Part shown: positions 1-60,000 of the stretch, piece by piece | How positions within the stretch are numbered: position 1 is the first letter of the stretch | How the letters are laid out: each line of letters opens with the position of its first letter | From: Peribacillus asahii | GTDB taxonomy: Bacteria; Bacillota; Bacilli; Bacillales; DSM-1321 | NCBI RefSeq assembly: GCF_004006295.1 | Contig: NZ_CP026095.1 | Location: 92,501-152,500 of the forward strand | DNA length: 60,000 nt | Direction: 5' to 3' | Program-made: the position numbers and the translations under genes | Notes under the pieces: model-generated | What the model was told of the DNA's origin: nothing | The model's database searches: none | The model's input: the letters and a program-made list of their open reading frames with translations, nothing else

Positions 1-347
<347 letters not shown>

Positions 348-415
348 TATTGTTTTGATAACACGCAATGCTTTCTTATTATCTAGTTTTGAAGGAACAA
401 CGTTCCTTATAATTG

Positions 416-531
<116 letters not shown>

Positions 532-540
532 ATACATGAG

Positions 541-567
541 ATCAGCTGAAAAGCTGATTTTTTTTTA
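541..567 (+). terminator. rRNA operon terminator
   Basis: ATCAGCT (541-547), GAAA loop, AGCTGAT (552-558), followed by a run of eight T. It is a perfect 7-bp hairpin with a U tract just after the 5S gene and separates rRNA transcription from the ctsR operon. Confidence 0.9.
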
Positions 568-658
568 TGAATTTTTTTCTATGCATGTGTAATCACGGAT
601 ATATTAGGGGAAACTTATCCCATATCATACAAAAAATATAGAATATAAAGCATTTAAT

Positions 659-686
659 TTGCAAATTATAATTTTCGTTGTATAAT
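659..686 (+). promoter_or_regulatory. SigA-type promoter of the ctsR operon
   Basis: TTGCAA at 659-664 and TATAAT at 681-686 with a 16-bp spacer. The CtsR box begins four bases downstream, so bound CtsR would cover the transcription start. No clear SigB-type sequence was seen upstream, although some Bacillus ctsR operons have one. Confidence 0.75.
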
Positions 687-689
687 ATT

Positions 690-706
690 AGTCAAATATA
701 GTCAAA
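690..706 (+). promoter_or_regulatory. CtsR operator (direct heptad repeat)
   Basis: AGTCAAA TAT AGTCAAA matches the known CtsR recognition site, a direct repeat of (A/G)GTCAAA separated by NAN. It lies between the -10 element and the ctsR ribosome binding site, so the operon is most likely autorepressed and released by heat or protein stress. Confidence 0.93.
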
Positions 707-726
707 GTCAGGATGGAGGAGGTTGA

Positions 727-1188
727 GTGAGAAACATATCCGATATTATTGAAATTTATTTAAAGAAAATATTGGAAATGAGTCAAAAAGACATTTTAGA
801 AATTAAAAGAAGTGAAATTGCAGATAAATTTCAATGTGTTCCTTCCCAAATTAATTATGTTATTAACACAAGATTTACAATTGAAAGAGGATTTCTGGTA
901 GAAAGTAAACGTGGTGGCGGCGGTTATATTCGGATTATGAAAATCAAATCACAAGAGCACGCCCATCTTATTGATCAGTTAATCTCTATTATCGGCTCTA
1001 GAGTCTCACAATCAACTGCTGAAGGAATTATTGATCGGCTCATTAATGAAGACATTATCAATCATCGAGAAGCAAAGATTATGATGAGTGTTATTGATCG
1101 ATCGGTTATTTATATCGATTTACCTGATCGAGATGAATTAAGGGCAAGAATTTTAACTGCGATGCTTACTACGTTAAAATATAAATGA
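727..1188 (+). CDS. ctsR: CtsR, transcriptional repressor of class III stress genes
   Basis: A 153-residue DNA-binding repressor of clp genes. The N-terminal part (about 1-75) is the winged helix-turn-helix, with the glycine-rich wing KRGGGGYIRI at 61-70 whose arginine (R62) contacts DNA and is the known McsB phosphorylation region in the family. The C-terminal part (about 80-150) is the dimerisation domain. The start is GTG with a strong GGAGGAGG ribosome binding site; 153 residues is the normal family length. It is the first gene of ctsR-mcsA-mcsB-clpC and lies behind its own operator. Confidence 0.97.
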   Translation: MRNISDIIEIYLKKILEMSQKDILEIKRSEIADKFQCVPSQINYVINTRFTIERGFLVESKRGGGGYIRIMKIKSQEHAHLIDQLISIIGSRVSQSTAEGIIDRLINEDIINHREAKIMMSVIDRSVIYIDLPDRDELRARILTAMLTTLKYK

Positions 1189-1209
1189 GTCTTGCAGGGG
1201 TGAGAGTGC

Positions 1210-1761
1210 ATGATATGCCAAGAATGTAATCAGAGGCCAGCTGCCCTTCATTTTACGAAAATTGTAAATGGTGAAACAACCGAGGTGCATATTTGCGAAA
1301 AATGTGCTCAGGGAAAAAGCGATCTGTTTATGGAAAATGGAGGATCTGGTTTTTCAATTAATAACTTATTAGCAGGGCTATTGAATATAGAGTCTAATTT
1401 TCAACACCCTAAGGCGAATTCTTTCCCAAAGACAGAGGAAGTACGTTGTCCGCACTGTCAGCTTTCTTTCAGGGAATTTGTTCGTATCGGTAAATTTGGA
1501 TGTGCGACCTGCTGTGAAACTTTCAATAAACAGCTTAATCCTATTTTAAAGAGAGTGCATAGCGGTAATACTGCTCATATAGGTAAAATTCCTAAAAGAA
1601 TTGGTGGTGCGCTTCATCTAAAAAAACAACTGGCCGAGATGAAAGATACGTTAAAAACTTATATCGACCAAGAAGAATTCGAAAAAGCTGCGGAGGTTCG
1701 AGATAAAATTAGGGCTTTGGAAAAACGGGTTCATGCACAGGGTGAGGGGGATGAGTCATGA
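1210..1761 (+). CDS. mcsA: McsA, zinc-binding activator of the McsB arginine kinase
   Basis: A 183-residue protein with CxxC pairs that bind metal: C3/C6, C29/C32, C80/C83 and C98/C101 (C102 also present), followed by a UVR motif (about 135-172, ending in a charged coiled coil). McsA activates McsB and helps deliver or release CtsR under stress; the UVR motif resembles that of UvrB and of ClpC. The last four bases overlap mcsB (ATGA), so the two are translationally coupled. Length and order are as in B. subtilis. Confidence 0.96.
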
Positions 1762-2834
1762 GTTTAGAGAAATTTTTACAAAATGCCCTCAGTTCTTGGA
1801 TGAATCATGAAGGACCTGAATCCGATATCGTCTTAAGTTCCCGCGTTCGACTTGCTAGAAATTTTAAAGAGTATACCTTTCCAACATTATTTTCACATGA
1901 AGAGGCAAAATCCATTCTTGAATTGATCAAAAAACGTTTGGAATCAGAAGTGAATTCAGAGATTGGTCAATTAGAGATGATAGAAATGGAGCAACTTCAG
2001 GCATTAGAAAAACGTGTGCTTGTTGAAAAACATTTAATCAGTCCTAAACTCGTTGATGAATCTACACACGGAGCTTGTTTATTATCAGACGACGAAGTCA
2101 TTAGTGTGATGATTAATGAAGAAGACCATGTAAGAATCCAGTGTTTAATGTCAGGCTTGCAGCTAACAAAAGCCTTACAATTAGCAAATATATTAGATGA
2201 TTGGTTAGAAGAAGCAATCGACTATGCATATGATGAAGAGAGAGGATACTTAACAAGCTGCCCGACGAATGTTGGCACAGGCTTACGCGCTTCAGTTATG
2301 ATGCATTTACCAGGGTTAGTCTTAACTCAGCAAATTAATAAAATCATCCCAGCCATCAATCAGCTTGGTCTTGTTGTTCGCGGGATGTATGGTGAAGGCA
2401 GTCAAGCGTTAGGGAATATCTTTCAAATATCTAATCAAATTACGCTTGGTAAGTCTGAAAAAGACATCGTTGAGGATTTAACAAGTGTTGTTCAACAAAT
2501 TATCGCCCAAGAAAGAGCAGCAAGAGAAGCATTAGTGAAAACCTCAAACATACAATTAGAAGATAGAGTTTTCCGTTCTTACGGAATTTTGTCAAACGCA
2601 AGGATTATCGAAACGAAGGAAGCGTCTATTTGCATTTCTGATGTGAGGTTAGGAATAGATCTAGGATACATTCAAAATATTTCAGAGAGCATCCTCAATG
2701 AATTAATGATTTTAACGCAACCAGGCTTTCTACAAAAATATGCCGGTGGACCATTAAGACCTTATGAAAGGGATATGCGTCGCGCGGCCCTCATCCGAGA
2801 GCGTTTAAACTTAGATACAAAAGAACATTCTTAA
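1758..2834 (+). CDS. mcsB: McsB, protein arginine kinase
   Basis: A 358-residue member of the phosphagen-kinase fold that phosphorylates arginines on proteins and so marks them for ClpCP. Visible kinase motifs are SSRVRLARN at 27-35, NEEDHVRIQ near residue 120 and the NVGTGLRAS nucleotide-binding loop near 170. The RDMRRA element at 338-343 matches the RDxxRA phospho-arginine-binding site described for McsB. The start ATG overlaps mcsA by four bases. All catalytic motifs look intact. Confidence 0.97.
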
Positions 2835-2847
2835 GGAGGAATTCACT

Positions 2848-5286
2848 ATGATGTTTGGTCGTTTTACTGAGAGAGCTCAAAAGGTATTAGCATTGGCTCA
2901 AGAAGAAGCAATTCGTTTAGGTCATAATAATATTGGTACAGAACATATCCTTCTAGGCTTAGTACGTGAAGGCGAAGGGATTGCAGCTAAAGCGTTATAT
3001 GCCCTTGGCCTAGGTGCAGATAAAATTCAAAAAGAAGTGGAAAATCTGATTGGGCGTGGTCAGGATACGTCTCAAACGATTCACTATACACCAAGAGCTA
3101 AGAAAGTCATTGAACTTTCTATGGATGAAGCAAGAAAGCTAGGACACTCATATGTGGGTACGGAGCATGTCCTATTAGGGCTTATTCGTGAAGGTGAGGG
3201 AGTAGCGGCTCGTGTGTTAAACAATCTGGGTGTTAGCTTGAACAAGGCACGTCAGCAAGTTCTTCAGTTGCTAGGAAGTAATGAGTCTGGCGGGCATCAA
3301 GGCGCGGCAGCAGCGAATGCTAGCACACCAACATTAGACAGCTTAGCACGTGATTTAACTGCAATTGCTCGTGAAGGCAGTCTAGATCCTGTTATTGGGC
3401 GTAGTAAAGAAATTCAACGTGTCATTGAGGTGTTAAGTCGACGTACAAAAAACAATCCTGTTCTTATTGGAGAACCTGGTGTTGGTAAAACAGCGATTGC
3501 AGAAGGCTTAGCACAGCAAATTATTAACAATGAAGTCCCAGAAATTTTGCGAGATAAGCGAGTCATGACGCTTGATATGGGTACAGTCGTGGCTGGTACA
3601 AAATATCGTGGTGAATTTGAAGACCGCTTGAAGAAAGTCATGGATGAAATTCGCCAGGCTGGAAACATTATTCTATTTATCGATGAATTGCATACGTTAA
3701 TCGGTGCAGGCGGCGCAGAAGGTGCTATTGATGCTTCTAATATTTTAAAACCTTCATTAGCACGTGGAGAGCTTCAATGCATCGGGGCAACGACGCTTGA
3801 TGAGTATCGTAAATATATTGAAAAAGATGCAGCACTTGAGCGCCGTTTCCAACCAATTCAAGTAGATGAGCCAACGATTGAAGAGTCCATTCAAATTTTA
3901 AAAGGTTTACGCGACCGTTATGAAGCACATCACCGTGTATCAATTACAGATGAAGCAATTGATGCGGCGGTTAAATTATCGGATCGTTATATCTCTGACC
4001 GATTCTTACCAGATAAGGCGATTGACTTAATTGATGAAGCAGGTTCAAAAGTACGTTTACGTTCTTATACAACGCCACCAAACTTAAAAGAGTTGGAAGT
4101 GAAATTAGAAGAGGTGCGTAAAGAAAAGGATGCTTCTGTTCAAAGTCAAGAGTTTGAAAAAGCCGCTTCTCTTCGTGATACAGAACAACGTTTACGTGAA
4201 CAACTGGAAGAAACAAAGAAAACGTGGAAAGAGAAACAAGGTCAAGAGAATAGTGAAGTAACCGTTGAAGATATTGCCCATGTTGTATCTAGCTGGACAG
4301 GTGTACCAGTAACAAGATTGGCTCAAACAGAATCTGATAAACTGCTAAATATGGAATCGATTCTTCATGATCGTGTAATTGGTCAAGAAGAAGCAGTCAT
4401 CGCCGTTTCAAAAGCAGTTCGCCGTGCAAGAGCAGGATTAAAAGATCCGAAGCGTCCAATTGGTTCATTCATTTTCTTAGGTCCTACAGGGGTTGGGAAA
4501 ACGGAACTTGCCCGTGCCCTAGCTGAATCAATCTTTGGTGATGAAGATGCCATGATTCGCATTGATATGTCAGAATACATGGAGAAGCATTCAACGTCTC
4601 GTCTAGTCGGTTCGCCTCCAGGTTATGTTGGATATGAAGAAGGCGGTCAATTAACAGAAAAGGTTCGCCGTAAACCATACTCTGTCGTGTTGCTAGATGA
4701 AATTGAAAAAGCGCATCCAGATGTGTTTAATATCTTACTCCAAGTATTGGAAGACGGAAGATTAACAGATTCAAAAGGTCGTACCGTTGATTTCCGTAAC
4801 ACGATTTTAATTTTGACATCGAATGTTGGTGCGGCAGCGTTAAAAACGAATAAATATGTCGGATTTAATATTCAAGATGAAGGCCAAGATTACAAAGATA
4901 TGAAAGGAAAAGTGATGGAAGAATTAAAACGTGCTTTCCGTCCTGAATTCCTAAACCGTATCGATGAAACAATTGTGTTCCACTCATTAGAGAAAAAGCA
5001 TTTAACAGAGATTGTTTCATTAATGGCTGATCAATTAATTAACCGTTTAAAAGAGCAAGATATTTTCCTAGAGCTAACAGAGGCAGCAAAGGAAAAAATC
5101 GCTAAGGAAGGATTCGATCCAGAATACGGTGCACGTCCAATCCGTCGAGCTTTACAAAAACATGTGGAAGACTTTCTTTCTGAAGAACTATTAAAAGGAA
5201 ATGTTCAAAAAGGACAAAAGGTTGTACTAGATCTTGTAGATGGGGCATTAACCATTAAACAGCCTGAAGCTGTTCCGCATGAATAA
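2848..5286 (+). CDS. clpC: ClpC, Hsp100 AAA+ unfoldase of the ClpCP protease
   Basis: An 812-residue ATPase that unfolds substrates, including arginine-phosphorylated proteins, for the ClpP peptidase. Order of parts: two N-terminal Clp repeats (about 1-145), first AAA+ module with GEPGVGKTA, a middle domain containing a UVR-like stretch (about 415-460), and a second AAA+ module with GPTGVGKTE and arginine-finger region [11 protein letters not shown] strong AAGGAGG site precedes the ATG. It is the last gene before a terminator, so the CtsR operon ends here. Confidence 0.98.
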
Positions 5287-5306
5287 TTAAAGAACGAAAA
5301 AACATC

Positions 5307-5346
5307 GAGGTACATGCATTTATTGCAGTGTACCTCTGTTTTTATA
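5307..5346 (+). terminator. Terminator after clpC
   Basis: GAGGTACA (5307-5314) pairs with TGTACCTC (5329-5336), followed by TGTTTTTAT. The hairpin lies 20 bp after the clpC stop and splits clpC from radA, which in B. subtilis belong to one long transcription unit. Confidence 0.8.
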
Positions 5347-5479
5347 TACAATAAAAAAACTAGCTTTAGGTTAATTTTTCTAAAATATACGCATGAAGGC
5401 GTTTCCAAAAAGGATTAAATAGAGTCTATGTGTAATATCTTTTATTAATACCCAGTTTAGGGTAGAGGGAGCAAGTAGA

Positions 5480-6868
5480 GTGGCTAAAAAGAAGACAAAA
5501 TTTATGTGTCAGTCATGTGGATATGAATCACCGAAGTGGATGGGGAAATGTCCTGGGTGCGGCGAGTGGAACAAAATGGTGGAGGAAGTCGAAATTGTAA
5601 AGCCGGGGAGAAGGGGAGCGTTTGCTCACTCTGATACACAGATTGGGACAGGAGAAAGAATTAAAGCTGCTCCGATTACGACGATTCAAACCGAGCAAGA
5701 GCCGCGTATTGCAACAGATTTAGCAGAATTAAACCGTGCTCTTGGCGGCGGGATTGTGCAAGGTTCGCTTGTTTTAATTGGCGGTGATCCGGGAATTGGA
5801 AAATCAACTTTGCTTCTCCAAGTATCTTCGCAGCTTGCTCGTAAAGGAAAGAAAGTGCTCTACATTTCTGGAGAAGAATCGGTGAAGCAAACGAAGTTAA
5901 GAGCAGACCGCCTTGGTGTGGCATCTGAGAATCTATTTGTTTATTCTGAAACAGATATGGATTATATTCAACACGCTATTAGTGAAGTGAATCCTGATTT
6001 AGTAATCATCGATTCGATTCAAACGGTCTATCAATCCGAAGTTACATCTGCACCAGGAAGCGTCTCCCAGGTGCGTGAATGTACAGCTACATTAATGCGA
6101 ATTGGAAAGACAAAGGGCATTGCCATTTTTATTGTCGGGCATGTTACGAAAGAAGGGGCGATTGCCGGTCCACGCTTGCTCGAACATATGGTCGATACGG
6201 TGTTATATTTTGAAGGAGAGCGACATCATACATATCGAATTATTCGAGCAGTGAAAAATCGTTTCGGTTCGACAAACGAGATGGGGATTTTTGAAATGAA
6301 AGAAGATGGCTTAGAAGAAGTAGCCAATCCATCTGAGATTTTTCTAGAGGAGCGGTCCCAGGGAGCCTCGGGTTCGACTGTTGTTGCCTCGATGGAAGGA
6401 ACGAGACCAGTCCTCGTTGAAATTCAAGCTTTAATTTCACCAACAAGCTTTGGGAATCCGCGTCGTATGGCTACAGGCCTTGATCATAATCGAGTGTCAT
6501 TGTTAATGGCAGTATTAGAGAAGCGTGTCGGTTTACTGCTGCAAAATCAAGATGCTTATTTGAAGGTAGCTGGCGGTGTGAAACTGGATGAGCCGGCAAT
6601 TGATTTAGCGGTTGCGATTAGTATTGCTTCCAGCTTTCGAGATAAACCAACAAGACCAACAGATTGCTTTATCGGTGAAGTAGGCTTAACAGGCGAAGTT
6701 AGACGGGTATCTAGAATTGAGCAACGTGTTCAAGAAGCTGCAAAACTTGGATTTGAGCGGGTGCTTCTTCCGTCCAATAATATGGTTGGTTGGACGGTAC
6801 CAAAAGAGGTTGAAGTTATAGGCGTTTCATCTGTGGCAGAAGCGCTTCAATACGCATTAGGGGGGTAA
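5480..6868 (+). CDS. radA: RadA (Sms), DNA repair/branch-migration ATPase
   Basis: A 462-residue RecA-like protein that processes recombination intermediates. It has an N-terminal C4 zinc finger (CQSCG...CPGCG, residues 10-27), a Walker A box [10 protein letters not shown], the RadA-specific KNRFG motif and a C-terminal Lon-like domain. The start is GTG behind a modest GAGGGAGC site. The stop lies only three bases before disA, and RadA is known to interact with and inhibit DisA in B. subtilis, so coupling is expected. The 190-bp gap and terminator upstream suggest a promoter of its own; none is obvious. Confidence 0.97.
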
Positions 6869-6871
6869 AAT

Positions 6872-7945
6872 ATGAATGATAAAAAACTTTATGAAAAAAT
6901 AAAGTTAGACATTTTGCAACTTGTTGCGCCAGGGACTCCATTACGTGAAGGGATTGAGAATGTACTTCGGGCTAATACAGGTGGTTTAATAGTCGTTGGG
7001 TACAATGAAAAAGTTCGTTCGATTGTCGATGGCGGATTTAAAATTAATTGTCCTTGTACGTCCAGTACATTATATGAACTAGCTAAAATGGATGGCGGGA
7101 TTATTGTAAATGAAAAAGCAGATACGATTTTGCTTGCGAATGCCCAGCTTGTCCCTGATATTAGTGTTTCTTCTACAGAAACAGGCATGCGCCACCGAAC
7201 AGCGGAGCGGGTTGCACGGGAGACAAAGTCGCTTGTTATTGCCATTTCTCAGCGACGTAATGTCATTACCTTATACCAAGGGAATTTTCGTTACGCGTTA
7301 AAAGATATTGGTGTCATTCTGGCAAAGGCTAATTTAGCGATTCAAACGTTAGAGAAATATAAAGTCGTGTTGCAGCAAAGTATTGCCGTTTTAGGTGTTT
7401 TAGAATATGAGGAAATCGTCACGTTTGCGGACTTGCTTCAAGTGTTTCATCGATATGTGATGGTATTACGTATTAAAGCAGAACTTGTCGCGTATTTACA
7501 TGAATTAGGTACAGAAGGACGCCTTATTCGTTTACAAATGAATGAAATTCTTGCTGATATCGAAATTGAAGGAAAATGGCTTATTAAAGACTATGCATGT
7601 AAAAACGATGAAAACCCTGACTTTGTTGTGGCTAAACTCCAAGAATTAGCCATGCAGGAGAATTTAGATGAGGGTGCTCTATTGAAAATTTTGGGATATA
7701 ATGGCTATATTCATCTTGATGAATTAGTACATGCTAGAGGCTATCGCATGCTGCATAAAATTTCTCGTCTCCCGGGGTTAATTATTGAAAATCTAGTGCA
7801 ACGGTTTGGCAGCTTTGCTGATATTCATAAAGCTTCTGTTGCGGAATTGGATGATGTCGAGGGAATTGGGGAAGTACGTGCCAATAAGATTAAAGAAGGG
7901 CTTCGTATTTTAAAAAACCAACTTGTGACAGACAGAAGGATGTAG
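6872..7945 (+). CDS. disA: DisA, DNA-integrity scanning diadenylate cyclase (variant DGG motif)
   Basis: A 357-residue enzyme that makes c-di-AMP from two ATP while scanning DNA for branched structures. The N-terminal DAC domain contains [10 protein letters not shown] and the catalytic RHR motif at 107-109; the C-terminal helix-hairpin-helix region (about 325-345, [11 protein letters not shown]) binds DNA. The usual DGA active-site motif reads D74-G75-G76 here: the catalytic Asp is kept but the Ala is Gly. A linker helix domain (about 145-290) forms the octamer spine in the family. Spacing to radA is three bases. Otherwise the sequence looks intact and full length. Confidence 0.95.
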
Positions 7946-8119
7946 ATAAATGGGCCTATTCTTCTCAAATTCCCCCAAAAAGTGAGAGGTACTTCCTTTT
8001 TGACACGTAATTCGTACGGTGCTAGGCTTAAAAAGAAATCCTTTTTATCTCGTTTAACTGAAGTATATATGATTGTATTTGTATAAAATTGTTCATAATG
8101 GAGAGAGGGAGGTGAAATA

Positions 8120-9926
<1,807 letters not shown>

Positions 9927-9931
9927 ATAGA

Positions 9932-10411
9932 ATGTTTCGAATTGGACAAGGATTCGATGTTCATCAGTTGGTAGAAGGAAGACCATTAATTATTGGCGGC
10001 ATTACGATCCCTTATGAGAAAGGGCTGCTTGGTCACTCGGATGCGGATGTCTTGCTTCATACTGTAGCTGATGCTGTACTTGGAGCGATTGGCGCTGGCG
10101 ATATCGGAAAGCATTTTCCTGATACAGATCCTGAGTTTAAAGATGCGGACTCTGCCAAGCTTCTTGAACATGTTTGGAATCTAGTGAAACAAGAAGGCTA
10201 CAAGCTAGGAAATATTGATTGTACGATTATTGCCCAAAGCCCCAAAATGGCACCTTATATTGAAGCAATGCGTGAGCGGATTGCTCAGCTATTAGAGGCG
10301 ACGGTGGAGCAAGTAAACGTCAAAGCAACAACAACAGAGAAGTTAGGCTTCACAGGGCGCAAGGAAGGGATTGCTGCTCAAGCTGTTGTACTATTGGTGA
10401 AGTCAAATTAA
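9932..10411 (+). CDS. ispF: IspF, 2-C-methyl-D-erythritol 2,4-cyclodiphosphate synthase
   Basis: A 159-residue enzyme that cyclises CDP-ME 2-phosphate in the MEP pathway. The metal-binding GFDVHQ (8-13) and the HSDADVLLH segment are complete, as is the C-terminal [12 protein letters not shown] signature. I chose ATG 9932 over an in-frame GTG at 9923, because the ribosome binding site GAGAAGGAG directly abuts the GTG but has proper spacing to the ATG, and the resulting N-terminus MFRIGQGFD is the family start. Confidence 0.96.
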
Positions 10412-10509
10412 AAGTCGTTCATCTGTGAATCGAAGTTTCCTTTATTCAAGTCTGTTTAAATGATAAAATATATAACGGTAAATTCGTGAGTATTTAGGAG
10501 GAGTTAGAC

Positions 10510-11967
10510 ATGAGCAGCGAAATCCGAGTTCGCTATGCACCGAGTCCAACTGGACATTTACATATAGGAAATGCCCGTACGGCTTTATTTAATTATTTAT
10601 ATGCACGAAACAAAGGCGGTAAATTTATTATTCGTATTGAAGATACAGATACGAAGCGTAATATTGAAGGCGGCGAAGAAAGCCAACTGAAATATTTAAA
10701 ATGGCTAGGTATGGATTGGGATGAAAGCATTGATGTTGGTGGAGAGTATGGACCATATCGTCAGTCAGAGCGAAATGACCTTTATAAAAAATTGTACGAA
10801 GAACTATTAGATAAAGGATTAGCGTATAAATGCTACTGTACAGAAGAAGAGCTGGAAGCGGAACGCGAAGCGCAGCAGGCAAAGAACGAGACGCCGAAGT
10901 ATTCTGGAAAGTGCCGTCATTTAACGGCTGAGGAGCAAGCGAAGTTAGAGGCAGAAGGTAGAAAGCCGAGCATTCGTTTTGTCGTTCCTGCAGGTAAAGT
11001 ATATACATTCCAAGATATGGTGAAGGATGAAGTATCCTTTGAATCAGAGGGCATCGGTGATTGGGTTATCGTAAAGAAGGACGGAATTCCTACTTATAAC
11101 TTTGCTGTAGCTGTGGATGATCACTTGATGAAGATTTCTCATGTTTTACGTGGGGATGATCATATTTCTAATACACCAAAGCAATTGATGATTTATGAAG
11201 CATTTGGTTGGGAACCGCCAATTTTCGGTCATATGACGTTAATTGTGAATGAGAGCCGAAAGAAATTAAGTAAACGTGATGAGTCCATTATTCAATTTAT
11301 TGAGCAGTATGAGGCATTAGGATATGTACCGCAAGCATTGTTTAACTTTATCGCGCTTTTAGGCTGGCATCCAGGCGGCGAAGAAGAGATCTTCTCAAAA
11401 GAAGAGTTTATTAAACTGTTTGATGCAGAGCGGTTATCGAAGTCACCAGCGCTTTTCGATCAGCAAAAATTAACTTGGTTAAACAATCAATACGTGAAGC
11501 AGCTTGACCTGGATCGTGCGGTTGAAATTTCTTTACCACATTTGATTAAAGCAGGAAAAGTAGCAGAGGTGCGTACAGCCGAGCAGGATGAATGGGTTCG
11601 TGATTTAATTGGTCTATATCAAGAGCAAATGAGTTATGGAGCAGAGATTGTTGATTTATCTCAATTGTTCTTTAAAGAAGAATTGGAATATGAAGAGGAA
11701 GCGAAAGAGGTTTTAGCGGAAGAGCAAGTACCGGAAGTCATGCAAGCTTTTCTTCAAGAAGTGGAAGCATTAGAAGCCTTTACAGCGGAAGAAATTAAGA
11801 AATCCATTAAAGCTGTTCAAAAAAGCACAGGACATAAAGGGAAGAAGCTATTTATGCCGATTCGTGCAGCAGCAACAGGTCAAACGCATGGTCCGGATTT
11901 ACCAAAAGCGATTGCCCTGTTAGGCAAAGAAAAAATTAAACAACGCTTGCAAAGTATTTTATATTAA
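10510..11967 (+). CDS. gltX: Glutamyl-tRNA synthetase
   Basis: A 485-residue class I synthetase with the HIGN motif at 18-21 (after YAPSPTG) and KLSKR near 252-256. Bacillus GltX is non-discriminating and also charges tRNA-Gln, which GatCAB then amidates; whether this one does so is inferred from family membership. It has a strong AGGAGG site before the ATG. Its stop is followed by the cysteine T-box leader, so gltX is separable from cysES. Confidence 0.98.
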
Positions 11968-12009
11968 CAATTTGCCAAAAATATAATATAGTATTAAATA
12001 ATCTTACAA

Positions 12010-12282
12010 GTTAAACGCGTTGATAGGGAGAAGTAGGAAAACGATGCTTTAATAGAGAGAACCATAACCTGCTGAAAGTGGTTCAGGCCCCTCGTTTTTT
12101 GAAATGCACCCTTGAGTACTTTGCTGAATGAATAGTAGGCAAAGGCGGCCGTCCTCCGTTATCAGGATAAAAGTTGGGAATGATAAAATGAATGTTTAAC
12201 CTATGTTTATCATTCCAAACAGAGTGGAACCGCGCTTTCTATTAGCGTCTCTGTCTATTTAGACAGGGGCGCTTTTTGTTTT
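12010..12282 (+). promoter_or_regulatory. T-box leader, cysteine specific, of the cysES operon
   Basis: The invariant T-box sequence AGAGTGGAACCGCG lies at 12221-12234, and the leader ends in a terminator: AGCGTCTCTGTC (12244-12255) pairs with GACAGGGGCGCT (12262-12273, two G-U pairs), then a T-rich tail. In the Stem I region GAAATGCACC near 12100-12110 offers UGC (cysteine) as specifier codon, which fits the downstream serine acetyltransferase and CysRS. Uncharged tRNA-Cys should therefore allow read-through. A promoter is not certain; TTGCCA at 11972 has no good partner. Confidence 0.93.
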
Positions 12283-12557
12283 TTACAGGGAAAAATATAA
12301 ACGGCTGTATCTTCTGGCTTTCTAATGCTGGTCAGGACTGAGCAAGCCGCTTGTATGTTTGTTCTTTTTAAGGCTCTATTACATATATGAATTGAGCTAT
12401 GTAATAACGGCATATAAAAAGTCTATCTTTATATGAACAAGGGGGCGTGTTATTTATTATGGTTAACTGTGATTGTAGGGGTATATCCAGTTGAGGCAGT
12501 AAAGAAGTGTTTTGAGTTGTAGAGATAAGTAAGTGTCGAACTATGGGGGGGATTACA
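12283..12557 (+). other. Long untranslated stretch between T-box terminator and cysE
   Basis: About 270 bases with no open frame that looks coding. One hairpin is visible, ATTACATA (12378-12385) with TATGTAAT (12398-12405). I found no promoter with both elements. The length is unusual for the space between a T-box terminator and its first gene. Confidence 0.5.
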
Positions 12558-13211
12558 TTGTTTAAAATGTTTAAAGAGGATGTTGAAGTCATTTTTGATC
12601 AAGATCCAGCAGCGCGTAGTTATTTAGAAGTTATCTTAACGTATTCAGGCCTTCATGCTATTTGGAACCATCGAATTGCTCATGCATTTTATAAAAGAAA
12701 GCTATATTTTATTGCCAGATCTATTTCACAGATTAGCCGCTTTTTCACAGGAATTGAAATTCATCCGGGGGCAAAAATTGGCCGTCGTTTCTTTATTGAT
12801 CATGGGATGGGGATTGTGATTGGAGAAACATGTGAAATTGGGGATAATGTATCTGTTTTCCAAGGAGTTACACTTGGTGGAACAGGAAAAGAAAAAGGGA
12901 AGCGTCATCCGACGATTGAAGATAATGTGTTAATTGCAACAGGTGCGAAAGTGCTGGGGTCGATTACAGTAGGAGAAAATTCAAAGATTGGGGCAGGTTC
13001 TGTGGTGTTGAAAGAAGTGCCGCCTAATTCAACGGTTGTGGGGATTCCGGGGAAAGTCGTCATCCAAGACGGTGTTAAGGTGGGGAAAGACCTCAATCAT
13101 TCAGATCTTCCTGATCCTATTGCAGACCGCTTTAAAGAGCTGGAAACAGAAATTAAACAATTGAAAGTGGAATTGGAATTGGCTCGAAAGCAGGAAGAAA
13201 GGAGTTTATAA
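12558..13211 (+). CDS. cysE: Serine O-acetyltransferase
   Basis: A 217-residue enzyme that makes O-acetylserine from serine and acetyl-CoA, the first committed step to cysteine. The C-terminal half is a left-handed parallel beta-helix with hexapeptide repeats, including [19 protein letters not shown] and [15 protein letters not shown]. The start chosen is TTG 12558, six bases after a GGGGGGA site; the ATG at 12543 would place that site inside the gene. The stop is one base before cysS. Control is by the T-box leader upstream. Confidence 0.95.
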
Positions 13212-13212
13212 A

Positions 13213-14610
13213 ATGGCTATTAAGATTTATAACAGTGTAACGCGCCAGAAGGAAACGTTTGTTCCAATGGAAGAGGGAAAGGTCAAAATGTATGTATGCG
13301 GGCCAACTGTTTACAATTATATTCATATTGGGAATGCAAGACCTGCAATTGTTTTTGATACGGTTCGCAATTATTTGAAATACCGTGGATATGATGTAAC
13401 GTTTGTTTCAAACTTTACCGATGTTGATGATAAGCTAATTCGTGCTGCTAAGGAATTAGGAGAAGATGTACCAACGATTTCTGAGCGATTTATTCAAGCT
13501 TATTTCGAAGATGTTTCAGCTTTAGGTTGTAAAAAAGCCGATGTTCATCCAACAGTTATGGAAAACATGGATGCTATTATTCAGTTTGTCGAAGCGTTAA
13601 TCGAGAAAGGCTATGCGTATGAATCAGAAGGAGATGTGTACTATCGTACTCGTAAATTTAAAGAATATGGTAAACTTTCCCAGCAATCGATTGACGAGCT
13701 TCGAGTCGGTACCAGAATTGAAGTTGGCGACAAGAAACAGGATGCTCTTGATTTTGCTCTTTGGAAAGCGGCAAAAGAAGGCGAAATTTCTTGGGATAGT
13801 CCTTGGGGAAAAGGTCGCCCAGGTTGGCATATTGAGTGCTCGGCGATGGTTCGTAAATATCTTGGAGACACCATTGATATCCATGCAGGCGGTCAAGATT
13901 TAACGTTCCCTCACCACGAAAATGAAATTGCTCAATCAGAAGCATTAACAGGAAAAACATTCGCTCGATATTGGATGCATAATGGATATATCAATATTGA
14001 TAATGAAAAAATGTCAAAATCGCTAGGTAATTTTGTTCTGGTGCATGATATTATCCAACAACATGATCCACAAGTGCTGCGTTTCTTTATGCTGTCTGTA
14101 CACTATCGTCATCCGATTAACTATAGTCAAGAAGTGATTGAGAATACGACAGCGGCCTTTGAACGGTTAAAAACGTCGTATCAAAACTTAAAACATCGTT
14201 TGCAAGTAAGTAATGGTCTAACGGATAACAAAGATAGTTGGCTTCAAAAGGTGAAGGAGCTTCATGAGCAATTTGTTCAAGAAATGGACGATGACTTTAA
14301 TACAGCCAATGCCATTTCGGTTTTATTTGAATTATCGAAGCAAGCGAATTATTACTTAATGGAGAAGAATACAGACAAGGAAGTCATTGAAGCATTTATA
14401 CACGAATATGAAGTATTATTCTCTGTTCTTGGCTTAAGCTTAGAAGAAGAAGGATTGCTGGATGAGGACATTGAGCGTTTAATTCAAGAAAGAATTCAAG
14501 CTCGAAAGGACCGTAATTTCCAACGATCTGACGAAATTCGTGATCAATTAAAAAGCATGAATATTATTCTAGAAGACACTGCTCAAGGTACACGCTGGAA
14601 AAGAGGGTAA
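13213..14610 (+). CDS. cysS: Cysteinyl-tRNA synthetase
   Basis: A 465-residue class I synthetase with HIGN at 38-41 and KMSKS near 265-269. Zinc ligands typical for CysRS are visible: C29 (CGPT), the Cys of HIECSAM and the His/Glu of FPHHENE. It lies one base after cysE, so cysteine synthesis and its attachment to tRNA share one T-box-regulated transcript. The next gene starts three bases after its stop. Confidence 0.98.
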
Positions 14611-14613
14611 TGT

Positions 14614-15033
14614 ATGCTTTATTATGAACAGGAAATTGATGCGAAAATGTTAAATAGTTTAGCTCTTGCCTATATGGGTGATGCCGTATACGAAACGTAT
14701 ATCCGGTATCATCTCATTCAAAAAGGCTCGGTAAAACCCCATCTTCTTCATAAGAAAGCGACCGCTTTTGTATCAGCAAAAGCACAGAATACGATCATTC
14801 ACTTTTTCTTAGAAGAGAATTACTTAACAGAAGAAGAGATGGCGGTTGTTCGTCGGGGACGAAATGCAAAATCGGGCACGGTTCCGAAAAATACGGATGT
14901 TCAAACGTATCGTTATAGTACAGCGTTTGAAGCCTTAATCGGTTATCTGCATTTATTGAAGCGGCAAGAGAGAATGGAAGAAATTATACAACGGTCGATT
15001 CAATTTATTGAAGAAGGGACGGCTATCCGATGA
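14614..15033 (+). CDS. mrnC: Mini-ribonuclease III
   Basis: A 139-residue RNase III catalytic domain without the double-stranded-RNA-binding domain. The signature [16 protein letters not shown] (residues 12-27) supplies the acidic active-site residues. In B. subtilis this enzyme matures 23S rRNA ends. It overlaps rlmB by four bases (ATGA), so rRNA processing and rRNA methylation genes are coupled. Confidence 0.95.
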
Positions 15034-15773
15034 GCGAAGAATTTATTATTGGAAGAAACCCCGTGCTAGAAGCACTGCGTTCTGAGCGGGAGGTTAGTAA
15101 GATTTGGATTGCTGAAGGCTCACAAAAGGGCTCCATGCAACAAGTGATAGGAATTGCGAAAGAGAAAAAAGTATTTGTACAAATCGTTCCGAAGAAGAAA
15201 ATTGATCAAATGGTCGAAGGAATTCATCAAGGCGTTGTTGCTAAAGTAGCTGCTTATGAATATGCAGAGGTAGATGATTTATTTGCTAGAGCGGAGGAGC
15301 GCGGCGAGGCTCCATTTTTTATGATTTTAGATGAAATTGAAGATCCACATAATCTTGGTTCAATTATGAGAACAGCTGATGCAGCAGGTGCTCATGGTAT
15401 TATTATTCCGAAGCGCCGTGCAGTCGGTTTAACGGCAACGGTGGCAAAAGCTTCAACAGGTGCAATTGAATATATTCCAGTAGCGCGTGTCACGAATTTA
15501 GCTCGTGCAATTGAAGAACTGAAAGAACGTGGAGTTTGGATTGTAGGTACAGATGCTAAAGGAAGCGATGACTACCGTAACCTAGATGGGAAGATGCCGA
15601 TTGGTCTTGTAATTGGCAGTGAAGGAAAAGGAATGGGACGATTGACAAAAGAGAAGTGCGACTTTCTCATTCGCCTGCCAATGGTAGGGAAGGTTACTTC
15701 ATTGAATGCTTCAGTTGCTGCTAGTTTATTGATGTATGAAGTTTATCGTAAACGCAACCCTTTAGGGGAATAA
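15030..15773 (+). CDS. rlmB: RlmB-type 23S rRNA 2'-O-methyltransferase (SPOUT family)
   Basis: A 247-residue TrmH/SPOUT methyltransferase. The N-terminal substrate-binding domain (about 1-75) is followed by the knotted catalytic domain with the motifs [33 protein letters not shown] and [15 protein letters not shown]. The family member in E. coli methylates G2251 of 23S rRNA; in Bacillus the name yacO is also used. Translationally coupled to mrnC. Confidence 0.94.
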
Positions 15774-15777
15774 TGAG

Positions 15778-16287
15778 ATGAACATTCTGTTGGTCGACGG
15801 TTACAATATTATTGGAGCATGGCCGGAACTAAGAGAATTAAAGCAACGAGATCTTTCTGCAGCTAGAGACCGTTTAATTGAATTGATGGCGGAATACCAA
15901 GCGTTTATGGGATATCGTGTCATTATTGTTTTTGATGCTTACTATGTTCAAGGAGTTTCTCGTACATTTAAAAATCATAAAGTGGAAGTCATTTTTACGA
16001 GAGAGAATGAAACAGCTGATGAGCGGATCGAGAAAATGGCCATTGAATTAAATAATATTAAAACGCAAATTCAAGTAGCAACATCAGATTATACGGAGCA
16101 ATGGGTCATTTTTGGACAGGGGGCCCTCCGGAAATCAGCGCGCGAGCTATTGATTGAAATGGAGCAAGTCCGTGGTGCAATTAAGAAGGATGTATCGAAG
16201 ACAACAAAGAAAAAGCCGGCTTCCAAAATTCCTTTAAGTGATAAAGTGGCTGAAACTTTTGAAAAATGGCGACGAGGAAAGTTATGA
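15778..16287 (+). CDS. rae1: Rae1 (YacP), ribosome-associated NYN-domain endoribonuclease
   Basis: A 169-residue NYN/PIN-like protein. The acidic active site shows in LLVDGYNIIGAWPEL (4-18), IVFDAYYV and TSDYTEQWVIFGQGA. In B. subtilis Rae1 (YacP) cleaves certain mRNAs in the ribosomal A site. The basic C-terminal tail (about 140-169) fits a ribosome contact, which is inference. It starts four bases after rlmB and closes the cysES-rRNA-modification cluster. Confidence 0.94.
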   Translation: MNILLVDGYNIIGAWPELRELKQRDLSAARDRLIELMAEYQAFMGYRVIIVFDAYYVQGVSRTFKNHKVEVIFTRENETADERIEKMAIELNNIKTQIQVATSDYTEQWVIFGQGALRKSARELLIEMEQVRGAIKKDVSKTTKKKPASKIPLSDKVAETFEKWRRGKL

Positions 16288-16291
16288 AAGA

Positions 16292-16321
16292 TTGACGACT
16301 AAAATTTACCTACTGTATAAT
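16292..16321 (+). promoter_or_regulatory. Promoter of sigH
   Basis: TTGACG at 16292-16297 and TATAAT at 16316-16321, 18-bp spacer, directly after the rae1 stop. In B. subtilis sigH is read from a SigA promoter repressed by AbrB; the region here is A/T rich, compatible with AbrB, but no sharp AbrB site can be named. Confidence 0.75.
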
Positions 16322-16354
16322 ATTTCTATCTGAGTACGGTCAGGAGGATGAGAG

Positions 16355-17005
16355 ATGGGCGTTAAATCCGGAATGAAGCTGAATGAAGAGTATATACAGC
16401 TTGATGACGATGAGCTAGTGGGTTTAGTACACAAAGGTGATAGTGAAGCGCTAGATTATTTAATTCAAAAGTACCGTAACTTTGTAAGAGCAAAAGCTAG
16501 AACGTATTTTCTAATTGGTGCGGACAAGGAAGATATCGTTCAAGAAGGTATGATTGGTTTGTATAAAGCGATTCGTGATTTTAAAGGTGATAAGTTATCG
16601 TCTTTTAAGGCGTTTGCTGAGCTATGTATTACAAGACAGATTATTACGGCTATTAAGACAGCAACTCGTCAAAAACATATACCGCTTAATTCCTATGTTT
16701 CTCTGGACAAGCCTATTTATGATGATGAATCTGATCGCACTCTTATGGACGTTATTTCGGGAGCGAAAGTGTTAGACCCGGAAGAGCTTATGATTAATAA
16801 AGAAGAATTCGATGATATTGAAGTGAAGATGGCAGAACTGCTAAGCGATTTAGAACGGAAAGTACTTTCTTTGTATTTGGATGGACAAACGTACCAGGAA
16901 ATTTCAGAAGAGCTAAATAGGCATGTCAAGTCTATCGATAATGCATTACAACGTGTGAAAAGAAAACTAGAGCGCTATCTAGAAGTTAGAGAGATTAACT
17001 TATAG
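16355..17005 (+). CDS. sigH: RNA polymerase sigma-H factor (Spo0H)
   Basis: A 216-residue sigma-70 family protein that directs RNA polymerase to early sporulation and stationary-phase promoters. Region 2 is visible around 30-100 (ADKEDIVQEGMIGLYKAIRDF) and region 4 near the C-terminus (LSLYLDGQTYQEISEELN). The start ATG 16355 lies seven bases after AGGAGG. It lies behind its own promoter and ahead of a terminator, so it is a monocistronic unit. Confidence 0.97.
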   Translation: MGVKSGMKLNEEYIQLDDDELVGLVHKGDSEALDYLIQKYRNFVRAKARTYFLIGADKEDIVQEGMIGLYKAIRDFKGDKLSSFKAFAELCITRQIITAIKTATRQKHIPLNSYVSLDKPIYDDESDRTLMDVISGAKVLDPEELMINKEEFDDIEVKMAELLSDLERKVLSLYLDGQTYQEISEELNRHVKSIDNALQRVKRKLERYLEVREINL

Positions 17006-17019
17006 TTTCTCCGTTTTTT
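16989..17019 (+). terminator. Terminator after sigH
   Basis: GAGAGA (16989-16994) pairs with TTTCTC (17006-17011), followed by CGTTTTTT. The stem overlaps the last sigH codons. The stem is short (six pairs, one G-U). Confidence 0.55.
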
Positions 17020-17174
17020 CTACTGAATCTCCACATTGTATCGATTGACTTAAACTGTCAAAATGAATCCTCTCTTCCTAAGAAAGTGGCACGATTATTC
17101 ACCGCAAATGGGTTTAAAACTCCTTACCTTGCATGTATTGAACGAATTGCTAGATGCAGTTAAATGAAATCACG

Positions 17175-17203
17175 TTGACAATAAAAAACAGTCATGATAA
17201 GTT
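17175..17203 (+). promoter_or_regulatory. Probable promoter of rpmG-secE
   Basis: Perfect TTGACA at 17175-17180, 17-bp spacer, TAAGTT at 17198-17203 with an upstream TG (extended -10, TGATAAGTT). The -10 hexamer is weak, but the extended element compensates. It lies 35 bp before the rpmG start. Confidence 0.55.
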
Positions 17204-17237
17204 TTTATGGATGTAGTAGATAGGATAGGTGTATAAT

Positions 17238-17387
17238 ATGCGTAAAAAAATTATCTTAGCTTGTACAGACTGTGGTTCTAGAAATTATAGCTCGGAAAGT
17301 AACAAAGCATTGAATGTTGAACGTCTTGAAATTAAGAAGTTCTGTAAGACATGTAATGCTCATACGGCACATAAGGAAACAAAGTAA
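17238..17387 (+). CDS. rpmG: Ribosomal protein L33, zinc-binding (C+) form
   Basis: A 49-residue protein too small for most gene callers. The reading is [17 protein letters not shown]... ending in AHTAHKETK. Four cysteines C9, C12, C36 and C39 form a zinc site, so this is the C+ paralogue (as B. subtilis RpmGA/RpmGB), not the cysteine-free zinc-starvation type. The ribosome binding site AGGTG at 17227-17231 has correct spacing. It sits directly before secE, the usual place for an rpmG copy. Confidence 0.95.
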
Positions 17388-17438
17388 GGTTTTTTTAAAT
17401 AGATAGACAGTAGTTACCTATGCTTGGAGGTTACATTC

Positions 17439-17621
17439 ATGAAACGCATGACTGAATTTTTCCGCGGTGTAGCTCGCGAAATGCGAAAAGTGAGCTGGCC
17501 AAAGCGGAAAGAATTAACGAAATATACAATTGTTGTTTTAGCGACTGTTATTATTATGTCATTATTCTTTGTTGTTGTGGACTTAGGAATTTCTGAATTA
17601 ATTCGTTTAGTTGTTGAATAA
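17439..17621 (+). CDS. secE: SecE, preprotein translocase subunit
   Basis: A 60-residue single-span subunit of the SecYEG channel. The conserved amphipathic part FRGVAREMRKVSWPKRKEL is followed by one membrane helix (about 29-55). ATG 17439 is chosen over the TTG at 17424, which lies inside the ribosome binding site TTGGAGGT. The SecY partner is encoded at 44026. Confidence 0.96.
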   Translation: MKRMTEFFRGVAREMRKVSWPKRKELTKYTIVVLATVIIMSLFFVVVDLGISELIRLVVE

Positions 17622-17672
17622 GAGGTTCGAAAATAAGGTATAATAGTGATAGAATAAGTAAGTATGAGAGAA

Positions 17673-17692
17673 AAGCCCGGTTACGGGTTTTT
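17673..17692 (+). terminator. Terminator between secE and nusG
   Basis: AAGCCCG (17673-17679), GTTA loop, CGGGTTT (17684-17690), then further T. It gives seven pairs, one of them G-U, and a T tract. It would limit read-through from secE into nusG. A weak promoter-like pair (TTGATT at 17761, TGATAT at 17784) follows. Confidence 0.75.
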
Positions 17693-17849
17693 TAATTTGT
17701 CTTTATTTAGAGAAAGAATGGCCTTGGCTTACGCTTGTAAGTCTACATGAGATGAAATTGTTGATTTTTGCTTATTTTATTAATGATATTGTTTCATAGG
17801 CTCAAAATATAGTGAGTGCAGGGAGGGAAGGACGTTATAGTCCTACTGA

Positions 17850-18383
17850 ATGGAAAAGAATTGGTATGTAGTTCACACCTATTCGGGATATGAGAATAAA
17901 GTAAAAGCGAACCTTGAGAAGCGTGTAGAATCCATGGGGATGCAAGATAAGATTTTCCGAGTGATTGTGCCTGAAGAAGAAGAAACAGAAATTAAAGATG
18001 GTAAAAAGAAAGTGTTGAAGAAGAAGGTATTCCCTGGATATGTACTAGTAGAAATCATCATGACAGATGATTCTTGGTATGTAGTCAGAAATACGCCGGG
18101 TGTCACAGGTTTCGTCGGTTCTTCTGGAGCAGGATCAAAGCCAACGCCTCTTCTTCCAGAAGAGATTGAAGTTGTGTTAAAACGCATGGGTGTTGAAGAA
18201 GGCAGAGTGGAAGTGGACTTTGAAGTAGGTGATTCTGTAACAGTGAAGGAAGGACCGTTTGCAAACTTTGGAGGAACTATCGAAGAACTAGATACAGATA
18301 AGAGCAAAGTTCGCGTGCTTGTAAATATGTTTGGTCGAGATACTCCGGTTGAACTAGATTTTGATCAAGTGGAAAAATTATAA
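17850..18383 (+). CDS. nusG: Transcription elongation/pausing factor NusG
   Basis: A 177-residue factor. The NGN domain (about 1-110, starting KNWYVVHTYSGYENKV) binds RNA polymerase and the KOW domain follows (about 125-175, VGDSVTVKEGPFANFGG). The only good ribosome binding site, GGGAGGG at 17821-17827, lies 22 bases from the ATG, far beyond the normal spacing. The intervening AGGAC-GTTATA-GTCCT (17829-17844) can fold into a hairpin that would restore a 6-base distance. No alternative start fits the family N-terminus. Confidence 0.97.
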   Translation: MEKNWYVVHTYSGYENKVKANLEKRVESMGMQDKIFRVIVPEEEETEIKDGKKKVLKKKVFPGYVLVEIIMTDDSWYVVRNTPGVTGFVGSSGAGSKPTPLLPEEIEVVLKRMGVEEGRVEVDFEVGDSVTVKEGPFANFGGTIEELDTDKSKVRVLVNMFGRDTPVELDFDQVEKL

Positions 18384-18395
18384 ACGGAAAAAAAC

Positions 18396-18424
18396 TTGAA
18401 ATAGTATTTTGAAAGTGGTAAAAT
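18396..18424 (+). promoter_or_regulatory. Promoter of rplK-rplA
   Basis: TTGAAA at 18396-18401, 17-bp spacer, TAAAAT at 18419-18424, starting 12 bp after the nusG stop. It yields a leader of about 140 nt before rplK. Confidence 0.8.
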
Positions 18425-18470
18425 TTCAAAGGTCAGTATGTTTCAATTTCGAGACCTATATGTTACAAAC

Positions 18471-18498
18471 ATTCTTTATTATTATGCTAATAAAGAAT
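18471..18498 (+). promoter_or_regulatory. Perfect 11-bp hairpin in the rplK leader
   Basis: ATTCTTTATTA (18471-18481) and TAATAAAGAAT (18488-18498) are perfect complements with a 6-nt loop. No T run follows, so it is not a terminator. It stands just upstream of the L1-like site and may insulate that site or serve in RNA processing; the function is unknown. Confidence 0.6.
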
Positions 18499-18506
18499 TT
18501 CAGATG

Positions 18507-18541
18507 AGTGGGAGGGTTTCTATAGATTCCCTATTACCACA
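18507..18541 (+). promoter_or_regulatory. Probable L1 binding site in the rplK leader
   Basis: GTGG (18508-18511) pairs with CCAC (18537-18540) and GGG (18514-18516) with CCC (18529-18531). They enclose an asymmetric internal loop, GA on one side and TATTA on the other. This is the layout of the L1 site of 23S rRNA (GGUGG-GA-GCC opposite a UGAAAUA-CCACC strand). L1 is known to repress its operon by binding a leader copy of this site in other bacteria, so autoregulation by rplA product is likely. Confidence 0.65.
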
Positions 18542-18568
18542 TCACGGACTTATAAGGAGGTGTGTCTC

Positions 18569-18994
18569 GTGGCTAAAAAAGTAATTAAAATGGTTAAATT
18601 GCAAATTCCTGCTGGTAAAGCGAATCCGGCACCGCCAGTTGGTCCTGCACTAGGTCAAGCTGGTGTTAACATCATGGGATTCTGTAAGGAGTTTAACGCT
18701 CGTACAGCAGATCAAGCTGGTCTAATTATTCCTGTTGAAATTACGGTGTTTGAAGACCGTTCATTTACATTCATTACGAAAACTCCACCCGCTGCAGTAT
18801 TGCTTAAGAAAGCAGCTGGTATCGAGTCTGGTTCTGGAGAGCCTAACCGTAATAAAGTTGCTACAGTCAAGCGTGATAAAGTACGCGAGATTGCTGAAAC
18901 AAAAATGCCTGATCTAAACGCTGCAAACGTTGAGTCTGCAATGCGTATGGTTGAAGGTACAGCACGCAGCATGGGTATTGTCATCGAAGACTAA
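18569..18994 (+). CDS. rplK: Ribosomal protein L11
   Basis: A 141-residue protein of the GTPase-associated centre; binds 23S rRNA near L10 and is needed for RelA response. The N-terminal domain carries [21 protein letters not shown] and the C-terminal domain the rRNA-binding [10 protein letters not shown] region. GTG 18569 is chosen because AAGGAGGTG sits six bases before it and gives the family N-terminus; an in-frame GTG at 18560 lies inside that site. Confidence 0.98.
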
Positions 18995-19023
18995 TCCATG
19001 TAAAGGTTATCGGTTTTCTACGG

Positions 19024-19047
19024 GGTTGCGATTTACTCGCAACCTTT
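19024..19047 (+). terminator. Hairpin between rplK and rplA (weak terminator or attenuator)
   Basis: GGTTGCGA (19024-19031) and TCGCAACC (19037-19044) are perfect complements followed by TTTATT. The tail is short, so only partial termination is expected. Confidence 0.5.
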
Positions 19048-19050
19048 ATT

Positions 19051-19078
19051 AGTGGGAGGTCATTCCGTTAAAACCACA
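19051..19078 (+). promoter_or_regulatory. Second probable L1 binding site, before rplA
   Basis: GTGG (19052-19055) pairs with CCAC (19074-19077) and GG (19058-19059) with CC (19065-19066). The internal loop has GA opposite GTTAAAA, as in the site upstream of rplK. It begins 48 bases before the rplA start, placing it where L1 could block translation of its own message. Confidence 0.6.
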
Positions 19079-19098
19079 ATATAGGAGGATTATATATC

Positions 19099-19797
19099 AT
19101 GGCTAAAAAAGGTAAAAAATATCTTGAAGCGGCACAATTAATCGACCGCACAAAAGCTTATTCAGTGGTTGAAGCTGTTGAATTAGCAAAAAAAGCAAAC
19201 TTTTCTAAATTCGATGCTACAGTTGAAGTTGCTTTCCGTCTAGGTGTAGACCCTAAGAAAGCTGACCAACAAATCCGTGGAGCAGTTGTGCTTCCAAACG
19301 GAACTGGTAAAACTCAACGTGTATTAGTATTCGCTAAAGGTGAAAAAGCAAAAGAAGCTGAAGCTGCTGGTGCTGATTTCGTAGGTGATGCTGACTACAT
19401 CAACAAAATCCAACAAGGATGGTTTGACTTCGACGTAATCGTTGCAACTCCAGATATGATGGGTGAAGTTGGTAAACTTGGTCGCGTATTAGGACCAAAA
19501 GGTTTAATGCCAAACCCAAAAACAGGTACAGTTACATTTGACGTAACGAAAGCTGTTAACGAAATCAAAGCTGGTAAAGTAGAGTACCGTGTTGATAAAG
19601 CAGGAAATATTCATGCTCCAATCGGTAAAGTTTCTTTCGAAGATGCTAAACTAGTAGAAAACTTCACAACTATTTACGACACTTTATTAAAAGTAAAACC
19701 TGCGGCTGCTAAAGGAACTTACATGAAAAACATTTCTGTAACAACTACAATGGGCCCTGGTGTAAAAGTTGATGCTTCTACATTTAATGCAAAATAA
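19099..19797 (+). CDS. rplA: Ribosomal protein L1
   Basis: A 232-residue protein of the L1 stalk near the E site; also the presumed autogenous repressor of this operon. Conserved parts are the central [18 protein letters not shown] stretch and the C-terminal family signature [12 protein letters not shown] follows AGGAGG. Two RNA sites resembling its rRNA target lie in front of rplK and in front of this gene. Confidence 0.98.
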
Positions 19798-19801
19798 TTA
19801 A

Positions 19802-19831
19802 TTGACATTACAAGATATTTGATGTTATAAT
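19802..19831 (+). promoter_or_regulatory. Promoter of rplJ-rplL
   Basis: TTGACA at 19802-19807, 18-bp spacer, TATAAT at 19826-19831 preceded by TGT (extended -10). All 12 consensus bases match, in keeping with the high output needed for L10 and L7/L12. Confidence 0.92.
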
Positions 19832-19859
19832 GTATCTTGTTGTGAATAAATGAATAACT

Positions 19860-19990
19860 TTTGTACCGTAGACAGTAGGTGCTTGATCTCAAGCTTAATG
19901 CCCTACCGAGGTAATTAGATAAAACTAGTCACTGACTATGATTTTTGAAATTACTGCCTTCATGTCTGCAAAGAAATGAAGGCTTTTTCT
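19860..19990 (+). promoter_or_regulatory. L10 leader with attenuator
   Basis: The 5' part AGACAGTAGGTGC...TTAATGCCCTACCGAGG has the conserved L10-leader helix. The 3' part is a terminator: GCCTTCAT (19956-19963) with ATGAAGGC (19976-19983) and T5. The GAGGTAATT segment near 19908-19916 can pair instead with AATTACTGCCTT (19949-19960), which would block the terminator. L10(L12)4 binding is known to favour termination in this leader family. Confidence 0.88.
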
Positions 19991-20037
19991 ATGAACGGTA
20001 TAAATGTTTTCAAGCAAATCTCATAGGAGGTGTAAGG

Positions 20038-20538
20038 ATGAGCGCAATTATTGAACAAAAGAAACAAATCGTTGTTGAGATTGCTGATAAATTCAAAGCG
20101 AGCCAAACAGCTGTTGTTGTTGATTACCGTGGTTTAACAGTTGCTGAAGTAACAGAACTACGTAAACAACTTCGTGAAGCTGGTATCGATTTTAAAGTAT
20201 ACAAAAACTCTTTAACTCGTCGTGCTGCTGAAGTTGCTGAAATCGCTGGTTTAAACGAATCTCTAACAGGTCCAAATGCAATTGCATTCTCTACTGAAGA
20301 TGTTGTTGCACCAGCTAAAATCCTTAACGATTTTGCTAAAAAACATGAAGCACTAGAAATTAAAGCGGGTGTTATTGAAGGGAACGTTGCAACTGCTGAA
20401 GAAATTAAAGCACTTGCAGAACTACCATCACGCGAAGGCTTGCTTTCAATGCTTCTTTCTGTGCTACAAGCACCTATCCGCAATCTTGCTCTTGCTGCAA
20501 AAGCAGTTGCCGATCAAAAAGAAGAACAAGGCGCGTAA
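20038..20538 (+). CDS. rplJ: Ribosomal protein L10
   Basis: A 166-residue stalk-base protein that anchors L7/L12 dimers. The N-terminal rRNA-binding domain includes [22 protein letters not shown] and the C-terminal helix (about 140-166) is the L7/L12 dock. ATG 20038 lies after AGGAGGTG and gives the family N-terminus MSAIIEQKK. The frame continues upstream through the leader without meaning. Confidence 0.98.
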
Positions 20539-20595
20539 GTTAATCTTTGGCCTTAACTAGTAAACAATAAAACATATCTTAGGAGGAAATATACA

Positions 20596-20958
20596 ATGAC
20601 TAAAGATCAAATCATTGAAGCGGTTAAAAACATGACTGTTTTAGAATTAAATGACCTTGTAAAAGCTATCGAAGAAGAATTTGGTGTAACTGCTGCTGCT
20701 CCTGTAGCTGTAGTTGGTGGCGCTGCTGGTGCTGCTGTTGAAGAACAAACTGAGTTTGATGTGGTTCTTGCTTCTGCTGGAGACCAAAAAATCAAAGTTA
20801 TCAAAGTTGTTCGTGAACTTACAGGTCTTGGCCTTAAAGAAGCGAAAGAAGTTGTTGATAACGCTCCAAAAGCACTTAAAGAAGGCGTATCTAAAGAAGA
20901 AGCTGAAGAAATCAAAGCTAAACTTGAAGAAGTTGGAGCTAACGTTGAAGTTAAGTAA
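20596..20958 (+). CDS. rplL: Ribosomal protein L7/L12
   Basis: A 120-residue acidic stalk protein that recruits translation GTPases. N-terminal dimerisation helices (about 1-32), an alanine/glycine/valine-rich hinge (about 33-50) and the compact C-terminal domain (about 53-120, with [18 protein letters not shown]) are all present. AGGAGG precedes the ATG; a strong terminator follows 16 bp later. Confidence 0.98.
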
Positions 20959-20974
20959 TCTTGCATAAACAAAA

Positions 20975-21003
20975 AAGCTCGCTAATTTGGCGGGCTTTTT
21001 TCT
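20975..21003 (+). terminator. Terminator after rplL
   Basis: AAGCTCGC (20975-20982) pairs with GCGGGCTT (20990-20997; one G-U), followed by T6. It separates rplJL from ybxB. Confidence 0.9.
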
Positions 21004-21119
21004 CTTTTACCACAAACGAATAATTATCTTTATGGTAAAGAGTAGCAAGTCTATCACCTTCAACTAATCTTCTCTTTTATAATCTTCAAACATTCCTTTT
21101 CTGATAGGAGGAGACGACT

Positions 21120-21725
21120 CTGACAGAGCATTATTATTCAAATAAACCGGGTGTTGAAAGTAATCCGAAGTTCTGGGATTATACATTAAGAGGGCGTTCT
21201 TTTCGCTTTAAAAGTGATAACGGTGTTTTTTCGAAAAGTGATATCGACTTTGGGTCGCGGCTATTAATTGAAAGTTTTCATCTAGAGGAAGATGTTGAAG
21301 GTAAAATCCTTGATGTTGGATGTGGCTATGGCCCAATCGGCCTTTCAATTGCAGCATCCTATCCGGAGAGAACGATTGAAATGATTGATATAAATAGTCG
21401 CGCTGTGGAATTAGCGAAAGAAAATGCTTCGTCGAATGGGGTTCATAATGTAGAAATTCACGAAAGTGATCGCTTTCAACAAGTTACTTCCACTCAAATT
21501 GCTGCTGTTTTGACGAATCCGCCCATTCGAGCTGGCAAGACAGTTGTACATGAAATTTTTGAGCAAAGCTTCAATCGACTCAATGAAGGTGGGTGTCTGT
21601 GGGTGGTTATTCAAAAGAAACAAGGGGCGCCATCTGCTATGGAGAAGCTGGAACAATTATTTGGAAATGTAGAAGTAGTTGAAAAGAAGAAAGGTTATTA
21701 CATCTTAGTTTCTAAAAAAAATTGA
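21120..21725 (+). CDS. ybxB: YbxB-type class I methyltransferase, start codon CTG
   Basis: A 201-residue RsmC-like SAM methyltransferase, probably acting on rRNA (inferred from family). The SAM loop VGCGYGPIGLS is near 68-78 and the catalytic motif TNPPIRAGK near 137-145. The frame is open from 21108, and it has no ATG, GTG or TTG before 21381, which lies beyond the SAM loop. CTG 21120 is eight bases after AGGAGG (21106-21111) and gives the N-terminus (M)TEHYYSNKPG expected for the family, so CTG is most likely the real start. A stop TAG at 21105 excludes starts further upstream. Confidence 0.88.
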   Translation: MTEHYYSNKPGVESNPKFWDYTLRGRSFRFKSDNGVFSKSDIDFGSRLLIESFHLEEDVEGKILDVGCGYGPIGLSIAASYPERTIEMIDINSRAVELAKENASSNGVHNVEIHESDRFQQVTSTQIAAVLTNPPIRAGKTVVHEIFEQSFNRLNEGGCLWVVIQKKQGAPSAMEKLEQLFGNVEVVEKKKGYYILVSKKN

Positions 21726-21750
21726 CTCTCAAATTTCACTATGTTAGTAT
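21722..21750 (+). promoter_or_regulatory. Possible upstream promoter of rpoBC
   Basis: TTGACT at 21722-21727, 17-bp spacer, TAGTAT at 21745-21750. The first element overlaps the ybxB stop. It is weaker than the second candidate 59 bp downstream. Confidence 0.45.
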
Positions 21751-21780
21751 TATACAATGCATATATATAATTCCGTTACT

Positions 21781-21809
21781 ATGCAATTTTTATACCAATC
21801 GTGTATAAT
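21781..21809 (+). promoter_or_regulatory. Probable main promoter of rpoBC
   Basis: TATAAT at 21804-21809 with ATGCAA at 21781-21786 (17-bp spacer). The -35 is poor by SigA standards. The same TATGCAATTTTT segment stands at the same distance from TATAAT upstream of infA (46062-46091), suggesting a genuine shared element. Confidence 0.5.
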
Positions 21810-21861
21810 AATTGTATGAAATGGAAAAAATATATAAATAATAGTTCGTTTTATGAGAAAT

Positions 21862-21895
21862 AGTGGTTTTTAAAGCAAAAACCATTTTCTTTTTG
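21862..21895 (+). terminator. Attenuator-like terminator in the rpoB leader
   Basis: AGTGGTTTTT (21862-21871) pairs with AAAAACCATT (21877-21886) and is followed by TTCTTTTTG. It lies between the rpoB promoter and the rpoB start, so it would reduce read-through into rpoBC unless antitermination occurs. A second small hairpin (GAAAGT/ACTTTC) follows near 21902-21917. Confidence 0.65.
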
Positions 21896-21963
21896 TCTAT
21901 GGAAAGTAACAACTTTCTGTGGCAAATTGAACCTTATAACGCTTGATTTAAGGGGTGAATCAG

Positions 21964-24900
21964 TTGACAGGTCAACTAGTTCAGTATGGACGACACCGCC
22001 AACGTAGAAGTTATGCAAGAATCAGCGAAGTTTTAGAGCTTCCAAATCTTATTGAGATTCAAACAGCTTCTTACCAATGGTTTCTAGATGAAGGACTTCG
22101 AGAAATGTTTCAAGATATTTCTCCAATCGAGGACTTTACAGGTAACTTATCACTTGAATTTATTGATTACAGCTTGGCTGAACCTAAGTATCCAGTAGAA
22201 GAATCAAAAGAGCGTGATGTTACGTATTCAGCACCTCTTCGTGTAAAGGTACGCCTTGTTAATAAAGATACAGGTGAAGTAAAAGACCAAGATGTTTTCA
22301 TGGGTGACTTCCCATTGATGACAGAAACAGGAACATTCATTATTAATGGTGCTGAACGTGTTATCGTTTCTCAGTTAGTACGCTCTCCAAGTGTGTATTA
22401 CAGTGGGAAAATGGATAAAAACGGGAAGCGCGGCTTTACAGCAACGGTTATTCCAAACCGTGGTGCATGGCTTGAATATGAAACAGATGCAAAAGATGTT
22501 GTGTATGTAAGAATCGATCGTACGCGAAAATTACCAGTTACGGTATTGATGCGTGCGCTAGGCTTTGGTACTGATCAAGAAATTATTGATTTAATCGGTG
22601 ACAATGAATATTTACGCAACACGCTTGAAAAAGACAATACAGAAAGTGTAGAAAAAGCTTTGCTTGAGATTTATGAGCGTCTTCGTCCAGGTGAACCACC
22701 GACAGTCGAAAATGCTAAAAGTCTGTTGATTTCTCGCTTCTTTGACCCAAAACGATATGATTTAGCGAACGTAGGTCGTTATAAAATAAACAAAAAGCTA
22801 CACATTAAAAATCGTCTATTCGGACAACGTATTGCCGAAACGTTAATTGATCCGGAAACAGGAGAAATTATCGTTGAAAAAGGCACGATGTTAGATCGAC
22901 GTATTTTAGATAAAATCTTGCCTCATCTTGAAAATGGCATTGGTTTTAAAACATATCACCCAACTGGTGGCGTAGTAGAAGATGAAACATTGCTTCAACC
23001 AATTAAAATATACGCACCAAATGATCCTGATGGTGAAAAAGTTATTAATGTAATTGGTAATGCTTATGTAACGGAAGAAGTGAAGCATATTACACCTGCT
23101 GATATTCTTTCTTCTATTAGTTATTTCTTTAACTTATTACATGGTGTAGGGATTACAGATGATATTGACCACTTAGGAAATCGTCGTTTACGCTCTGTTG
23201 GTGAACTTCTACAGAACCAATTTAGAATTGGATTATCTCGTATGGAGCGTGTTGTTCGTGAGAGAATGTCTATCCAAGATACAAACACGATTACACCACA
23301 GCAGCTAATTAATATTCGTCCAGTTATTGCGTCAATTAAAGAATTCTTTGGTAGTTCTCAGCTTTCTCAATTCATGGACCAAACGAATCCGCTTGCTGAA
23401 TTGACACACAAACGTCGTCTTTCTGCACTAGGACCTGGTGGTTTGACGCGTGAACGCGCTGGTTTTGAAGTGCGTGACGTTCACTACTCTCACTATGGTC
23501 GTATGTGTCCAATTGAAACGCCTGAGGGTCCAAACATTGGGTTGATTAACTCATTGTCTAGTTATGCGAAAGTGAATCCATATGGTTTCATTGAAACGCC
23601 ATATCGCCGAGTGGATCCAGAAACAGGGAAAATCACAAATCAAATTGATTACTTAACAGCAGATGAAGAAGATAACTATGTAGTCGCTCAAGCGAATGTA
23701 CGTCTATCTGATGATGGGTCATTCCTTGATGAAGGCATTGTAGCTCGTTTCCGTGGTGAAAACACTGTAGTTCCGCGCGATCGTGTCGATTACATGGACG
23801 TATCTCCTAAGCAAGTTGTATCAGCTGCGACAGCATGTATTCCGTTCTTAGAAAACGATGACTCCAACCGTGCTTTAATGGGAGCGAACATGCAACGTCA
23901 AGCTGTTCCATTAATGCAGCCTGAAGCGCCGCGAGTAGGTACAGGTATGGAGTACGTATCAGCTAAAGACTCTGGTGCAGCTGTTATTTGTAAACACCCT
24001 GGTATCGTTGAACACGTAGAAGCTCGCGAAATTTGGGTTCGACGTGTATCAGAAGTAGACGGTCAAGAAGTGAAGGGGAACCTTGATAAATACCGTTTAT
24101 TGAAATTTATTCGTTCTAACCAAGGAACGTGCTATAACCAACGCCCAATTGTTAGCATAGGAGACAAAGTTGTAAAAGGTGAAATCCTTGCCGATGGTCC
24201 TTCAATGGAAAAAGGTGAGTTAGCGCTTGGACGCAACGTACTTGTTGCCTTCATGACATGGGATGGATATAACTATGAGGATGCCATCATCATGAGTGAA
24301 CGTTTAGTAAAAGATGATGTGTATACATCGATTCATATTGAAGAGTATGAATCAGAGTCTCGTGATACAAAATTAGGACCGGAAGAAATTACACGTGATA
24401 TTCCGAACGTTGGGGAAGATGCCCTTCGTAACCTTGATGAGCGTGGAATTATCCGTGTTGGTGCAGAAGTAAAAGACGGAGATCTACTAGTAGGGAAAGT
24501 AACACCTAAAGGGGTTACAGAACTAACAGCAGAAGAACGCTTACTTCATGCAATTTTTGGTGAAAAAGCTCGTGAAGTTCGAGATACATCTCTTCGTGTG
24601 CCTCACGGCGGCGGCGGAATCGTCTTGGATGTTAAAGTATTTAACAGAGAAGATGGTGACGAACTTCCACCGGGTGTAAACCAACTAGCGCGTGTGTATA
24701 TCGTACAAAAACGTAAAATTCATGAAGGGGATAAAATGGCCGGTCGCCATGGTAATAAAGGGGTTATCTCCCGAATCCTTCCTGAAGAAGATATGCCGTA
24801 TTTACCGGATGGCACACCAGTTGACATCATGTTAAATCCACTGGGCGTACCTTCACGTATGAACATTGGTCAAGTACTTGAGCTACACTTAGGTATGGCC

Positions 24901-25545
24901 GCTCGTGCTCTTAATATTCACGTTGCTTCTCCTGTATTCGATGGAGCAACTGAAGATGATGTTTGGGAAACAATTGAAGAAGCTGGTATGGCTCGTGATG
25001 CGAAAACCGTATTATATGACGGACGTTCAGGAGAACCATTTGACAATCGTGTATCCGTAGGTGTCATGTATATGATTAAACTTGCGCACATGGTTGACGA
25101 TAAGCTTCATGCTCGTTCAACTGGACCATACTCTCTTGTTACGCAGCAACCGCTTGGTGGTAAAGCACAATTCGGTGGACAGCGTTTCGGTGAGATGGAG
25201 GTTTGGGCACTTGAAGCATATGGTGCCGCGTATACACTTCAAGAAATTCTTACTGTTAAATCGGATGATGTTGTTGGTCGTGTGAAAACATACGAAGCAA
25301 TTGTTAAAGGCGAGAATGTTCCAGAACCAGGTGTACCTGAATCGTTCAAAGTATTGATTAAGGAACTTCAAAGCTTAGGATTAGATGTTAAAATCATGAA
25401 CTCTGAAGATCGAGAAATTGAGATGCGAGATTTAGAGGATGAGGATGACGCTAATCAGTCAGACGTATTAAACATGGAATCTGATACAAAAGAGATGGTT
25501 GCTTCTGAAGTAGGAGCACAATCTAGCTCAGTTACTACAGATTAA
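21964..25545 (+). CDS. rpoB: RNA polymerase beta subunit
   Basis: A 1193-residue catalytic subunit, the same length as in B. subtilis. The start is TTG 21964, correctly spaced after AAGGGGTGA; a GTG at 21955 lies inside that site. The rifampicin pocket [28 protein letters not shown] has wild-type residues throughout. The conserved [15 protein letters not shown] and the C-terminal [18 protein letters not shown] are intact. The acidic C-terminal tail (about 1150-1193) is usual in Bacillus. rpoC follows after a 158-bp gap with a stable hairpin. Confidence 0.99.
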
Positions 25546-25559
25546 TGAACAGATAATGA

Positions 25560-25595
25560 CTTTAACAGGTAGCCATATCGTGCTGCCTGTTAAAG
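25560..25595 (+). promoter_or_regulatory. Stable 14-bp hairpin between rpoB and rpoC
   Basis: CTTTAACAGGTAGC (25560-25573) and GCTGCCTGTTAAAG (25582-25595) pair along 14 bp with one G-U and an 8-nt loop. No T tract follows, so it is not a standard terminator. An RNase processing site or mRNA stabiliser is possible. Confidence 0.6.
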
Positions 25596-25703
25596 CCTCA
25601 TTCATATAATGGTTGATGATCGTGAGAGAAATCTTGCGTTATGATTGTTTATGTAGATAAGCAATAAGGGTAAAACCTGGAGATTAAAAGGGAGGTAGGC
25701 CCC

Positions 25704-28700
25704 TTGCTAGACGTTAATAATTTTGAGTATATGAAGATTGGTCTTTCTTCACCAGACAAGATTCGTTCTTGGTCACATGGAGAAGTGAAAAAACCTGAAA
25801 CAATTAACTATCGTACATTAAAGCCAGAAAAAGATGGTTTATTCTGCGAAAGAATCTTTGGTCCACAGAAAGACTGGGAATGTCACTGTGGTAAATACAA
25901 ACGTGTTCGTTATAAAGGTGTAGTCTGTGATCGTTGTGGCGTAGAAGTGACTCGATCAAAAGTTCGTCGTGAACGTATGGGTCATATTGAACTAGCTGCT
26001 CCTGTATCACATATTTGGTACTTTAAAGGTATTCCAAGCCGTATGGGACTTGTATTAGATATGTCTCCTCGTGCACTAGAAGAAGTTATTTACTTTGCTT
26101 CTTATGTTGTAACAGAAACAGGCGATACAACTTTAGAAAAGAAACAACTGCTTTCTGAAAAAGAGTATCGTGCATACCGCGAGAAATACGGGAAGAAATT
26201 CCAAGCTGCTATGGGTGCTGAAGCTATTAAGAAGCTTCTTCAAGATATTGATACGGAAAAAGAAGTAGAAGCGTTGAAGGAAGAGTTAAAAACGGCTCAA
26301 GGGCAACGTAGAACTCGTGCGATTAAACGATTAGAAGTGTTAGAAGCGTTCCGTAATTCTGGTAATGAACCTTCATGGATGATTTTAGATGTTCTGCCGG
26401 TTATTCCGCCAGAGCTTCGCCCAATGGTTCAACTAGATGGTGGTCGTTTCGCGACATCTGATTTAAATGATTTATATCGTCGTGTAATTAACCGAAATAA
26501 TCGTTTGAAACGATTATTAGATCTTGGAGCACCAAGCATTATCGTTCAAAACGAAAAACGTATGCTGCAGGAAGCTGTTGATGCATTGATTGATAATGGC
26601 CGTCGTGGTCGTCCAGTAACAGGACCAGGTAATCGTCCATTGAAATCATTATCTCACATGTTAAAAGGTAAACAAGGACGATTCCGTCAAAACCTTCTTG
26701 GTAAACGTGTGGACTACTCTGGTCGTTCAGTTATCGTTGTAGGGCCTAACTTGAAAATGTATCAATGTGGTTTACCAAAAGAAATGGCGATTGAATTATT
26801 CAAGCCATTCGTTATGAAGGAGCTTGTTCAAAAAGGTTTAGCACATAATATTAAATCAGCTAAACGTAAGATTGAACGTTTCTCTCCTGAAATTTGGGAC
26901 GTATTAGAAGAAGTAATCAGAGAACATCCTGTATTGCTGAACCGTGCCCCAACGCTGCACAGACTTGGTATTCAAGCGTTTGAACCAACGCTAGTAGAAG
27001 GTCGTGCGATTCGCCTGCATCCACTTGTATGTACAGCATACAACGCCGATTTCGATGGTGACCAAATGGCCGTTCACGTACCATTGTCTTCAGAAGCGCA
27101 AGCAGAAGCACGCATGCTAATGTTAGCTGCTCAAAACATCTTGAATCCAAAAGACGGAAAACCAGTCGTAACGCCATCTCAGGATATGGTATTAGGGAAC
27201 TACTACCTAACATTAGAACGAGAAGGTGCAATGGGCGAGGGAATGGTCTTTAAAGATACAAATGAGGCATTACTTGCTTACCAAAATGGTTATGTCCACC
27301 TGCATTCTCGTTGTGCAGTGCAAGCTTCTTCTTTAAACAACCAAACGTTTACAGAAGAGCAAAATAATCAGCTGTTATTAACAACAGTTGGGAAATTAGT
27401 ATTTAATGAAATTTTACCGAATTCGTTCCCATACATTAACGAGCCAACTCGTTATAACTTAGAAACGAAAACACCGGAAAAATATTTTGTGGACAAAGGC
27501 GCTAATATTCTAGAATTGATTAAAGCACAGCCAGTGATTGATCCATTTAAGAAAAAATATCTTGGAAATATCATTGCGGAAGTATTTAAACGTTTCAAAA
27601 TTACAGAAACATCCAAAATGCTTGATCGCATGAAAGATCTTGGATTCAAATATTCTACAAAAGCCGGTATTACGGTTGGTGTAGCAGATATCGTTGTATT
27701 AGGTGAAAAGCAAGGAATTATTGATGAAGCACAACAAAAAGTGGATAACGTATTAAAACAATTCAGACGTGGTTTAATCACAGAAGATGAGCGTTATGAC
27801 CGCGTTATTGCGATTTGGAGTGCGGCAAAAGATACAATCCAATCTAAACTGATGGATTCCTTAGACCGTCGTAACCCAATCTTTATGATGAGTGATTCCG
27901 GTGCCCGTGGTAACGCCTCTAACTTTACGCAGCTTGCGGGTATGCGTGGATTGATGGCCAACCCGGCTGGTCGAATTATTGAGTTACCGATTAAGTCAAG
28001 TTTCCGTGAAGGTTTAACGGTATTAGAATACTTCATCTCTACTCACGGTGCGCGTAAAGGTCTTGCCGATACAGCACTAAAAACTGCCGATTCTGGTTAC
28101 TTAACTCGTCGTTTAGTAGATGTAGCGCAAGATGTTATCATTCGTGATGACGATTGTGGTACAGATCGCGGCTTGAAAATTTCTGCTTTAAGAGAAGGTA
28201 CAGAAATTATTGAAGCACTTGAAGAGCGTTTAGTTGGACGTTATGCAAGAAAAGCGATTAAACACCCAGAAACGGATGAAGTTATTGTTCCAGAGAATGG
28301 TTTAATCACAGAAGATCTTGCAAACTATATTGAATCTCTAGGTATTGAAACAGTATGGATTCGTTCTGCCTTTACGTGTAACACAAGCCATGGTGTATGT
28401 AAAAAATGTTATGGTCGTAACTTAGCAACGGGTCAAGCAGTTGAAGTCGGAGAGGCAGTTGGTACAATTGCCGCACAATCAATTGGTGAACCAGGTACTC
28501 AGTTAACGATGCGTACATTCCATACAGGTGGGGTTGCCGGAGACGATATTACTCAAGGTTTACCTCGTATTCAGGAGATTTTTGAAGCGAGAAATCCAAA
28601 AGGTCAAGCGATTATCTCTGAGATTGAAGGTACAGTTGTTTCAATCAATGAGATTCGTGATAAACAACAGGAAATTGTGATTCAAGGGGCTGTCGAGTCT

Positions 28701-29297
28701 CGTACGTATACGGCACCATATACAGCACGTCTAAGAGTGAAAGTCGATTCACATGTACGTCGAGGCGAAGAGTTAACAGAAGGTTCCATCGATCCAAAAG
28801 AATTGTTGAAAGTCACAGATGTGTTAACTGTTCAAGAATATCTATTGCATGAAGTACAAAAAGTATATCGTATGCAAGGGGTAGAAATTGGTGACAAACA
28901 TATCGAAGTAATGGTTAGACAGATGCTTCGCAAAGTTCGTGTCTTAGATGCGGGTGAAACAGAAGTTCTTCCAGGAACATTACTAGATGTACATCAATTT
29001 ACGCTTGCCAATACAGAAGCGTTAATGAACGGTAAATTACCAGCAACGGGACGTCCAGTTCTGTTAGGTATTACAAAGGCATCTCTTGAAACAGATTCTT
29101 TCTTGTCTGCAGCATCGTTCCAAGAAACAACAAGAGTCTTAACAGACGCTGCAATTAAAGGAAAACGCGATGAATTATTAGGCTTGAAGGAAAATGTTAT
29201 TATTGGTAAGTTAATCCCTGCGGGTACAGGTATGCTTCGTTACCGCAAAGCACAGCCTGTAGTTGCTGAGGATGAAGAAACAGTTACAGTAGACTAA
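25704..29297 (+). CDS. rpoC: RNA polymerase beta' subunit
   Basis: A 1197-residue catalytic subunit. Zinc site 1 ([20 protein letters not shown]) lies near residues 60-78, the Mg-binding [12 protein letters not shown] near 447-458, and zinc site 2 is formed by DDCGTD and [11 protein letters not shown]. The trigger-loop region [16 protein letters not shown] is complete. The start is TTG after GGGAGG. A terminator lies just behind the stop. Confidence 0.99.
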
Positions 29298-29310
29298 TAA
29301 CCATTGAGGT

Positions 29311-29391
29311 TGGCTCAATAAAGGAAGGCAAGATCATTCACTTTAAAATAAAGTAGAATGACTTAGCAGACTTTATTGAGTCAGCTTTTTA
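29311..29391 (+). terminator. Terminator after rpoC (nested hairpin)
   Basis: GGCTCAATAAAG (29312-29323) pairs with CTTTATTGAGTC (29371-29382). Inside it a second helix forms from TCATTCACTTTA and TAAAGTAGAATGA. T5 follows at 29386-29390. The long two-part stem is unusual for a terminator. Confidence 0.7.
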
Positions 29392-29512
29392 AAGGTTATG
29401 TCAAACGTGAGTATTTCATGGAATTATAGTTTAAATAGGTCGAAAATGAAGAGTCATATAGCATAGTCTTTAAAATAAGGAAAACATTTGCTAAAAAACT
29501 TTTCAAAAGAAG

Positions 29513-29542
29513 TTGACACCAATTGTTAAAAGGTGATAATAT
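29513..29542 (+). promoter_or_regulatory. Promoter of rplGB and the str operon
   Basis: TTGACA at 29513-29518 and TAATAT at 29537-29542 with an 18-bp spacer; TGA directly before the -10 gives an extended element. Confidence 0.8.
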
Positions 29543-29589
29543 AGCAAAGGTGCTCCTACGTTACCTTGTAACTCTGGAGGATATAGACC

Positions 29590-29838
29590 ATGTCTTATGA
29601 AAAAGTAATGCAGGCAAAGTCTGTGGTTATAGGAACGAAACAAACAGTGAGAGCTCTGAAACACAATTTGATTCAAGAGATTATCATTGCTCGAGATGCG
29701 GATATTTACTTGACAGCGCGCGTTGTTGAAACTGCTACTGAGTTGAATGTTCCGATCACATATGTTGATTCGATGAAAATGCTTGGAAAAGCATGCAGTA
29801 TAGATGTCGGAGCAGCAACTGTTGCCCTAAAAAAGTAA
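29590..29838 (+). CDS. rplGB: YbxF/RplGB, L7Ae-family kink-turn RNA-binding protein
   Basis: An 82-residue L7Ae/L30e-fold protein. The family binds kink-turn RNA; B. subtilis YbxF associates with ribosomes during growth. The conserved core ALKHNLIQEIIIARDAD and the C-terminal loop with KACSID are visible. ATG follows GGAGG. It is the first gene of the unit leading into rpsL, the same place as in B. subtilis. Confidence 0.95.
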   Translation: MSYEKVMQAKSVVIGTKQTVRALKHNLIQEIIIARDADIYLTARVVETATELNVPITYVDSMKMLGKACSIDVGAATVALKK

Positions 29839-29917
29839 ACTCGTTTTTGCATAACAATTGCAAGGACTTTGTTTTTACCCATTTATGAACCACCTGGATG
29901 TGTGGTACTAGGAATGA

Positions 29918-30364
<447 letters not shown>

Positions 30365-30408
30365 TCTAAAACTTAAAATATGATTTTCTTTGAAAGGAGG
30401 AAAAATTA

Positions 30409-30879
30409 ATGCCTCGTAAAGGACCTGTTTCAAAAAGAGATGTATTACCAGATCCAATTTATAATTCAAAACTTGTGACTCGTTTAATCAACAAAATGAT
30501 GGTTGATGGACAAAGAGGTAAATCACAAAAAATTCTTTACTCTGCATTCGATCTTATTAAAGAACGTACTGGCAATGAACCAATCGAAGTGTTTGAACAA
30601 GCACTTAAAAACATCATGCCTGTATTAGAAGTTAGAGCACGCCGTGTAGGTGGTGCTAACTACCAAGTACCAGTTGAGGTGCGTCCAGACCGCCGTTCAA
30701 CTCTAGGTCTTCGTTGGTTAGTAAACTACTCTCGTCTTCGTGGAGAAAAAACGATGGAAGAGCGTTTAGCTTCTGAAATCATGGATGCAGCTAACAACAC
30801 TGGTGCATCAGTTAAGAAACGTGAAGATACACACAAAATGGCAGAAGCGAACAAAGCATTCGCTCACTACCGTTGGTAA
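30409..30879 (+). CDS. rpsG: Ribosomal protein S7
   Basis: A 156-residue protein that starts assembly of the 30S head and binds 16S rRNA 3' domain. The opening [27 protein letters not shown] and the helical core RGGARYV-like [17 protein letters not shown] are typical. AAAGGAGG lies before the ATG. It lies between rpsL and fusA as in every str operon. Confidence 0.98.
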
Positions 30880-30926
30880 GATTAAATACTATAAAATTAA
30901 ATTCATAGAAGGAAGGAGAAAGACAA

Positions 30927-33005
30927 ATGGCAAGAGAGTTCTCCTTAGCAAATACTCGTAATATCGGGATCATGGCTCACATTGATGCTGGTAAAACGAC
31001 AACTACAGAACGTATTCTTTATTACACTGGTAAAATCCATAAAATTGGTGAAACGCACGAAGGTGCTTCACAAATGGACTGGATGGAACAAGAGCAAGAA
31101 CGCGGAATTACAATTACATCTGCTGCAACAACTGCACAATGGAACGGTAACCGTATCAACATTATCGATACTCCAGGTCACGTTGACTTCACTGTTGAAG
31201 TTGAGCGTTCTCTACGTGTTCTTGATGGAGCTGTAGCTGTTCTTGATGCGCAATCAGGTGTTGAGCCTCAAACTGAAACAGTTTGGCGTCAAGCAACAAC
31301 TTACGGAGTACCACGTATTGTATTCGTAAACAAAATGGATAAAATGGGTGCAGACTTCTTATATTCTGTAGGAACTCTACACGATCGCCTTCAAGCGAAC
31401 GCTCACCCAATCCAATTACCAATTGGTGCTGAAGATAACTTCTCAGCAATCATTGACTTAGTAGAAATGAAAGCAACTTTCTACGGCAATGATCAAGGTA
31501 CTGATATCACAGAAGGTGAAATTCCTGCAGAACATCTTGAATTAGCTCAAGAATACCGCGAGAAATTAATCGAAGGTGTTGCTGAAGTTGATGAAGAGTT
31601 AATGGAAAAATACCTAGGTGGAGAAGAAATTACAGTTGAAGAGCTTAAAGCGGCAATCCGTAAAGCGACAATCGCTGTTGAATTCTATCCAGTAATCTGT
31701 GGTACTGCTTTCAAGCATAAAGGTGTACAACCAATGCTAGATGCCGTTATCGACTATCTTCCAGCTCCAACTGATGTACCTTCTATTAAAGGTACTCTTC
31801 CTGATAGCGAAGAAGAAGTTGAGCGTCATTCAAGCGATGAAGAGCCATTCTCAGCACTTGCATTTAAAGTAATGACGGATCCATATGTAGGGAAACTTAC
31901 ATTCTTCCGTGTATACTCTGGTACATTGCAATCTGGTTCTTACGTAATCAACTCTACAAAAGGTAAACGTGAGCGTGTTGGACGTATCCTTCAAATGCAT
32001 GCAAACAGCCGTGAAGAAATCTCTGAAGTATACGCAGGAGATATCGCAGCTGCAGTAGGTTTGAAAGATACTACAACAGGTGACACTCTATGTGATGACA
32101 AAAACCAAGTTATTCTTGAGTCTATGGTCTTCCCAGAGCCAGTTATCTCGCTTTCTGTTGAACCAAAATCAAAAGCTGACCAAGACAAAATGTCTCAAGC
32201 TTTACAAAAACTACAAGATGAAGATCCAACATTCCGTGCGCATACTGACCAAGAAACAGGTCAAACAATTATCGCTGGTATGGGTGAACTTCACTTAGAT
32301 ATCCTTGTTGACCGTATGCGTCGTGAATTTAAGGTAGAAGCGAACGTAGGTGCTCCTCAAGTAGCTTACCGTGAAACATTCCGTGCATCAGCACAAGTTG
32401 AAGGTAAATTCGTACGTCAATCTGGTGGTCGTGGACAATTTGGTCACGTGTGGATCGAGTTCTCTCCAAACGAAGAAGGAAAAGGCTTCGAATTTGAAAA
32501 TGCTATCGTCGGTGGTGTTGTACCACGTGAATACATCCCTGCAGTTCAAGCTGGTCTAGAAGACTCTCTTGATCGCGGTGTACTTGCTGGATACCCTCTT
32601 ATCGATATTAAAGCAAAACTTTTCGACGGATCATACCATGATGTTGACTCCAATGAAATGGCGTTTAAAATTGCCGCATCTATGGCACTTAAAAATGCAG
32701 TATCTAAATGTCAACCGGTTATCCTTGAACCAATTATGAAAGTAGAAGTTGTTATTCCGGAAGAATACATGGGAGATATCATGGGTGATGTTACATCACG
32801 TCGTGGCCGTGTAGAAGGTATGGAAGCTCGCGGTAACACGCAAGTTGTTAAAGCAATGGTTCCACTATCTGAAATGTTCGGATATGCAACATCTCTACGT
32901 TCTAATACACAAGGACGCGGAACATTCTCTATGCACTTCGATCACTATGAAGAAGTACCAAAGAGCATTTCTGAAGAAATTATCAAAAAAAATAAAGGTG
33001 AATAA
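30927..33005 (+). CDS. fusA: Elongation factor G
   Basis: A 692-residue translational GTPase for translocation and ribosome recycling. The G domain has the P-loop AHIDAGKTT, switch [10 protein letters not shown] and NKMD; domains II to V follow to the C-terminus, with the domain IV tip [13 protein letters not shown]. No fusidic-acid-type change is obvious. Strong GGAAGGAG site before the ATG; tuf follows after a hairpin-containing gap. Confidence 0.98.
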
Positions 33006-33046
33006 TTGATTTTCATACTTTATTAAAGTATAACTACTTATGTAAG

Positions 33047-33077
33047 CTGTGATGGAAGAATTTTTCTTCTGTCACAG
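33047..33077 (+). promoter_or_regulatory. 14-bp hairpin between fusA and tuf
   Basis: CTGTGATGGAAGAA (33047-33060) folds onto TTCTTCTGTCACAG (33064-33077) with a 3-nt loop and two G-U pairs. No T tract follows. It may slow RNases or set the tuf/fusA ratio; no second promoter for tuf is evident. Confidence 0.6.
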
Positions 33078-33123
33078 AACTATATACTTAATATTATTCG
33101 TAAATTTAAGGAGGAATTCCCTA

Positions 33124-34311
33124 ATGGCTAAAGAAAAATTTGATCGTTCAAAACCACACGTTAACGTTGGAACAATTGGTCACGTTGACCATGGTAAAAC
33201 TACTTTAACAGCTGCTATCACAACTGTACTTGCAAAATCAGGTGGTGCAGAAGCACGCGCTTATGACCAAATCGATGGTGCTCCAGAAGAAAGAGAACGT
33301 GGTATCACAATCTCTACTGCACACGTTGAGTACGAAACTGCTAACCGTCACTACGCACACGTTGACTGCCCAGGACACGCTGACTATGTTAAAAACATGA
33401 TTACTGGTGCTGCTCAAATGGACGGCGGTATCTTAGTAGTATCTGCTGCTGATGGCCCAATGCCACAAACTCGTGAGCACATCCTTCTTTCTCGTCAAGT
33501 AGGTGTACCTTACCTTGTTGTATTCATGAACAAATGTGACATGGTAGACGATGAAGAACTTCTTGAATTAGTAGAAATGGAGATCCGTGATCTTCTTTCT
33601 GAATACGATTTCCCTGGTGATGATATCCCAGTTATCAAAGGTTCTGCTCTTAAAGCTCTTGAAGGAGACGCTGCTTGGGAAGAAAAAATTCACGAATTAA
33701 TGAACGCTGTTGATGAGTACATCCCAACACCAACTCGTGATACTGATAAAGACTTCATGATGCCAGTTGAGGACGTATTCTCAATCACTGGACGTGGAAC
33801 AGTTGCTACAGGACGTGTTGAGCGTGGACAAATCAAAGTCGGTGACGTAATCGAAATCATCGGTCTTTCTGAAGAGCCAAAATCAACTACTGTAACAGGT
33901 GTTGAAATGTTCCGTAAACTTCTTGACTATGCTGAAGCTGGTGATAACATCGGTGCACTTCTTCGTGGTGTAGCTCGTGAAGATATCCAACGTGGACAAG
34001 TACTTGCTAAACCAGGTTCAATCACTCCACACACTAAATTTAAAGCTGAAGTTTATGTTCTTTCAAAAGAAGAAGGTGGACGTCACACTCCATTCTTCTC
34101 TAACTACCGTCCTCAGTTCTACTTCCGTACAACTGACGTAACTGGTATCTGTAACTTACCTGAAGGCGTAGAAATGGTTATGCCTGGTGACAACATCGAA
34201 ATGACTGTTGAATTGATCGCTCCAATCGCTATCGAAGAGGGTACTAAATTCTCTATCCGTGAGGGTGGACGTACTGTAGGCGCTGGCGTAGTTGCTACAA
34301 TCACTGAGTAA
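33124..34311 (+). CDS. tuf: Elongation factor Tu
   Basis: A 395-residue GTPase that brings aminoacyl-tRNA to the ribosome. GHVDHGKTT (P-loop), DCPGHADY and NKCD are complete. The ATG 33124 follows AAGGAGGAA; an in-frame upstream ATG at 33049 falls in the intergenic hairpin and is not used. Codon use is strongly biased to preferred codons, as expected for the most abundant protein. It ends the str operon at a strong terminator. Confidence 0.99.
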
Positions 34312-34351
34312 TTATAACAATGGTTTGTAAAATAGGAAGGGACGCCTTCTG

Positions 34352-34388
34352 AAAGGGCCAGACAGGACGCTGTCTGGCCTTTTTTATT
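34352..34388 (+). terminator. Terminator after tuf
   Basis: GGCCAGACAG (34356-34365), GACG loop, CTGTCTGGCC (34370-34379), then T6. It is the strongest hairpin of the str operon. Confidence 0.95.
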
Positions 34389-34640
34389 GTATAGGAAACT
34401 AGTATAAGTACTTAGAAGCTATGAGTTAAAATGAAGTGCGGCTGTATTGTATGTAGCCCAGCTCGTCGATTTATACTCTATACTCTGTTCAATAGATAAA
34501 GGTAAAGAGTAACATCCCCTTCTAGTTCCACTTTTCTTATATGTGTCTTATTTTCCTTTATATCTATATAAATAACTTTACATAAAAAGTTTTATTTATT
34601 AATAGAAGAAACTGGTTTTAAAGTTGTTGTGAACTAACAC
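34389..34640 (+). other. Gene-free stretch before the S10 promoters
   Basis: About 250 A/T-rich bases. I see no coding frame, repeat, operator or further promoter here. The S10 operon promoters begin at 34641. Confidence 0.6.
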
Positions 34641-34669
34641 TTGATAAGAGGACTATATCTATGTATAAT
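34641..34669 (+). promoter_or_regulatory. S10 operon promoter, upstream copy
   Basis: TTGATA at 34641-34646, 17-bp spacer, TATAAT at 34664-34669. First of two tandem promoters 68 bp apart. Confidence 0.82.
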
Positions 34670-34708
34670 AGTAAAAGTGTGTTACACAAAGTTTGTTGCA
34701 AGTTTTTC

Positions 34709-34737
34709 TTGCTTATTCTTTGGGCTTTGTGTATAAT
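34709..34737 (+). promoter_or_regulatory. S10 operon promoter, downstream copy
   Basis: TTGCTT at 34709-34714, 17-bp spacer, TATAAT at 34732-34737. It gives a leader of about 125 nt. Confidence 0.8.
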
Positions 34738-34744
34738 AGACAAT

Positions 34745-35177
<433 letters not shown>

Positions 35178-35218
35178 TTCATATAAAAAATGAACAATTA
35201 CTCTAGGAGGTGTGACTA

Positions 35219-35848
35219 ATGACCAAAGGAATCTTAGGAAGAAAAATCGGTATGACTCAAGTTTTCGCTGAAAACGGTGAGCTTATTCCAGTAACAGTTA
35301 TCGAAGCTGCGGAAAACGTTGTTCTACAAAAGAAAACGGTTGAAACAGACGGTTATGAAGCAATTCAAATCGGTTTCGAAACAAAGCGTGAAAAGCTTTC
35401 AAACAAACCTGAAAAAGGGCACGTTGAAAAAGCAAACACTGCTCCTAAGCGCTTCATCCGTGAATTCCGCGGAGCTAATCTTGGTGAATACGAGATCGGT
35501 CAGGAAGTCAAAGTTGATATTTTCGCTGAAGGCGAACTAGTTGATGTAACAGGAATTTCAAAAGGTAAAGGTTTCCAAGGTTCTATCAAGCGCCACGGAC
35601 AATCTCGCGGACCAATGGCACACGGTTCTCGTTACCACCGTCGCCCAGGTTCAATGGGTCCTGTTGCTCCAAACCGTGTATTCAAAGGTAAATTATTACC
35701 AGGACGCATGGGCGGAGAAAAAATCACTGTTCAAAACTTAGCTATCGTTAAAGTTGATGTTGAACGTAATTTACTATTGGTTAAAGGTAACGTACCAGGT
35801 GCGAGAAAAGCCTTAATCAAAGTAACTAACGCTGTTAAAGCGAAGTAA
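35219..35848 (+). CDS. rplC: Ribosomal protein L3
   Basis: A 209-residue early-assembly 50S protein reaching into the peptidyl-transferase region. The start [15 protein letters not shown] and the loop [12 protein letters not shown] with [12 protein letters not shown] are family signatures. AGGAGGTG precedes the ATG. Followed by rplD after 25 bp. Confidence 0.98.
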
Positions 35849-35873
35849 TATTTAAGAAAGGAGGAGCATTAGA

Positions 35874-36497
35874 ATGCCAAAAGTTACATTGTTCAACCAA
35901 ACTGGATCACAAGTTGGAGATATCGAACTTAATGATTCTGTATTTGGTATTGAGCCTAATAATCACGTATTATTTGAAGCAATCATTATGCAACGAGCTT
36001 CCCTACGTCAAGGAACTCACAAAGTAAAAAACCGTTCTGAAGTTGCAGGCGGCGGACGTAAACCTTGGAAACAAAAAGGAACTGGACGCGCACGTCAAGG
36101 TTCTATCCGTTCACCACAATGGCGTGGTGGTGGTACTGTATTCGGACCAACTCCAAGATCTTACGCTTACAAATTACCGAAAAAGGTACGTCGTTTAGCG
36201 ATTAAATCTGCATTATCTGCTAAAGCATTAGAAGAGAACATCTTAGTTCTTGAAAGCTTATCTTTCGAAGCTCCAAAAACGAAAGAGTTTGTAGCAGTTC
36301 TAAATAACCTTTCTGTTGATACTAAAGCATTAGTCGTTACTAATGGAGTAGATGAGAAAGTTGCTCTTTCTGCACGTAACATCCCAGGTGTTACTGTAGT
36401 GGAAGCTGAGGGTCTTAATGTTCTTGATGTTGTATCACACAACAAATTGATCTTGACTAAATCAGCTGTCGAAAAAGTAGAGGAGGTGCTTGCATAA
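35874..36497 (+). CDS. rplD: Ribosomal protein L4
   Basis: A 207-residue exit-tunnel protein. The tunnel loop [23 protein letters not shown] (about 45-67) is complete and carries no macrolide-resistance change that I can see. In E. coli L4 represses the S10 operon; that role is not established in Bacillus. It overlaps rplW by one base (TAATG). Confidence 0.98.
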
Positions 36498-36781
36498 TGG
36501 ACGCACGCGATATCATTAAGCGCCCCGTAATTACTGAAGCTTCTTCAGACGCAATGGCTGAGAAGAAGTACACTTTTGAAGTTGATGTGAAAGCTAACAA
36601 AACTCAAGTTAAAGATGCTGTTCAAGAAATCTTTGGCGTACAAGTTGAGAAAGTAAACATCATGAACTACAAAGGGAAATTCAAACGCATGGGTAAACAT
36701 GCAGGCTACACTAACAAGCGCCGTAAAGCTATTGTTAAACTAACTGCTGATAGCAAAGAAATCGAGCTATTTGAAGCTTAA
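36497..36781 (+). CDS. rplW: Ribosomal protein L23
   Basis: A 94-residue protein at the tunnel exit where SRP and trigger factor dock. [13 protein letters not shown] at the start and [14 protein letters not shown] [27 protein letters not shown] near the end are typical. Translationally coupled to rplD by the one-base overlap. Confidence 0.98.
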
Positions 36782-36788
36782 TTCATAA

Positions 36789-37637
<849 letters not shown>

Positions 37638-37646
37638 CGGGATTGA

Positions 37647-37976
<330 letters not shown>

Positions 37977-37993
37977 TGAGAGGAGGGCATCTC

Positions 37994-38335
37994 ATGCAAG
38001 CAAAAGCTGTCGCTAAAACAGTTCGTATTGCAGCTCGTAAAGTCCGTTTAGTTACGGATTTAATCCGAGGGAAACAAGTAGGTGAGGCAGTTGCGATTCT
38101 TCGTTTAACTCCAAAAGCTGCATCTCCAGTTGTAGAAAAAGTTCTTAAGTCTGCTATCGCAAACGCAGAACATAACTACGAAATGGATATCAACAACCTA
38201 GTTATTTCAGAAGCATACGTTAATGAAGGACCAACTTTAAAACGTTTCCGTCCTCGCGCTCAAGGTCGTGCGAGTGCGATTAACAAACGTACTAGTCATA
38301 TTACAATCGTTGTATCAGAAAAGAAGGAGGGATAA
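37994..38335 (+). CDS. rplV: Ribosomal protein L22
   Basis: A 113-residue exit-tunnel protein. Its beta-hairpin tip [24 protein letters not shown] is wild-type in outline. The ATG 37994 follows GAGGAGGGCATCTC; an in-frame ATG at 37976 overlaps the rpsS stop but lacks a ribosome binding site. rpsC follows within three bases. Confidence 0.97.
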
Positions 38336-38338
38336 TCT

Positions 38339-39624
<1,286 letters not shown>

Positions 39625-39643
39625 TTGAATGGAGGTTTGCAGA

Positions 39644-39907
39644 ATGAGCGAACGCAACCAACGTAAAGTCTACACTGGCCGCGTTGTATCCGACAAAATG
39701 GATAAAACAGTAACAGTCCTTGTAGAAACGTATAAAAAGCATTCTTTATACGGTAAGCGCGTAAAGTACTCGAAGAAATTCAAAGCTCATGACGAGCTGA
39801 ATGAAGCGAAAATTGGCGATGTAGTACGTATTATGGAAACTCGTCCACTTTCAGCGACAAAACGCTTCCGTTTATTAGAAGTAGTAGAAAAAGCAGTTAT
39901 TATTTAA
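39644..39907 (+). CDS. rpsQ: Ribosomal protein S17
   Basis: An 87-residue OB-fold protein that binds 16S rRNA helices 7 and 11. The ATG 39644 after GGAGGTTTGCAGA gives [46 protein letters not shown] closes it as in other bacteria. Confidence 0.97.
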
Positions 39908-39928
39908 TCTATGTTCGGATTAAGCTAA

Positions 39929-40318
<390 letters not shown>

Positions 40319-40360
40319 TTGATAAATATCGTAAAAGCCTTTCAAGGAGGTGCGAAGCTA

Positions 40361-40672
40361 ATGCATGTTAAAAAAGGTGACAAAGTCGTAGTTATCTCTG
40401 GTAAGGACAAAGGCAAACAAGGTACAATCCTTGCAGCATACCCAAAGAAAAATCGTGTGCTTGTTGAGGGAGTAAACATCGTGAAAAAGCATTCTAAGCC
40501 ATCACAAGCTAATCCACAAGGTGGAATTATTAGTCTAGAAGCTGCTATTCACGTTTCTAATGTTATGCCGCTTGATCCAAAATCAGGTAAACCAACTCGT
40601 GTTGGATACAAGATTGAAAACGGCAAAAAAGTACGCGTAGCTAAAATATCAGGTGAAACTTTAGATAAATAA
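40361..40672 (+). CDS. rplX: Ribosomal protein L24
   Basis: A 103-residue KOW-type assembly initiator. ATG 40361 follows AAGGAGGTG and gives [20 protein letters not shown]. Upstream in-frame TTG at 40319 lies before the ribosome binding site and is not used. Confidence 0.97.
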
Positions 40673-40700
40673 GTCATAAATGAAGGGAGGTAACTAAATA

Positions 40701-41240
40701 ATGAGCCGCCTTAGAGAAAAATACCAAAGCGAAATTACTCCATCTTTAATGGGTAAATTCAACTATCAATCAGTAATGCAAGTACCAAAGATCGAAAAGG
40801 TTGTTATTAATATGGGTGTGGGTGATGCTGTTGCTAACTCAAAAGCACTAGATGTTGCTGTTGAAGAATTACAACAAATCGCTGGTCAAAAACCTGTAGT
40901 AACAAAAGCAAAAAAATCAATCGCAGGCTTCCGTTTACGTGAAGGTATGCCTATCGGTGCGAAGGTTACACTACGTGGAGAACGTATGTATCAATTCCTT
41001 GATAAGCTAGTTTCTGTTTCTTTACCACGTGTACGTGACTTCCGCGGCGTTTCAAAAAAATCATTTGATGGTCGTGGAAACTACACATTAGGTGTAAAAG
41101 AACAGCTGATCTTCCCTGAGATTGACTACGATAAAGTGAGCAAAGTTCGTGGTATGGACATCGTTATTGTAACGACTGCTAATACAGATGAAGAAGCTCG
41201 TGAACTACTTACTCAAATCGGAATGCCGTTCCAAAAGTAA
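40701..41240 (+). CDS. rplE: Ribosomal protein L5
   Basis: A 179-residue 5S rRNA-binding protein of the central protuberance. [16 protein letters not shown] and [34 protein letters not shown] core are present. GGGAGG precedes the ATG, and rpsN follows after 21 bp. Confidence 0.98.
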
Positions 41241-41447
<207 letters not shown>

Positions 41448-41477
41448 AACCCGAGTTTGGGAAGGAGGTAAAATAAA

Positions 41478-41876
41478 ATGGTCATGACAGATCCTATTGC
41501 AGATATGCTTACTCGCATCCGTAATGCGAACATGGTACGTCACGAAAAATTAGAAGTTCCTGCTTCTAAGATCAAAAGAGATATTGCTGAGATCTTGAAA
41601 AAAGAGGGCTTCGTACGTGACGTTGAGTTTATCGAAGACAATAAACAAGGTATCATCCGTATCTTCTTAAAATACGGTGGAAACAACGAGCGTGTAATTA
41701 CTGGATTAAAACGTATTAGTAAACCTGGTTTACGTGTATACGCAAAAACTGGTGAAGTACCACGCGTTCTTAATGGATTAGGTATCGCAATTGTTTCAAC
41801 TTCTCAAGGAGTTTTCACTGATAAAGAAGCTCGCGCTAAACAAGTAGGCGGAGAAGTATTAGCATACGTTTGGTAA
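41478..41876 (+). CDS. rpsH: Ribosomal protein S8
   Basis: A 132-residue central-domain 16S rRNA-binding protein; represses the spc operon in E. coli (not shown in Bacillus). Start [16 protein letters not shown] (an extra MV precedes it, as in B. subtilis) and end [26 protein letters not shown] are typical. GGAAGGAGG before the ATG. Confidence 0.98.
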
Positions 41877-41906
41877 TACATTGTTACAAGAATGGAGGTG
41901 CACTAA

Positions 41907-42443
41907 ATGTCACGTGTAGGTAAAAAACCTATTGAAATTCCTGCTGGCGTTACAGTTACAATCAACGGTAGTGATGTAACTGTAAAAGGTCCTAAAGGTG
42001 AATTATCTAGATCATTTCATGCGGATCTTACAATCGCTCAAGAAGAGAACGTAGTTACAGTAACACGTCCTTCTGATTCAAAAGAGCACCGTACTATCCA
42101 TGGTACAACTCGTGCTGTACTTTCAAACATGGTTGAAGGTGTTTCTAAAGGATTCGAAAAATCATTAGAACTTATCGGGGTTGGTTACCGTGCTCAAAAG
42201 CAAGGTAGCAAGCTAGTTCTTAATGTTGGGTACTCTCACCCTGTTGAATTTGAAGCTGAACAAGGACTTGAAATTGAAGTTCCTTCAAATACAAAGATTA
42301 TTGTTAAAGGTATTAGCAAAGAACGTGTAGGCGCTCTTGCAGCTGATATCCGTGATGTTCGCCCACCAGAGCCTTATAAAGGTAAAGGTATTCGTTACGA
42401 AGGTGAATATGTTCGTCGTAAAGAAGGTAAAACTGGTAAGTAA
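41907..42443 (+). CDS. rplF: Ribosomal protein L6
   Basis: A 178-residue two-domain protein near the sarcin-ricin loop. [16 protein letters not shown] opens it and [26 protein letters not shown] closes it. GGAGGTG precedes the ATG. No anomaly. Confidence 0.98.
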
Positions 42444-42475
42444 TGTCGCATAAGTAAACGAAAGGAGTGACGTAA

Positions 42476-42838
42476 ATGATTACGAAGCTTGATAAAAACG
42501 CTACTCGTCAGAAAAGACACGCGCGTGTCCGTGCGAAACTTTCTGGTACGGAAGCTCGTCCTCGTTTAAATGTGTTCCGTTCAAACAAACACATTTACGC
42601 ACAATTAATTGACGATGTAAAAGGCGTAACTCTAGCAAGTGCTTCTACTCTTGATAAAGAGATCGGTACAGAAGCTACTAGCAATGCTGAAGCAGCTCAA
42701 AAAGTTGGCGAACTTATTGCGAAACGTGCTGTAGAAAAAGGTTATACAACTGTGGTATTTGACCGCGGGGGTTACCTTTTCCATGGTCGTGTAAAAGCAT
42801 TAGCTGACGCTGCTCGTGAAAACGGCTTAGAATTTTAA
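42476..42838 (+). CDS. rplR: Ribosomal protein L18
   Basis: A 120-residue 5S rRNA-binding protein. [39 protein letters not shown] start and the end [28 protein letters not shown] are the family pattern. AAAGGAGTGA precedes the ATG. Confidence 0.98.
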
Positions 42839-42860
42839 TGGATAAGGAGGGACAAAACAG

Positions 42861-43361
42861 ATGCGTCGTATTGATCCTAATAAATTAGAACTTGAAGAAC
42901 GCGTAGTTACCGTTAACCGTGTAGCTAAAGTTGTAAAAGGCGGACGTCGTTTCCGTTTCACTGCACTTGTAGTTGTTGGTGATAAAAACGGTCACGTTGG
43001 ATTCGGTACTGGTAAAGCTCAAGAAGTTCCAGATGCGATCCGCAAAGCTATCGAGGATGCTAAGAAAAACTTAATTACGTTACCAATGGTTGGAACAACT
43101 ATTCCGCACCTTGTTAACGGACGTTTCGGTGCAGGTCACGTATTATTAAAACCTGCTTCTGCCGGTACTGGAGTTATCGCTGGTGGACCAGTTCGTGCAG
43201 TCTTAGAATTAGGTGGTATCCAAGATATTCTTTCTAAATCTCTAGGTACAAGTACACCAATTAACATGGTTCGTGCAACAATCGAAGGATTAAAGCAATT
43301 GAAACGTGCTGAGGACGTAGCTAAGTTACGTGGTAAATCAGTAGAAGAACTGTTAGGATAA
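42861..43361 (+). CDS. rpsE: Ribosomal protein S5
   Basis: A 166-residue mRNA-entry and fidelity protein. The spectinomycin loop region [15 protein letters not shown] and [23 protein letters not shown] are intact without visible resistance changes. AAGGAGGG precedes the ATG; rpmD follows after 13 bp. Confidence 0.98.
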
Positions 43362-43374
43362 GGGGGGAATTCAA

Positions 43375-43554
43375 ATGGCTAAATTAGAAATTACCCTTAC
43401 TCGTAGCTTGATTGGTCGCCCTGAAGATCAACGCGTTACAGTTAACACACTGGGTTTACGTAAAATGCATCAAACAGTTGTTCATGATGATAACCCTGCG
43501 ATTCGCGGTATGATTACCAAAGTTGCTCATCTTGTTACTGTAAAGGAACAATAA
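43375..43554 (+). CDS. rpmD: Ribosomal protein L30
   Basis: A 59-residue protein. The reading starts [20 protein letters not shown] and ends [11 protein letters not shown]. It is preceded by GGGGGGAA at 43362-43369 and lies in the invariant rpsE-rpmD-rplO order. Confidence 0.96.
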
Positions 43555-43585
43555 AAACATAACTCATAACAAGGAGGTGCCAACA

Positions 43586-44026
43586 ATGAAACTTCATGAG
43601 TTAAAACCTGCAGAAGGTGCTCGTAAAGAACGTAAACGTAAAGGTCGCGGTATCGGATCTGGTAACGGTAAAACTGCTGGTAAAGGTCATAAAGGACAAA
43701 ACGCTCGTTCAGGCGGTGGCGTTCGTCTTGGATTTGAAGGTGGTCAAACACCATTATTCAGACGTTTACCAAAACGTGGATTTACAAACATCAACCGTAA
43801 AGACTATGCTATCGTGAATCTTGATACGTTAAATCGTTTCGAAGACGGTACAGAAGTAACACCTGCTCTATTAATCGAGACAGGTATTGTAAGTAAAGAA
43901 AAAGCAGGAATCAAAATTCTTGCAAAAGGGAACATCGAGAAAAAGCTTACTGTTAAAGCTAACAAATTCTCTTCAGCTGCTAAAGAAGCTATCGAAGCTG
44001 CTGGCGGTACTGCAGAGGTGATCTGA
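43586..44026 (+). CDS. rplO: Ribosomal protein L15
   Basis: A 146-residue late-assembly 50S protein. The glycine- and basic-rich N-terminal extension ([20 protein letters not shown]) threads through rRNA. ATG 43586 follows AAGGAGGTG; a GTG at 43577 lies inside that site. The TGATG overlap couples it to secY. Confidence 0.97.
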
Positions 44027-45318
44027 TGTTTCGTACGATCTCCAATTTTATGCGTGTGGGTGAAATAAGAAATAAAATTTTCTTTACCCTGCTAATGCTA
44101 ATCGTCTATCGCATCGGTACATTTATTCCTGTACCGAATGTGAATGCCGATGTTTTCACAGCGCAGGAAGAGTTAGGCGTCATTGGTTTATTAAATACCT
44201 TTGGCGGCGGTGCCTTGCAAAATTTCTCCATCTTAGCGATGGGTATTATGCCGTATATTACGGCATCTATTATTGTTCAGTTGCTTCAAATGGACGTTGT
44301 TCCAAAGTTTACTGAATGGTCTAAGCAAGGGGAAGCTGGTCGTCGTAAACTAGCTCAATTCACTCGTTACTTTACCATTATTCTTGGATTTATTCAGGCA
44401 TTAGGAATGTCTTATGGATTCAATAGTATGTATAGTGGTTTAGTAGAAGACCCTAGCATTGGAACGTATTTGCTTATTGCGACTGTTTTAACCGCGGGTA
44501 CGGCTTTTCTTTTGTGGTTAGGAGAGCTGATCACGTCTAAAGGTGTAGGTAACGGTATTTCTATCATTATCTTTGCTGGGATTGTCGCGAGTTTTCCTAC
44601 GACAATTAATCAAATTTATGCTCAGCAGTTTGAAGATGCTGGAGAACAACTTTTCTTACGAATCGTAACCATGGTTCTTATAGCTTTAGCAGTATTAGCA
44701 ATCATAGTGGCTGTTATCTTTATTCAACAAGCACTACGTAAAATTCCGATCCAATATGCGAAGCGCGCTGCGGCAGGTCGTACACAAATGGGTGGGCAAT
44801 CTACTCACCTACCATTAAAGGTGAATGCTGCAGGGGTTATTCCGGTAATCTTTGCGATGGCATTTCTTATTACACCTACAACCATTGTTACATTCTTTGA
44901 ACAGAATAGTGTAACAGAATGGATTCAAAAGTCATTTAATTATACGGAACCAATCGGTATGATTATTTATGTGGCTCTTATTATTGCTTTTGCTTATTTT
45001 TATGCCTTTATTCAGGTTAATCCTGAACAAATGGCTGATAATTTGAAAAAGCAAGGTGGATATGTACCTGGGATTCGTCCTGGTCAGAATACACAAGATT
45101 ATTTAACGAGCGTATTATATCGTTTAACGTTTGTTGGCTCTATATTTTTAGCAGTCATTGCCGTTTTACCGGTATTCTTCATTAAAATTGCTGATCTTCC
45201 TCAATCTGCACAGATTGGTGGAACAAGTCTTCTTATCGTGGTTGGGGTAGCCCTTGATACGATGAAACAACTTGAAGCGCAATTAGTGAAACGCCATTAT
45301 AAAGGTTTTATAAAGTAA
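44026..45318 (+). CDS. secY: SecY, protein-conducting channel subunit
   Basis: A 430-residue membrane protein with ten predicted helices. Channel signatures are seen near the N-terminus (GGGALQNFSILAMGIMPYITASIIVQLL, plug and helix 2), and QQALRKIPIQYAKR forms the large cytosolic loop that contacts ribosome and SecA. The start ATG overlaps the rplO stop by one base. SecE is encoded at 17439. Confidence 0.98.
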   Translation: MFRTISNFMRVGEIRNKIFFTLLMLIVYRIGTFIPVPNVNADVFTAQEELGVIGLLNTFGGGALQNFSILAMGIMPYITASIIVQLLQMDVVPKFTEWSKQGEAGRRKLAQFTRYFTIILGFIQALGMSYGFNSMYSGLVEDPSIGTYLLIATVLTAGTAFLLWLGELITSKGVGNGISIIIFAGIVASFPTTINQIYAQQFEDAGEQLFLRIVTMVLIALAVLAIIVAVIFIQQALRKIPIQYAKRAAAGRTQMGGQSTHLPLKVNAAGVIPVIFAMAFLITPTTIVTFFEQNSVTEWIQKSFNYTEPIGMIIYVALIIAFAYFYAFIQVNPEQMADNLKKQGGYVPGIRPGQNTQDYLTSVLYRLTFVGSIFLAVIAVLPVFFIKIADLPQSAQIGGTSLLIVVGVALDTMKQLEAQLVKRHYKGFIK

Positions 45319-45364
45319 TGAGTTTTGGGAACGGATTGTTCCCAATGCCCATTATAGAGTTTGA

Positions 45365-46030
<666 letters not shown>

Positions 46031-46062
46031 TTCTACAAATCTTGTGGAATTTGCGAAAAAGT

Positions 46063-46091
46063 ATGCAATTTTTTTCGATAAAAGGTATAAT
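46063..46091 (+). promoter_or_regulatory. Possible promoter before the infA segment
   Basis: TATAAT at 46086-46091 with ATGCAA at 46063-46068 (17-bp spacer), the same element as before rpoB. A weak 8-bp hairpin (TTCTACAA/TTGTGGAA, 46031-46049) directly after adk precedes it. A promoter here would drive infA-rpmJ-rpsM-rpsK across the map remnant. Confidence 0.45.
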
Positions 46092-46157
46092 GAATTTCGC
46101 GGGCGTCAACGCAGTACTTCAAAATATCTAGCTTTTGATTTTTTCAAAATCTACAAA

Positions 46158-46530
46158 ATTACTGAAGAAACTAGAGCGACTCTAAAGGGTTTAAAGAGTC
46201 ATTATATAGAGGGTTGAAAGAAGCTTGCCAGGCGTGCGTCTTTCAAATATCTCCCATGCTATTCAAACCTATGTCGTGGTTCACTATTTCTCTTGAGTTT
46301 AGAGAGTATGGCTTCCACGGAATCGGTCAAGACTTACATGAGGACCCATAGTTAAGTTCCTCATTTCGGTCCACCTGATAAAGGTCCTCAGTTAAAGCCT
46401 GGTTTGGTAAACGCTGTTGTAATAAGTGAATACTATATGCAGATATGCACTGACTTTAGAGGATGATTGGACTGTAGTAACGGTTGACGGAAAGATGTGT
46501 ACTCTTTTAGAGTTCACCCATAGAGAAGGG
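46158..46530 (+). pseudogene. map: Degraded methionine aminopeptidase gene (map)
   Basis: Fragments of MetAP-I appear in the right order but in different frames: ITEE (46158) and YRGLKEA (46205-46225); NISHAIQTYV (46246-46275); EFREYGFHGIGQDLHEDP then a stop TAG (46295-46351); HFGPPDKGPQLKPGLV (46362-46409); [20 protein letters not shown] (about 46441-46500). At least four frame changes and a nonsense codon separate them. The N-terminal half with two metal-binding Asp residues is missing and the AIEP glutamate region is deleted. It sits exactly where map stands between adk and infA. It cannot give an active enzyme. Confidence 0.93.
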
Positions 46531-46542
46531 AGAATCACTTTA

Positions 46543-46761
46543 ATGGCGAAAGACGATGTAATTGAAGTAGAAGGCACAGTACAAGAGACTTTGCCAAATG
46601 CAATGTTTAAGGTAGAATTAGAAAATGGTCATACTGTTTTAGCTCATGTATCCGGTAAAATTCGTATGCACTTTATTCGTATTTTGCCTGGAGATAAAGT
46701 TACGGTTGAGCTTTCCCCGTATGATCTAACTCGCGGCAGAATCACATACCGATTTAAATAA
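46543..46761 (+). CDS. infA: Translation initiation factor IF-1
   Basis: A 72-residue OB-fold factor binding the ribosomal A site. It reads [29 protein letters not shown] and ends with [18 protein letters not shown] 46543 follows AGAAGGGAGA. The frame is also open upstream through the map remnant, so a fused reading frame exists, but a proper ribosome binding site and the full family length fix this start. The KOW gene (ybzG/rplGA) often found between map and infA is absent. Confidence 0.97.
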
Positions 46762-46796
46762 ATCTGGTTACGCTCCGATCTGTATAAGGAGGTTAG

Positions 46797-46916
<120 letters not shown>

Positions 46917-46938
46917 TTAGAAGGAGGTGCACTCAAGC

Positions 46939-47304
46939 ATGGCACGTATTGCTGGAGTAGATATTCCCCGTGACAAACGTATTGTTATCTCATTAACATA
47001 TATTTATGGTATTGGTAAACAAACTGCGATCAAAGTTCTTGCAGAAGCAGGTGTTTCTGAAGATACTCGCGTTCGTGACTTAACAGAAGACGAATTAAAC
47101 AAAATTCGTGACATCATTGACAAGTTAAAAGTAGAAGGCGACCTTCGTCGTGAAATCTCTCTTAACATCAAGCGTCTAATGGAAATCGGCGCGTACCGTG
47201 GTCTTCGCCACCGTCGTGGTCTTCCTGTTCGTGGACAAAACACTAAAAATAATGCTCGTACGCGTAAAGGACCTCGTCGTACAGTAGCTAACAAGAAAAA
47301 ATAA
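46939..47304 (+). CDS. rpsM: Ribosomal protein S13
   Basis: A 121-residue protein of the 30S head that bridges to L5 and contacts P-site tRNA with its tail. [25 protein letters not shown] opens it; the basic tail ends [18 protein letters not shown]. The ATG 46939 follows AAGGAGGTGC. Next gene rpsK is 22 bp away. Confidence 0.98.
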
Positions 47305-47308
47305 TTAG

Positions 47309-47716
<408 letters not shown>

Positions 47717-47732
47717 TCTTTCTGTATAGATT

Positions 47733-47761
47733 TTGTATTCCTGTCTATAATGGGATATAAT
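47733..47761 (+). promoter_or_regulatory. Probable internal promoter before rpoA
   Basis: TTGTAT at 47733-47738, 17-bp spacer, TATAAT at 47756-47761, in the 179-bp gap between rpsK and rpoA. It would give rpoA-rplQ extra transcription. Confidence 0.6.
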
Positions 47762-47895
47762 ACTAGGTTTGCGTTCTTACAGAATTATTAAATTTTCAGT
47801 TGTTGCGCACAGCGGGAACGTATACATGGGGAATTTCGGTTATAGTGATTAATCCCACTAGCCGGGGTTTTGACGTTTTGAAGGAGGGTTTATTA

Positions 47896-48840
47896 ATGAT
47901 CGAAATAGAAAAACCAAAAATCGAAACGGTTGAAATCAACGACGATACCAAATACGGTAAATTCGTCGTAGAGCCACTAGAGCGTGGGTATGGTACAACT
48001 TTGGGTAACTCCTTACGTCGTATTCTATTATCCTCACTCCCAGGTGCTGCTGTCACAGCTATACAAATTGATGGAGTTTTGCATGAGTTCTCAACAATTG
48101 AAGGCGTCGTAGAAGATGTGACTTCTATCATTCTAAATGTGAAAAAGCTTGCTCTAAAGATTTACTCCGATGAAGAAAAGACGCTTGAAATTGATGTTCA
48201 AGGTGAAGGTGTCATTACAGCGGCTGATATTACCCATGATAGTGATGTAGAAATTCTTAACCCGGATTTATATATCGCAACAATCGGTAAAAACGGTCAT
48301 ATGCGTATGCGCCTAACAGCGAAACGTGGTCGTGGTTATACTCCGGCTGTTCAAAATAAGAGAGAAGATCAACCAATTGGTGTAATTCCAATTGATTCAA
48401 TCTACACTCCTGTTTCCCGTGTTTCTTATCAAGTAGAAAACACACGCGTTGGACAATTATCTAATTTTGATAAACTAACGTTGGATGTTTGGACAGATGG
48501 CAGTACAGGACCTCAAGAAGCGATTGCCCTTGGAGCAAAAATTTTAACGGAGCATTTAAATATCTTTGTTGGTTTGACAGACGAAGCACAAAATGCTGAA
48601 ATCATGGTTGAAAAGGAAGAAGATCAAAAAGAAAAAGTTCTGGAGATGACAATCGAGGAATTAGATCTTTCTGTTCGTTCTTACAACTGTTTAAAACGTG
48701 CTGGAATCAATACCGTTCAAGAGCTTGCTCATAAAACGGAAGAAGATATGATGAAGGTTCGTAACTTGGGTCGTAAATCACTTGAAGAAGTGAAAGCGAA
48801 ACTAGAAGAATTAGGTTTAGGTCTTCGTAAAGACGACTAA
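47896..48840 (+). CDS. rpoA: RNA polymerase alpha subunit
   Basis: A 314-residue subunit. The N-terminal assembly domain includes [28 protein letters not shown] and the C-terminal DNA-binding domain (about 240-314) reads [22 protein letters not shown] 47896 follows AAGGAGGG; upstream in-frame starts would add an unmatched segment. Same length as B. subtilis. Confidence 0.98.
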
Positions 48841-48890
48841 TATCTATTACATGACATAATATAGAATTTCAACAAAGGAGGGAATCTCTA

Positions 48891-49253
48891 ATGGGTTACA
48901 GAAAGTTAGGGCGCACTAGCGCACAACGTAAAGCATTACTTCGTGATTTAGCTACGGATCTTATCATCCATGAGCGCATTGAAACTACAGAAGCACGTGC
49001 AAAAGAATTACGTTCTGTTGTAGAAAAAATGATCACTCTTGGTAAACGTGGTGACTTACATGCACGTCGTCAAGCTTCAGCATTTATTCGTAATGAAGTA
49101 GCTGATGCTGAAAAAGGACAAGATGCTGTTCAAAAATTATTCGCAGACATCGCTCCACGTTATGAAGAACGCCAAGGTGGCTACACTCGTATCTTAAAAA
49201 TGGGTCCACGCCGCGGTGACGGTGCACCAGTCGTGGTTATTGAATTAGTTTAA
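48891..49253 (+). CDS. rplQ: Ribosomal protein L17
   Basis: A 120-residue tunnel-exit protein. [24 protein letters not shown] opens it; [25 protein letters not shown] closes it. AAAGGAGGG before the ATG. Last gene of the superoperon, followed by a terminator. Confidence 0.98.
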
Positions 49254-49265
49254 TAACTTTCGATG

Positions 49266-49317
49266 AAAAAGGGCAGGACAGATGATGAATAAACTCACTT
49301 GTTCTTTGCCCTTTTTC
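49266..49317 (+). terminator. Terminator of the ribosomal superoperon
   Basis: AAAAAGGGCA (49266-49275) pairs with TGCCC plus TTTTT (49308-49317) around a loop that holds a further GGACA/TGTTC pairing. A T-rich stretch follows. Confidence 0.8.
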
Positions 49318-49408
49318 TTTTTATATATGAAAATTTAAGTTTTTTTTGATTCATACTTGCGTTTAGTTCCGTAAAGATCATGGGGATATTGTCTATTTTC
49401 TTTACGAG

Positions 49409-49437
49409 TTGAATGATGCAATGTTGCTTTATATATG
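49409..49437 (+). promoter_or_regulatory. Probable promoter of the ecfA1 transcript
   Basis: TTGAAT at 49409-49414, 17-bp spacer, TATATG at 49432-49437. It places the start near 49444 and gives a leader of about 260 nt. Confidence 0.45.
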
Positions 49438-49443
49438 AAATAC

Positions 49444-49630
49444 GCATTGAGTGTTACGATGGCTGGTGTACCTGCTTTGCAGGAGCCTTCTCGTCTAGCT
49501 CAAGTACCCCTTCCCACTTTAATCAATAAAGTGTATATAAGATTAATCTATTTGTCGAAATAGATTGTAAAACCAAGCTGCTCTTAATTTACCGAAAGAT
49601 ATTTCGGTGGAAGGGGTGCAGCGTTTTTTT
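49444..49630 (+). promoter_or_regulatory. Structured leader RNA with terminator before ecfA1
   Basis: Helices read by eye: GGCT/AGCC with CCTGC/GCAGG (49461-49487); ACCCCTTCC (49506-49514) with GGAAGGGGT (49609-49617), nine perfect pairs enclosing CACTTTA/TAAAGTG (49515-49533), AATCTATTT/AAATAGATT (49545-49566) and ACCGAAA/TTTCGGT (49591-49608). GCTGC (49577-49581) can alternatively pair with GCAGC (49618-49622) directly before T7 (49624-49630), forming a terminator. The two long-range pairings would compete. This looks like a conditional terminator; I do not recognise the class. A small inserted inverted-repeat element is the main alternative. Confidence 0.6.
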
Positions 49631-49707
49631 ATATTCAAAATTAATACTTTTATTTGCAATTGGGTTGAGCTAAGTGTAGACGTAGTTTGAGGGGAAGGAG
49701 GGCCACA

Positions 49708-50547
49708 ATGAGAAAGAAACTGGTTTCCTTAGAGAATATTAAGTTCAAATATGAGGGACAAAAGAACTTTGCTTTAAATGATGTATCGTTTGATATATAT
49801 GAGGGCGAATGGTTGGCGATTGTTGGTCATAACGGATCCGGAAAGTCAACATTAGCAAAATTATTAAACGGCCTTCAATTTGCACAGACTGGGACAATTA
49901 CAGTGAATGATAAAGTGTTAACAGAAGAAACAGTGTGGGATGTGCGTAGGCAAATCGGCATGGTGTTTCAAAATCCTGATAATCAGTTTGTAGGTACCAC
50001 TGTTCAAGATGATGTGGCTTTTGGTTTAGAAAATGTCGGTGTCCCCCAAGAAGTGATGGTGGAGCGTGTGCAAAACGCGTTATCGAAGGTGAAAATGAGT
50101 AAATTTCTCAATCAAGAGCCGCACCATCTTTCTGGCGGACAGAAGCAAAGAATCGCGATTGCAGGAGTGGTAGCACTGCAGCCCAATATTATTATTTTGG
50201 ATGAAGCGACTTCGATGCTTGATCCAAGAGGACGTGAAGAAGTATTGGAGACAGTAAGGGAATTGATGCAGGAGAAGGAACTTACTGTTATTTCTATTAC
50301 GCATGATCTAGAGGAAGCTGCGAAAGCGGATCGTATAATTGTCATGAATAAAGGACAATTATATCGAGAAGGCACGCCACGTGATATTTTTAAAATGGAA
50401 AAGGAGCTTATTGAGCTAGGCCTTGATATTCCGTTTTCTATTAAACTAAGCAAAGCTTTACAAAAGAATGGCGTAGCGATTGACTATGGGCATTTGACAG
50501 AGGAAGAGTTGGTGAAGGATTTATGCGAATTACACTCGAAGATGTAG
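49708..50547 (+). CDS. ecfA1: EcfA1, ATPase of the energy-coupling factor transporter
   Basis: A 279-residue ABC ATPase of the shared ECF module that powers vitamin and metal uptake by exchangeable S subunits. Walker [11 protein letters not shown]-loop [12 protein letters not shown], signature LSGGQKQR and Walker [10 protein letters not shown] are complete. ATG 49708 follows AAGGAGGG. It overlaps ecfA2 by 25 bases. B. subtilis names: ybxA, cbiO1. Confidence 0.96.
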
Positions 50548-51389
50548 AATATCGCTATCAAGCGAATACTCCGTTTGAGCATCTTGCTTTGCATGATGTG
50601 AATCTTTCTATTGATTCGGGCTCATATACGGCTATTATTGGACATACTGGTTCCGGAAAATCAACGCTTCTTCAGCATTTGAATGCGCTATTAAAGCCTA
50701 CTAAAGGGCGGATTATCATTGGAGATCGAACAATTGAAGCGGGGCGTAAAGAGAAACAATTACGTTCGATTCGTCAAAAAGTAGGGATTGTGTTTCAATT
50801 TCCTGAGCATCAATTGTTTGATGAAACGGTGGAGAAGGATATTTGTTTTGGACCGATGAATTTTGGTGTGTCGGAAGCGGATGCCAAAGTACTTGCCCGA
50901 AAGGCGATTCAGCACGTAGGCTTAGCAGAAGATATTTTAGAGAAGTCACCGTTTGATTTATCAGGAGGACAAATGAGACGTGTGGCCATTGCAGGTGTGC
51001 TTGCGATGGAACCGGATGTACTCGTTTTAGATGAGCCAACGGCAGGGCTTGATCCACGTGGTCGCAAAGAAATTATGGACATGTTTTATGACTTGCATAA
51101 AAAGCGAGGCATTTCGACGATACTTGTAACACATAGTATGGAAGATGCGGCGAAGTATGCTGATGAAATCGTGATTATGCATCAAGGGTCTGTCTTTAAA
51201 AAAGGCTCCCCGCAAGAAATTTTTTCAGATCCTGTGCAATTGCTTGAATTAGGCCTAGATGTGCCTGATACGGTGCGCTTTCAATTGAAGCTGCAAAAAG
51301 AGCTCGGTGTTCGTTTTGATAAGCCTTGTTTAAATATTGATGATTTAGCAATTGAAATAGATAAAGCAATGAAAAGAGGGAACCGCTAA
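50523..51389 (+). CDS. ecfA2: EcfA2, ATPase of the energy-coupling factor transporter
   Basis: A 288-residue partner ATPase. Walker [26 protein letters not shown], signature LSGGQMRR and Walker [14 protein letters not shown] are complete; the C-terminal extension (about 240-288) typical of ECF ATPases is present. Start ATG 50523 lies inside ecfA1, and its end shares one base with ecfT, so the three are translationally linked. Confidence 0.96.
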
Positions 51390-52186
51390 TGCTAGATAAA
51401 ATGATTTTCGGGCGTTATGTTCCGGCGAACTCTGTGATGCATAGAATGGACCCGCGTGCAAAGCTCTTGCTCGTTTTCTTTTTTGTATGTATCGTTTTTT
51501 TGGCTAATAATCTAGTAACATATAGCCTTCTTGGTTTAGTTACGCTAGGGATTATCTTACTCTCAAAAATTAAGATTCGTTTCTTAATTAGTGGGTTAAA
51601 GCCGGTTTTGTTATTAATTATCTTTACGTTCCTAGTTCATATCTTGTTTACAAAAGAAGGCGAAGTGCTGTATCGACTGGGCTGGCTGGAAATTTATGAA
51701 GGCGGCTTGCGACAAGGGATATTTATCTCTTTGCGTTTTACATTTTTGATTTTGGTAACGTCTTTATTAACGTTAACGACTACTCCTATTTCGATTACAG
51801 ATGGAATGGAGGAATTGTTAAATCCATTGAAAAAATGGAAGGTACCTGTGCATGAGTTGGCGTTAATGATGTCCATTGCTCTCCGCTTTATTCCAACTTT
51901 GATGGAAGAAACGGATAAAATTATGAAAGCACAAATTGCTAGAGGAGTCGATTTTTCTTCTGGGCCGATTAAGAATCGTATTAAAGCGATTGTTCCCCTG
52001 TTAGTACCCTTGTTTGTTAGTGCTTTTAAGCGGGCTGAGGAATTGGCAACAGCGATGGAAGCACGCGGCTACCAAGGCGGAGAAGGGCGAACGAAATATC
52101 GCCAGCTTCACTGGGGTATGATAGATAGTTTGTGTATGATCGGGCTTGTCATTTTAACGGGTGTATTAGTTCTATTACGTTCATAA
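51389..52186 (+). CDS. ecfT: EcfT, transmembrane coupling subunit
   Basis: A 265-residue membrane protein with about five to six helices and two coupling motifs, A-R-G in IARGVDF and in MEARGYQGG, which dock into the two ATPase grooves. MDPRAKLLLVFFFV near residue 25 is a family hallmark. The start overlaps the ecfA2 stop. S subunits are not encoded here, as in other group II systems. Confidence 0.95.
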   Translation: MLDKMIFGRYVPANSVMHRMDPRAKLLLVFFFVCIVFLANNLVTYSLLGLVTLGIILLSKIKIRFLISGLKPVLLLIIFTFLVHILFTKEGEVLYRLGWLEIYEGGLRQGIFISLRFTFLILVTSLLTLTTTPISITDGMEELLNPLKKWKVPVHELALMMSIALRFIPTLMEETDKIMKAQIARGVDFSSGPIKNRIKAIVPLLVPLFVSAFKRAEELATAMEARGYQGGEGRTKYRQLHWGMIDSLCMIGLVILTGVLVLLRS

Positions 52187-52199
52187 GAGGGAAAAAATA

Positions 52200-52946
52200 A
52201 TGCCAAGATATAAATGTATTATTTCGTATGATGGTACAGCGTTTGCAGGCTATCAGGTGCAGCCGGAAAAACGAACGGTTCAAAGTGAGCTTGAGGCGGC
52301 ACTTGGAAAAATGCATAAGGGTACGCATGTAAAAGTAACGGCATCAGGAAGAACAGATGCTGGGGTGCACGCCAAAGGACAGGTTATTCACTTTGACTCT
52401 ACGAATGCTTTGCCTGCTGAAAACTGGCAGAAGGCGCTCAATGCCTTATTACCGAACGATATCGTCGTATTAGCGGTTGAGCAGGTCGCTGATGACTTTC
52501 ATGCACGATTTAATCCAATCGGCAAGGAATACCGTTATAGGGTGGAACGCAGTCCGCTGCGTGATCCATTTCAACGTCACTATGCGTATCATTATACACA
52601 TCCATTGGATTTGGAGGCAATGAGAGAAGCTGCTTCATATCTAGTAGGTACACATGATTTTACGAGTTTTTGTGCCTCGAATACGAGTGTTGTCGATAAA
52701 GTTCGAACGATTCATGAGATTGAAGTGAAGGAGCAAGGCGATTCGCTGGTGTTTCGCTTTTTCGGCACGGGATTTTTATATAATATGGTTCGAATTCTTG
52801 TTGGCACATTGCTTGAGGTCGGAAGCGGCAAGAAGCAGGCGACTGATTTGCCGCATATTTTAGCCAAGTGTGATCGTCAGGCTGCTGGGAAGACAGCACC
52901 AGGTCATGGGCTATATTTATGGGAAGTATACTATCCCGAAAATTAA
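52200..52946 (+). CDS. truA: tRNA pseudouridine(38-40) synthase
   Basis: A 248-residue enzyme that modifies the anticodon arm of many tRNAs. Catalytic aspartate in SGRTDAGVHAKGQV near residue 53 and FxFxGxGFLYNMVRI-type RFFGTGFLYNMVRILVGT are present. It begins 14 bp after ecfT with GAGGGAAAAA, and ends the transcription unit; no clear terminator follows, only A/T-rich sequence. Confidence 0.97.
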   Translation: MPRYKCIISYDGTAFAGYQVQPEKRTVQSELEAALGKMHKGTHVKVTASGRTDAGVHAKGQVIHFDSTNALPAENWQKALNALLPNDIVVLAVEQVADDFHARFNPIGKEYRYRVERSPLRDPFQRHYAYHYTHPLDLEAMREAASYLVGTHDFTSFCASNTSVVDKVRTIHEIEVKEQGDSLVFRFFGTGFLYNMVRILVGTLLEVGSGKKQATDLPHILAKCDRQAAGKTAPGHGLYLWEVYYPEN

Positions 52947-53039
52947 TTTTTTTTACTAATTTTGATGATTTCTTCTAGAAATGGCTTCATAAAGGGATTT
53001 GTTATTCACCAAGACAACTAGCCCTGGTGTAACATTCGC

Positions 53040-53068
53040 TTGACAAGGCTTCTGGAAGAGTTTAATAT
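53040..53068 (+). promoter_or_regulatory. Promoter of rplM-rpsI
   Basis: TTGACA at 53040-53045, 17-bp spacer, TAATAT at 53063-53068. Confidence 0.85.
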
Positions 53069-53074
53069 AATATG

Positions 53075-53150
53075 GTATGTATTTTAATCCCGCGATAAGC
53101 CCCGGAAGTTTATTGTGATGAAGATAAATATTAAAAATTTAACTGTTTTT
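53075..53150 (+). promoter_or_regulatory. Probable L13 leader
   Basis: The leader between the promoter and rplM has ATTTTAATCCCGCGATAAGCC with CCGGAAGTTTATTG; CGATAA (53093-53098) pairs with TTATTG (53110-53115). Bacillales rplM-rpsI operons carry an L13 leader in this place. No terminator is seen, so control would be at translation. Confidence 0.55.
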
Positions 53151-53162
53151 AGGAGGATAACC

Positions 53163-53600
53163 ATGCGTACGACATTTATGGCGAAAGCTAACGAAGTGGA
53201 ACGTAAATGGTATGTGATCGATGCTGAAGGTCAAACTTTAGGTCGTCTAGCTGCAGAAGTAGCTTCCATTCTACGTGGTAAACACAAACCAACATTTACA
53301 CCAAACGTTGATACTGGTGATCATGTAATTCTAATCAATGTAGAAAAAATCGAATTGACTGGTAAAAAATTAACTGACAAAATTTATTACCGTCACACTA
53401 TGCACCCAGGCGGTCTTAAAACAAGAACTGCTCTTGAGATGCGTACAAACTACCCAGAGAAAATGCTTGAACTAGCAATCAAAGGTATGCTTCCAAAGAA
53501 TTCTCTTGGTCGTCAACAATTCAAAAAATTACACGTATACGCTGGTCCAGAGCACAAACATGCTGCTCAACAACCAGAAGTATATGAATTACGCGGATAA
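53163..53600 (+). CDS. rplM: Ribosomal protein L13
   Basis: A 145-residue early-assembly 50S protein. [30 protein letters not shown] and the end LKVYAGxEHPHxAQQPE-equivalent [23 protein letters not shown] are clear. ATG 53163 follows AGGAGGATAACC; an upstream in-frame ATG at 53115 lies within the leader and is not used. Confidence 0.98.
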
Positions 53601-53620
53601 TTATTAAGGAGGTTACTATC

Positions 53621-54013
53621 TTGGCACAAGTTCAATATTATGGTACTGGTCGCCGTAAGAGCTCAGTTGCTCGTGTACGTTTAGTACCAGGCGAAGGTCG
53701 CATCGTAATCAACGGTCGTGACATTAATGAATACATCCCATTCGCAGCACTACGTTTAGTTGTTAACCAACCACTAGTTGCTACTGAAACTACTGGAAGC
53801 TACGACGTTCTTGTAAACGTTAGTGGTGGAGGATACACTGGTCAAGCTGGCGCAATCCGTCACGGTATCGCTCGTGCATTGCTTCAAGTAGATCCAGAAT
53901 TCCGTCCAGCTCTTAAATCTGCTGGATTATTAACACGTGACCCACGTATGAAAGAACGTAAAAAATACGGTCTTAAAGGTGCACGTCGTGCTCCTCAGTT
54001 CTCAAAACGTTAA
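53621..54013 (+). CDS. rpsI: Ribosomal protein S9
   Basis: A 130-residue 30S head protein whose C-terminal tail ([14 protein letters not shown]) touches P-site t[26 protein letters not shown] opens it. The start is TTG after AAGGAGG. Together with rplM it forms a two-gene operon ending in a terminator. Confidence 0.98.
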
Positions 54014-54025
54014 TTTTACGTTTCA

Positions 54026-54060
54026 AGGCTCTCAACCAATTTGGTTGGGGGTCTTTTTTA
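54026..54060 (+). terminator. Terminator after rpsI
   Basis: CTCAACC (54031-54037) pairs with GGTTGGG (54043-54049), extended by GG/TC pairs, then GTC and T6. Confidence 0.85.
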
Positions 54061-54390
54061 TGCCTCAAAAGTACTTTTGACCGTATTTTGACTTGTTAGG
54101 GGTAAAAGGTGTAAATGCTATATGTACCAACTTGCCAAGTTTGCCTGTACTCAGGTTGTGTTAAGAGTAAGGGGGAGTAAGTAGCTAGAGTGAATCCGTA
54201 ACCAGGTTTAGTTCAACAGAAAAAACGGGGTAAGTCTGAACTGAGGTTTTTAAGTGGATGTATACAGTGGGCAATTAGTACAATCGACGCGAAGATGTAG
54301 CAGTAAGTATCAATAATAATGAAAAAGGCAAGGAATTCTAATACTCCTTACCTTCTCTTTTCTCCTCAACCTGTTGCTGGTTGTAACACT
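54061..54390. other. Gene-free stretch between rpsI and the deacetylase gene
   Basis: No convincing coding frame. Two signals are visible: a perfect 16-bp palindrome TCAAAAGTACTTTTGA at 54065-54080, and a minus-strand terminator at 54321-54353. In B. subtilis the methyltransferase gene ybaJ lies hereabouts; no trace of it is recognisable in any frame I read. Confidence 0.5.
54321..54353 (-). terminator. Terminator of the deacetylase gene
   Basis: Read on the minus strand: AAGGTAAGGA, a 10-nt loop, TCCTTGCCTT and a T run. Ten pairs, one of them G-U. It lies about 40 bp after the stop of the minus-strand gene. Confidence 0.8.
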
Positions 54391-55482
54391 CTATCCTTGA
54401 CTTGCTAATAAGGATTGAACCGTTACAAATTTATATCCTTTTGCCCGTAGTTCATCAATGATTCCTGGGAGTGCCTCAACGCTTCCTTTTAATAGAGGAG
54501 TGTCAGACTGGAAGTTATGAAGCAACACAATACCTCCAGGTGAAGTATCACGGTGAATGATTTCCAAAATATCGTCTGCAGTTGCTCCACTCCAATCAAG
54601 TGTATCAACAGACCATAGAATATTTCTCATTCCAAGTTCATTAAACAGCTGCATATCTGCTTTCGTATAGGCCCCATAAGGCGGTCTAAATATATCGGGT
54701 CTTCTTCCAACAACTCTTTCTAGTTCTGCCTGTGTTAAGAGAATTTCTTTTCGAATTTTATCTGTCCAAATTTTTCTTGTATTAAAATGAGAATATGTGT
54801 GATTTGCAATGGCATGTCCTTCATTTACCATTCTTTTTACCTCATTAGGATATGCCCTAGCTTGTTTTCCCATTATAAAAAAGGTCGCCTTAACATTCTT
54901 TTCTTTTAAAATGTCTAGAATTTGAGGTGTATAAACATTATCTGGCCCGTCATCATATGTCAAGGCAACAAGCTTTTCTGTAGTATTAAGCTGCTTAATA
55001 TTATTTGTCTTAACAGAGAAATTAGTCTGAATAAAGGTTCGGGAAATATGTGGATCATACCTTACTTCCATTCCCAATTTTTGTGCAACCGTAACAATTG
55101 GTACATAAGGTTCTCCTTCTAACTCAATCGTCTCTGTTGGCAAAGGAGACCGTTTCCATACACCTCCAACATAGTCATCAGTAAATCTTTTCCCTACAGG
55201 TAATGCAAACAGTGTTTTTTTCAATTTAAATACTACGGACTGATACTTTTCATCCCAATCAACATACACCCCGGTATTTTTAAGGAAAAGGGCAGGTACG
55301 AGTAAGTGGCCTTCTCTCATCGTATATTTGGTGGTGATAGGCTCCCCATCTATGAAAATGGATGCTTCAGGCAGCATGGATTCACTCGCACTTGCATGAT
55401 TAGTGATAGAATAAAGAAAAAAAGACAAGGTCACGCAGGTAAAACTGATTAGAAATCTAAAAAAAATCCTTTTCCTCTTCAA
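54391..55482 (-). CDS. Secreted polysaccharide deacetylase with stalk domain
   Basis: A 363-residue exported NodB-family deacetylase. A signal peptide or N-terminal anchor (about 1-32) is followed by a copper-amine-oxidase-N-like stalk domain (about 40-155) and the catalytic domain (about 168-360). Motifs: TYDDGPD 175-181 (catalytic and metal Asp), HTYSH 228-232 (metal His), RPPYGA 266-271, DTLDW 293-297 and LLHNF 320-324 (catalytic His). Likely substrate is cell-wall peptidoglycan or another acetylated glycan. The start is TTG with AAAGGAG. It is unlike the shorter PdaB next to kbaA in B. subtilis, so I give no symbol. Confidence 0.9.
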   Translation of the reverse strand: MKRKRIFFRFLISFTCVTLSFFLYSITNHASASESMLPEASIFIDGEPITTKYTMREGHLLVPALFLKNTGVYVDWDEKYQSVVFKLKKTLFALPVGKRFTDDYVGGVWKRSPLPTETIELEGEPYVPIVTVAQKLGMEVRYDPHISRTFIQTNFSVKTNNIKQLNTTEKLVALTYDDGPDNVYTPQILDILKEKNVKATFFIMGKQARAYPNEVKRMVNEGHAIANHTYSHFNTRKIWTDKIRKEILLTQAELERVVGRRPDIFRPPYGAYTKADMQLFNELGMRNILWSVDTLDWSGATADDILEIIHRDTSPGGIVLLHNFQSDTPLLKGSVEALPGIIDELRAKGYKFVTVQSLLASQG

Positions 55483-55577
55483 TTTGATGTCTCCTTTATT
55501 TTAATTTTCCATTTTAGGTTTCCCTTTCTATGTAGTATTACAACCAAGAAATATTCCCCAATGGAGGCTGATGGGGA

Positions 55578-55608
55578 GAAAGAAAAAAGCCCGATAAATC
55601 AGGCTTTC
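55578..55608 (-). terminator. Minus-strand terminator with no intact gene before it
   Basis: On the minus strand AGCCTGAT, a 2-nt loop, ATCGGGCT, then T6. It lies immediately after the stop of the fragment at 55607-55768, suggesting that fragment was once the end of a gene. Confidence 0.65.
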
Positions 55609-55768
55609 AGTAAATCGTTTTATTCGGTTTTAATATCTCTTCACCCTCAGTTGAGAGATTAGGTTTAGTAGCGATATTATGAAAAGTTGTCGAATGTATG
55701 CCATTTTCGCCAATATTGTTAATGAAATGATTTTTGGCTAAGCAGCTGGTCGTTCTTGACTTACGGGG
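55607..55768 (-). pseudogene. Possible 3' remnant of an unidentified gene
   Basis: A minus-strand open frame of 53 codons without ATG, GTG or TTG start, ending in NIATKPNLSTEGEEILKPNK plus TIY and a TGA, with a terminator directly behind it. The composition looks protein-like and has no low-complexity bias. A stop codon (TAA) lies just upstream in frame. I do not recognise the family; it may also be chance. Confidence 0.3.
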
Positions 55769-55860
55769 TTAAATACGGAGTAAATATTTGATTACTATGC
55801 GCATTGGCCCATTCATTTGAATATACTTTACATAACCCCTTAATGGTGGAGAGGTTACAA

Positions 55861-56541
55861 ATGGATAACGAATTGAAAGAATCAATTGATTTAAATCTAA
55901 CGAATAATCAATTTAAGGAAGTTTTTGGTGCAGCGGTGGTAGCTATCGGAACCATTCTTTCTGCTATTGGAAATACGCCATTGAAATTTTTAAACGATGA
56001 TTTTCGAGAAAATTTAGATTTGTACGGAAATACCTTGCAGGCAACAGGGAATGCCCTACAAGCTGATGGGGCAGGAGGAGTATCTCTTGGGGCGGTCGGA
56101 AGTGAGATTCAGGCAATGGGGAATAGTACAGTAATTATGGGACTGCTTATTGATTTTGAAAATGAAACAGAGGAAAAATTAATCATTACAGGAAACTGGA
56201 TGCAAGCCTTAGGCGGACTTGTGTCGTTTGCTGACGAGATTGAAGGAGATACAAGTGCAGGTCAGGTTTATAACATTATCGGGAATTTATTACAATCCAT
56301 AGGGAATTCCTTGCAAGCAATAGGTGGAATATATGATTTAGAAAAGAATAATGAAAAAGATGAAAAAAACTTTGAAAGTTATAGTTCCTATTTGACTTTT
56401 GAAAAAAACAACAGTGAAGATAAAAATGGTGAATCATTAACAGTTAGTGGGAGTTGGATTCAGGCTACGGGTTCTGTCCTATCTTTGATTGGACAAATAA
56501 AAGAGTGTGAAAGTGAACCATTTAAAAATGATTTTAATTAA
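55861..56541 (+). CDS. Repetitive glycine/glutamine-motif protein of unknown function
   Basis: A 226-residue protein. A nine-residue motif G-x-x-h-Q-(A/S)-x-G-(N/G/S) (h, hydrophobic) recurs: GTILSAIGN 30-38, GNTLQATGN 56-64, GNALQADGA 63-71, GSEIQAMGN 80-88, GNWMQALGG 111-119, GNLLQSIGN 141-149, GNSLQAIGG 148-156 and GSWIQATGS 197-205. Spacers are acidic. No signal peptide or clear membrane helix. It resembles the Bacillus 'DUF6944 repetitive protein' group by memory, which is unverified. ATG 55861 follows GGAGAGG with proper spacing. Flanked by a deacetylase (minus) and a DUF2521 gene. Confidence 0.8.
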   Translation: MDNELKESIDLNLTNNQFKEVFGAAVVAIGTILSAIGNTPLKFLNDDFRENLDLYGNTLQATGNALQADGAGGVSLGAVGSEIQAMGNSTVIMGLLIDFENETEEKLIITGNWMQALGGLVSFADEIEGDTSAGQVYNIIGNLLQSIGNSLQAIGGIYDLEKNNEKDEKNFESYSSYLTFEKNNSEDKNGESLTVSGSWIQATGSVLSLIGQIKECESEPFKNDFN

Positions 56542-56546
56542 AAAGC

Positions 56547-56586
56547 AATGACATCCAAGTTTTGTAGTTGGGTGTCATTAGTTTTT
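56547..56586 (+). terminator. Terminator after the repetitive protein gene
   Basis: AATGACATCCAA (56547-56558) pairs with TTGGGTGTCATT (56568-56579; one G-U), followed by AGTTTTT. It isolates the gene from ybaK. Confidence 0.88.
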
Positions 56587-56704
56587 AACGATGAAGTGAG
56601 TCATTAAATTTTCTATAAAAAAACAGGCATGTGTACAGAGGGGGAGTGAAAACTAGTTTTATCCTCGTTCTTTACGAGTGATTCGGAAAATGGGGGGGAC
56701 AATC

Positions 56705-57130
56705 GTGAATGTAATTATGGATTTACAGGAGCGGCAGAGAGAGAAGCAGATTAAGTATGAGCGGAGAATCCTTCGAGAACTATCGCTTGAACAGGTCAAA
56801 AAGCGTTTTGTACAGTACTTTGATAAAGGCTACATAGATGTGGTGGAGGAAGGGTGCTTAGATATCGCCATAGAAGCCTTTTTACTGGGAGCGCATTATA
56901 GCAAATTTGGTTATTATGGAGAGTCTGAAGAAGAGGTAAGGGCACGATGCTTTCAAGAGGAGAAGTATTTGGTTGATACGCTGTTTCATTTTATTCGCTA
57001 TTGGGGCAAGATTGGCTCAAATGAGAATTTTGAAGAGGGGCTCTATTATCGCTGTGAAGGATATGTAGAGGCTTGGTGGAAGGATGGATTTAAAACAGGG
57101 GAAAAGCGTCATAAAATGAAGCTGCACTGA
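56705..57130 (+). CDS. ybaK: YbaK-type protein (DUF2521)
   Basis: A 141-residue cytosolic protein conserved in spore-forming Bacilli at this position before cwlD. The hallmark is GCLDIAIEAFLLGAHYSKFGYYGESEEEV in the middle and WWKDGF near the end. Its function is unknown; no catalytic motif is visible. Start GTG 56705 is six bases after GGGGGGGA; ATG 56690 overlaps that site. It lies 72 bp before cwlD with no terminator between. Confidence 0.85.
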   Translation: MNVIMDLQERQREKQIKYERRILRELSLEQVKKRFVQYFDKGYIDVVEEGCLDIAIEAFLLGAHYSKFGYYGESEEEVRARCFQEEKYLVDTLFHFIRYWGKIGSNENFEEGLYYRCEGYVEAWWKDGFKTGEKRHKMKLH

Positions 57131-57202
57131 AGCTAGAATTTGTTCTAATTCCGTAGTTCGTCCCATATTTTTAATGTATAGGGGCAAATGGAAGGAGAGC
57201 AA

Positions 57203-57925
57203 ATGACAAGGAAGCTAAAGTATGGAGGATTTGCGTTAGGTATAGTCATTCTTTTTCTAATTGTGACAGTGAAGTTTGTGGAAGATGATTCATGGAACGC
57301 TTGGAATTTACCCTTATCTGGAAAAGTTATCGTGCTAGATGCAGGTCATGGCGGTATGGACGGGGGAGCGAATATAGGCAATGTAATGGAAAAAGATATT
57401 GCCCTAAACGTAACGTTAAAACTACGAGATTATTTGCAAGAACAAGGTGCATTAGTCATTTTGACAAGGGAAGATGACTCGGATTTAGCAGCGAAAGACA
57501 CGAAAGGGATTTATCTTCGTAAAAGTGAGGATTTACGCAAGCGAGTCGAGTTAATTAATGAATCAGAAGCGGACTTATTTCTCAGTATTCATTTAAATGC
57601 TTTCCCCTCAAAAAGCTCGAAAGGGGCACAGACTTTTTACACTAAGCGTTATGAAGAAAATGAACAGTTGGCAAAATTTATTCAGGCAGAAATTATTCGA
57701 AACTTGGAGAACACATCCCGCTATGCCAAAACGATTAACCGAGTATATTTAATGGACTACGCTAAGAAGCCAGGAGCACTTGTTGAGATTGGCTTTTTGT
57801 CAAATGCTGAAGAGAGGGAACGCTTAGTGAAAGAGGAGTACCAAGAGCAAATTGCAGCTTCGATTTATAAAGGAGTACTACGTTATTTAACTGAGGAAAA
57901 GATAACGGAAAAAGAAGAGCCTTAA
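57203..57925 (+). CDS. cwlD: CwlD, germination-specific N-acetylmuramoyl-L-alanine amidase
   Basis: A 240-residue Amidase_3 enzyme. An N-terminal membrane anchor (about 9-27) is followed by the zinc-amidase domain: H49 in DAGHGG, E63, H130 in HLNA and E195 in VEIGFLSN. In sporulation it removes stem peptides from cortex peptidoglycan so that PdaA can form muramic delta-lactam. ATG 57203 follows GGAAGGAGAGC; ATG 57188 lies just before that site. Followed at once by a terminator. Confidence 0.96.
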   Translation: MTRKLKYGGFALGIVILFLIVTVKFVEDDSWNAWNLPLSGKVIVLDAGHGGMDGGANIGNVMEKDIALNVTLKLRDYLQEQGALVILTREDDSDLAAKDTKGIYLRKSEDLRKRVELINESEADLFLSIHLNAFPSKSSKGAQTFYTKRYEENEQLAKFIQAEIIRNLENTSRYAKTINRVYLMDYAKKPGALVEIGFLSNAEERERLVKEEYQEQIAASIYKGVLRYLTEEKITEKEEP

Positions 57926-57946
57926 GGTGCAAAAAGGCTCTTTTTC
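57915..57946 (+). terminator. Terminator after cwlD
   Basis: AAGAGCCTT (57915-57923) pairs with AAGGCTCTT (57934-57942), then TTTC. The stem includes the cwlD stop. Confidence 0.88.
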
Positions 57947-57980
57947 TTGTTTTGAGTTTTGGCAATTAAGCATTTATTCT

Positions 57981-57997
57981 GTAGTATGTTATACTAC
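57981..57997 (+). promoter_or_regulatory. Inverted repeat overlapping the -10 region of salA
   Basis: GTAGTAT (57981-57987), GTT, ATACTAC (57991-57997): a perfect 7-3-7 inverted repeat that contains the extended -10 TGTTATACT (57987-57995). It has the form of a repressor operator. The -35 is not clear. Confidence 0.5.
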
Positions 57998-58037
57998 TAT
58001 TGGTAAAAGAAAACAACTTACGAAGGGGTGCTCGAAC

Positions 58038-59090
58038 TTGTTAACAGAAGAGAAAGTACTGGATATATTAAAGGGGTTAAACGACCCTTTTCTTCATAAA
58101 AGCTTAGTAGAAACAAATGGTGTATTAGAAATTAAAATAAAGCCTGAAAAAAATCATGTAAGTGTGAAGTTGGCTATTGCGAAAACAGGTACATCTGAGC
58201 AAATGCAATTACAAATGCAGGTGGTTGAGCTATTGAAAGAGGCTGGAGCAGCATCTGTAGGTATTCGATTCACTGAACTTTCTGAAGAAGAGTTAGCGAA
58301 ACACCGTGAAAGTATGCCGGAAGAAGATCTTGGCTTATTATCTCCAAATAGTAAGACGAAATTTATTGCCATTGCGAGCGGAAAAGGCGGCGTTGGTAAA
58401 TCAACTATTTCGGTGAACTTTGCGACAGCGCTAGCGCGTTTAGGGAAAAAAGTAGGGTTAGTCGATGCAGATATTTATGGGTTTAGTGTACCGGATATGA
58501 TGGGTATTACAAAACGACCAGTTGTACGTGGAGAAAAGATTATTCCCGTGGAACGTTTTGGTGTACAAGTTATCTCCATGGGCTTCTTTGTAGAAGATAA
58601 TGCTCCGATTATTTGGAGAGGACCGATGCTTGGGAAAATGCTAAATAGCTTCTTCCAAGAAGTAGAGTGGGATGATTTAGACTATTTAGTATTAGATTTA
58701 CCGCCGGGCACAGGGGACGTTGCTTTAGATGTTCATACGATGCTTCCAGCTTGTAAAGAAATTATTGTTACAACTCCACATCCAACAGCTGCATTTGTTG
58801 CAGCACGTGCGGGGGCAATGGCGATTAAAACGGAACATGAAGTAATCGGTGTTATTGAAAACATGTCGTTCTTTGAAAGTAAGGTGACAGGAGAGAGAGA
58901 ATATGTTTTCGGAAAAGGCGGCGGAGAGAAACTAGCAGAAGAACTTCGTACAGAAGTGCTGGGCCAGTTACCTCTACAGCAGCCTGATTGGAATGAAGAA
59001 GATTTTGCTCCATCGATTTATGCAGCAGATCATCGAATTGGAAAAATTTTCGAAGATATCGCAACGAAAGTTATTAATAAATTGCAGTAA
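58038..59090 (+). CDS. salA: SalA, Mrp/ApbC-family P-loop ATPase
   Basis: A 350-residue ATPase. The N-terminal MIP18-like domain (about 1-90) precedes the deviant Walker A GKGGVGKS at 115-122 and VLDLPPGTGD. In B. subtilis SalA represses scoC and so raises exoprotease production; the wider family carries Fe-S clusters, but the CxxC pair seen in ApbC is absent here, which fits the SalA branch. The start is TTG with AAGGGGTG seven bases before it; a large upstream open frame lacks a ribosome binding site. Confidence 0.95.
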   Translation: MLTEEKVLDILKGLNDPFLHKSLVETNGVLEIKIKPEKNHVSVKLAIAKTGTSEQMQLQMQVVELLKEAGAASVGIRFTELSEEELAKHRESMPEEDLGLLSPNSKTKFIAIASGKGGVGKSTISVNFATALARLGKKVGLVDADIYGFSVPDMMGITKRPVVRGEKIIPVERFGVQVISMGFFVEDNAPIIWRGPMLGKMLNSFFQEVEWDDLDYLVLDLPPGTGDVALDVHTMLPACKEIIVTTPHPTAAFVAARAGAMAIKTEHEVIGVIENMSFFESKVTGEREYVFGKGGGEKLAEELRTEVLGQLPLQQPDWNEEDFAPSIYAADHRIGKIFEDIATKVINKLQ

Positions 59091-59112
59091 GGAACAAATG
59101 AGTTTTTACAGC

Positions 59113-59142
59113 GCAGTTAGACTTTTCGCAGTTAGACTTTTC
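59113..59142 (+). repeat. Perfect 15-bp tandem duplication
   Basis: GCAGTTAGACTTTTC occurs twice without gap, 59113-59127 and 59128-59142, between salA and its terminator. Confidence 0.85.
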
Positions 59143-59158
59143 TAAGTAAAATAAAGAA

Positions 59159-59208
59159 GGGCTGTCCTAATAGTCAATAAATGACTTATAGGACAGGCCC
59201 TTTTTTTT
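59159..59208 (+). terminator. Terminator after salA
   Basis: GGGCTGTCCTA (59159-59169) pairs with TAGGACAGGCCC (59189-59200) around a loop with its own AGTCA/TGACT pairing, then T8. The loop hairpin makes this unusually stable. It faces gerD, transcribed the other way; on that strand the T run is poorer. Confidence 0.92.
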
Positions 59209-59209
59209 A

Positions 59210-59812
59210 TTATGATCCTTCGCCGCCGCCTTCTTCGCCACCGCCGCCACCTTCTTCTTTTTTCTGCTTCTCAACGGCTTCTGTGGCAGCTTTTTGAATA
59301 GCCTCTTCGACTTGTGCTTTTACGAGCGGGCTTTCTGCTGTTTCAACAATGAGCTGTTTATAAATTTTCCGCATCTCATTTTGTTTGAGAATATTGGTGA
59401 TTTCTTTTTGAATATCAGGTTCCTTCATCGTATCGGTTAACAATGTGCGATAGGCTGGATCTTTGGCAAGTTCTTTTAACACTTTCTTATGTTCAGATCG
59501 TAAAGCTTTAGCATAAGCTTTTGTAAACTCATTATCTTCAAATGCTTTTTTCCAAAATTCTTTTCCTTTATCGGAAGTGAGGGTACTTTCAATCGCTTTT
59601 GTTACGGTGTCATTATTCATAATAATTTCATTTTTCATGCTTTCGTCTTTGAGTACTTCCTGTAACGCCTTTTTTCCGTCATCTGTTTTTAAAATATCGA
59701 CAACCATTTTCTTCGTTTCTTCATAGTCGACTTTTTCATTCGTACCTTCTTGATTACAGCCTGTACAAATGATGAAAAGCGAAATCAACAAAAAAGCGAC
59801 CCCATTTTTCAT
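59210..59812 (-). CDS. gerD: GerD, spore germination lipoprotein
   Basis: A 200-residue lipoprotein of the inner spore membrane needed for clustering of germinant receptors. Signal MKNGVAFLLISLFIICTGC with lipid-bearing C19. The body is charged and helical, and the C-terminus is a glycine/glutamate tail (about 185-200, EEGGGGGEEGGGEGS). The start chosen is ATG 59812 because it gives the lipoprotein signal; upstream codons in frame lack a ribosome binding site. It sits between salA and kbaA as in B. subtilis. Confidence 0.94.
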   Translation of the reverse strand: MKNGVAFLLISLFIICTGCNQEGTNEKVDYEETKKMVVDILKTDDGKKALQEVLKDESMKNEIIMNNDTVTKAIESTLTSDKGKEFWKKAFEDNEFTKAYAKALRSEHKKVLKELAKDPAYRTLLTDTMKEPDIQKEITNILKQNEMRKIYKQLIVETAESPLVKAQVEEAIQKAATEAVEKQKKEEGGGGGEEGGGEGS

Positions 59813-59951
59813 CGGCAGTGCCCCTTTCAGTTTTCTTACTTTTAATATGATTAAATCAATCAATTTTATGCACAGTCGCCATTATATTAGATTTTCAGAA
59901 AATGAATTGATACAATTAAATAGAAAATATAGTAAAAATTGGAGGTTTGTT

Positions 59952-60000
59952 ATGAACAGTCGTAATGTAGTTCGCTTATTTATGACAACGTTGCTTGTTG
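59952..60000 (+). CDS. kbaA: KbaA-like membrane protein, N-terminus only
   Basis: Only 16 codons are in the window (MNSRNVVRLFMTTLLV), starting with ATG after TTGGAGG. A short basic stretch leads into a hydrophobic segment, fitting KbaA, which activates the KinB sporulation pathway and follows gerD in B. subtilis. The assignment rests mainly on position. Confidence 0.6.
   Translation, partial: MNSRNVVRLFMTTLLV

Follow-up and report, generated by a model that had tools for sequence, protein, structure and literature searches.

Between adk (45377–46030, plus strand) and infA (46543–46761, plus strand; 72 amino acids, ATG start), two intact open reading frames of the window, i.e. the whole 60,000-nucleotide stretch of DNA analysed here, lies a spacer of 512 bp (46031–46542, plus strand) that contains the remains of map, the gene encoding a type I methionine aminopeptidase (MetAP). 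The genome carrying the window comprises 4.89 Mb in two contigs. Among the named relatives listed, Peribacillus asahii is nearest with 99% at Adk, although the list may omit records of this genome or of very close ones. In seven genomes of the genus with an intact map the same spacer measures 805–1070 bp. The main relic covers former codons ~112–231 (46156–46512, plus strand) in several frames; it was detected at the DNA level with a profile of 49 intact maps (codons 112–231; nhmmer E 1e-64) and in pieces by tblastn. Within it, the REYVGHGIGQDLHEDP region (former codons ~162–178; 46303–46350, plus strand) is well conserved among 24 Peribacillus relics. The Shine-Dalgarno (SD) region of infA (GAAGGGAGA) is located at 46525–46533 on the plus strand.

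An intact Peribacillus map used as tblastn query against the spacer retrieved residues 134–234 in frame 3 (E 4e-17) and residues 127–178 in frame 1 (E 4e-10). An earlier note on this DNA had counted at least three frames; two are significant as protein, whereas the third (frame 2, residues 47–65) reaches only E 0.15 and is below significance. The frame 3 piece contains internal stops. No frame of the length of TIGR00500 (~247 codons) exists in 46031–46542, where the longest plus-strand stop-to-stop frame has 61 codons. Nor are the five metal ligands of this family all present. Codons ~66–112, to which we assign the first two ligands, are unrecognizable by both DNA profile and tblastn, but HGIGQDLHEDP, which includes the histidine ligand, can still be read, and the supposed loss of the metal ligands thus holds for only some of them. 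Over 321 bases the relic is 81% identical to an intact adk-locus map of the genus, and DNA comparison with the two intact MetAP paralogues of the same genome (see below) yielded only short chance-level matches. The relic is thus the decayed resident gene, and derivation from a paralogue can be ruled out. Taken together, map has decayed in situ between adk and infA, as originally proposed, and the single locus of the window represents ordinary pseudogenization. That the frameshifts are sequencing or assembly errors in a map that is really intact is virtually inconceivable, because the relic recurs at 98% identity in a sister genome (G002; probably P. asahii, given a spacer of identical length and profile match), 29 of 36 genomes of the genus have a decayed map at this position, a clade of 24 genomes that includes the present one lacks the gene, and codons ~66–112 are unrecognizable.

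Two intact type I MetAPs are encoded elsewhere in the genome, at C1:2358621 and C1:608411. Both match the family profile over its full length and above the curated cut-off (317 and 314 bits; cut-off 171), in agreement with the prediction that another MetAP must exist; two further, weaker matches below the cut-off reside in longer frames. The two intact proteins share 74% identity with each other and 49–51% with Map, and in the alignment both have D, D, H, E and E at the positions that we take to be the metal ligands. A MetAP match above the cut-off is present in all 36 genomes of the genus, and wherever map persists next to infA (seven genomes), two or more additional full-length MetAPs are encoded. 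Redundancy therefore very likely preceded the loss of map, and one of the paralogues presumably supplies the housekeeping activity. In one genus genome of 87% completeness (G007), two partial MetAP matches lie far apart on one contig (G007:C1:3553609–3554112, plus strand, residues 79–246; G007:C1:53097–53522, minus strand, residues 3–144) and may represent a broken or misassembled copy.

Comparison with other genomes was based on two sets of loci. The first comprised 115 adk–infA loci, 36 from the genus and 79 from named relatives (80 were considered, of which one has no infA); an intact map is present in 49 and a degenerate one in 66. Some species are represented repeatedly in this set (L041/L014, L042/L013 and L061/L009 look like the same genomes), and 45 intact maps remained after collapsing. 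The second, held-out set was drawn from the family and the order (127 loci), and a filter divided it into 109 intact and 18 'degenerate' loci. After six rows with more than 97% identity to members of the first set had been removed and near-copies merged, 97 intact maps remained; three of the 18 'degenerate' loci (L153, L154, L183) are misfiled, nearly complete maps and enter neither count. Collapsing identical spacers left 77 distinct degenerate ones.

A phylogeny of 64 loci, inferred from partial adk, infA and the sequence behind it, requires at least nine changes in the state of map, six of which are imposed by well-supported branches. One supported clade, made up of 24 Peribacillus loci including the window, shows lost states only; L009, placed amid intact relatives, has probably lost map separately. 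Only 7 of the 36 genus genomes retain an intact map beside infA. The neighbouring KOW gene, noted earlier as missing too, is indeed absent from the window, as it is from 34 of the 36 genus genomes (found in 2). Five of the seven genomes that keep map also lack it, so in this genus it had mostly disappeared before map; a common loss of both genes in one event can be ruled out. At the start of adk, 22 of 24 loci inspected (L013, L016, L018, L020–L022, L024–L026, L028–L040) have a codon for leucine, presumably TTG used as start, in place of the ATG found in the window and L014.

The relic also contains a promoter-like sequence, here termed E1 (TGCAAT-N16-TATAAT; 46064–46091, plus strand; TATAAT at 46086–46091), at former map codons ~51–60. 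In its general pattern, TGCA-N18-TATAAT, the TGCA core precedes a perfect −10 hexamer by 17 nt, as counted from NTGCAW; in intact maps the respective codons spell GCA...TTTAAAGGNTATAAT. Synonymous conservation in the 45 intact maps peaks at codons 48–57 (observed/expected 1.65; median 1.13), and the same codons form the peak in the 97 held-out maps (1.40; median 1.09, sd 0.08), followed by codons 60–69 (1.29), 238–247 (1.24) and 142–151 (1.22). In 20 within-gene codon shuffles the maximum never exceeded 1.17; because such shuffles also break relatedness, the median is the fairer yardstick. Codon 52 is GCA in 70 of the 97 held-out maps, as compared with 29% GCA among the other alanine codons (109 genes). 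The exact pattern occurs in 34 of 45 first-set and 50 of 97 held-out intact maps, being missing in 47 of the latter.

E1 is conserved in relics as well as in intact genes. TGCA-N18-TATAAT was found in 42 of the 77 distinct degenerate spacers (missing in 35), with 0.04 expected from dinucleotide shuffles, and none of these spacers contained the pattern at any other spacing from 12 to 25. Outside the genus, 17 of 48 degenerate spacers carry it, namely L044, L068, ten Lysinibacillus-group loci, L105, L119 (Virgibacillus), L234, L144 and L120 (Listeria). No map relic was detected in L105, L119 and L234 by profile search, though by eye the wider surroundings of E1 (GATGCATTTCTATCTG...TATAAT) still resemble map codons; for L120 and L144 homology of the pattern to E1 is uncertain. 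The 42 loci are related to each other, and from the 64-locus tree, which does not include L120, we estimate that they represent between six and eight lineages independent of each other. E1 has a weak −35 and was not picked up by a plain scan for the sigma-70 consensus.

Some degenerate loci without E1 have other promoter-like sequences near infA, recognized by eye: TTGACA-N17-TATTGT in L019, L023 and L027, and TGATATAAT in L053 and L055. Promoter-like sequences between map and infA were also counted in loci with an intact map, leaving out those with a tail of more than 200 bp. In the first set they occurred in 3 of 6 loci lacking E1 and in 1 of 23 carrying it, but in the second set in 0 of 5 and 1 of 16, respectively. 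That promoters in this interval compensate for a missing E1 could not be established. In the Lysinibacillus group (L087–L103 without L088), a second promoter-like stretch, TTGCAA-N17-TATA, is present at about base 75–105 of the spacer (map codons ~24–35), with a −35 half that varies less than E1; at base 81 of the L048 spacer, inside an intact map, there is a similar string.

One may ask whether the spacer is anything more than unselected junk in the process of being lost, with the similarity between species reflecting recent divergence only. Compatible with such a plain pseudogene are the 12 of 66 degenerate spacers without any profile match to map and the spacers of only 226–227 bp in Gottfriedia and relatives. 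Sequence divergence argues otherwise. In 21 Peribacillus genomes with spacers of 561–567 bp, mean pairwise divergence amounts to 7.7% upstream of E1 (58 columns) and to 1.6% between E1 and infA (507 columns), as compared with 11.8% at 76 4-fold sites of adk. The ratio of leader to adk 4-fold divergence is 0.135 (bootstrap 95% interval 0.08–0.22), part of which could be a regional effect because 4-fold divergence is also low in infA (0.3%, i.e. nearly free of synonymous change beside adk at 12.5%), rpmJ (1.5%), rpsM (3.5%) and rpsK (4.2%) of these genomes. This caveat is weaker for the 16 species of the Lysinibacillus group, where 4-fold divergence is 30% in adk and 12.5% in infA. In their spacers, 20-column windows at 1–5% divergence interleave with windows at 30–54%, the conserved blocks being the upstream TTGCAA stretch (codons ~24–35), a block derived from codons 61–82, and the element E2 described below. 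The TATA-like end of the TTGCAA stretch falls in a more variable window, and the E1 region is likewise more variable than the conserved blocks. Given this alternation, the Peribacillus ratio and the exact E1 spacing retained in several lineages, we regard a wholly unselected relic as improbable.

The second conserved non-coding block, E2, derives from former codons ~130–154 (46205–46277, plus strand) and has the core CTTTCAAATATCTCCCATGC at 46240–46259. Conceivably, E2, along with the codon 61–82 block of the Lysinibacillus group, gives the relic a role beyond that of a promoter, acting within the infA leader as an RNA regulator or as a site bound by protein, for instance by pairing with the infA SD or as a boxA-like site. 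In the first set, E2 coincides with the second peak of synonymous conservation (codons 134–143, 1.55; raised region ~134–147). Of the 54 degenerate spacers with a recognizable relic, 53 include codons 143–150, a count to be read with the reservation that the 12 spacers without profile match cannot show E2 and that profile detection favours conserved parts. The core is nearly invariant in the 16 Lysinibacillus-group species, and CTT-TCN at codons 142–143 goes with E1 among first-set maps (32 of 38 versus 0 of 11). This coupling, strong among the first 49 intact maps, was not significant in the held-out genes (27 of 59 versus 16 of 50, p 0.17; with near-copies collapsed, 24 of 50 versus 14 of 47, p 0.10), and the held-out E2 peak is weak (1.22), lying below that of the unrelated codons 238–247.

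Structure predictions for E2 were equally mixed. The predicted probability of pairing between E2 and the infA SD was 0.33–0.60 in five Peribacillus leaders but 0.0 in the sole scorable one of three Lysinibacillus-group leaders tried; such pairing is at most a possibility. Local folds of E2 had z-scores of −2.0 to +0.7 relative to mononucleotide shuffles (10 of 11 segments; one was not located), RNAalifold returned no favourable covariation term for the 16 Lysinibacillus-group leaders, and the 5' arm (codon 133) is unconstrained (synonymous 0.20 versus 0.21 expected). The z-scores and the unconstrained arm argue against a conserved hairpin. Among Rfam cis-regulatory leaders, none matched a spacer above the gathering score (window and six other loci). 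Further downstream, at or near the rpmJ–rpsM junction, sub-threshold matches to Alpha_RBS (RF00140) were obtained in four of seven sources (18.6–28.3 bits; gathering score 38), at 46870–46971 of the window, 5417–5505 of L101, 5396–5501 of L103 and 1817–1923 of L013; they may mark a site through which the alpha operon of these bacteria is subject to S4-type control. Finally, GTCTTTCAAAC within E2 may resemble boxA, the NusB–S10 site, but the boxA reading was set aside. The boxA consensus GYTCTTTAANA given in PMC5725501 is gamma-proteobacterial. On balance, a leader function of E2 seems rather doubtful to us. The same tentativeness applies to the broader idea, drawn from sequence comparison, that map of Bacillales-type bacteria might hide a complete control module for infA and the alpha operon, consisting of promoter E1 and mRNA leader element E2 (plus the codon 61–82 block in the Lysinibacillus group), of which repeated map loss would leave a non-coding regulatory fossil. 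If true, E2 would be an undescribed leader regulator of IF1 and of the genes for S13, S11, alpha and L17.

We consider it probable that the promoter of infA and the alpha operon is located inside map and often outlives it, E1 and DNA downstream of it having stayed under selection after loss of the gene in place. According to this model, map was lost in the ancestor of the 24 sampled Peribacillus genomes, which very likely already possessed two further type I MetAPs, so that the essential activity would have been covered. The gene body would then have been free to decay, while map codons 51–60 would harbour a promoter driving infA and the alpha-operon genes behind it, composed of the TGCA −35 core, a 17-nt spacer and TATAAT. 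Transcription, we infer, starts from E1, and E1 together with at least parts of the downstream DNA would remain selected as promoter and untranslated leader of infA. The suggestion of the earlier note that a promoter-like element may be the reason for retention of the remnant thus gains support from comparative evidence.

While pseudogenization at one locus is ordinary, what is of interest is that the same promoter-like element within map has repeatedly outlasted the gene, in several separate losses. A literature search, in which subscription literature was sparsely covered, returned no report of map relics or of an infA promoter inside map, and the accessible parts of PMC8046335 and PMC3871023 contain nothing on either. 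Persistence of dead-gene scraps in a tight ribosomal cluster might be explained if they hold a promoter-like signal serving the genes that follow. By discarding map again and again, nature would in effect have carried out a deletion analysis that reveals control sequences concealed within a gene. For infA and the operon of the RNA polymerase alpha subunit, E1 predicts a transcription start that can be tested. Likewise, the MetAP gene of the ribosomal cluster, essential in B. subtilis, appears to be dispensable when paralogues are present.

Intragenic promoters that serve downstream operon genes are a known kind of element, and E1 resembles them in its placement inside an upstream gene. Unlike them, it outlives its host gene, and does so in several lineages. 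With map of the spc-alpha cluster the relic shares its place between adk and infA, but there map is a coding gene, whereas in the window it is non-coding, fragmented into several frames and partly gone. As in the window genome, more than one type I MetAP is encoded by B. subtilis. According to You et al. 2005 (PMC1266368), both the map and the yflG protein of B. subtilis are functional, yflG is dispensable due to its weak expression, and yflG on a multi-copy plasmid can replace the essential map; in the window genome, by contrast, it is the adk-locus copy that was lost. In B. subtilis, the transcript that covers infA to rplQ is reported to begin upstream of infA (Boylan et al. 1989, cited in PMC4495994), which would be compatible with a promoter at E1.
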